Source: a virus
Strand: one strand, 5' to 3'
IMG/VR virus record: IMGVR_UViG_3300024999_000275
Coordinates: 1 to 32,156 of that record
Length of the DNA stretch: 32,156 nt
The position numbers were made by a program, and so were the translations under genes. Below are positions 1 to 32,156 of this stretch, piece by piece. The first letter of the stretch is position 1. Every line of letters starts with the position of its first letter. The notes beneath the pieces were generated by a model. The model ran no database searches. It saw only the letters and a list, made by a program, of their open reading frames with translations, and was not told the origin of the DNA.

Positions 1-66
1 GATGGGATCATATTCCGATTCATGAAACTCTCGAAACCACTCTCTCCCCTTAAACAAAAGACTCAC
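1..66 (-). CDS. 5' fragment of an unidentified gene cut by the window edge
   Basis: An open frame of 22 codons runs off the left edge from a GTG at 66, beginning MSLLFKGREWF. It overlaps the last codons of the preceding gene in a different frame, as neighbours here often do. The start is uncertain (a TTG at 57 is also possible) and no clear Shine-Dalgarno sequence was found. Function unknown; reported only because the leftward operon plainly continues past position 1. Confidence 0.3.
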   Translation of the reverse strand, partial: MSLLFKGREWFREFHESEYDPI

Positions 67-463
67 ACGGCCCATGTAGTTCTAAAGCATTGCCCAATAT
101 GGTAGAATAGCCTTGAGTAGTTTCTTTGTCACCCGGGGCCTCTGTTTGCAGCAGGGTCCCTTCTCTTTGCTCAATTGTCTTCTTTATCACAAGATTGATT
201 AAAGTTTCTTCGTCAACATCGATCGAAAAATACTCCGATAAAACACCATCCTCGACGCTAATCCCTGCCTTACCTCGGTATTCTAATTCAGGAAAGATTG
301 CATTTAGTAAGACATCTATCTCGTCCCAGTCAGCATTGACTTTAGATATGACCGTGACGCGTCTTAGTGCGTTGGAGTGACCGTCGATGGACCAATGTTC
401 GATTAGTTGGCTATCTCCTAGGTCCTGGATGGCTGAAAGTTCAGTTGGGGTTAGTTTTCGCAT
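50..463 (-). CDS. hypothetical acidic phage protein, 137 aa
   Basis: The ATG follows a good AAAGGAG ribosome site. The protein is acidic, soluble and probably alpha/beta, with no signal peptide, membrane segment or motif I recognise. It overlaps the gene before it by 23 bases, so it is translated as part of the leftward early operon that begins with the Cro-like gene near 4720. Genes in this position in temperate phages of Gram-positive bacteria are usually dispensable early accessory genes; no function can be given. Confidence 0.65.
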   Translation of the reverse strand: MRKLTPTELSAIQDLGDSQLIEHWSIDGHSNALRRVTVISKVNADWDEIDVLLNAIFPELEYRGKAGISVEDGVLSEYFSIDVDEETLINLVIKKTIEQREGTLLQTEAPGDKETTQGYSTILGNALELHGPCESFV

Positions 464-749
464 GTTGGTTGCTCCTTTCTGCCCAATTTAAGCAATCCGT
501 TCTACTGAAGACTGGATTAAACGGCTCCCCAACTCTCCCCCGGCCAACATAATCCACCACTACAGCCTTCATGCTGCCATCATCCTTATCCTCGCCCCGA
601 ATCACATTTCCACACCGCATTAGCTCGGTGAAATCAGCCTTATTGCGCTTGATACGTTCCTCCATAACCTTCTTCTCTTGCTCGATTTTGTAGGCTTGGA
701 TTTCGCGATTGATCCATGTTTTGATGGCTTTAACAATTTTCCTTAACAC
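441..749 (-). CDS. hypothetical basic coiled-coil protein, 102 aa
   Basis: Starts at a GTG that overlaps the stop of the upstream gene (GTGTTAA), 8 bases after AGGAGG, which is a clear coupling arrangement. Residues 1-45 are helical, rich in Lys/Glu and likely coiled coil; the C-terminal half holds a VVVDYVGRGRVGEPF segment that may be a small beta domain. No family recognised. Part of the leftward early operon. Confidence 0.6.
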   Translation of the reverse strand: MLRKIVKAIKTWINREIQAYKIEQEKKVMEERIKRNKADFTELMRCGNVIRGEDKDDGSMKAVVVDYVGRGRVGEPFNPVFSRTDCLNWAERSNQHAKTNPN

Positions 750-982
750 CCTAACGCCCTCCTTTTTCGCTTATTCCTCGGACGCTCACGCTTTGCCACA
801 ATAGGCACATTCTCTCGCCTAGAACATTCTCCCTGACAAAACGGAAACATTAGATTCGTGAATAAAACTCCTTCTGTACTAATTTCCCAAGTTCTACCGC
901 ATGGGCAGGTTATCTTGACTTCACCGTCAGGCAGGTTGACTTCTTTTCCACATAAACAAGTTTGGTTTTGCTGTTTGGTCAT
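743..982 (-). CDS. small zinc-ribbon protein, 79 aa
   Basis: An N-terminal CLCGKEV...CPCGRTW pair of CxC knuckles spaced about 18 residues apart looks like a zinc ribbon; two more cysteines follow (CQGEC) and the C terminus is strongly basic (RERPRNKRKRR), suggesting nucleic-acid contact. The ATG lies 8 bases after AGGAGG. The stop overlaps the next start. Function unknown; one of several small zinc-ribbon proteins in this phage. Confidence 0.65.
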   Translation of the reverse strand: MTKQQNQTCLCGKEVNLPDGEVKITCPCGRTWEISTEGVLFTNLMFPFCQGECSRRENVPIVAKRERPRNKRKRRALGC

Positions 983-994
983 TTGGCATCCCTC

Positions 995-1141
995 CTACTT
1001 AATCAACCGTGATGTGAAAACTTTCAACTGACCTTCAGTTAACTGCACCGACTTCAGGACATCCTTAAAGCCTGGTACAGACTTCGAGTTGATGCGTTGG
1101 GCCTCTTGATACTTGAGTCTTCTGGCTTGGTCTTTACGCAA
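995..1141 (-). CDS. hypothetical 48-aa basic protein, TTG start
   Basis: I place the start at the TTG at 1141 because an AAAGGAG site sits 8 bases upstream; the GTG at 1177 in the same frame has its purine run directly against it. The predicted product is short, basic and helical (residues include RRLKYQEAQRINSKS), ending shortly before the zinc-ribbon gene. No function can be given. Confidence 0.5.
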   Translation of the reverse strand: MRKDQARRLKYQEAQRINSKSVPGFKDVLKSVQLTEGQLKVFTSRLIK

Positions 1142-1186
1142 TAGACTTGCTCCTTTCAAGCGGTGGATAATGATCACTCCCTTACT

Positions 1187-1852
1187 TCAATCCCACCCGT
1201 ATTTTTCACCGTCAGCAATCATAGCTATCTCTCTGTATATCCTTTCTGGAATATCGTTCTTTTCCCACATTGCCACGAACTCATCCACTGTATCTAGGTA
1301 ATTAGAAAAGTCGTATTTTATCGTTGGTTGAGAACCGTATGTGTAACCTTTTATTTGCTGGTGATGACCTCGTATCTGAATACCGCGTGCGCCAACATTA
1401 CAGAAATCAATACCTGTAAAATTGGGGAATTTTACTAATCTTTCGGTTATTGCGTTTTCAATGTACTTTAATTCCTCTAGATGATCGACGAGCATTTCTT
1501 CCCCCATGTACGGCTTATGCTTAAATGTCCCTAGGTATAAGTTCTTTAAGTAATCAAACCTAACTTGGGCCTCCGGTTCGCTACCGAATAAATTTTTTTC
1601 ATGGAAACTTTGGGACCAGTCGCCTAATTCTCCGTTTCTAAAAAACCTAATCATTTGATAGTGGTTACTTAGGGCGCAAGCCTTGAGGGCAGACGCGTCA
1701 GTATCTACATACCAAAAGTTTTTTCCTTCGCTTTCTGCTACTCTTTTTTGCCAATCTTCAATCTTAACTTTCCACTCACAATTCGGTTCATGTTGGTTTC
1801 TTAGTTTTCTACCATTCGTAACTTGTGTTCCGCAGTATTTACATTTAGGCAT
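1187..1852 (-). CDS. hypothetical protein with N-terminal zinc knuckle, 221 aa
   Basis: The ATG follows GAGGAG. Residues 4-25 (CKYCGTQV...HEPNC) form a C2HC-type zinc knuckle. The rest is an unrecognised soluble domain with many aromatic residues (FWYVDTD, MIRFFRNGELGDW). It is the largest accessory protein of the leftward operon. The zinc knuckle suggests protein or nucleic-acid binding; beyond that the role is unknown. Confidence 0.7.
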   Translation of the reverse strand: MPKCKYCGTQVTNGRKLRNQHEPNCEWKVKIEDWQKRVAESEGKNFWYVDTDASALKACALSNHYQMIRFFRNGELGDWSQSFHEKNLFGSEPEAQVRFDYLKNLYLGTFKHKPYMGEEMLVDHLEELKYIENAITERLVKFPNFTGIDFCNVGARGIQIRGHHQQIKGYTYGSQPTIKYDFSNYLDTVDEFVAMWEKNDIPERIYREIAMIADGEKYGWD

Positions 1853-1869
1853 TTAATCAATCTCCTCGC

Positions 1870-2121
1870 TTAATAAGCACTCCTCTTCCCAACTAAACTC
1901 CGCATTTGAGCGAACAGCCGCGCCATGGGATAGATGGAACCACCCAGAAATGGAATAATCCTGTTCTCTTCCGCGCGCTTCTCCTTGCGCGTTTCCTTCC
2001 TGCCACCCCAAACGAACTTTTGCACATGATGGGGTTGGGTTGATTCGATATACTCCCAATAGGATAGGCCACGGGATTTGGCGGCTTGACTGATTTGGTT
2101 GGCTGGATTGTTAGATTTCAA
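1870..2121 (-). CDS. hypothetical phage protein, 83 aa, TTG start
   Basis: TTG start about 9 bases after AGGAGG. The N-terminal part (QAAKSRGLSYWEYIEST) resembles the short segments seen in many small phage proteins that begin with a helix and a SYxEY motif; the middle is very basic. Ends 17 bases before the next ATG. No biochemical role can be assigned. A 68-aa frame overlapping it out of phase lacks its own ribosome site and was rejected. Confidence 0.55.
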   Translation of the reverse strand: MKSNNPANQISQAAKSRGLSYWEYIESTQPHHVQKFVWGGRKETRKEKRAEENRIIPFLGGSIYPMARLFAQMRSLVGKRSAY

Positions 2122-2136
2122 TTTGATTCACTCCTC

Positions 2137-2244
2137 CTACTTTTTTAAAGTTTCGTTAAAAAGTTGAACGTTGCGCGGGTCACTGTTACCATCCACAACC
2201 ACCTTGATTCCGTTTTGAGCAACATGAACAACTTGCTTTTTCAT
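2137..2244 (-). CDS. small protein, 35 aa
   Basis: A short gene with a convincing layout: GAAGGA six bases before an ATG, 35 codons, and a stop TAG that adjoins the AGGAGG of the next gene. The product begins MKKQVVHVAQNGIKVVVDG and looks like a small beta hairpin. Function unknown. Confidence 0.5.
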   Translation of the reverse strand: MKKQVVHVAQNGIKVVVDGNSDPRNVQLFNETLKK

Positions 2245-2291
2245 TCAAATTCCTTCTTTCCCTTAATTAATACCTCGTTAAAATCCTAAAG

Positions 2292-2456
2292 CTAATCCTT
2301 GCCCCACATCTTTCTTAACGCCCTAATTTCTTCGATGAAAATATCGATTGCCGAATCTCGCATTTCTTCAAAGGTTGGTTGGTTGATGAGTCGCTCCTTC
2401 AGTCGAGAAACCTCTTTTTCAAGGTCTGATATGCGCCGTTCTAATGCTTTACTCAT
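2292..2456 (-). CDS. small coiled-coil protein, 54 aa
   Basis: Start ATG overlaps the stop of the upstream gene as ATGA, indicating translational coupling. The product (MSKALERRISDLEKEVSRLK...) has a clear heptad pattern over its first 25 residues and a second helix after an NQP turn. Probably an oligomeric small phage protein; function unknown. Confidence 0.55.
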   Translation of the reverse strand: MSKALERRISDLEKEVSRLKERLINQPTFEEMRDSAIDIFIEEIRALRKMWGKD

Positions 2457-2641
2457 ACCGTTTCCCATCTCGTTAAAATCCTAAAACTAATCTCTGCCAC
2501 CCTGATAACATCCGATAAGCTAGTCCTACGCTTGAATCCAATGTTGTTGACCATAATGTCAGTCGTGGTTAGGTCCATGAGGTGTGCGAATTGGGATGTG
2601 GTTAGCGGGCCTGTAGTTTGTTCGAGGATGGATTTTAGCAT
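2453..2641 (-). CDS. hypothetical protein, 62 aa
   Basis: Helical 62-residue product with a possible helix-turn-helix-like middle (TTSQFAHLMDLTTTDIMVNN). The ribosome site is weak. It is coupled by ATGA to the downstream coiled-coil gene, which is the best evidence that it is translated. Could be a small DNA-binding regulator, but this is only a guess. Confidence 0.45.
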   Translation of the reverse strand: MLKSILEQTTGPLTTSQFAHLMDLTTTDIMVNNIGFKRRTSLSDVIRVAEISFRILTRWETV

Positions 2642-2686
2642 GTTAGTGTCTCGCTTTCGTTGGATTTTGGCTTGCCCTACTGCATC

Positions 2687-3376
2687 TTAGAATGGTGCTT
2701 TTGGCGGCAAACTTCTGAATGATTCTGGAAAATAAGTCTGCATAAAATAAGTTTGGAGTATTTTCTTGCGTTCAGTGAAGTTCGGTACGGCAACTACTAG
2801 TCCAACGTCGAACTGCTGCATTTTTCGCATTGCTTCAGCCTGAAATGGGGTTAGGTACGGTCTAATTGAATCTCCTTTATCTAAACCGTGTTTCTTGCGA
2901 AATTCCTTAGCCTTCATGCCTAAAATTATCTGATTGAACATATCGGCCTCATTTGCATAGTGAAAGAACTTTGGTTCATCGTGCATCGACTTAATGGCAT
3001 CGGTGAGTTCTGGGTATTCAAGTCTGGCGATATTGAGATCCTTTAGAGCCTTTTCCATTTCGTTAAAGCGATTGATATAGGCCTCTTTGAATTGAGCTGC
3101 CTTCTTTCCGGTGAACCCCATTACAATAAAAGTGAATCCATCTTTTGTGAGTAGCACTTCAGGCTGTTTCTTGTTCTGTTCATTCTTGTATGAGGACTGC
3201 TTAAAATTACGCCGTCCGAATTCTTCGCTACAGCTGCAATTCTGTATAGCCCTGAGTACGTCCTTGTGTTCCTTGCTAAAAACTTGAGCTATATACCTGC
3301 TACTAACTATTACCGACCCATCATGTGCGTTTACCCCTAAATCAACCTCAACTTGAACAGTGACTAAATTACTCAT
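2687..3376 (-). CDS. Rha-family phage regulatory protein
   Basis: Residues about 20-110 carry the Rha (pRha) signature: SSRYIAQVFSKEHKDVLRAI near the N terminus and GFTFIVMGFTGKKAAQFKEA further on, followed by the FNEMEKAL helix. Rha-type proteins are DNA-binding regulators of temperate phages, often grouped with antirepressors. The C-terminal domain (from about residue 120) is different from the common KilA/ANT types and is not recognised. I choose the ATG at 3376, six bases after GGGGAGG; it overlaps the upstream gene by eight bases. Located in the early leftward operon, where a lytic-switch regulator is expected. Confidence 0.85.
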   Translation of the reverse strand: MSNLVTVQVEVDLGVNAHDGSVIVSSRYIAQVFSKEHKDVLRAIQNCSCSEEFGRRNFKQSSYKNEQNKKQPEVLLTKDGFTFIVMGFTGKKAAQFKEAYINRFNEMEKALKDLNIARLEYPELTDAIKSMHDEPKFFHYANEADMFNQIILGMKAKEFRKKHGLDKGDSIRPYLTPFQAEAMRKMQQFDVGLVVAVPNFTERKKILQTYFMQTYFPESFRSLPPKAPF

Positions 3377-3692
3377 GTTTGTCCTCCCCATTCGTTACGC
3401 CTTCCTCAATACTGACCTGTAAAAACTCTAAATCCTGCACCTGCTTCTTTAGTGACGAAATCTTCTCGCCGATCATCGCATTCAAGAAGAAAGCTGAACT
3501 CGCCTTATGTGTTAATGAGTGATTGTTGAGCACTTGATGGACGAACTGCCTACTAACTCCATACTTTTCGGCAATACTTCCGCCGTTGTAGCCTGTCAGT
3601 CTCTTAAATTCTTCTACTAATTCCTTCTCGATTGCCTCCACCTCCTTGACGAAACGATTCCAAAACATACTTTTTTTAAGACTTTTTTGCAA
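3369..3692 (-). CDS. HTH regulatory protein, 107 aa
   Basis: A helix-turn-helix is visible around GGSIAEKYGVSRQFVHQVLN (about residues 37-57), followed by a long amphipathic C-terminal helix (EKISSLKKQVQDLEFLQVS) that could dimerise the protein. Start could also be the ATG at 3668; neither has a strong ribosome site. Directly upstream of and overlapping the Rha gene, so the two are probably one regulatory unit. A -35/-10-like pair (TTGGTC, 18 bases, ATTATT) lies just upstream. Confidence 0.65.
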   Translation of the reverse strand: MQKSLKKSMFWNRFVKEVEAIEKELVEEFKRLTGYNGGSIAEKYGVSRQFVHQVLNNHSLTHKASSAFFLNAMIGEKISSLKKQVQDLEFLQVSIEEGVTNGEDKHE

Positions 3693-3720
3693 ATTTGTAA
3701 TAATTTAATTGAAAAGGCTA

Positions 3721-3750
3721 TTGACCAAGCTATTGTTTATGGTGTATATT
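3721..3750 (+). promoter_or_regulatory. sigma-A-like promoter facing away from the HTH gene
   Basis: TTGACC at 3721-3726 and TATATT at 3745-3750 with an 18-base spacer. It points rightwards into a stretch without plus-strand genes (see the candidate RNA at 3757-3935), antisense to the end of the HNH gene. Prediction from sequence only. Confidence 0.45.
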
Positions 3751-3756
3751 AGACAC

Positions 3757-3935
3757 AGTTAAACAAGAGCGTAGCAAACAAGCCCCTTGGACTACGGGAA
3801 GGTTGAACTCAGGTATTGAAGTACCTGAATCGTTCTGTGGTGGGACGAAAAATTACTCAGAGCAACGTTGCTCAAGTGCGGGGCATATTCTCGTTCCTAC
3901 AATCTGGTAAATTGTTGGTGTGGGAGTATGCCAAA
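3757..3935 (+). ncRNA. possible structured RNA or antisense transcript
   Basis: Downstream of the plus-strand promoter lie several strong helices: TCAGGTA/TACCTGA (3809-3828), GAGCA/TGCTC (3860-3873), a long-range GCCCC (3782-3786) with GGGGC (3880-3884), and a GGCATA...TATGCC hairpin ending near 3933. No plus-strand gene is present. The same helices on the minus strand could simply be the 3' end and terminator of the HNH gene, so this is a weak call. Confidence 0.25.
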
Positions 3936-4363
3936 CTCATTTCTGCGTTACGATAAGCTAGAGATGCTTCGTGCTCGTCGGAGTAAAGACCCAAATATTT
4001 GCGTGTACCGTTTATCTCTATTCGAGCTAGCCATTTCTTTCTGTTTTTTTGCCAAGTAACGCCTGAATATTTTGAAGACTTAACCCCATGTATATTCTGC
4101 ATATTTTGTCTACGAGTTACATGTCTTAAGTTATGGCACTGATTATTTAGTCCATCTCCGTCTACGTGGTCAATCTCTAAACCTTCTTTTTTGCCTAATA
4201 ATTGTTGGTGCATACGAATTAATGTCGCTTTTCCATTCGTGCTAATACTTCTACAGGCATAGTAAGTGTTGTGGCCTTTATGGGCGCACCATTTATACTT
4301 GCTTAACTCACCAAAGTCCTTATCATCCACAACGGTAAACTTACCCTGGGTCAATGGTATCAT
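3872..4363 (-). CDS. HNH homing endonuclease with AP2-type DNA-binding domain
   Basis: Starts with the family hallmark IPLTQGKFTVVDD, then an HNH nuclease core (IDHVDGDGLNNQCHNLRHV, about residues 62-80) and an AP2-like three-strand domain (SSKYSGVTWQKNRKKWLARI, then YLGLYSDEHEASLAYRNA). Such free-standing endonucleases cut gene alleles that lack them and spread by repair. The usual short C-terminal ending is replaced by an unrelated tail (SLAYSHTNNLPDCRNENMP), as if the end had decayed or frameshifted. The start is uncertain: ATG at 4363 is 14 bases from AAAGGAGG, whereas an ATT at 4369, in frame and 8 bases away, would give the common MKxIPLTQGK N terminus. Probably an insertion in the early operon. 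Confidence 0.85.
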   Translation of the reverse strand: MIPLTQGKFTVVDDKDFGELSKYKWCAHKGHNTYYACRSISTNGKATLIRMHQQLLGKKEGLEIDHVDGDGLNNQCHNLRHVTRRQNMQNIHGVKSSKYSGVTWQKNRKKWLARIEINGTRKYLGLYSDEHEASLAYRNAEMSLAYSHTNNLPDCRNENMPRT

Positions 4364-4522
4364 TTTAATTTTTACCACCTCCTTTCAACTACTGGTAATA
4401 ATTGAGGAGGAAGTTGATTCATGATAACTTTAACAATGATGTTTTCCTTCTGCTTGCGTGGTAAGTGCAATCGGAAGGCTTGTTTAAGGTTAAAGAACTT
4501 TTTAAAAGAGAAAAAGAAAGGT

Positions 4523-4720
4523 TTACACCGTTTGAAATAGACAGGCAACTTCGATTTCAAGAGCTTCAGCTACCCTTCTGAGCGATCTTATGCTTGGATC
4601 ACACTTATCATTTTCAATGTCACTCAAAGTATTCCCTTTGAGCTTTGCGCGTTCTCCAAGCTCGCTTAATGTCCACGCTTTCTTATTCCGATATTTGCGA
4701 ACTTGGCTACCGATTGTCAA
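4523..4720 (-). CDS. XRE/Cro-like repressor, 65 aa
   Basis: A compact XRE helix-turn-helix (WTLSELGERAKLKGNTLSDIEN, then PSIRSLRRVAEALEI), typical of Cro-type proteins. I use the TTG at 4720 because GGGGG lies eight bases upstream; a GTG at 4729 sits on the ribosome site. First gene of the leftward operon, transcribed from the consensus promoter at 4798-4826 and facing the repressor gene at 4948. By analogy with lambdoid and Gram-positive temperate phages it should favour lytic growth by acting on the shared operators. Confidence 0.85.
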   Translation of the reverse strand: MTIGSQVRKYRNKKAWTLSELGERAKLKGNTLSDIENDKCDPSIRSLRRVAEALEIEVACLFQTV

Positions 4721-4797
4721 TCCATCCACCCCCTTTTAAAGTAATACCGAATAACTTGATTTCGGAGTTCTAGACTATCAATCCAGAACATACACCT

Positions 4798-4826
4798 ATT
4801 ATATATCGGAGACAACGACAAAGCAA
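4798..4826 (-). promoter_or_regulatory. early leftward promoter
   Basis: TTGCTT (4826-4821) and TATAAT (4803-4798) with a 17-base spacer, upstream of the Cro-like gene. The best sigma-A match in the switch region. A CCGAA...TTCGG inverted repeat at 4747-4765 lies just downstream and may be a further operator. Confidence 0.65.
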
Positions 4827-4843
4827 GCTTAAAAGTAGTCAAT

Positions 4844-4886
4844 TTCGGTATAACCGGAAAAATATTTTAATTTCAGTTATAACGAA
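4844..4886. promoter_or_regulatory. pair of operator-like palindromes in the genetic switch
   Basis: Two related near-palindromes, TTCGGTATAACCGGAA at 4844-4859 and TTCAGTTATAACGAA at 4872-4886, share a TTC(G)GTTATAAC(C)GAA-like core with centres about 28 bases apart. They sit between the divergent XRE genes, as expected of repressor/Cro binding sites. Confidence 0.5.
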
Positions 4887-4947
4887 TATATCTAGGTGGA
4901 AATACTAATAATTAGATAATACTTTACATGAATGGATGGTGTGTCAA

Positions 4948-5331
4948 ATGGACTACGGCCACAAGATTAGATATATCAGGGAAACAGTGAGAGGAATGAC
5001 GCTTGCCGACCTGCGCGACTTAACTGGTTTTTCCTTGTCTTATCTGTCTGATGCAGAAACAGGAAAGAGCAACATGTCAATTAAGGCTTTGGAAAAGGTT
5101 GCTGCAGCCCTCGGCGTCGATTCGGCATATCTCCTGGACAACAACATCATGTCCCTACGCAAACTAACCGAGTTAAATAACGTTGATATACCAGATGATG
5201 TAATAGAGTTCTTCGCCAAACAGGAAAGCTTGCCATATGCTATGCTAGCGAAGGACTTACACGCAGAACAAATAGACCCCATCTTCCTTCGCGAACTCCT
5301 AGAGTCAATAAAGAAAATGAAGTCAAAATAA
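4948..5331 (+). CDS. XRE-family lysogeny repressor with C-terminal helical domain
   Basis: Residues about 1-65 are an XRE helix-turn-helix (MTLADLRDLTGFSLSYLSDAE, SIKALEKVAAALGV). Residues about 80-127 (DIPDDVIEFFAKQESLPYAM...FLRELLESIKKMK) match the SinR/SlrR-like pattern of a short dimerisation tail; there is no LexA-type peptidase domain, so induction would not rely on RecA-stimulated self-cleavage. I chose the ATG at 4948, eight bases after GGATGG, over the ATG at 4936. First gene of the rightward block, facing the Cro-like gene, and followed by a terminator. Confidence 0.8.
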   Translation: MDYGHKIRYIRETVRGMTLADLRDLTGFSLSYLSDAETGKSNMSIKALEKVAAALGVDSAYLLDNNIMSLRKLTELNNVDIPDDVIEFFAKQESLPYAMLAKDLHAEQIDPIFLRELLESIKKMKSK

Positions 5332-5342
5332 TGTCAAGATTA

Positions 5343-5382
5343 GTGAATATTTTGCATAAATAAAGCATGTATTCACTTTTTT
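5343..5382 (+). terminator. intrinsic terminator after the repressor
   Basis: GTGAATA (5343-5349) pairs with TATTCAC (5370-5376), with inner TGC/GCA pairing, followed by six T at 5377-5382. It separates the repressor from the downstream plus-strand genes, so those probably have their own promoters. Confidence 0.6.
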
Positions 5383-5503
5383 GTGCCTATTTTTAAACAT
5401 GCTGTGATATGCAGTCGATAATCTGTCTTATTGCACCCCCTTAATTAATTACCCCTATGCTGTATCATAAATATAACGCTATAGGAAAGGAAGTTTTGAT
5501 GTT

Positions 5504-5713
5504 GTGGTTGTTGCAAAAGATTTGGGGGGATATTTCAATTATGTAGTCGTTGATGAGGATTTGGTATTAGTAGATCCTGGGTACATGCAGGAGTACATGG
5601 AGAGTCACCCAGAAAAACAATCATTCTTTAAGAGAAGGCCTATGCTATACAAACTTATCAAGATAGCTGGCTGTATTTATGCTGTAGGCGTAGTAGCTCA
5701 CATTATTCTATGA
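5504..5713 (+). CDS. small GYF-motif protein with C-terminal membrane helix, 69 aa
   Basis: GTG start 10 bases after GGAAAGGAAG. The N-terminal half reads GGYFNYVVVDEDLVLVDPGYM; the C-terminal third is one hydrophobic helix (LIKIAGCIYAVGVVAHIIL) likely to anchor it in the membrane. The same core (RGYFKFVVADGIVLADPKYL) recurs in the protein at 17930-18106, which lacks the membrane helix, so the two are paralogues of an unrecognised family. Lies between repressor and replication gene, a place where superinfection-exclusion or lysogenic-conversion genes are common; that role is only a guess. Confidence 0.6.
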   Translation: MVVAKDLGGYFNYVVVDEDLVLVDPGYMQEYMESHPEKQSFFKRRPMLYKLIKIAGCIYAVGVVAHIIL

Positions 5714-5763
5714 GTCTTGAAGGAATGAGTGGTTAACCTGTCGAATTAGGAAGACAAGGGAAA

Positions 5764-5830
5764 GCCCCCTGAACGCATCCGACCAAAGATTTCGTTCAAG
5801 GGGCCAACGGGAGAAACTTTTATGTTGTTA
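5764..5830 (-). ncRNA. candidate antisense RNA opposing the rep leader
   Basis: On the minus strand TGGACA (5865-5860) and TACATT (5841-5836), 18 bases apart, could start a transcript near 5829. It would end at a 12-bp hairpin (5764-5804, GCCCCxTGAACG with CGTTCAxGGGGC arms) followed by TTTCCCTT, giving about 65-70 nt. It is fully complementary to the leader of the replication gene, the arrangement used for copy control in pIP501- and pT181-type plasmids. Not proven; the -10 is weak. Confidence 0.4.
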
Positions 5831-5855
5831 CAGATAATGTACCATAAATATGAAC

Positions 5856-5894
5856 CTCCTGTCCATTCCCAATTTTATAGACAGGAGTTTTTTT
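5856..5894 (+). terminator. attenuator-type terminator overlapping the rep ribosome site
   Basis: CTCCTGTC (5856-5863) and GACAGGAG (5880-5887) form an eight-bp stem, followed by seven T and then the ATG at 5896. The right arm contains the AGGAG ribosome site, so the hairpin can both stop transcription and hide the site. A second large hairpin lies upstream at 5764-5804. Confidence 0.65.
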
Positions 5895-5895
5895 A

Positions 5896-6399
5896 ATGCA
5901 AGAGAAAAGACAGAAGACTATTTTACGCAAAAACAAAGATAGAGAAAACCCTTACGTAATGATCGCCAAGGATATTATGCAGGAAGAAGGATTAAGTTTT
6001 AAGGCTAGAGGGATAATGGCCTATCTACTAAGCTTACCGGATGATTGGGTTCTCCATATGAGCGAACTAGAAAAAAGATCAAAGAAAGATGGTCGGGAAA
6101 AGATAGCTAGTGGAATTAAGGAGTTAATTGAATTTGGATACATAACCAGAATACAGGAAAGGAGCGAATCCGGGAAGTGGGGGACCATGGTTTATCTCAT
6201 TAACGAGATACCAAACCCAATGGAACCAACTACTCCGACCGCAAACGGCTTTCCCGCAAACGGTTTACCCGTAAACGAAAAAACCGCAGCTACTAATACA
6301 CATACTACTAATACAAATTTAACTAAAAAAATTAATAATAAAAAGGATTCAACGAAGAAGGATGACAGAAAATCCAAGTATGAGAAGTTTTATCTATAG
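5896..6399 (+). CDS. plasmid-type replication initiator (winged-helix) protein
   Basis: Residues about 15-105 form a helix-turn-helix/winged-helix replication domain (PYVMIAKDIMQEEGLSFKAR, then LLSLPDDWVLHMSELEK, KIASGIKELIEFGYITR), the type found at the N terminus of plasmid initiators and phage replisome organisers. The C-terminal tail is low complexity: a Pro/Asn/Thr-rich segment encoded by three DNA iterons, then a Lys-rich end. Its leader has a terminator that covers the ribosome site and a possible antisense RNA, which is copy-number control of the plasmid kind. The next genes (MerR-like coiled coil, ribbon-helix-helix) fit plasmid maintenance. The initiator role is inferred from domain plus context. 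Confidence 0.65.
   Translation: MQEKRQKTILRKNKDRENPYVMIAKDIMQEEGLSFKARGIMAYLLSLPDDWVLHMSELEKRSKKDGREKIASGIKELIEFGYITRIQERSESGKWGTMVYLINEIPNPMEPTTPTANGFPANGLPVNEKTAATNTHTTNTNLTKKINNKKDSTKKDDRKSKYEKFYL
6239..6278 (+). repeat. three 15-bp iterons inside the replication gene
   Basis: CCGCAAACGG at 6239-6248 and 6254-6263 and CCGTAAACGA at 6269-6278 recur with an exact 15-bp period. They encode the ANGFPANGLPVN peptide repeat. Initiator genes that carry their own origin as iterons in the coding sequence are known from RepA_N-type plasmids of Gram-positive bacteria, so this is a candidate origin. Confidence 0.55.
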
Positions 6400-6407
6400 G
6401 GGGAATT

Positions 6408-6962
6408 ATGATGTACTTAACGCTCAAGGATTGTGCCGAATTAGCGCACATCAATGTTTCGTCGGCCCGCTTCTATAAAGACAAGGAGGAGTTCAGAAAT
6501 TACTTCAAAACATCAGGAGAAGGTAAAAAGATTAAGTACGAGCAGGATTCAACCGTAGAACTACTTTCGTTTATCAGTAAATCATATGCGGAAGGACTTG
6601 ACGCAGATCAAATTGTCGAGCTGATGGATAGTAGATTTGGTATGATAGTTACCGACCTAGCAACGCAAGAACCGGATAACAACACCGAGACAACGCAACA
6701 AGAAGATTTAGTGCATAGTCTTCGTCATGTTTTACTCGAAGAACTAGCTAAGCAGAACCACATTATACTAAAACTTCAAGATGAGCTTGAGAATATGAAG
6801 GCGGAATTTAAGGAAGGGCTTGCAGGACTCTATGAGAAGGTTGAGAATGGACATAGGGACGCAGAATCCAGGGACCTCGAGGTAATGCAGAAGCTCAATG
6901 ATATTAAGTTAATACAACAGCAGCGCAATAAGAGGACCTGGTGGAAATTCTTCAGCAAGTAA
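6408..6962 (+). CDS. MerR-like HTH protein with long coiled coil (plasmid maintenance type)
   Basis: Residues 1-75 are a MerR-like winged helix (LKDCAELAHINVSSARFY ... ADQIVELMDSRFG). Residues about 100-175 are a continuous coiled coil, ending in a basic aromatic tail (KRTWWKFFSK). This architecture matches the DUF3967-type proteins common on plasmids and plasmid prophages of Bacillus and relatives, often beside the replication gene and thought to act in segregation or regulation. It begins nine bases after the rep stop, at an ATG behind AGGGGG (a second ATG at 6411 has better spacing). I read it as a plasmid partition or stability factor; this is family and context inference. Confidence 0.65.
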   Translation: MMYLTLKDCAELAHINVSSARFYKDKEEFRNYFKTSGEGKKIKYEQDSTVELLSFISKSYAEGLDADQIVELMDSRFGMIVTDLATQEPDNNTETTQQEDLVHSLRHVLLEELAKQNHIILKLQDELENMKAEFKEGLAGLYEKVENGHRDAESRDLEVMQKLNDIKLIQQQRNKRTWWKFFSK

Positions 6963-7025
6963 CTGGTCATATTTCTTGAAAACTCCCATAAATATATATC
7001 AAGTTGATATGAGGGAGGTTGCTCA

Positions 7026-7241
7026 ATGGAAAAGAAAAAGAAGCCAGCACTAATCCACTTCTCCACCCCACTCTTGAAGGATTTAGACGCTTATGCGAAG
7101 GGTTGCGGTATAAGCAGGAACGCAGCAGTTAATTTAGCTTGTTCAGAATTATTAGGTGAAACAGAACGGCTGAAGGAAGAGGCAGACCGATTGCGGTCCC
7201 TTGTGCTAAAGTTAGCAATGTCAAAGGGGGAGCAGGTATGA
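7026..7241 (+). CDS. ribbon-helix-helix (CopG-like) DNA-binding protein, 71 aa
   Basis: The first 45 residues fit a ribbon-helix-helix fold (ALIHFSTPLLKDLDAYAKG, then SRNAAVNLACSELLG), followed by a short coiled coil (ETERLKEEADRLRSLVLKL). ATG follows GGGAGG by seven bases. Downstream of the rep and MerR-like genes, a position typical of copy-control or partition autoregulators. It overlaps the following small gene by four bases (ATGA). Confidence 0.7.
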   Translation: MEKKKKPALIHFSTPLLKDLDAYAKGCGISRNAAVNLACSELLGETERLKEEADRLRSLVLKLAMSKGEQV

Positions 7242-7372
7242 CTTGGATTACCTTAGTGATTGTATTCGGTCCGCTCTTATTCATTTTCATGCTGCCTGAA
7301 CATCATGAGGCTGTTCCTATATTCCAACCCAAGAGGCGCAAGAGGGGTTATAGGATTAGACGAACATTATAA
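7238..7372 (+). CDS. small membrane protein, 44 aa
   Basis: ATG overlaps the preceding stop (GTATGA) with AAAGGGGG upstream. Residues 2-18 are hydrophobic (TWITLVIVFGPLLFIFM) and form one membrane helix; the C-terminal half is strongly basic (PKRRKRGYRIRRTL) and would stay in the cytoplasm. Function unknown; co-translated with the CopG-like gene. Confidence 0.55.
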   Translation: MTWITLVIVFGPLLFIFMLPEHHEAVPIFQPKRRKRGYRIRRTL

Positions 7373-7391
7373 CAACATGATATAGGGCATT

Positions 7392-7493
7392 GTTCGGATA
7401 GCCTCCCTCAAGCCCTTGTAGATTGTGCTAAAAGTGGCATATTAGGCAGGGATAAGTTAAGTAGGGGAGAGTGGGGGAGCGAAATATCCGAAC
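7392..7493 (+). other. long nested stem structure in the 3' region of the maintenance block
   Basis: GTTCGGATA (7392-7400) is the exact complement of TATCCGAAC (7485-7493), and inside it CTCCC (7403-7407) pairs with GGGAG (7475-7479). The 65 bases enclosed contain no gene. It lies between the last plus-strand gene and the terminator at 7514, so it could be a structured 3' untranslated region, a small RNA, or a cis-acting plasmid site. Confidence 0.4.
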
Positions 7494-7513
7494 GATAGTA
7501 ACTGAAATAGATA

Positions 7514-7540
7514 ATACCATCCGAGCTGGATGGTATTTGT
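7514..7540 (+). terminator. intrinsic terminator ending the rightward block
   Basis: ATACCATCC (7514-7522) and GGATGGTAT (7528-7536) form a perfect nine-bp stem with a five-base loop, followed by TTGTTTG. It sits between convergent genes and may also stop minus-strand transcription from the gene at 7546-7794. Confidence 0.7.
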
Positions 7541-7545
7541 TTGTG

Positions 7546-7794
7546 CTATTCTTTATAAGGCCATATCCATCCTTCGTCATCGTGTATAACCTCAACTACG
7601 TATTCATCCAGACCTAATGATGGCATTGTGTTCCTATTTTCATATATTATGGCATGACCTAAATCATCAGAGAAGCAATCATCACCCGTTAATTCCCTTA
7701 AATATTCTTCCTTCCCATTGACTAATAGTCCTATTGCATACTTCTTGACTTCACTAGTTGCATTTTTATTAATTTCCGCGTTAATCTCATTCAT
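7546..7794 (-). CDS. hypothetical acidic protein, 82 aa
   Basis: Soluble acidic protein ending in DEGWIWPYKE; no recognised domain. ATG preceded by GGGGTGAAGAGGG. The 13 bases AATATTGTAGGGG before it are repeated before the zinc-ribbon gene that starts at 9463, suggesting duplication of a translation signal. It is the last gene of the leftward accessory operon. Confidence 0.6.
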   Translation of the reverse strand: MNEINAEINKNATSEVKKYAIGLLVNGKEEYLRELTGDDCFSDDLGHAIIYENRNTMPSLGLDEYVVEVIHDDEGWIWPYKE

Positions 7795-7817
7795 CCCTCT
7801 TCACCCCTACAATATTC

Positions 7818-7974
7818 TCAGTCCATCAACCTACCTACAGTAATAGGTTTATTGCATTTAGGACATAAATTCAAATCATCATCCCTATGGATATATTTAA
7901 AGAACTTCTCGTTCCTTGACACAACTCTGCTTTCTCCGCAATTGCTTTTATATAACCATTTGTTATGATCTTTG
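7818..7974 (-). pseudogene. 3' part of a zinc-ribbon gene split by the TnpB element
   Basis: Reading leftwards from the right end of the insertion, an open frame without a start codon encodes KDHNKWLYKSNCGES...FFKYIHRDDDLNLCPKCNKP and stops at 7818. It ends in a zinc-ribbon CPKC. The matching 5' part lies at 9411-9463 on the other side of the element. Joining the two near GAGAATA keeps the frame (…RSERI then KDHNK…), which supports one gene of about 70 codons in the parent phage. Confidence 0.55.
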
Positions 7975-8100
7975 AACCTCCCTCCGCTTTAGAAGCGGGG
8001 GATTCTTGGGAACACCTCAACCAATGTTGAAGTTTAACTAAGCTATCCCTGTAGTCCCTACAGTTCTTTAGCACTATGCTAATAGTCGAAGCCCTTCGGC
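7972..8100 (-). ncRNA. omega RNA (reRNA) of the TnpB element
   Basis: In IS605-type elements the TnpB guide RNA is made from the 3' end of tnpB through the right end. Here the end of tnpB and the next ~100 bases have no separate gene, carry the right-end hairpin CCGCTT/AAGCGG, and finish in GGTTCAA. The guide would be the bases that follow outside the element, starting near 7971 with AGATCATAACAAATGG. The 5' end of the RNA is not visible. A 67-aa frame across it is not real. Confidence 0.55.
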
Positions 8101-9168
8101 AAGTATGTTCTTTGCCGCATTTAAGTCTCTGTCGTGTTCAGTATGGCAACTTGGGCATTCCCATGTTCTAAGATTCAAATTTTTAACTTCCTTGTTGCGA
8201 TAGCCACAACATGAACAAAGTTGGCTTGATGGGAATGTCCTGCCTATCACTGAAACGATTCGCCCATACCATTTGGATTTATATTCTAACATGGTACGAA
8301 ATTCAGACCAACCAACATCTGCAATAGATTTAGCAAGTTTATGATTTTTGATCATGTTGCTAGTTTGCAAATCTTCAATGCAAATGATTTGGTTGTTCCG
8401 AATCACCTCAGTAGATAATTTTTGCAAGAAGTCACGCCGACAATTAGCTATCTTTTCATGATGTTTGGCAAGCTTGACTCTAGCCTTATTGCGGTTTTTG
8501 CTACCCTTTTGTTTTCGGGATAGTGAACGTTGGAGCTTGGTAAGTTTTTTCTCCATCTTGCGGTAATATTTTGGATTGTGCATCTTCTCTCCGGTTGATA
8601 AAATGGCAAAATCCTTAATACCTAAGTCGATGCCGACGAATTGATTGACTTCCGGTAATAATTCAATTTCAGTATCGACTAATATGGATACAAAATATTT
8701 ACCTGAAGGATTACGCCTAACGGTGGCACTAATGATCTGACCATCAACTTCTCTAGATTTAGCAAATTTAACGAATCCTAGCTTTGGTAATTTAACCATA
8801 TTATCGACTATTCGTATATTAGAATTAGTGCATTTACTTGTATATGACTGAACCGGATTGCGTTTTGATTTGAATTTAGGATACCCAGTCTTTTCCTTAA
8901 AGAACTTTTGATACGCAAAATCTAAATCTTTCAAGGTGGATTGCAATGATGTAGAATCTGGTTCTTTTAGCCATTCAAATTCTTTCTTTAATTTAGTCAG
9001 CATTGCGGAACATCCATTGTAGTTGATAGTTGCATCATATATTTCATAGGCGTTTTTGCGTTCATTCAAAAAGTGATTGTATACAAAACGATTACATCCA
9101 ATAGTTTTGGCTATTAATACTTGCTGCTCATTACTTGGATACAACCTAAATTTAAACGCTTTATGCAA
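8074..9168 (-). CDS. tnpB: TnpB, RNA-guided nuclease of IS200/IS605 type
   Basis: Full-length, 364 residues. The N-terminal helix-turn-helix region starts [20 protein letters not shown]. The split RuvC nuclease is intact: [14 protein letters not shown] (first Asp, about residue 181), [11 protein letters not shown] (Glu, about 263) and [11 protein letters not shown] (last Asp, about 345). Before the last motif is a four-Cys zinc finger (CSCCG ... CPSCH). TnpB cuts DNA complementary to the omega RNA guide next to a short TAM and helps the element persist at its site. Its promoter (9199-9227) has a perfect palindrome in the spacer, probably bound by the divergent RHH protein. ATG start follows GGAGGTG. 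Confidence 0.95.
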
Positions 9169-9198
9169 TTGACTAACACCTCCTTTCTTGATACACTA

Positions 9199-9227
9199 AT
9201 TATAGCACGTAATTACGTGCAAAACAA
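9199..9227 (-). promoter_or_regulatory. tnpB promoter with a 16-bp palindrome in its spacer
   Basis: TTGTTT (9227-9222) and TATAAT (9204-9199) are 17 bases apart. The spacer is almost entirely the perfect palindrome GCACGTAATTACGTGC (9205-9220). A protein bound there would block polymerase. The divergent RHH gene starting 24 bases away is the obvious candidate. Confidence 0.65.
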
Positions 9228-9243
9228 GAAGGAAGTGCTAGTT

Positions 9244-9396
9244 ATGAGAGTTAAATTCACGACTACTTTAGATTCTGAATTACTGGAAAAGATTAAGATT
9301 CGGGCCATTAAGGAAAAAACAGATGTTAGCAAGATACTTGAAACGTTGATTGAGAAGTACCTAACGGAAGGGATCGACGATTCATCTCCCACCTAA
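9244..9396 (+). CDS. ribbon-helix-helix protein of the TnpB element, 50 aa
   Basis: VKFTTTLDSELLEKIKIRAI then DVSKILETLIEKYLTEG is a minimal ribbon-helix-helix fold, dimeric and DNA-binding in this family. ATG at 9244 follows GGAAG by eight bases. It is divergent from tnpB with 75 bases between them, containing the tnpB promoter and a 16-bp palindrome. Probably a repressor of tnpB and of itself. The gene ends within the left-end hairpin region, so it is an integral part of the element. Confidence 0.7.
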   Translation: MRVKFTTTLDSELLEKIKIRAIKEKTDVSKILETLIEKYLTEGIDDSSPT

Positions 9397-9406
9397 GAGG
9401 TGGGAG
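9386..9406. repeat. left-end subterminal hairpin of the TnpB element
   Basis: CTCCCACC and GGTGGGAG arms of eight bases with a five-base loop. This is the structure a Y1 transposase (TnpA) would recognise; the cleavage site should lie a few bases outside, near 9407-9411. Confidence 0.65.
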
Positions 9407-9410
9407 TATT

Positions 9411-9463
9411 CTCTCCGAACGTAGGATAAATTCTATACAAAACCATTTGCAGTATTCAGGCAT
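9411..9463 (-). pseudogene. 5' part of the zinc-ribbon gene split by the TnpB element
   Basis: ATG at 9463, behind TAGGGGGTGAAG, opens a frame MPEYCKWFCIEFILRSER that runs directly into the left end of the element. Two cysteines at positions 5 and 9 would pair with the CxG/CPKC of the 3' part at 7818-7974. The intact parent gene would sit in the small-gene operon between the 108-aa gene and the 82-aa gene. Confidence 0.55.
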
Positions 9464-9476
9464 TCTGCTTCACCCC

Positions 9477-9803
9477 CTACAATATTGATTTTTCAAATTC
9501 TAAGTTATCCTCAATATTTATGACAAGCTTACTACTCGGTATATCTATGACATATTTTATACCTAACCTCGTTAATGTATCCCGCAATTTACCTACTACT
9601 TCCATTCGCTTTTTTAGTTCAAGATCAACCCCCAAGGCCTCCCTTGCCGCCTCCCACACCATCATGAAGTCATCACTAGCAAATATCCTGCGTGTATTTT
9701 TATGTCCCATCGAATCACTCGTTTTCTGGCATTGTCTCAGTAGTCCTTCAAGGGCATTTTCTAACTCTATAATTCTTTCTGTACTGTCATTTGACGAACT
9801 CAT
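9477..9803 (-). CDS. hypothetical protein, 108 aa
   Basis: ATG at 9803 behind GGGAGGGAAGAA, overlapping the upstream gene by 17 bases; a longer in-frame extension to 9881 lies wholly within that gene and was rejected. N-terminal half is helical with a coiled-coil start (RIIELENALEGLLRQCQK), C-terminal half alternates beta and helix. No recognised family. Part of the leftward accessory operon. Confidence 0.6.
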   Translation of the reverse strand: MSSSNDSTERIIELENALEGLLRQCQKTSDSMGHKNTRRIFASDDFMMVWEAAREALGVDLELKKRMEVVGKLRDTLTRLGIKYVIDIPSSKLVINIEDNLEFEKSIL

Positions 9804-10164
9804 TTCTTCCCTCCCTAAATACATCCTCAATCCTCTCAACCATCTCCACAGGCAGCGCAACCCGACACATCTCATAATCACTATACGTTGCAGGAGATAT
9901 ACCTAATAACCGCGACATCTTCATAATAGTGATAAGTAGCGACCTCCTTCTGCTTCTGATTAACTCCATGAATATCTTATTCCTTCTGTTGATTTCAGCA
10001 TTCAACTCTTTCTCTCTTGATGCATCTACCTCAAGTCTTACCCTATTATGTTTCAACTCACAGTTTAGATTGTGGCAATCATACGTCCTGCCATACGTTC
10101 CGTTCGGACCATCCCATAGGCCGAGGATGTATTTAGTTGGAGTTGCGCAGGTTTGGCAGTTCAT
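9787..10164 (-). CDS. zinc-finger plus HTH regulator, 125 aa
   Basis: Start ATG at 10164 behind GGAGG. The N-terminal 35 residues hold CQTC ... CHNLNC, a zinc ribbon. From about residue 75 comes an XRE-like helix-turn-helix (ITIMKMSRLLGISPATYSDY, then ALPVEMVERIEDVF). The combination fits a small phage transcription regulator, perhaps of the accessory or late genes. Overlaps both neighbours. Confidence 0.65.
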   Translation of the reverse strand: MNCQTCATPTKYILGLWDGPNGTYGRTYDCHNLNCELKHNRVRLEVDASREKELNAEINRRNKIFMELIRSRRRSLLITIMKMSRLLGISPATYSDYEMCRVALPVEMVERIEDVFREGRNEFVK

Positions 10165-10466
10165 TTTATATCCCTCCATGCATTTGAGGGTGATTCACGC
10201 ATTATTCGCTTAACTAAATCATCTTGTAAAGCATCCGATCTTTCGGCTAAATGTACAATAGCCCTCAGGAGTGCATTTTCATATGATATGTCGCCGCTTC
10301 TGTAGAATTTGAGACAAGTATTGACGATTGTGTTGTTAAGGTAAAGCTCTCCATTTACAAACTCTTTTAACTCATCATGGTTATTCATGCCGATGTCTTT
10401 GTAGTTGGTGTTATTTATCATCGCCCCTACTCCACTTGTCATGGGTTTTCTACTTCTTCCTGCCAT
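10161..10466 (-). CDS. hypothetical protein, 101 aa
   Basis: ATG behind GGAG. A flexible basic N terminus (MAGRSRKPMTSG) leads into a helical acidic domain (ELKEFVNGELYLNNTIVNT, AIVHLAERSDALQDDLVKR). Overlaps the start of the zinc-finger/HTH gene by four bases, hence co-translated. No function recognised. Confidence 0.6.
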   Translation of the reverse strand: MAGRSRKPMTSGVGAMINNTNYKDIGMNNHDELKEFVNGELYLNNTIVNTCLKFYRSGDISYENALLRAIVHLAERSDALQDDLVKRIMRESPSNAWRDIK

Positions 10467-10468
10467 TG

Positions 10469-10816
10469 TTATTCTCCACCCTTCTCATACTTATTGCCGA
10501 TAACTTCGCATATTCTCCCGTCTACACAGAGCAGTTCTGATAATATTAACTCATCGGTCTGGAAACAACCATCTCCAAATGATATAAGTTGAAGGTTTAC
10601 TCTTCCAGATATTCTTAAGTAATCATCCTCGTAGATTTCCAACCCATTTTTATCGAGAAGGCCAGTAAACTGCATCAACACAAACTCACTCGGTTGCAAT
10701 CCGCTTTCAGTGCAAATGCGCTTATTCTCTAAGTCAATCCAACGAGGATACGACATGTACCATCCTTCGCCTGTTTCACTTTTTACCCATGCTCTGAATT
10801 TTGGGAAGTTGGTCAT
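10469..10816 (-). CDS. YopX-family protein, 115 aa
   Basis: Has the YopX pattern: FPKFRAWVKSETG at the N terminus and the core QFTGLLDKNGLEIYEDDYLR in the middle, followed by small beta strands and ICEVIGNKYEKGG. YopX proteins are common in SP-beta-like and other Gram-positive phages; their function is not known. Start overlaps the preceding stop as ATGA. A second YopX gene lies at 12068-12460. Confidence 0.85.
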   Translation of the reverse strand: MTNFPKFRAWVKSETGEGWYMSYPRWIDLENKRICTESGLQPSEFVLMQFTGLLDKNGLEIYEDDYLRISGRVNLQLISFGDGCFQTDELILSELLCVDGRICEVIGNKYEKGGE

Positions 10817-11064
10817 GATTGGTTGCCTTCTTTCTCGATCTCTTTCCCCTTTTTAATCCCCCATCGTAGACCTTCTTCCAAATCTTCAAAACCTGCTTCC
10901 GCAAAATACACATCGCCAAAAGTCCATTTATCATGAACACTAACTGTGTATGTTATATTTGGCTCTCCTTCCTCAAATGTTCCATTCTGCTTTTGATCAA
11001 TAATAGTGTAATCAACCGCGATACCCTTATTAGCTAATTTCACAATGCTTTTTAATAAGTCCAT
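10813..11064 (-). CDS. hypothetical protein, 83 aa
   Basis: Small alpha/beta protein (VDYTIIDQKQNGTFEEG ... YTVSVHDKWTFGDVYFAEAGFEDLEEGL). ATG at 11064 lies 12 bases from AAAGGA; a TTG at 11076 in the same frame touches the ribosome site, so the exact start is open. Coupled to the YopX gene downstream. Confidence 0.6.
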   Translation of the reverse strand: MDLLKSIVKLANKGIAVDYTIIDQKQNGTFEEGEPNITYTVSVHDKWTFGDVYFAEAGFEDLEEGLRWGIKKGKEIEKEGNQS

Positions 11065-11083
11065 CCTTATTCTCAATCCTTTC

Positions 11084-11215
11084 TTATTCCTTAATCACAT
11101 GACTAGTAGAAACTATATTCCGCTCATCGCATATCGGGCACCAAGTATCTGTTAAATCTCCTACCCATTGCCATCCGCAATCTTTACATTCCCAATTAAC
11201 GTATTCCATCCTCAT
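11084..11215 (-). CDS. small rubredoxin-like zinc-ribbon protein, 43 aa
   Basis: WECKDCGW ... WCPICDE gives two CxxC knuckles 13 residues apart, close to a rubredoxin or zinc-ribbon core. I start at ATG 11215, directly after a GGAAGGGTGG site placed just past the upstream stop; extending the frame to 11317 would run inside the upstream gene. Function unknown. Confidence 0.6.
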   Translation of the reverse strand: MRMEYVNWECKDCGWQWVGDLTDTWCPICDERNIVSTSHVIKE

Positions 11216-11228
11216 TCTCCACCCTTCC

Positions 11229-11633
11229 TCATCTACACAATACCAACTTTGGTTTATTCGCCTTCTCGGGAACAACCCCATTTTCGTCCGACCAGTACAT
11301 AACATCTGCCCAAACATAAATACCGTGTAGCCCTTTTGCGTTTGTGTTCCATTCGATCTTGAGAATCTTGTTTATTGTTACCGTTTTCTCGATGCCGTGC
11401 AGCGTCCACTCACTGATGGGTTTCCTTATCTCCGGAATGTCTGTTCCAAAATCTACATTGAATCTCACATTGTCAAGGAATAACTGCTTGCCACGCGGAT
11501 CTCTTTCAAATATTAGACAGGCTTTAGAGCTATTTTCCTCATAGCACTTTCCGCCATGCCTAACACTTCTTTTACAGTAAGGGCAATCTTTCGTTTTCCC
11601 CACCCCTTTCTCCCTCAAAATGTTTAATCCCAC
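11229..11633 (-). CDS. hypothetical protein with zinc knuckle, 134 aa
   Basis: Near the N terminus CPYCKRSV ... KCYEENSSKACLIF suggests a four-Cys zinc site; the C-terminal half (TLHGIEKTVTINKILKIEW, GIYVWADVMYWSDENG) is beta rich. GTG start at 11633 behind GAAGGGGTA, or possibly a later GTG about 30 bases downstream. No family recognised. Confidence 0.6.
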   Translation of the reverse strand: MGLNILREKGVGKTKDCPYCKRSVRHGGKCYEENSSKACLIFERDPRGKQLFLDNVRFNVDFGTDIPEIRKPISEWTLHGIEKTVTINKILKIEWNTNAKGLHGIYVWADVMYWSDENGVVPEKANKPKLVLCR

Positions 11634-11645
11634 TACCCCTTCAGA

Positions 11646-11897
11646 TTAACCATTATCCTTATTCACCCATCCATTGCCAATAATCACATGCACTGGACAA
11701 AAGTGAATATCTTGCCATTCTGCACCTTGATTAATAGAGTGCTTTTCGCAAAGTGGTTGGTCGCATGTTTTGCGTGGCCCTACTGGATAATCACATAATG
11801 ATACTGAGACATCGCCGCATACGGAGCATGGCTCTACTCCCTCACCACACACGAACATGGTTGATCCGTCTGGATATGTTTTTATTGCACATCCCAA
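11646..11897 (-). CDS. zinc-binding small protein, 83 aa
   Basis: Eight cysteines and several histidines (CSVCGD, LCDYPVG, CDQPLCEKH, HFCPVHV) give a cross-brace-like zinc finger of the kind found in treble-clef or AN1-like domains. TTG start at 11897 about 12 bases from AAGGGTGG. Role unknown. Confidence 0.6.
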   Translation of the reverse strand: MGCAIKTYPDGSTMFVCGEGVEPCSVCGDVSVSLCDYPVGPRKTCDQPLCEKHSINQGAEWQDIHFCPVHVIIGNGWVNKDNG

Positions 11898-11900
11898 GGT

Positions 11901-12068
11901 TTATTTACCACCCTTCTTCCTAATCTCTCGAATAGCCCAAATCCTAAACCAAGCACTAGCCGATAATCCTTTAGTCTTGGCAAGTGCTTTTACTTCTTCT
12001 ACTTCTTCTTTTGTCTCAAAATATACTTTGACGTGTGGCTTGTTTGACTTCTCTTTGTTGTCGGACAT
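11901..12068 (-). CDS. small ribbon-helix-helix-like protein, 55 aa
   Basis: Start ATG overlaps the YopX stop (TAATG). The product has one predicted strand (PHVKVYFETKEEVEEVKALA) then KGLSASAWFRIWAIREIR, the pattern of CopG/MobC-like ribbon-helix-helix proteins with a basic end. Probably a DNA-binding autoregulator. Confidence 0.6.
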   Translation of the reverse strand: MSDNKEKSNKPHVKVYFETKEEVEEVKALAKTKGLSASAWFRIWAIREIRKKGGK

Positions 12069-12460
12069 TAGGTAGCCTCCGTTATGGAGGAATTATCATG
12101 CTTATTGCCAATAACATTAAGATATTCTGAATCATAGCAAGATAAAGAACTTTCGGTTATGGAGTTTGTAAAATGCCATCCAAACTCTTCGAATATAACT
12201 TCACCAGTGCATAAAGCTTCCTCTCCCGCAGGTAGGTCAATAAAGTCCACGATATCGTCTTCATAGATTTCTTTACCATTTGCATCGCGTAGTCCTGTGA
12301 ATTGACCGACCGTTTCAGGGATAACAGCGTAGACAAACATTCTTATATCATCACAAGAAAATATCTCTGCACGATTGAAAAATGGATTAAAGTTGTAGTA
12401 TCCATAAACCCACTCTTTGGTATCAATCCTTTTACCGCGAAACTTAATTTCCCTTAACAT
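12068..12460 (-). CDS. YopX-family protein, 130 aa
   Basis: MLREIKFRGKRIDTKEWVYG is the canonical YopX N terminus, and TVGQFTGLRDANGKEIYEDD the canonical core. ATG at 12460 overlaps the stop of the HNH gene (TAATG). The first bases of the gene (GGGAAATTAAGT) are repeated at the start of that HNH gene, suggesting the endonuclease inserted exactly at the yopX start and copied it. Function of YopX is unknown. Confidence 0.88.
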   Translation of the reverse strand: MLREIKFRGKRIDTKEWVYGYYNFNPFFNRAEIFSCDDIRMFVYAVIPETVGQFTGLRDANGKEIYEDDIVDFIDLPAGEEALCTGEVIFEEFGWHFTNSITESSLSCYDSEYLNVIGNKHDNSSITEAT

Positions 12461-12903
12461 TAAGCACACCTCCTTTTATTAATAGGGCTTAATCTTGCAT
12501 GAAGCTTTGAGTGTTCGCTACTAGACATGGCTATTAAGTTATTTGGATCATTGTCGTATTTATCAAGGTTCTTGTGATGGACATCTTCTCCCTTGTTTAG
12601 TAACCTGCCAATAGTTTTTTCTGCCACTAACCTATGCTTTGCGACATAACCAGCCTTTGTAGCATTAGGGTGATCCGGTGTATAGACATACAAATATCCA
12701 GATATTACCACGTACTCATTATATGCTCCCCTGCGTTCTCTTCTCTTTGCATAACACGCATGACTACAGAAGTTAGCATTAATACCATCTTTGCGTACTT
12801 TCTCTACATGACAACCACACTCGGGGCATTCAAATAATGAATACGCGTAACTCCTTGAAATACCTTCCTTTCTATAAGTTCCTAATGACTTAATTTCCCT
12901 CAA
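12460..12903 (-). CDS. HNH homing endonuclease, 147 aa, TTG start
   Basis: A zinc finger (CPECGCHVEK ... FCSHAC) precedes the HNH_3-type core YVAKHRLVAEKTIGRLLNKG then EDVHHKNLDKYDNDPNNLIA and SSSEHSKLHAR. This is a free-standing phage homing endonuclease that nicks or cuts alleles without it. TTG start seven bases from GGAGG. It is the first gene behind the promoter at 12938-12966 and is fused in reading order with the YopX gene. Confidence 0.88.
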   Translation of the reverse strand: MREIKSLGTYRKEGISRSYAYSLFECPECGCHVEKVRKDGINANFCSHACYAKRRERRGAYNEYVVISGYLYVYTPDHPNATKAGYVAKHRLVAEKTIGRLLNKGEDVHHKNLDKYDNDPNNLIAMSSSEHSKLHARLSPINKRRCA

Positions 12904-12930
12904 AATAATTCCTCCAATCTAATATACACC

Positions 12931-12966
12931 TAGTACCATTATATACCTTTATTAGTACCATGTCTA
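12931..12966 (-). promoter_or_regulatory. promoter of the accessory operon with a repeated operator-like word
   Basis: TAGACA (12966-12961) and TATAAT (12943-12938) are 17 bases apart. The nine-base word ATGGTACTA (minus strand) occurs twice, at 12953-12961 and 12931-12939, touching the -35 and the -10. A regulator binding both repeats (22 bases apart, two helical turns) would control the whole accessory operon. Confidence 0.6.
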
Positions 12967-13005
12967 GGACAAAAAAGAGAAGCAAGGTCAATATTTCTAC
13001 CTAAA

Positions 13006-13043
13006 TATAAAAGAACTCCCACACATTTATTGTGTAGAAGTCC
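13006..13043 (-). terminator. intrinsic terminator of the second replication transcript
   Basis: On the minus strand a 13-bp stem with some G-U pairs (13043-13031 with 13025-13013), loop ATAAA, then TTTTAT. It would stop transcription from the winged-helix gene at 13554, and leaves about 190 bases of untranslated 3' region that hold the iterons. Confidence 0.6.
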
Positions 13044-13070
13044 AAACAATTCTCATTTCCTTTTATACAC

Positions 13071-13234
13071 CTCCAATCTGTGAAAACAGTTGGAGTATGT
13101 TACTTACTAAATCTTAGTTATTATATAGTTAATTATTAATTATAAGTTACTTCTTAATTAGTGGTCCTGTGATAACCTTTGAACTAGGTTCCTTGAGAAC
13201 CTTTGAACCAAAAGCTCTGTGAGAACCTTTGATC
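13071..13234. repeat. candidate lytic origin: hairpin, AT-rich stretch and three iterons
   Basis: Three copies of GAKAACCTTTGAWC at 13171-13184, 13195-13208 and 13221-13234 (24 and 26 bases apart), beside an almost pure A/T stretch at about 13106-13160 that would melt easily, and a CTCCAAxCTGT/ACAGTTGGAG hairpin at 13071-13095. Placed directly downstream of a replication-type gene. Phage initiators commonly bind iterons near or in their own gene. No gene is seen in this stretch. Confidence 0.5.
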
Positions 13235-13554
13235 TATTCATTTATCCTAAAAGCAGTTATTTTCTTCCTCGAAAGGACTCCTGTTTCTTTATCTCTCCAG
13301 TGCATTTGCCACATTTGGACAATGTCCCGAAGTTCGTCCTTTGCCCTCTTAACTGCCGATAAACTCAATCCTGTATCTCCTGCTAAATCCTCATTACTGC
13401 GAAAAAAGAAGTCTGTATTGGGACCAGTGTACCTGTGTTCTAGTTCATTAAGTGCAACATAGAGCCACTTTGCGTTGAGGGATAACTTCTTGAATCTTTC
13501 CTCGTTAAACAATTCTCTCGACAATTCCAGAAAATTGCCTGCTTTTCTCTTCAT
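13234..13554 (-). CDS. winged-helix replication protein, 106 aa
   Basis: Reads FLELSRELFNEERFKKLSLNAKWLYVAL, then NEDLAGDTGLSLSAVKRAKDEL and a wing with ITAFRIN. This is the N-terminal winged helix of phage replisome organisers and plasmid initiators (DnaD-like or RepA-like N-terminal domain) without their usual C-terminal part. The gene is preceded by a structured leader with its own promoter and followed by iterons, so it probably initiates phage replication. ATG at 13554 is 12 bases from AGAAGGA, which lies in a pseudoknot helix. Together with the gene at 5896 it gives this phage two replication-type winged-helix proteins. Confidence 0.7.
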   Translation of the reverse strand: MKRKAGNFLELSRELFNEERFKKLSLNAKWLYVALNELEHRYTGPNTDFFFRSNEDLAGDTGLSLSAVKRAKDELRDIVQMWQMHWRDKETGVLSRKKITAFRINE

Positions 13555-13567
13555 TATTCAATTCATT

Positions 13568-13701
13568 CCTTCTGTTTGTATCAGCTTCGATAGCGTTAGA
13601 TTAATCCACCAACAGAAGGTAAGTGAATTTTCTAACGCCACCTCAGACGACCTGGCCGGGTCGTAGCTGAAAATTATCAAATTAATGACACTTATATTAT
13701 A
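13568..13701 (-). promoter_or_regulatory. promoter and structured leader (pseudoknot over the ribosome site)
   Basis: An extended -10 promoter (TGATATAAT, -10 at 13701-13696) starts a leader of about 135 nt. It holds a hairpin (ACGACC/GGTCGT with a TCAG/CTGA base, 13643-13670) and then four arms in interleaved order: GCGTTAGA (13638-13631), CCTTCTGTT (13619-13611), TCTAACGC (13600-13593), AACAGAAGG (13576-13568). First pairs with third and second with fourth, which is an H-type pseudoknot. The last arm contains the ribosome site of the replication gene, so folding should block translation. Confidence 0.6.
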
Positions 13702-13721
13702 TCATTATTCCTATATTTGGG

Positions 13722-13755
13722 CATAAAAATAACCCCCACCATTACGGCAGGGGTT
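13722..13755 (-). terminator. terminator of the candidate RNA
   Basis: On the minus strand AACCCC-T-GCC pairs with GGT-G-GGGGTT (13755-13731) around a GTAAT loop, followed by ATTTTTATG. A strong intrinsic terminator. The same ATTTTTATGCCC tail follows the terminator at 26115-26155. Confidence 0.8.
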
Positions 13756-13963
13756 AAATCTTTACTCGTTATATAACTGGTTTACAACCGTCTGATACAC
13801 GGTTTTTTGTGTAGGTATGGACTGATTACCATACATGAAGACTCATTAATCTCCCTGGTAGTGGTCGGGTTAGCTCCCATACCTTTTAGCAGAGGGGTTT
13901 TGTCCCGTAGGAGTTATTAACCACTTTTTCCCACCAGTGCGTCTACGTTTCCGCCACTACACA
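13723..13963 (-). ncRNA. candidate new structured RNA, about 240 nt
   Basis: An independent transcription unit lies between two terminators: promoter at 13969-13998, terminator at 13722-13755. The 5' end TGTGTAG (13963-13957) pairs with CTACACA (13814-13808), closing a domain of about 150 nt. Inside, GTATGG occurs twice (13883-13877 region and 13834-13829) and competes for one CCATAC (13820-13815); GTAGTGG (13960-13954) also matches CCACTAC (13864-13858). A hairpin AACCGT/ACGGTT follows (13786-13804). The longest frame, 32 codons, lacks a properly spaced ribosome site. It does not match tmRNA, SRP, RNase P, 6S or phi29 pRNA motifs I know. Confidence 0.55.
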
Positions 13964-13968
13964 TTTAG

Positions 13969-14006
13969 ATTATACCTCAGTAGTTGCATTTTTTGCAACT
14001 ACTGAG
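13969..14006 (-). promoter_or_regulatory. promoter of the candidate RNA with a perfect 13-bp inverted repeat
   Basis: TTGCAA (13998-13993) and TATAAT (13974-13969) are 18 bases apart. CTCAGTAGTTGCA (13976-13988) and TGCAACTACTGAG (13994-14006) form a perfect inverted repeat with a five-base centre that covers the -35 and most of the spacer. This is an operator layout, implying tight regulation; in RNA from the upstream lysis genes it could also act as a hairpin. Confidence 0.65.
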
Positions 14007-14014
14007 TAGGCAAA

Positions 14015-14054
14015 GAAAAATAGAGCGTCCTGATAGTTTCCTACTATTTCGCTC
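14015..14054 (-). terminator. terminator of the lysis operon
   Basis: Minus-strand hairpin GAGCG-AA-ATAGT / ACTAT-CAGGA-CGCTC (14054-14023) followed by TATTTTTC. The asymmetric internal loop is unusual for a plain terminator. A TATAAT with TG one base before it (TGGTATAAT, near 14090) lies upstream and could also start a short RNA here. Confidence 0.6.
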
Positions 14055-14106
14055 CGCAAAAGATTTCTCTTTTTCTAATAAGTTAATTATACCATACCAT
14101 CAATCG

Positions 14107-14301
14107 CTATTCTACCTTACCACTCAACGCTGCAACCGCTACAGTTCCGCCCACGCCTCCTGCAAACCCAACAAGACCCGATACTGCCATCTTGATTAGT
14201 TCGGAGTCTACAGGCTGCTTAGTGACTCCTGATGAGACAATGAGGGATAGTATAATAAGCACGACTCCCCCTATGGCTATGATGGTGGCTTTTTCTCGCA
14301 T
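14107..14301 (-). CDS. small two-helix membrane protein, holin-like, 64 aa
   Basis: Two hydrophobic helices (ATIIAIGGVVLIILSLIV and MAVSGLVGFAGGVGGTVAVAAL) joined by a short loop with charged residues; the second is glycine rich. Size, topology and place directly after the endolysin gene make it a likely holin or holin partner. ATG at 14301 is nine bases from AAAGGA; an ATG at 14310 overlaps the ribosome site. Confidence 0.6.
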   Translation of the reverse strand: MREKATIIAIGGVVLIILSLIVSSGVTKQPVDSELIKMAVSGLVGFAGGVGGTVAVAALSGKVE

Positions 14302-14364
14302 GGTGTTCATTCCTTTCTTTAACGGTATACTAAAAGTTTACACGTATACCAAGGTATACTTTTT

Positions 14365-15060
14365 CTACGGAAGAATAACCAGCTTGCACGCATACCCCAT
14401 TTTGATGATCTGTGCTTGCACTTCTGCAGACTTTGAATCCAGAACTCTTACCATTAGGTATCCGTCTTTATCTGGCTTAACTTCTGCCACGCCAACTCCC
14501 TTATAAATAATCCCAAAGTAATCACAAATCCCTTTAGCATGGGCAACCGCTATTTCCTGTCTAAACCCCGGGCTACTTAGTTTCACCGCATCGCTAATGG
14601 TATCGATGAATCCATTCTCAGTTAAAATAGCAGGGGCATCGGTATTGGCAAGTACATAAAGATTAGATGCTTTTAGCCCCCTGTTTGTCCATCCGCTAGA
14701 CTCTATCAGGCGAGCTAGGACAGCCCTTCCAGCCTTCTCAGCCCTTCCTCCTAATGATAATACCCAAACCTCTGTACCTGTGCCATGCCCGGCGTTTATA
14801 TGAATACTGACGAATAGATCAGCCTTAGCATTGTTTGATGTGTCGCAACGAGCTTGGAGGGAACCGTTGACCGTGGTGTAGTCTCCCGGCACCCTGCCGG
14901 ATGTGCGCGTCATTACGACTTGGATGCCGTTTGCTTCTAGGAGAGGTTTTAGCTTAAGGGCAACGTCGAGGGTAATGTTTTGTTCGAGGAGGCCGTTGGA
15001 TTGGGCCCCGGAGTCGACTGCGTTTGAATTATGGCCGGGGTCAAGAACTACAATTGGCAT
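14365..15060 (-). CDS. N-acetylmuramoyl-L-alanine amidase (Amidase_3), phage endolysin
   Basis: Residues 1-175 form an Amidase_3 domain: VVLDPGHN with the first zinc His, LLEQNITLDVALKLK with a zinc Glu, LFVSIHINAGHGTGTEVWV with the second His, and ILTENGFID with the catalytic Glu. The remaining 50 residues (KPDKDGYLMVRVLDSKSAEV...) look like a SPOR-like or other small wall-binding domain. It cleaves the amide between muramic acid and the peptide stem. No signal peptide, so it needs the neighbouring holins. ATG at 15060 follows AGAAAGGATGA, a ribosome region shared with two virion genes. Confidence 0.92.
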   Translation of the reverse strand: MPIVVLDPGHNSNAVDSGAQSNGLLEQNITLDVALKLKPLLEANGIQVVMTRTSGRVPGDYTTVNGSLQARCDTSNNAKADLFVSIHINAGHGTGTEVWVLSLGGRAEKAGRAVLARLIESSGWTNRGLKASNLYVLANTDAPAILTENGFIDTISDAVKLSSPGFRQEIAVAHAKGICDYFGIIYKGVGVAEVKPDKDGYLMVRVLDSKSAEVQAQIIKMGYACKLVILP

Positions 15061-15074
15061 GGTAGTCATCCTTT

Positions 15075-15302
15075 CTATCTTGATTCTAGTTTTCGCTCGA
15101 TTCTTTCTACTGAAGTACGAACGTCATTAACAACCTCGAGGTTATCCGATAACTTCTCAATTGTTGTGATATATCGTCCTTCTCTTTCATCGTTGGTATG
15201 GAGTATCCATTTTATAAGCCAGGATAACCCGCCTATTGACATTACGAAGAGGGATAGAAAAATGATGTTATTGTCAATTCCATACTTTATTAAGCTCTCC
15301 AA
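15075..15302 (-). CDS. BhlA/UviB-type holin, 75 aa
   Basis: One N-terminal membrane helix (IIFLSLFVMSIGGLSWLIKWIL), then a charged coiled coil (REGRYITTIEKLSDNLEVVND ... VERIERKLESR): the layout of the BhlA/UviB holin-like family of Gram-positive phages and bacteriocin loci. TTG start seven bases from GAGGGGG, right after the stop of the helix-hairpin-helix gene and 14 bases before the endolysin start. Should make or help the membrane lesion that frees the endolysin. Confidence 0.85.
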   Translation of the reverse strand: MESLIKYGIDNNIIFLSLFVMSIGGLSWLIKWILHTNDEREGRYITTIEKLSDNLEVVNDVRTSVERIERKLESR

Positions 15303-15303
15303 A

Positions 15304-15714
15304 TTAAAACCCCCTCGCTTTAACTTTACCCTCGATTGCTTTTATGGTTTCAGGCCCAATGCCTTTGACTCGATCCAATGCCCAAACGTCCTCATATGGC
15401 CTACCGTCAACGATTCTCTTTGCTAATACTGGTCCGATGTCAGGGAGGGATTCTAGGGATTCGATGCTTGCAGAGTTTATATTTATTTTTGTGTAGTCGA
15501 TGTAAAGTGCGAAGAAGGAAATGGATAAGAGGACTATGGTTAATACGCCGATAATTAGCGGTTTTCTGTTGGCCGGCTTAATGTCTGCTACAAACTCGCT
15601 TGTCTCTCGGAATGCTTTGTGGTAGCCCTTGCTCCATGTCCTTGTGCTTTCGTTGTGGTTGTCTGGGGGGAGTCGTTCTTTGTAGTCTAGCCATGCTTTT
15701 AGTTTGTTCCACAT
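15304..15714 (-). CDS. membrane-anchored helix-hairpin-helix (ComEA-like) protein, 136 aa
   Basis: Residues about 55-75 form one membrane helix (LIIGVLTIVLLSISFFALYI). Residues about 80-135 are a ComEA-type double helix-hairpin-helix: ININSASIESLESLPDIGPV then WALDRVKGIGPETIKAIEG. In ComEA this domain binds double-stranded DNA at the outer face of the membrane. Here the N-terminal 50 residues are charged and look cytoplasmic, putting the DNA-binding end outside. It is the first gene of the lysis operon, preceded by a structured leader. ATG at 15714 has an AAAAGGAGG; the frame extends upstream to 15792 but through the attenuator hairpin. Confidence 0.8.
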   Translation of the reverse strand: MWNKLKAWLDYKERLPPDNHNESTRTWSKGYHKAFRETSEFVADIKPANRKPLIIGVLTIVLLSISFFALYIDYTKININSASIESLESLPDIGPVLAKRIVDGRPYEDVWALDRVKGIGPETIKAIEGKVKARGF

Positions 15715-15736
15715 ATTGCACCCTCCTTTTGAGAAT

Positions 15737-15880
15737 AGGAAAAGGACACCCGATTTCTCGAATGTCCTCTTAGGTGCGATATCTTGCACCATTGCCCAAT
15801 TGGTTGCCCGATAATACTAGGGATCTGCTTGGGCAAGCGTTTGACACAAAGGAGCTACCTTTGCCTGATCCCTAGTTTTA
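15737..15880 (-). promoter_or_regulatory. structured leader of the lysis operon (three-way junction plus attenuator)
   Basis: A promoter-like pair (TTTATG, 17 bases, TACACT, near 15885-15915) precedes a ten-bp stem ACTAGGGATC/GATCCCTAGT (15876-15867 with 15825-15816) that encloses two arms, CAAAGG/CCTTTG and GCTT/AAGC. Downstream are GGTGC/GCACC (15790-15773) and a terminator-like hairpin AGGACA-CGA/TCG-TGTCCT (15768-15743) followed by TTTTCC, just before the ribosome site. TTGCCCAA in the second arm can instead pair with TTGGGCAA (15800-15793), so alternative folds exist, as in riboswitches or attenuators. Confidence 0.45.
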
Positions 15881-16011
15881 ATAGTGTACCACGAATGTTA
15901 ATTTACATAAAGATGATTGTTGTAAAGTTATTTTATTCCTTGTTCCATTTTACGTTAAATTTCGCAGAAGTAACGTGGTATGATTGTGGGAAAATTTAGA
16001 GGGGGAAGAAA

Positions 16012-16443
16012 ATGAAAAAACCACAATTCGTCAAGTCCTTGCTTCTGTCCATGACATTAGTCCTAGCTATTGCCATGCCTGTATCGGCCAGATCGACAAT
16101 GCTACCACCGTTAGGAGTGTATGGGTCAACGTCCTTGTATGCGGACGATGATGACCATACCTATCTTGGCAAGATCACGTTGAATAATTATGACGCCGAT
16201 AGTATCTTCAACGAGTACGGAACCTATGGTAGCAAGTATAGTTCAGAAAGTATATTTAACGAGTATGGTCCCTATGGTGGTAAATACGGCTCGTACAGCC
16301 CCTTTAATGAGTACACTTCATCTCCTCCGTTTGTTGTTGATACTAGTGGATATACATTGGGGAGATTAAGCGCGAATAGGTACATTGGAAGATATTCAAG
16401 TCCGTATGGCTTGACTGACCCTATGGATAAGTTTGGTTTTTAG
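16012..16443 (+). CDS. secreted NEYG-repeat protein (moron)
   Basis: Signal peptide over residues 1-26 (KSLLLSMTLVLAIAMPVSA before the cut). The mature part has tandem SIFNEYGTYGSKYSS / SIFNEYGPYGGKYGS / SPFNEYTSS repeats, then a segment with a second YLGKI/LGRLSANRYI-type motif. Small secreted proteins with these repeats are widespread in bacteria but have no known function. It runs against the phage genes with its own promoter (TTAAAT, 18 bases, TATGAT, near 15952-15981) and AGGGGGAAG ribosome site, so it is likely expressed in the dormant state and may alter the host surface. Confidence 0.75.
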   Translation: MKKPQFVKSLLLSMTLVLAIAMPVSARSTMLPPLGVYGSTSLYADDDDHTYLGKITLNNYDADSIFNEYGTYGSKYSSESIFNEYGPYGGKYGSYSPFNEYTSSPPFVVDTSGYTLGRLSANRYIGRYSSPYGLTDPMDKFGF

Positions 16444-16476
16444 TTATTAATGACCGCGTTTTAGAGGAGGAATGAA

Positions 16477-16857
16477 ATGAAAAGAATTAAGTCAATGGTC
16501 CTGGCTATAATGATGGTTATGGTGTTCGTTTTGCCTGTGATGGCAGAGGAGACAACCGATACCTCCGATGTAGCGCAGAAGATTGCAAACGTAAGATCAA
16601 TGGAGGTTTGTGGAGAAATCACTCTTGATGCCAGGATATTTGATCTAACAACAGAGTTGCAGATTCGCAGGTTAAAGATTGAACCGGATACTGCTTTTAT
16701 CGGTGCGATTAGCCAACTTGCGTTTCCGGTTAGCGATGCAGAATCACTCTCGCTAAAAGGTAGGAGATTTAATTGCATAGCACTCATGTCGATGTACGGG
16801 TTCATAAGTGATGATGAGGCTATAGCTCAACTACAGGCATTAAGCTTAGTCCCATAA
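16477..16857 (+). CDS. small secreted protein (moron), 126 aa
   Basis: Signal peptide MKRIKSMVLAIMMVMVFVLP... cut after VMA (about residue 23). Mature region is mixed helical and beta without a recognised domain (MEVCGEITLDARIFDLTTEL, FNCIALMSMYGFISDDEAI). ATG behind AGAGGAGG, 33 bases after the first secreted protein, so one operon. Ends 12 bases before a terminator. Function unknown. Confidence 0.7.
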   Translation: MKRIKSMVLAIMMVMVFVLPVMAEETTDTSDVAQKIANVRSMEVCGEITLDARIFDLTTELQIRRLKIEPDTAFIGAISQLAFPVSDAESLSLKGRRFNCIALMSMYGFISDDEAIAQLQALSLVP

Positions 16858-16869
16858 GGAGAAAAGTTT

Positions 16870-16900
16870 GAGCAGGGAATTAAGCCCTGCTCTTTATTTT
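16870..16900 (+). terminator. terminator of the secreted-protein operon
   Basis: GAGCAGGG (16870-16877) pairs with CCCTGCTC (16885-16892), then TTTATTTT. Its stem sequence nearly matches the terminator at 18738-18763. A run of A on the left side makes it usable for the convergent HNH gene too. Confidence 0.8.
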
Positions 16901-16907
16901 AGCCATA

Positions 16908-17942
16908 TTAAATTAGGGATAGCTGTTGGATACCGTTTTTAAGTCCAATCCATTCGTGTATTTTGGATAGTCTTTCTTCACTAAAGAAGGGTTGTCGCCT
17001 GTACCAAGTTTCCATATCGCTTTTATGTTTGCTGGAATTAACGCTTTTCTCACAGATGACAATATTTTGCCTAACATAATGCCCACCCTTACTCACGGGT
17101 ATTACATGATCTTGACTAACTGAGTTCATTGGGAGTCCGGTATAGGTATCTTTATGGTTAAAGAAATTCAAGCAATCTTCTAAGTCTTTACTAGAAAAAG
17201 TTGATATAAGCAATCTTTCTTTCGCCTTTCGCTTTTGCTTCCATATGTTACGTATTCCTTTATGGGTGGCAAGCCATATCTTTTGCGTCTTAGCCAACTT
17301 TCCTTTATTATTAGCTCGATATTTTCTAGAACGCACGATATCTTTTGCCCTTATAGCCTCCTTATTGGATATACCGTATTGCTTAACCTTTACAAGAACT
17401 GTTTCGCGATTATCCTTATAGTAATCACTACTGCGTTGTATTATCACATCCCTATTATCTTTGTAATACTGTCTGTCGTATTCATCCCATTTCTCTTTAT
17501 TTTCTTCGCGGTATTGAGCAGATTGGAGATTACGGCATTTTTTACAAGTCCCCTCTATATTATTCTTGCGGCCCTTATGGACTGAAAAATATTCCTTAGT
17601 CGCTGGGAATTCCCCACCGCATTTAATGCACACTCTATGCGTTTCAATATCATTGGAAATGGAAAATTTTTTACCCTCACACTCCTTGCACGCAGAATGA
17701 AGGGCATCGCACGTATTAACGTTAGCAAAAAAATGAAACTTATCGGCGGGTAATTCGCGATTACACCTACTACATAACTTATAACCATGCATCACTAAAA
17801 TTTTAGGTTTTGAAAATTTAGATCCATTACATTCCTTGCAGGAAGATCGTAAGTTGTCCTTGGTGTTTTGGACGATGTAAAAATGAAATCCGTCCGCAGG
17901 GAGTTCCCTTTTACACCTACAACAAGTCTTTACTCCATACAT
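16908..17942 (-). CDS. HNH endonuclease with three zinc-finger repeats, 344 aa
   Basis: Residues 1-115 hold three tandem repeats of CxRCxRELPADxFHF ... CKEC type (CCRCKRELPADGFHFY, LCSRCNRELPADKFHFF, VCIKCGGEFPATKEYF). The middle is a basic helical region with repeated YKDNR units. The HNH nuclease core is near the C terminus: DHVIPVSKGGHYVRQNIVI then NSSKHKSDMETW. Similar proteins are phage homing endonucleases that recognise DNA through the fingers. ATG at 17942 follows GGGGGATG and overlaps the end of the GYF-type gene by 13 bases. Confidence 0.85.
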   Translation of the reverse strand: MYGVKTCCRCKRELPADGFHFYIVQNTKDNLRSSCKECNGSKFSKPKILVMHGYKLCSRCNRELPADKFHFFANVNTCDALHSACKECEGKKFSISNDIETHRVCIKCGGEFPATKEYFSVHKGRKNNIEGTCKKCRNLQSAQYREENKEKWDEYDRQYYKDNRDVIIQRSSDYYKDNRETVLVKVKQYGISNKEAIRAKDIVRSRKYRANNKGKLAKTQKIWLATHKGIRNIWKQKRKAKERLLISTFSSKDLEDCLNFFNHKDTYTGLPMNSVSQDHVIPVSKGGHYVRQNIVICEKSVNSSKHKSDMETWYRRQPFFSEERLSKIHEWIGLKNGIQQLSLI

Positions 17943-18106
17943 AACAAAGCATCCCCCAGGGCGTGTAATGAGAAAAGTTCACCTAAGTATTTTGGATCTG
18001 CTAAAACAATACCATCAGCGACAACGAATTTAAAATATCCTCTTAGGTTCCAAATTACTACCTCCTTCTCTTTTCCTTCTATGGTAATTACGTTTGGGTA
18101 ATCCAT
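17930..18106 (-). CDS. GYF-motif small protein, 58 aa
   Basis: ATG at 18106 is eight bases from GGGAGG. The core RGYFKFVVADGIVLADPKYLGE matches the core of the membrane protein at 5504-5713 (GGYFNYVVVDEDLVLVDPGYMQE), so they are paralogues. This copy has an extra N-terminal beta hairpin (NVITIEGKEKEVVIWNL) and no membrane helix. Family not recognised. It overlaps the HNH gene and lies behind a terminator at 18134-18177. Confidence 0.6.
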   Translation of the reverse strand: MDYPNVITIEGKEKEVVIWNLRGYFKFVVADGIVLADPKYLGELFSLHALGDALLCME

Positions 18107-18133
18107 GACAAATTCCTCCCTCTTTTGCCCTTG

Positions 18134-18177
18134 CCGAAAAAGGAGGCACCTGATAAAATAAGGTGAAACGTTCCTTT
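18134..18177 (-). terminator. terminator between the HTH gene and the GYF-type gene
   Basis: On the minus strand AAAGGA ... CACCT / AGGTG ... TCCTTT (18177-18139) with an internal loop, followed by TTTTTCGG. It would limit read-through from the promoter at 18431-18459 into the genes downstream. Confidence 0.5.
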
Positions 18178-18234
18178 GCGGAGGGCTGTTTATCTGGGAA
18201 TCTTGAATCTCTTGGTCGGGGTGCAAGGTTCCCT

Positions 18235-18408
18235 TTAGTTTTTACTTTTTTCCTCAAGCCACTTTTGAACCTTTACCTTTTCATACCTGACGGTGTTTCC
18301 AAACCTTACAAAAGGAAGTCCAAGTCTACGCCAGTTATTGGCCGTGTTTTTACTGATTTTCAACCACTGACATAATTCTTCGGTTGTGATATATTCATCT
18401 TCGATAAT
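18235..18408 (-). CDS. excisionase-like HTH protein, 57 aa, with an ATT start codon
   Basis: The product reads YITTEELCQWLKISKNTANN then WRRLGLPFVRFGNTVRY, a complete HTH_17/MerR-type winged helix as in phage excisionases and small regulators. There is no ATG, GTG or TTG in frame before this domain: a TGA lies two codons upstream and the first codons are ATT and ATC. GGAG is six bases before the ATT, and a consensus promoter ends only about 15 bases upstream, so the start is well constrained. It probably encodes a DNA-binding regulator, not necessarily an excisionase because no integrase is seen. Confidence 0.7.
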   Translation of the reverse strand: MIEDEYITTEELCQWLKISKNTANNWRRLGLPFVRFGNTVRYEKVKVQKWLEEKSKN

Positions 18409-18430
18409 ACCTCACTCCTTCCTAAATACA

Positions 18431-18459
18431 ATTATATGTCACAACTCATCACAAGTCAA
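18431..18459 (-). promoter_or_regulatory. consensus promoter of the HTH gene
   Basis: TTGACT (18459-18454) and TATAAT (18436-18431) with exactly 17 bases between: the best sigma-A promoter in the window. The spacer carries two TTGTGA words ten bases apart (one helical turn), a likely operator. It is divergent from the plus-strand membrane-protein gene at 18492. Confidence 0.75.
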
Positions 18460-18491
18460 CATATATTACACAAGAAAGGATATGTCCTATT

Positions 18492-18749
18492 ATGAGTAAT
18501 GACGATTGGTTATCAAGGAAGTTTTGGGAGAAAGTAATTATATCTATAGAATTTTTAATATTCATTAGTATGGCATTTTTGCTTTATGCAATAGCGTCTA
18601 AATTAACAAACTCAGGAATTGATATTGGACCAATAACAGGAATTGTCTTTCAAATACTTTTTACTATATTCATAATTTATGCCAACAAAAATTTTATGGC
18701 GGAATTGAACAGAAGGTTTCCGATTCAGAAAAGATGGGAGCAGGATTAA
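18492..18749 (+). CDS. two-helix membrane protein (moron), 85 aa
   Basis: Two hydrophobic segments (VIISIEFLIFISMAFLLYAI and PITGIVFQILFTIFIIYA) flanked by charged ends. ATG follows AGAAAGGATATGTCCTATT. It runs against the surrounding phage genes and is closed by its own terminator, so it looks like a lysogenic-conversion gene. Superinfection exclusion is a common role for such proteins but nothing here proves it. Confidence 0.65.
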   Translation: MSNDDWLSRKFWEKVIISIEFLIFISMAFLLYAIASKLTNSGIDIGPITGIVFQILFTIFIIYANKNFMAELNRRFPIQKRWEQD

Positions 18750-18763
18750 TTTCCTGCTCTTTA
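18738..18763 (+). terminator. terminator of the membrane-protein moron
   Basis: GAGCAGGA (18738-18745) pairs with TCCTGCTC (18752-18759), then TTTAC. Overlaps the last codons of the gene. Its stem is nearly the same as that at 16870-16892. Confidence 0.7.
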
Positions 18764-21700
18764 CTTATTCCATAACTTCTTCGCGCCATTTTCGACGGAT
18801 TGCATTGCCTTTGCATCTTTGGCTGCAACTGCTTTACCTGTTAAATTAATCATTTCCGTCTTAATCTCTTTAATCTTGGCGTCCTTCATAGGATCGTCAC
18901 TTGCTTGAATAGAGTTAATTAGCTTAGTCCCCCTGCTCAGCGCATCGCTAACTCCGTTCATTGAATTACGCATATCCTCTTCAGGAGTTAACTTCTTGCT
19001 AGGTATTTTACCGAGAATGTTTTTATCCACTGCGGATGCAGATAATTTGTCTAGTTTATCAAAGAAGTCTGTAGTGGATTGATTACTGAATGTCGGGTCT
19101 GCCACGAATTGAGTGGATAATGTTTTCTTTGCACTTCCCCCCGGTGTAACCAACGGAGATCCAAGTTGACCTATTACTCCGGTGTACGACTTAACGAGAT
19201 AGTCAATCTGCTTAGGCGATAACCCTCCTTCGACCACATTGTTGCTTAATTCACCAATAGCCTTGGCGATAGAAGTAGTTTTCTCGTCATATTGAAGATA
19301 GGGAGAACGCTTGTCCATGAGCATACCTTGGGGAACTATGGCCCGATTAGCAAAGTCCTTATTAGTTGCAATATTCCATGTAGCAGGAGAAATGAAGTTA
19401 CTGTCAATTGGATTGGCAGGAGAAAAGCTAGTAGCTAAGGAATTACCGAATCCTTTGAAGGAATTTTCCTGTCCTTCAGCCTTTCTAGCTACTCTCTCAA
19501 GAAGAGATCCGAATAACACTCCCAATTCTCTTGATTTAGGGATTTTTATAAAAGTTCCATCCTCTTTAGGAATTAAAAAGTTGTTATCCTTGGTGCGATT
19601 ATCTAATGCCTGATAGTTTGGGTTATCCTTATTCACCATGTAGAGCGCAATTTCAGGGGTTGATATTGCCGCACCTGATTTAACTATTGTTTTAAGCGCG
19701 GACTTAGGGCTAATGAATCCGCGAAAGAACTTATCTAGACCGGCTACCCCTGCCGCCAAATAAGGTACTCCCTTGTCTGCGGTTTTTGTCAAATTACCAC
19801 TTCTAGAGAAATTTACAGTAACATCGTTAGACGCGAACAGGGCATCAGTAATATTTCCGGTCTTTTCAAGCACCCTATTGAATTCAGCTAAACGAGGTAT
19901 GGATTCCGTAAGGTTATTAAATTTTTCAACGGACTTAATTGGATGAAGGACTATATCGGCAGTGCCTGTTACTATTTTTCCAATTCTTCCGTCCCCAGCC
20001 TTGCTTGACACATTATTTATAAGCGTGTCTCGCTTCCCGATATTAGTTAGCTTTCCGGCTGATCTTGCTACATCTCCAGAATTAAAGAAGTTTGACCCTC
20101 CGCCTCCGACCGCGTTATATTTTTGCAATCGTGGACCATTGGTTAATATATCTTTCCCGGCCCCAATAAGTCCCACACCAAACTTAAGTGGATTAGATTC
20201 ACTGCCATATATATACGCCGTAGGTATATCCCTGAAAATGTTTCTTATGGCAAAAAGTGGGTTTTTCTGAGTTATTAGACCCTTGAATCCGTTTGTCAAA
20301 GTATCCAGAACAGGTATTTTACCAATAGACTTCGGTAGACCATTCATTGAATCGAGTAACATCTTATCGTTAATTTTTAAATAAGTTGGCTTGCCATCTT
20401 CTAAAACAGAGATAACATTATCTGTATTCGCGAACATCCCATCTTTGGTGGCAACAACCTCAGCAAGTGGTTTCATCTTTTCGGGAGAAGTTCTGACGGA
20501 TTCAAGCAAGCTCTGACCGACCTCGTTGTATTTAGCGGCCCTCACTGTGCGATTAACTAATTGCATAATATTTTCTACAGGGTCAATTATGTCCCTCTCT
20601 GATCCGGTAGCCTTACGAATTGGAGTGCGTTGGCCTGCAAACTTTTGGGACACATTATCGGGAATAGCTTTTTCTAGTTCGCTAAAATCCCTTTGAGTTG
20701 GGAAATAGGATTTATAGGTTTCTCGTAATCCTTTGTAGAGATCCTTGTTAACGATTCCAGTATCTACGCCCCACGTTTTCATAAAAGAATCAAGCCAATT
20801 AACAATGCCATCCCCAACCGTCTTATACTCGGGATGTGCCTCTTCTGCAATCCTAACAGCATCAGTAGACATTTCCGGCGTATAGTTCGCCTGAACGGAC
20901 TTTCCCTCCCTTGATCGGTCAATATTATGCCGTTGACTCATATAGGTCCAGAAGTCCTTCTCTTGCCCCTTGGGGATAGCCTCTACCGTTTTCCTTAAGG
21001 ATCCACCGACTGGATTGCCCTCTTTATCTACAAGAGCAGTAAGGAAGTTGTGATCAACGATTCCGCTAACATTCCTCGTATTACTTGCTAGTTTTCCGAT
21101 ATCGGACTCGGCAACCTTTCCGGCATTAACAATAGGTTGTTGAGTATTAACCGTGGCAGTATAGAATTTATTTAATGCCTCCCTAAATCCTATTTTTTCT
21201 TTTGGCTTACCAATAACGATCTTGCTTTGTGGTTCGGGAAGTTCGGTAATCCCAACAGGTTCAACTCTCGGAACACTCACCCCGCCCGGCCCCTTCAACC
21301 TCATCATACCCCCCGGGCTCTCAATCGCAGCCGCAGCACTTCCACTACCCAAAGGCTTAATCGGTTCGCCGATCGGAGCAGGATTCCCAACCTTTGGCAT
21401 CCCCACACCCTCATCGGGTATCAATGTTCCCCTAATCCTTTGGTCCGGCTCTATCTGAAATCTATTGAGTGGTCCACCTGTCGGAAGTTCAATCCTTGGG
21501 GAAGAAAGTTCTTGCTGTAGTTGCGATGTCTGAATAGGCTCTCTAGGGCGTAAGGATGGCTCTATGACAGGGGCTTGCGTAATTGGTTCCAACGGTACAC
21601 CGCGAGGCTTTAACCCTCCCACAGCCTTGCTTATGCCCTTACCTAGCAAAGAACCTGCTCCGTGCAAAGTAGCTCCGCCCAATGCCATCAATGGAGCTTC

Positions 21701-22354
21701 CTTGAGTCTACCAGCGAATCCCTCTATACCCTCTCCGTCGACTACGCTTTCAGCCGCATTGATTGGTAGAGCGTATGTCGATCCCGCCCTTACCCCTGTT
21801 CCGAGTGCAGGGATTAACGCTTTAGGTATAACGCTAGTAGCCTTCGCAATCGGTGCAGTTTTAGCCAATGCGGATAGGGGCTTCGCTAGTGCGGCATCTC
21901 CGGTCAACCATAGAGGAAGATCGGAAAGGTTACTCCCTGCAAAAGATACTGCCTTTTCTCCTAAAGTTTTCTGTTCGGGAAGAGTTGATAAGTCAACATC
22001 CTTGCCTGCTATCTTTTCAGCCAAAGGAGTTAACGCCCGACCCGCCAATGAGCCAAGCGTTCCCTTTATCCATGCCGCCTTATAGTTTGGTTCTTCTGGT
22101 TGAGTAGGGGCATCCGTTGGTTCATGAGAAGAAAGTAATTCATCCATGCCAATCGGAGAAGAAGGTAAATAATTAGGCAAGGTATCGCTATCCTCTGCTT
22201 TGCGGAAATCAGCTATAGAAGATAATCTCCCTGGTTCTTCCTGTTCCTTCGGTTCATCCAATCCAAAGTACGAATAGGGATTGGGTGCAACTTTATTGCG
22301 CTCGTTTTTTTCATCCAGATTATTTAGTCCAAAGTAAGAATATGGGTCGTTCAT
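18761..22354 (-). CDS. large ejected virion protein with LPD38-type domain, 1197 aa
   Basis: The C-terminal half matches the pattern of large polyvalent protein domain 38: NPLFAIRNIFRDIPTAYIYG, then ESIPRLAEFNRVLEKTG and ALFASNDVTVNFSRSG, then EIALYMVNKDNPNYQ and FIKIPKSRELGVLFGSLLER (about residues 690-990). Such giant proteins ride in the head of podovirus-like phages and are ejected into the host with the DNA. The N terminus repeats a PYSYFGL motif twice, followed by a Pro-rich linker to about residue 390 and alanine/glycine-rich helices that may insert in membranes. It follows the transglycosylase gene, as internal virion proteins do in T7-like order. Confidence 0.85.
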   Translation of the reverse strand: MNDPYSYFGLNNLDEKNERNKVAPNPYSYFGLDEPKEQEEPGRLSSIADFRKAEDSDTLPNYLPSSPIGMDELLSSHEPTDAPTQPEEPNYKAAWIKGTLGSLAGRALTPLAEKIAGKDVDLSTLPEQKTLGEKAVSFAGSNLSDLPLWLTGDAALAKPLSALAKTAPIAKATSVIPKALIPALGTGVRAGSTYALPINAAESVVDGEGIEGFAGRLKEAPLMALGGATLHGAGSLLGKGISKAVGGLKPRGVPLEPITQAPVIEPSLRPREPIQTSQLQQELSSPRIELPTGGPLNRFQIEPDQRIRGTLIPDEGVGMPKVGNPAPIGEPIKPLGSGSAAAAIESPGGMMRLKGPGGVSVPRVEPVGITELPEPQSKIVIGKPKEKIGFREALNKFYTATVNTQQPIVNAGKVAESDIGKLASNTRNVSGIVDHNFLTALVDKEGNPVGGSLRKTVEAIPKGQEKDFWTYMSQRHNIDRSREGKSVQANYTPEMSTDAVRIAEEAHPEYKTVGDGIVNWLDSFMKTWGVDTGIVNKDLYKGLRETYKSYFPTQRDFSELEKAIPDNVSQKFAGQRTPIRKATGSERDIIDPVENIMQLVNRTVRAAKYNEVGQSLLESVRTSPEKMKPLAEVVATKDGMFANTDNVISVLEDGKPTYLKINDKMLLDSMNGLPKSIGKIPVLDTLTNGFKGLITQKNPLFAIRNIFRDIPTAYIYGSESNPLKFGVGLIGAGKDILTNGPRLQKYNAVGGGGSNFFNSGDVARSAGKLTNIGKRDTLINNVSSKAGDGRIGKIVTGTADIVLHPIKSVEKFNNLTESIPRLAEFNRVLEKTGNITDALFASNDVTVNFSRSGNLTKTADKGVPYLAAGVAGLDKFFRGFISPKSALKTIVKSGAAISTPEIALYMVNKDNPNYQALDNRTKDNNFLIPKEDGTFIKIPKSRELGVLFGSLLERVARKAEGQENSFKGFGNSLATSFSPANPIDSNFISPATWNIATNKDFANRAIVPQGMLMDKRSPYLQYDEKTTSIAKAIGELSNNVVEGGLSPKQIDYLVKSYTGVIGQLGSPLVTPGGSAKKTLSTQFVADPTFSNQSTTDFFDKLDKLSASAVDKNILGKIPSKKLTPEEDMRNSMNGVSDALSRGTKLINSIQASDDPMKDAKIKEIKTEMINLTGKAVAAKDAKAMQSVENGAKKLWNK

Positions 22355-22366
22355 TCTCTCATCTCC

Positions 22367-23905
22367 TTACCTTGACGTTGGGTCAAAGCCTGGGTATCTT
22401 CTTCGCTTTGTGTAATCACCTATATCCAGAAGGTCAACACCCTTGTTGGCGAATATAGAAGCGTTAGACCTGAAGTAATTTAAAATTTCATCCTCACCCT
22501 TGCCCTGCGCGTCCATTGAGTCAACAAGCGCAATTGCTTGGTTTTGTGCAATTTTAGCATCCTGGCCGGATACCTCACTAGGCTTTAATGCCTTAGTTTT
22601 TAACGGAGCTATTTTCACATTCCCCAAAATACTAGGCACATAATTTTGCGTTTCGCTTGTCAAGTATTTAGACACATCACTCCAATTTCTACTTCCAGCC
22701 TTACTAATAGCATTATCCACAGCACCAGGTCCAGCATTATAAGCCGCCAACGCTAATTCATTGTTTCCATATTTCTGCAGTTGTTGGCTAAGGTATTTCG
22801 TCCCGCCCATTATGTTCTGATCAACGCTAGAGGTATCAGTTACCCCCAACTCCCTCGCGGTACCAGGCATAAGTTGCATTATCCCACTTGCTCCCGCAGA
22901 ACTGATTGCGCTAGGATTCCCTCCGCTCTCCTGATTAATAACCGCACTGATAAGTCCGGGTGACACTCCGTACTGTTGAGCGTATTTATTGATCGATGAT
23001 GAGTATTCGCCCACACTTGCGCCGCCTCCGCTACTAGGCCACTCACCCGTTACATTCAACTCATTCACGTTGGCATTTTGTTGCGAAATCTTACGATTTT
23101 CAGAATCACTGTAATTACCAGAATTCAATGCGTCATACTTATACTGATTATCGAGAGTATCCTTCGACATGGTGTAGTCGAAGTTTTTCTGCTTCCATTC
23201 ATCGTCAAGCGCATCTTGCCTAAGTTTTTCATCATACTTTTTCTGCTCAAGCGTATCCATACCGAGGTATTTCCCTGTTGCCACCGATGTCTTTACCGGG
23301 ATGTCTACCATATCTTTGGCTTGATTTATTTCCATCTGTTGACGGGCCAGCGTTGGGATACCTCTATCTGAATCTACCCTAGGCGCAGCGTTTTGAGCTA
23401 TAGCAGCCCGAGTCTGTGACGAAAGATCACCACTGTACTCGTTGTAGGCCTGTCGAGTACCGACAGCGTCCTGCCCAAATACACGTTGTGCCCCGTTTAG
23501 CTGTTCATCTGTTACGCCTGTACCGGTGCCGCCTAAAAATACATCTCGTGCTGACAATTGAGTTTTACCCGGAACATAAAGATTTACATTTCGACCCTTG
23601 TTTGCGTCTACGTCTGCTTGTAGACCATAAGTCCTTGAGCCTGAACTGTCAGGTTGGTCAGGCGCAGCATTTGTTGGGGTTCCATTTTCGATGCTGTTTA
23701 GATATTGTTCTAAGCCGTACGAAGTATCTTCGGAAGTATCGCCATGTACTCTTGTAGCTCCGTTTAATTGAGAATCATCAATGCCTGTTCCAGGGCCACC
23801 GAGAAATATATCTTGCGCGGTAAGCTTGGTTTGCCCTGGAATATATAATTGAACATTCTTCCCTTTGTTGACCAAGACATCATCCTGTAGGCCATAAATA
23901 GCCAC
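22367..23905 (-). CDS. virion lytic transglycosylase (SLT domain)
   Basis: Residues about 305-430 form a Slt-type goose-lysozyme fold: LISAVINQESGGNPSAISSA (catalytic Glu), GASGIMQLMPGTARELGV, and ELALAAYNAGPGAVDNAI. It would cut peptidoglycan locally during DNA entry. The N-terminal 130 residues contain a tandem duplication: GKNVQLYIPGQTKLTAQDIF / GRNVNLYVPGKTQLSARDVF, each followed by GGxGTGxxDxQLNGAxRV. I choose the GTG at 23905 by the same AAGAAAGGATGAT ribosome region as the neighbour at 24459; an ATG at 23914 overlaps that site. Confidence 0.9.
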   Translation of the reverse strand: MAIYGLQDDVLVNKGKNVQLYIPGQTKLTAQDIFLGGPGTGIDDSQLNGATRVHGDTSEDTSYGLEQYLNSIENGTPTNAAPDQPDSSGSRTYGLQADVDANKGRNVNLYVPGKTQLSARDVFLGGTGTGVTDEQLNGAQRVFGQDAVGTRQAYNEYSGDLSSQTRAAIAQNAAPRVDSDRGIPTLARQQMEINQAKDMVDIPVKTSVATGKYLGMDTLEQKKYDEKLRQDALDDEWKQKNFDYTMSKDTLDNQYKYDALNSGNYSDSENRKISQQNANVNELNVTGEWPSSGGGASVGEYSSSINKYAQQYGVSPGLISAVINQESGGNPSAISSAGASGIMQLMPGTARELGVTDTSSVDQNIMGGTKYLSQQLQKYGNNELALAAYNAGPGAVDNAISKAGSRNWSDVSKYLTSETQNYVPSILGNVKIAPLKTKALKPSEVSGQDAKIAQNQAIALVDSMDAQGKGEDEILNYFRSNASIFANKGVDLLDIGDYTKRRRYPGFDPTSR

Positions 23906-23929
23906 GCTCATCATCCTTTCTTGAGAAAT

Positions 23930-23955
23930 AGAGAGAGTCGATTAAGACTCTCTCT
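23930..23955 (-). terminator. hairpin between two virion genes
   Basis: AGAGAGAGTC and GACTCTCTCT, ten perfect pairs with a six-base loop, followed on the minus strand by ATTTCTC. A weak terminator or RNA-processing site that could set the ratio between the 163-aa protein and the transglycosylase. Confidence 0.45.
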
Positions 23956-23967
23956 TGGTACTAGGTG

Positions 23968-24459
23968 TTATGATTGCAGCACTCCGTTTACGTAGTATTT
24001 ACGAGCCACCGTATTAGTACCCCCTGTTTTAGTGCTAATTGTTTTCTTCCCGTTATAATAACCAGTCAGCGTTCCTTCTGATATCCCATTATCAAAATTG
24101 TGCTGCTTCTGCGTTTCTGCAAATTCCTTCGCCCATTGTTCCATCTTGATCTTAAATTCATTCTGTGCGTTAAACTGCGTTCGTAATTCCATGCCAGGTA
24201 CTCCGCGATAGGCGTACACGCCCTTACCTGGTCCACCTGCTAACTGGTTGTCAGCGGTCATGTAGACCGTGCTTTTTGGGTTATTATATGGATTCCCCGA
24301 CTTTGTAATGGGTTGGGCTTGAGCTTGAGGTTGAGGTTGGGTTTCTCCCAATCCCGCTTGCATAGCCGCAACCCGATTAGTCGCCGCAGGATCAGCTCGG
24401 CTGGGTATAGGAGTTCCATCCATGTAATATCCGGGTCTATTTGGGTCAACCGCAGCCAT
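23968..24459 (-). CDS. virion-associated protein, 163 aa
   Basis: A Pro/Gln-rich N-terminal third (ETQPQPQAQAQPITKSGNPY) leads into a small domain (VYMTADNQLAGGPGKGVYAY) and a helix, ending in two beta strands (GTLTGYYNGKKTISTKTGG). The DNQLAGGPGKGVYAYRG segment faintly recalls the duplicated LGGxGTG unit of the transglycosylase. Start at ATG 24459. Its place between the coiled-coil protein and the transglycosylase suggests an internal or tail-tip virion protein. Confidence 0.6.
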   Translation of the reverse strand: MAAVDPNRPGYYMDGTPIPSRADPAATNRVAAMQAGLGETQPQPQAQAQPITKSGNPYNNPKSTVYMTADNQLAGGPGKGVYAYRGVPGMELRTQFNAQNEFKIKMEQWAKEFAETQKQHNFDNGISEGTLTGYYNGKKTISTKTGGTNTVARKYYVNGVLQS

Positions 24460-24474
24460 GTTTATCATCCTTTC

Positions 24475-26085
24475 TTATTTCTCTACGTAGGTAGGCATCC
24501 CGTTTATATCGCGTGATTTTTTATATCCCTTGGGAAGGGTTCCGTATCCTATTTGGTCAGAATACATAGGGATATAGTATTTGTCACCATGCGATTTATA
24601 GTATAAGCGATACCCAACTAACTTTGCCCCGGCTGCATTTTTAGAAGGAGCAACCTCATCAGGACCAACAACCTTATAGTTTTTCCACTGAACCCCAGCT
24701 TTATCGGTCGTTGTTCCGTTAAGGTCTAGGGCTATATTACCCGATTTATCAAGAACGTCAGTCTCGGGAGTTTCAATAACAGGATCTGCCACATCTACGG
24801 GAACTACACTGACTGTCCCATCTGGATTAACGACAGCTCTGTCTGTTCCAGAACTAACGTCTCCACCATAAACCCCAGTTGCACCATAAACCGCAATACC
24901 ATTGTTAAATTCAGTCTGGTCAACGGACGCATTATAATTCAATGCAGTCATAGTATTGCTAAAGCCATTTTGAGCTATTTGAGCAGCAAGTTGTTCCTTA
25001 GATAATCCGAATGACTCAGCAAACTGAGAAGCAGCATCATCGATTTGTTGTTGCGTTTGCGCTGAAGCTACGGCGAATTGAGCAGCGTTTTGAGCTAGTT
25101 GAGCAGCATTCTGATTAGCCTGGTTGGTTATTTGAGTATCGGCTTGACCAGCAGTTCTCTCGAATTGTGATGCCTGATTATCAATTTGAGTATCCGATTG
25201 ACCAGCAGTTCTCTCAAATTGAGAATTAGACTGTGCCAAAGATGTGGCATATTGTGAAACCTGACTATCGATCTGCTGTTGTGTTTGTGCAGAGGTTACG
25301 CCGAATTGACTTGCATTTTGCTCCAAGCCTTGTCTAAACTGCGAAACCTGATTATTAATCTGTTGTTGCGTCATATTAGACGTAATTCTGAATTGCTCAT
25401 TTTCCTGAGCTAAAGTGGATGCATACTGTGCCACTTGATTGTTAATTTGTTGCTGCTGAAGCCCTGTCGTCGTGTTGAATTGATATTGCTCATCTGCTCG
25501 CGCTTGAGCATCTAATACAGCCTTTAACGCTCCGGTTTGCTTGTCTGACTCAAGTTGAGTCCTTAACGCTAATGCTCCATCGTTGTACTGCGTTGTGCCA
25601 AGGGCTAACTTCCCAGCAATGTCATTGAGTGCCGCGACCCTTGCCGAATCCGCTTCAGTCAGAGCATTGCCCGTGGATGTATCGAAGTTATTTTGGTCAC
25701 TCTGTATACCTTGCAAGGCACTCTGCCTATTTAAGTCAATCCCCAGCATCTGACTTCGGTTTGCGCCCGAGTTGTATGCTCCACCCATTGAATTTAGGGC
25801 TTCTGTTCGACGCTGTGTTGCTGCTGCATCTGAGCTGGTAGCGTCTTTTTGAGCTTGATACTTGGGAAGTTGTGTCTGTCGTTGAAGATTGATCGCATTA
25901 GTAGCGCTTTGATAATTATTCGCAACCGTGGCGTTTTGCGCGTTGTAAGCCTGTTGGTCGCTCTCCCATGCTTGACGAAGTACATCTTGCTTAGCGGTAG
26001 CCGCCGCCGTTGCGGTTGCATCGTTATAGTCAACAAGAGTTTGCTGATAATCGTCTTGGGGAAGGGTGGTTGTATTCGTAGCCAT
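24475..26085 (-). CDS. Q/N/A-rich coiled-coil virion protein with ~30-residue repeats, 536 aa
   Basis: About residues 205-375 are degenerate repeats built on QxQIxNQVSQxxxxLAQNxxQF, for example TQQQINNQVSQFRQGLEQNA and TQQQIDSQVSQYATSLAQSN. The first 200 residues are also Ala/Gln-rich helix. After about residue 400 comes a globular C-terminal domain (AGAKLVGYRLYYKSHGDKYY). Long helical proteins at this position in podoviruses form internal virion or ejection proteins (gp14/gp15-like position). ATG follows AAAGGAGG; a terminator precedes the gene. Confidence 0.75.
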   Translation of the reverse strand: MATNTTTLPQDDYQQTLVDYNDATATAAATAKQDVLRQAWESDQQAYNAQNATVANNYQSATNAINLQRQTQLPKYQAQKDATSSDAAATQRRTEALNSMGGAYNSGANRSQMLGIDLNRQSALQGIQSDQNNFDTSTGNALTEADSARVAALNDIAGKLALGTTQYNDGALALRTQLESDKQTGALKAVLDAQARADEQYQFNTTTGLQQQQINNQVAQYASTLAQENEQFRITSNMTQQQINNQVSQFRQGLEQNASQFGVTSAQTQQQIDSQVSQYATSLAQSNSQFERTAGQSDTQIDNQASQFERTAGQADTQITNQANQNAAQLAQNAAQFAVASAQTQQQIDDAASQFAESFGLSKEQLAAQIAQNGFSNTMTALNYNASVDQTEFNNGIAVYGATGVYGGDVSSGTDRAVVNPDGTVSVVPVDVADPVIETPETDVLDKSGNIALDLNGTTTDKAGVQWKNYKVVGPDEVAPSKNAAGAKLVGYRLYYKSHGDKYYIPMYSDQIGYGTLPKGYKKSRDINGMPTYVEK

Positions 26086-26114
26086 GTTCTACCTCCTTTG
26101 TAGGAAATGGGCAT

Positions 26115-26155
26115 AAAAATAAGCGTCTCCAATCGCTTTTACCTCGCTTATTTTT
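26115..26155 (-). terminator. terminator inside the virion gene cluster
   Basis: AAAAATAAGCG (26115-26125) and CGCTTATTTTT (26145-26155) are perfectly complementary, with T runs on both sides, so it can work in both directions. It overlaps the end of the membrane-protein gene and separates tail genes from ejection-protein genes. Confidence 0.65.
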
Positions 26156-26555
26156 GATCTGCTTCTTTGTCTCCCAAAACAATGTACTTGTTGTTGACAA
26201 TAGTTATACCTTTAACCCCTAAGTAAATAAGGCAGGGAATACATATCGTCAATGCCACAAATACCATATTTAACATTATGTCAGTTCGCACATCCCAACT
26301 CCTAACTGTTAGGTACTTGCTATATTTAGTCTTTGGAGTGTCGTACTGCTTAAAGTCTGTGATTGATGCCCTATTTTCCGCAATTGATTCCGCCGTTGCT
26401 TCACGAGAGTAGGGTATTGAATTAGCCAAGCCGAATACTTCCTGTTCAGTCATTAGGTTTATTGGGTATTTGCCACCCTCGAACACCACGAACGAAACAA
26501 ACAGGACGTTGGATATCAATATTGCAAGAACAATCTTAACAAGGTTTTTTCTCAA
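26148..26555 (-). CDS. membrane protein, 135 aa
   Basis: Two membrane helices: VKIVLAILISNVLFVSFVVF at the N terminus and MLNMVFVALTICIPCLIYLG near the C terminus, with about 70 polar residues between them. TTG start without a clear ribosome site, overlapping the previous gene by 20 bases, so coupling is likely. Lying just after the tail-fibre genes, it may be an extra host-range, exclusion or lysis protein; function not known. Confidence 0.55.
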   Translation of the reverse strand: MRKNLVKIVLAILISNVLFVSFVVFEGGKYPINLMTEQEVFGLANSIPYSREATAESIAENRASITDFKQYDTPKTKYSKYLTVRSWDVRTDIMLNMVFVALTICIPCLIYLGVKGITIVNNKYIVLGDKEADQK

Positions 26556-26778
26556 GAATTATCACGGCTTTCTCTTCTGCCGTAATCCATTCGTTCACGA
26601 CAAAGGTATCAAGGTCAACTTCGGTGATATGCTCGTCAAAAAGAAGAACACCCATGATTTTTAAGATTTCAAGCCTTGTTAGTAATCCTTTGGATACGAG
26701 CAGAGTTGAGGTTAGAAGGGTTTGAATAGATAATAATCCTTTTTTAATCAGACGAGAGAAAATTGATTCTTTACACAT
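26536..26778 (-). CDS. hypothetical protein, 80 aa
   Basis: Basic amphipathic helical N terminus (SIFSRLIKKGLLSIQTLLTS) and acidic C-terminal half (EHITEVDLDTFVVNEWITAEE). Small genes like this follow tail-fibre genes in many Gram-positive phages (XkdX or Hoc-like position) but the sequence does not match well. ATG behind GGGGTGG, overlapping the previous stop. Confidence 0.55.
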   Translation of the reverse strand: MCKESIFSRLIKKGLLSIQTLLTSTLLVSKGLLTRLEILKIMGVLLFDEHITEVDLDTFVVNEWITAEEKAVIILEKKPC

Positions 26779-27049
26779 TTATTTCCACCCCCTGAAGCAT
26801 CAACATTTGAGCATACATGATATCGAAGTCATTTTGGATAGATAGAGTTTGTTCTTGCAATAACTCAATTTCTGTTTTTAGCGGAATCACAGGCGGTAAA
26901 ATAGGTGGTTCGATGTCTTGTACTTCATAATCATCAATGATACCGCCAAAATTAGGAAGTACATTTAAAATTATTTCCTGCTCTGTTGTCATATTAGAGG
27001 GTACTGTGCCACAAAACTTGCTATCTGATTTTCGTACTATTGTTTGCAT
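26771..27049 (-). CDS. small protein linked to the tail fibre, 92 aa
   Basis: ATG overlaps the fibre stop (TAATG). Beta-type N terminus (MQTIVRKSDSKFCGTVPSN), a Pro-rich linker (PPILPPVIPLKTE) and a C-terminal coiled coil (LLQEQTLSIQNDFDIMYAQM). The layout, binding head plus coiled coil directly after a fibre gene, suggests a fibre chaperone or accessory tip protein. Confidence 0.6.
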   Translation of the reverse strand: MQTIVRKSDSKFCGTVPSNMTTEQEIILNVLPNFGGIIDDYEVQDIEPPILPPVIPLKTEIELLQEQTLSIQNDFDIMYAQMLMLQGVEINV

Positions 27050-28500
27050 TAGCCAAACGCCTCCCATGTGCAGTTTGCAACACTTATCGTCTTTGCGGTA
27101 CTGCCATTAGTATTCCGTAATATAATTTCCAAGTTGCCCCCATTCATCCTTACGCTATACAGTATAATGTCAGATCCTAGCCCTGAACCTGGACATAACT
27201 GTCCATCTACTCCGTAATACAAGGCTGTTGTTCCTGCCCCAAACCCCATTGATGCGGCTTCATTTACATTAGTAGTAAATATACAACTAGCTCCCGTTGA
27301 ACTAGCGCTTTTAATCATTAATACGCCTTTTGTGGCGTTAAACCCAACGCTTATATTTTTTGTATAATTACTACTTGCGGCTATAGATGTTGTTGTGTCT
27401 GACCAAGTTCCACTAGCTGACTTTATCCTTTTATCTAACTCTACCTTCGCCCCCGCCGGAGTTACCGCCAATGTTGTGCTGGTTCCTGTTGTAACTTCTG
27501 CGTCTGTGGCAAGCTCGACTATTCCTTTTACCGTGTCGGAAGCATCGACAATCGCAACCTTAATTCCGCTAGTTACTTGCCACCAATCATTAGCGGAGTC
27601 CCATTTGACAGTAATGATTGCTCCTGCCTCAATGTCACCTGTTTCAAGGGCATCGTTGTAATACTTACGCAAGTCCTTTGCGCCACCGCCAGCATCCAAT
27701 GTTGCTGCACCGGTGTTGGCGGTATTACAGAATATGTCTAGCGTCATACCTTCTATATAGGAGACGATAGCAGGACTTAGGACAACAACATAAGCATCTG
27801 TGCTCCCTGCATCTTTCTTATAATATCGCGCATAATTAGCCAAAAGCGTTGCAACCGAATTACTACTTGCTGCATTGGTTGTATGCCCTGCTGTCGGAGT
27901 ATCCTCGACATTGCCCGTTACGTCACTTAAAATAGCAATGTCACTTGCCGCACTTGCGCCAACTACTTTAGCCCTGCCACTTGCATCCCGAACTATAATC
28001 GTGCTCGCTGTCGCTGCCGATACAGCACCGTGGGCAGTAGTAGTATTTGCTGAATGGTTGGCAATGGTATCCGCATTATTCTTCACTGTTTCTATTGTTC
28101 GTCCTGCTCCTGCCAAATTATCCAACTCAGCTTGAGTCGCAACATCTGCCGCGCACTTTGCCGCCGTGACGGAACCATTAGCATACTTAGCTGTAGTTAA
28201 CGAGCCGTCAGGTATCGCCCCTAACACCGCAGCAACTATTTGAGCATAAAGCCAATCCGCTCTATCTCTTACGTTCGTTCCGCTTCCTGCTATGGTCTCA
28301 GGTATGCCAAGGCTGTCTGCGCCACTTGTCCCATCTGTAATTGCATTAAGTAAAGATACAACCGCATTTAACGCAACCCTTACCTCTTCGGGTGGAGAGT
28401 CAAGCTTTGCCCACACTTGAGCAGGAGCCAAGACGCTATTCAGGTCGTACGGTTGCCCTACGAACTTTTCAGTTATTGCCCCCATTGTTGGAAATGCCAT
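27049..28500 (-). CDS. tail fibre protein, 483 aa
   Basis: About residues 325-355 carry the tail-fibre repeat GIVELATDAEVTTGTSTT followed by LAVTPAGAKVELDKRI, the Phage_fiber_2-type signature. Before it lie Thr/Ala-rich beta repeats; the C-terminal 130 residues (WSDTTTSIAASSNYTKNISV ... SVRMNGGNLEIILRNTNGS) form a receptor-binding tip-like domain. It starts at ATG 28500, overlapping the nozzle stop (TAATG). Should bind the host surface and set host range. Confidence 0.85.
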   Translation of the reverse strand: MAFPTMGAITEKFVGQPYDLNSVLAPAQVWAKLDSPPEEVRVALNAVVSLLNAITDGTSGADSLGIPETIAGSGTNVRDRADWLYAQIVAAVLGAIPDGSLTTAKYANGSVTAAKCAADVATQAELDNLAGAGRTIETVKNNADTIANHSANTTTAHGAVSAATASTIIVRDASGRAKVVGASAASDIAILSDVTGNVEDTPTAGHTTNAASSNSVATLLANYARYYKKDAGSTDAYVVVLSPAIVSYIEGMTLDIFCNTANTGAATLDAGGGAKDLRKYYNDALETGDIEAGAIITVKWDSANDWWQVTSGIKVAIVDASDTVKGIVELATDAEVTTGTSTTLAVTPAGAKVELDKRIKSASGTWSDTTTSIAASSNYTKNISVGFNATKGVLMIKSASSTGASCIFTTNVNEAASMGFGAGTTALYYGVDGQLCPGSGLGSDIILYSVRMNGGNLEIILRNTNGSTAKTISVANCTWEAFG

Positions 28501-30212
28501 TACTTCACCTTCTTCCTCAGCTTGAAACTAATCATAACCGCTAACATGGCTATACTGCGATTAAGCGTATTGTTTCTGATTCTAAATTGAAAATACTCAG
28601 CCTTGATTCCTATTTTCTCACCCTGCGATTTAGGGTAATTTGGTGCTTCCGTTCCTGCGTTGAAGTATGAAGCGTGGAAGTATCGGGCATCAAAAATCCC
28701 TGATTCTTGCAGAAGAACTATGTCCTCTTCCCCTGAATCAGAGATAAGCGTTAAGGTGTGTTCTGTTCCGTAAGATGCTTTAAATGTAAGATTGATTCGC
28801 TCAAACTTCTTTATCCATTCCCTGCCGCCTAAGAACATAAGAGGTGAAGTCCACCATGCGTCTATTGCTACGCCATCGTCGGAGTAAGGGTTATCGTTGG
28901 TTATTTGCTGTTCGGAATAGATGAGCCCGTTTACGTTATCGCCCATATAGAGAACGTCTGAACGCGTCAGAAAGTACCCTGCATTGGCATAAATACCAGT
29001 GTAGGGATACCAACAATAAACTCCACCTGCCAAGTCTGAATATTCAAGGTCCAGAACCCAAACCTTGTCTTTGATGTGCAGAAGGTATTTATTTCCGCTT
29101 ATTTCAGCATGGGCTAAGGCTAAGTCTGCCTTCGTGTTGTCAAGGATTCCGCTTGCTATGCCGTTTTTTCCGTTAACGCCTTGACTGACTATTTTGCAGT
29201 TAGCTTGTCCTTTGGTTAAGCTCGCCCAAGTCCATACTACACCTTTATCTGAGAGAGCTAGAAGACCATTCTGAGCAGGGAGTACAGTTCGCGGTGCGAT
29301 ACATCCAAACTCATCACTTAGACCGAATGTAGGGACTGTGACCGAACCAGAAGTAGAGTCCACATTAATGTATGAATACCACTGCACGAATTCATCTCCG
29401 GGTTCTTTGTAGGTGATAAGGTAATCGTTCATTCTGCCCCAACCCGTAACACTTCGAGAGTCGTTACCAACGCTTATGTCAGCATCTTCAGGAAAGTATG
29501 TTGGGTCGTAAAACCATGAATAACGAACTATATTTGGGTAGGTTGGATGTCCCGAAATGAATACAGCAGTATTATTGTTACCCGCGTACTCAATAGCCAT
29601 GGTGCATTTAGCGATAAGGGTTTGGTCCATGAGCGCGGTTGCCTCTAATTGAATTTGCAGGGTATCAGTTCCAGCAGCAGGGGCAGAGGTGAAGGTTGCT
29701 GTCCATGTTGTACGATTGAAGGTGAAGTCTGTACCTTCTACTTTTTCTACTTCATAAATGTACGCTTTAAATAGATTTGCTGAGAGGGTAATTGGGGTTA
29801 CGCCATCAGATTGATATATTTTGTCGAGTACAAACGCTGTCGCTATTCCGTCAGGGTCATAGCTTGTTTTCCATTTGTCACTCAAATGATTGAACTTTTC
29901 GTTTGCTGTTCCGCTTGTGCCATCAGGTTTTTTACCTAGCGTAACAGTTGGGACCTTGGCAATATCCGTCACGTTACCAGCCGTTGTGCCGTTATAGTAG
30001 ACGTATTCATTGCCCGTGAGGAAGTAAACCTTGTCGTCTGATTCAAATGAAGTTGTTGGAGCATCGGTTAAACCTGAAAGGATTCCTTCGAACTCTGTCC
30101 ATAAAGAAAAAAAGACGGATGCTGATGCGGTTCCATCTAACACCGTTGCTGTATCTACTCCGTATGTTCCATCTTTACCGTCTGTACCTGCCCAAAATGT
30201 TGCAATTGCCAT
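28500..30212 (-). CDS. tail nozzle / DNA-stabilisation type protein, main part, 570 aa
   Basis: Built of many beta strands with propeller-like blades: DDKVYFLTGNEYVYYNG, NTAVFISGHPTYPNIVRYSW, GRMNDYLITYKEPGDEFVQW, QNGLLALSDKGVVWTWASL, NKYLLHIKDKVWVLDLEY, DVLYMGDNVNGLIYSEQQ. The pattern fits the beta-propeller nozzle family (P22 gp10 / T7 gp12-like) that forms the lower tail tube of podoviruses. It lacks the usual N-terminal segment, which I find as a separate gene at 30645-30914. ATG behind AAAGGGGG, partly paired with CCCC upstream. Confidence 0.7.
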   Translation of the reverse strand: MAIATFWAGTDGKDGTYGVDTATVLDGTASASVFFSLWTEFEGILSGLTDAPTTSFESDDKVYFLTGNEYVYYNGTTAGNVTDIAKVPTVTLGKKPDGTSGTANEKFNHLSDKWKTSYDPDGIATAFVLDKIYQSDGVTPITLSANLFKAYIYEVEKVEGTDFTFNRTTWTATFTSAPAAGTDTLQIQLEATALMDQTLIAKCTMAIEYAGNNNTAVFISGHPTYPNIVRYSWFYDPTYFPEDADISVGNDSRSVTGWGRMNDYLITYKEPGDEFVQWYSYINVDSTSGSVTVPTFGLSDEFGCIAPRTVLPAQNGLLALSDKGVVWTWASLTKGQANCKIVSQGVNGKNGIASGILDNTKADLALAHAEISGNKYLLHIKDKVWVLDLEYSDLAGGVYCWYPYTGIYANAGYFLTRSDVLYMGDNVNGLIYSEQQITNDNPYSDDGVAIDAWWTSPLMFLGGREWIKKFERINLTFKASYGTEHTLTLISDSGEEDIVLLQESGIFDARYFHASYFNAGTEAPNYPKSQGEKIGIKAEYFQFRIRNNTLNRSIAMLAVMISFKLRKKVK

Positions 30213-30234
30213 ACTGAGCCCCCTTTCTTCGGGG

Positions 30235-30633
30235 TTAGACTAAGCTATACCCAACGCTATATGTGATGGAATCCGCGTCCGCATGAGTCATGGTTATGCG
30301 GAATGTTTTGGGGATTGCATCTTTTGCTATCAAGTTGGATGCTGCTGTGAATGATGGATGCACTCGATAGACGTTCGTGCTTGTTGTGGTTACTGCTGCT
30401 GACACAAGGATGGCATAATATTTACCTGATGCAGGGTCCTTGCCTTCGATAGTTAAGGTTATACTTGGAGTATCTGCTGATGCCGTAACATCAAGGATAA
30501 CGATTACGCCCTTGCCGCCTAAGTTTGTTATGTCAGAACTTGAAACTGTTGCTGTTCGTGCTGCTGATGCAAAGCCTGTTCCTGCTACGTTTGCTGCAGC
30601 GTCAAACAGTTCCTGGAGAGTTATATCCGCCAA
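30235..30633 (-). CDS. beta-sandwich virion protein, 132 aa, TTG start
   Basis: TTG start behind GAGGTGATTACCC. The sequence is almost all beta strands (GKGVIVILDVTASADTPSIT, LTIEGKDPASGKYYAILVSA, FRITMTHADADSITYSVGYS). This type of small protein occurs in tail or head-decoration regions of many Gram-positive phages. It lies between the two parts of the nozzle protein, so it may form part of the nozzle assembly or be an insertion. Confidence 0.65.
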   Translation of the reverse strand: MADITLQELFDAAANVAGTGFASAARTATVSSSDITNLGGKGVIVILDVTASADTPSITLTIEGKDPASGKYYAILVSAAVTTTSTNVYRVHPSFTAASNLIAKDAIPKTFRITMTHADADSITYSVGYSLV

Positions 30634-30644
30634 GGGTAATCACC

Positions 30645-30914
30645 TCAATTCTTTTTGTAAATTGATCCCCCACATACGACGAGGAATTCAGTTTCGCCGT
30701 TTGTTTTAAATTCGGTCATTAGTCGGATTGGGGTTGGACCGAGAGATGCGGCGTAGGGACGGGAGAAGCCTTTTCGTTTAGTTGGGATCGCTCCGTCAGA
30801 AAAATTTATGTTCTGCATATCAGGGCTTGCAGAAGAAGGTATTTTATCGGGGCTAAGGTCAATCCTCAGGCCTGATGCAAAGCCATCGGGGAAGCTATAT
30901 GTTTCGGTTGCGAT
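30645..30914 (-). CDS. N-terminal part of the tail nozzle protein, 89 aa, ATC start
   Basis: The frame encodes TYSFPDGFASGLRIDLSPDK then PDMQNINFSDGAIPTKRKGF and TEFLVVCGGSIYKKN: the conserved opening of nozzle-type tail proteins (FxGGLNTxxSPxxLPxxxxxxxxNVxFxxGxxxKRxGF pattern). It ends before the normal propeller begins. A TGA lies three codons upstream and no ATG, GTG or TTG precedes the conserved region; the first usable codon is ATC at 30914, behind GGGGGTGAGG. Either a real near-cognate start or a sequence error. The rest of the protein is at 28500-30212, past an inserted gene. Confidence 0.6.
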   Translation of the reverse strand: MATETYSFPDGFASGLRIDLSPDKIPSSASPDMQNINFSDGAIPTKRKGFSRPYAASLGPTPIRLMTEFKTNGETEFLVVCGGSIYKKN

Positions 30915-30927
30915 ATGTCCTCACCCC

Positions 30928-31875
30928 CTACCATGTGTACAAATTACTTAGGCTTGATACATGCGAGGCTGTACTTGAAATGAGATTCATGCGTTTTTCT
31001 GTGTATTTTTTTAAGAAAGCATCGCCCCTTCCTGCCTCTTCACTATTTTGAATAGTCCCCGCACAATTGTATGCTATGATTAAACTAGCATCATCCCTTA
31101 AGTCAATTACTAAGGCATCATCAACCGATTGAACATCCGTAAACGTCAAGAGAGTTGGTTTACGCCAGTAGTGTACTAATAGAAGCATCGGTCCATCGTA
31201 TGAGTTAAAGCTAAGTTGATTCTCGGGAGTTTTTATCATGTTGGAATAAGGAACATATTGCCTTGCATCTTTTTTAACTTCAACATAATTAAGATCGAGA
31301 AAGTCAGTTGGAGCCTCCTTAATAAACCACGGACGATGCTGCTGTACATCTGCTTCTGTAGGCCACGTATAGGCATACAAAACGTAATTACAGAACAAAT
31401 AAACAGAACCGCCAGTAAACCGCAACCTAACCGTATTGGTTGATAAGGAAGGGGCTATGAGTCTCCTGTATTCTGCAAATCCTTCCGTTCCCGATGGCAC
31501 GGTGATAGTCTCTATTTCTGCGTAGGTTACACCATTAGCTGACTCCTCGATGACAATCTCACCGGGATAAGTTGCCTCGAAAAAAGTTGACTTCCCATTC
31601 ACAAGCGTTATCGAGAAGTCAACGCCTGGAATATGTTGTTTCAGGGAACTCGTATCATCGGCAAGGGTATTCTTTATGGGGTTATGAGGAATTAGAAAGG
31701 TTTTAGGGAGCTTAGCTGTGGTGCTTGCAAGCTCATAAATCGATTCGTTTGTAATTTGTTGGATTTTAAAGCCATAGTCCGCTACCTTTGAGGGGACCTG
31801 AATGGTTCCTCTTGAACTGTATTCGTCTAACAAGCGCAGAGTTGACGTTCTAATTGCTCCATAAGTGATCGCCAT
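30928..31875 (-). CDS. head-tail adaptor-like virion protein with inserted beta domain, 315 aa
   Basis: The N terminus (IRTSTLRLLDEYSSRGTI ... YGFKIQQITNESIYELA) and C terminus (DGPMLLLVHYWRKPTLLTF, DDASLIIAYNCAGTIQNSEE, KKYTEKRMNLI) form the helical bundle of adaptor or tail-tubular-A type proteins of podoviruses. Between about residues 85 and 195 lies a jelly-roll-like domain (GEIVIEESANGVTYAEIETI, NTVRLRFTGGSVYLFCNYV) resembling a galactose-binding fold. ATG follows AAAAGGGGG, which may pair with CCCC next to it. Just upstream of the nozzle genes, as expected for the adaptor. Confidence 0.65.
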   Translation of the reverse strand: MAITYGAIRTSTLRLLDEYSSRGTIQVPSKVADYGFKIQQITNESIYELASTTAKLPKTFLIPHNPIKNTLADDTSSLKQHIPGVDFSITLVNGKSTFFEATYPGEIVIEESANGVTYAEIETITVPSGTEGFAEYRRLIAPSLSTNTVRLRFTGGSVYLFCNYVLYAYTWPTEADVQQHRPWFIKEAPTDFLDLNYVEVKKDARQYVPYSNMIKTPENQLSFNSYDGPMLLLVHYWRKPTLLTFTDVQSVDDALVIDLRDDASLIIAYNCAGTIQNSEEAGRGDAFLKKYTEKRMNLISSTASHVSSLSNLYTW

Positions 31876-31910
31876 GGGGTGAATCCCCCTTTTCGTTTAA
31901 TGTAATAGCA

Positions 31911-32156
31911 TTATGTTCTTGCAAGAATGCCAATTGCTTCTCCACTTGTTAATGCTATTTTGGTTAGCTTTACAGGAATAATAGCCCCTGCTGGAAGTGC
32001 AGTAAAATCACTAAGTTGTGCTGTAATTGCGCCAGTTACATTAGTCTGTGAAGCAACGACAGCCTGAGCTAATACTTGAATAGTTGAGAAGTAATAACCC
32101 GTACCAGATACTGCACTACTTACCCCTATGGTAATAGTATCCTTAGTGCCCTCAAC
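31911..32156 (-). CDS. 3' part of a virion protein cut by the window edge
   Basis: The last 81 codons of a frame entering from the right edge: VEGTKDTITIGVSSAVSGTG, ... GAITAQLSDFTALPAGAIIP, ... ALTSGEAIGILART. All beta, Thr/Ala rich, typical of head-fibre, decoration or minor capsid proteins. The family cannot be named from this fragment. It ends 36 bases before the adaptor-like gene. Confidence 0.6.
   Translation of the reverse strand, partial: VEGTKDTITIGVSSAVSGTGYYFSTIQVLAQAVVASQTNVTGAITAQLSDFTALPAGAIIPVKLTKIALTSGEAIGILART

Follow-up and report, generated by a model that had tools for sequence, protein, structure and literature searches.

The 32,156-nucleotide viral DNA stretch analyzed here (IMG/VR record IMGVR_UViG_3300024999_000275; hereinafter, the window) carries a discrete promoter-RNA-terminator unit of about 240 nt on the minus strand (13963-13723), located between two phage gene blocks, after the lysis genes. 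Comparison of homologous sequences indicates that the product is a real structured RNA, with a fold that is kept in distant relatives through matched base changes. By the same comparison, the RNA is patchily distributed, being present or absent and relocated between related phages like an optional add-on. We consider it fairly probable that this is an autonomous non-coding RNA gene, an optional cassette of podovirus-type, partly temperate phages of Paenibacillaceae and their close relatives, which acts in trans through a protein partner. The host of the source phage probably belongs to the relatives of Paenibacillus.

The RNA gene in the window

The sigma-A promoter, the perfect inverted repeat over the -35 element and the strong terminator that had been proposed from the sequence of this region were all found. 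The 5' end of the transcript would lie at about 13963, just 5' of the outer stem described below, and the 3' end in the T-run at about 13725.

13723-13963, minus strand: transcribed RNA with promoter and terminator; 99.6% identity over 259 nt to the copy in contigs L005 and L007
13969-13998, minus strand: promoter, TTGCAA (13998-13993), 18 bp, TATAAT (13974-13969)
13730-13756, minus strand: intrinsic terminator stem-loop followed by T5; -17.2 kcal/mol, equaled by 2% of random positions
13976-14006, no strand assigned: inverted repeat over the -35, perfect 13-bp arms (13976-13988 and 13994-14006), 5-bp spacer

The 13-bp inverted repeat is unique in the window even when up to 3 mismatches are allowed (0 further copies expected by chance). 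This palindrome is a candidate operator, and in the lineage of the window, a dimeric regulator bound to it would switch the RNA gene. The tight regulation that had been suggested for this gene is compatible with such control but would be lineage-specific, given that the palindrome is lacking in L005, where an extended -10 promoter (TGATATACT) precedes the near-identical copy.

The terminator previously interpreted as isolating the lysis operon upstream probably marks the end of a second small RNA instead. This putative RNA of approximately 65-75 nt (14094-14016, minus strand) is preceded by an extended -10 promoter of its own (TGGTATAAT) and contains a core that is strictly conserved (AGAAAAAGAGAAATCTTTTGCGGAGCGAAAT). 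It is kept in L003, which lacks the main RNA, and in L005, with changes in the inner stem, and has no convincing match in the phage database.

Homologues and their relationships

Eight divergent relatives of the window RNA were found. Starting from the small gene at 14310-14107, upstream and within the lysis block, three IMG/VR contigs were identified. The RNA copy in L005 and L007 is identical to that in the window over about 255 nt, whereas the adjoining lysis DNA of L005 is 72-82% identical, the best common coding segments are about 97% identical and the flanks have diverged. The L004 and L006 contigs represent approximately the same phage as L005 (99.6% and 100% identity on the two sides of the RNA) and contain a 56-nt deletion inside the RNA that removes one strand each of helices P1 and P2. 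The closest relative of the lysis module, L003, encodes the most similar upstream protein (90%) and yet has no RNA; at this empty site, just a short terminator-like stretch is retained.

Short patterns derived from the RNA identified further IMG/VR contigs with a diverged core of about 70-100 nt; an additional homologue, L038, was recovered later. The copies in the genomes of Paenibacillus harenae and Cohnella nanjingensis equal those in two of the viral contigs, and the most diverged member, L036, comes from a third Paenibacillaceae genome. A covariance model built from five distant relatives, with the window excluded (R1), matches the core of the window RNA at 54 bits, and model R2 at 77 bits. 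Carriers account for 3 of the 400 Paenibacillaceae genomes, and the order-wide search with the exact pattern and the class-wide search with R2 recovered only the known carrier; because the large scans used strict filters and scored few candidates per genome, more distant homologues may have escaped detection. When annotated phages and plasmids were searched with the RNA by BLAST, there were either no matches or short chance ones. A pattern match within a coding region (L037) and contigs in which the pattern alone is present (L008-L013, L015, L018, L020, L022, L023) were discarded as chance matches.

The virion genes of the window occupy 18761-30212 on the minus strand and include those for a 570-aa virion protein, which shares 28-30% identity with a protein of Pagevirus (podophages of Bacillus megaterium), and for a protein of 1197 aa containing an LPD38 domain. 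Pagevirus Pascal, in which the relative of the window virion protein is about 30% identical, has no match to the RNA.

Structure of the RNA

The folding energy of the window transcript (-76.0 kcal/mol, z -3.5) beats 200 of 200 shuffles. When the terminator, which supplies much of this energy, is left out, the z-score is only -1.9, so that folding energy alone is no proof of a structured RNA and comparative evidence is needed. The helices considered are as follows, all on the minus strand.

13837-13940: conserved core (P1, P2, P3, variable tip and 3' hairpin); R1 54 bits, R2 77 bits
13933-13937: P1 5' strand, CUGGU, pairs with ACCAG at 13859-13855; compensatory changes at 2 pairs
13855-13859: P1 3' strand, ACCAG, pairs with CUGGU at 13937-13933
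13920-13924: P2 5' strand, GUGGU, pairs with 13865-13861; one compensatory pair, via L036
13861-13865: P2 3' strand, ACCAC, pairs with GUGGU at 13924-13920
13904-13907: P3 5' strand, CGGG, pairs with CCCG at 13869-13866
13866-13869: P3 3' strand, CCCG, pairs with CGGG at 13907-13904
13837-13854: 3' hairpin (P5 position); 4 of 4 family pairs covary; pair probabilities in the window 0.74-1.0
13957-13963: outer helix 5' strand, UGUGUAG, pairs with CUACACA at 13814-13808
13808-13814: outer helix 3' strand, CUACACA, pairs with UGUGUAG at 13963-13957
13815-13834: lineage-specific hairpin GUAUGG...CCAUAC; pair probabilities 0.98-1.0

Covariation among the homologues supports P1, P2, P3 and the 3' hairpin. 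In alignment A6 (nine sequences, six of them close; 22 pairs), 98.5% of the cells are standard pairs, and nine pairs show compensatory changes, with 26 cells changed on both sides and 0 one-sided changes; 0 of 500 shuffles reach the observed values, and slid versions are at most 47% paired. Because A6 was fitted to the covariance model, the count was redone on a plain MAFFT alignment made without reference to the structure, in which 92.6% of the cells are paired compared to at most 50% in slid versions. Compensatory changes in P3 include C-G to A-U in L024 and G-C to U-A in L036, and the 3' hairpin loop UAGCAG is found in 7 of the 9 sequences while every pair of the stem changes; the exceptions are the window and L014, which have lost this loop. 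Between P1 and P2, about 9 nt bulge out on the 5' strand, and the P2/P3 stack contains a 12-nt bulge on the 5' side only, in which UAAUAAC, directly following the P2 5' strand, is conserved. The putative P4 (CUCU/GGAG) shows zero compensatory changes and is broken once, in L038. P2 and P3 are not favored in the minimum-energy fold of the window RNA (probabilities of about 0.17 and 0.03, respectively).

The helices that covary among the homologues are thus other than the outer stem that the original prediction had named for a test. The proposed pairing of the 5' end with a downstream segment is predicted in the window with pair probabilities of 0.80-0.99, but is confined to the lineage of the window and L005, with two identical copies and zero sequence variation, and this stem was rejected as a feature of the RNA family. 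The hairpin at 13815-13834 was not found in the distant homologues either. The fold switch, in which two GTATGG segments were thought to compete for one CCATAC, was rejected on both energy and conservation: the three segments are present in the window, but CCATAC would pair with the first GTATGG only at a cost of 5.5 kcal/mol, with a probability of 0.0, and CCATAC is missing from the other homologues.

A non-coding RNA outside the known families

Among the Rfam 15 covariance models, none matches the window RNA at or above the gathering score, in agreement with the original view of a new phage RNA, and permissive Rfam scans of three homologues gave nothing credible. ARAGORN and Rfam detect neither tRNA nor tmRNA in the window RNA; a tmRNA-like reading of UAAUAA was dropped, there being no tag frame and no tmRNA match. 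There is also no match to HEARO, which argues against a TnpB/IscB guide (omega) RNA, and the RNA-family model has no match at the TnpB gene of the window, about 4.5 kb from the RNA. This gene, of the IS605 type, occupies 8074-9168 on the minus strand.

As originally stated, the approximately 240 bases contain no credible gene: the coding frame is not conserved, and stops and frame-changing indels within the core differ between homologues. It is highly improbable that the conserved product is a short translated peptide (AUG-GGA-GCU-AAC..., MGANPTT[N/T]R). Nine codons after the AUG are conserved in 8 of 9 homologues, with two silent changes (codons read by eye); however, no Shine-Dalgarno sequence precedes the AUG, L036 has no AUG, the C-termini are of variable length and frame, and in L024 the silent change is exactly the compensatory change in P3.

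Genomic context and patchy distribution

In other phages, the RNA appears to be driven by an extended -10 promoter or is placed after a tRNA gene. TATAAT-like elements are located 11-13 nt upstream of P1, where a -10 would be expected, in L017, L019, L021, L024 and L038, and are perfect in L017, L019 and L038. No promoter-like -10 was found just upstream of the RNA in L014, L016 and L036; a tRNA gene lies upstream of the RNA in L016 and L014. The RNA adjoins a tRNA gene in only two phages, tRNA-Leu(GAG) in L044 and tRNA-Arg(TCT) in L041. A terminator follows the RNA in 7 of the 9 homologues, counting the weaker one in L019, and no clear one was found in L021 or L024.

The RNA is located upstream of terS in L016, L017, L019, L021, L024 and L036, mostly after a gene for an ArpU-like activator and often within a terminator-bounded leader. 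In L038, it lies between the portal and scaffold genes. The copy in L005, like that in the window, comes after the lysis genes, and L014 carries it near lysis genes in a small islet on the reverse strand, together with tRNA-Arg. The combination of several kinds of locus with an own promoter and terminator suggests a product acting in trans.

A cis-acting leader, that is, a transcribed structure controlling read-through into the following operon, seems unlikely. The common position ahead of terS would fit such a role, as would the intrinsic terminator found ahead of the late genes in the majority of these phages, the co-directional next gene in the loci examined, and the late genes downstream on the same strand in most relatives. 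However, the leader terminator is equally present without the RNA (L048, L051, L052, L057, L058), in L005 the RNA is separated from the next gene by a promoter-like TTGTAT-17-TATAAT (read by eye), the deletion in L004 leaves the neighborhood intact, and copies are also located after the lysis genes (window) and between the genes for portal and scaffold (L038). The HK022 put RNA and the lambda pR'-6S-tR' leader are transcribed, terminator-bounded leaders before phage genes, a layout often shared by the present RNA, which nevertheless has its own promoter, is found at loci of several kinds and is missing from most phages with the same leader layout. In EAR and other processive antitermination RNAs of Bacillales, a structured RNA is located at the head of an operon, and RNAs of the put/EAR type make RNA polymerase read through downstream terminators; in contrast, the present RNA has no Rfam match and, in the window, is followed by its own terminator.

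The trans-acting RNA would then be a cassette that uses the late leader as a transcribed, permissive landing site. Several other elements were observed in this leader. A hairpin directly follows a late-promoter-like motif, with a long stem that differs in sequence between phages:

Leader hairpin after ATAGGGAA: L017 10937-11010, L051 6807-6890, L052 6069-6150, L057 5868-5950, L058 6477-6560

The leaders before terS in L057 and L058 contain a related element, GTGACGGATAC...CCGTCACTTTTTTT, where other phages hold the RNA. Elements resembling tRNA-Leu (GGTGGCGGAA... with a T-arm-like end) are present in the late leaders of L043 (8120-8350), L048 (2130-2330) and L044 (6977-7070); all score below the Rfam tRNA threshold and ARAGORN calls only the one in L044. 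These are possibly degenerate tRNAs or another phage RNA.

Among 14 contigs with closely related portals, some of which are fragments, the RNA is present in two, both known carriers, and missing from 12; most of the latter have terL, and most retain, ahead of the late genes, a non-coding leader closed by an intrinsic terminator. These counts bear on a packaging RNA comparable to phi29 pRNA, one of the roles originally suggested, which we now regard as very unlikely. Both are compact phage RNAs, the present one often lies near packaging genes, upstream of the terminase genes in several phages, and the tested carriers have phrog_156 portals (L038, L044, L045 and, by 71% identity, L042). The phi29 pRNA is needed by the packaging motor and hence expected in all phages with that motor, whereas the present RNA is patchy among phages sharing packaging genes, is deleted internally in one close phage, and is associated with terminases that differ among carriers; moreover, the pRNA covariance model has no match in it and a phi29-type packaging system was not seen. 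This patchiness speaks against involvement in packaging and in favor of an accessory RNA that acts in trans. The lysis-timing and copy-control roles have no support either. Overall, the structured, stand-alone and uncatalogued RNA gene of the original prediction is backed by homologues, covariation, promoters and terminators, but the fold switch and the three suggested functions are not.

Proposed function

Under the trans-acting model, the RNA would form a rod interrupted by bulges (P1-P2-P3), with a tip that varies and followed by the 3' hairpin, and would most likely offer its conserved bulges and hairpin loop, above all the UAAUAAC bulge, to a protein partner of host or phage origin, in an accessory function during infection or lysogeny. 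That the whole fold is kept together with conserved bulges favors a protein partner over simple antisense action. A base-pairing regulatory RNA, antisense or sponge, directed at host or phage transcripts is accordingly rather improbable: small RNAs typically have this size and a promoter and terminator of their own, and UAGCAG and UAAUAAC are conserved single-stranded stretches, but conservation extends to the entire fold rather than one seed, and the window and L014 lack the UAGCAG loop.

The nearest kind of RNA is represented by ROOL and GOLLD, phage RNAs with a function not known that are often found near tRNA islands (PMC12286853). Similarly to these, the present RNA is a phage- or prophage-borne non-coding RNA, although it lies beside a tRNA gene in only 2 phages. 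ROOL and GOLLD exceed it several-fold in size and are each described by an Rfam model that does not match it, and the sequence analysis gives no indication of a nanocage.

To our knowledge, few phage RNA genes are neither tRNA nor antisense, and pRNA, ROOL and GOLLD have drawn much attention. More tentatively, the RNA described here might represent a new class of compact mobile phage RNA, a small counterpart of the large ornate RNAs, which in trans, via a protein partner, disarms or redirects a host function. This is a short RNA with clear boundaries, present in Paenibacillus harenae and Cohnella nanjingensis prophages and with natural carriers and non-carriers, so that its function would be amenable to deletion and trans-complementation.
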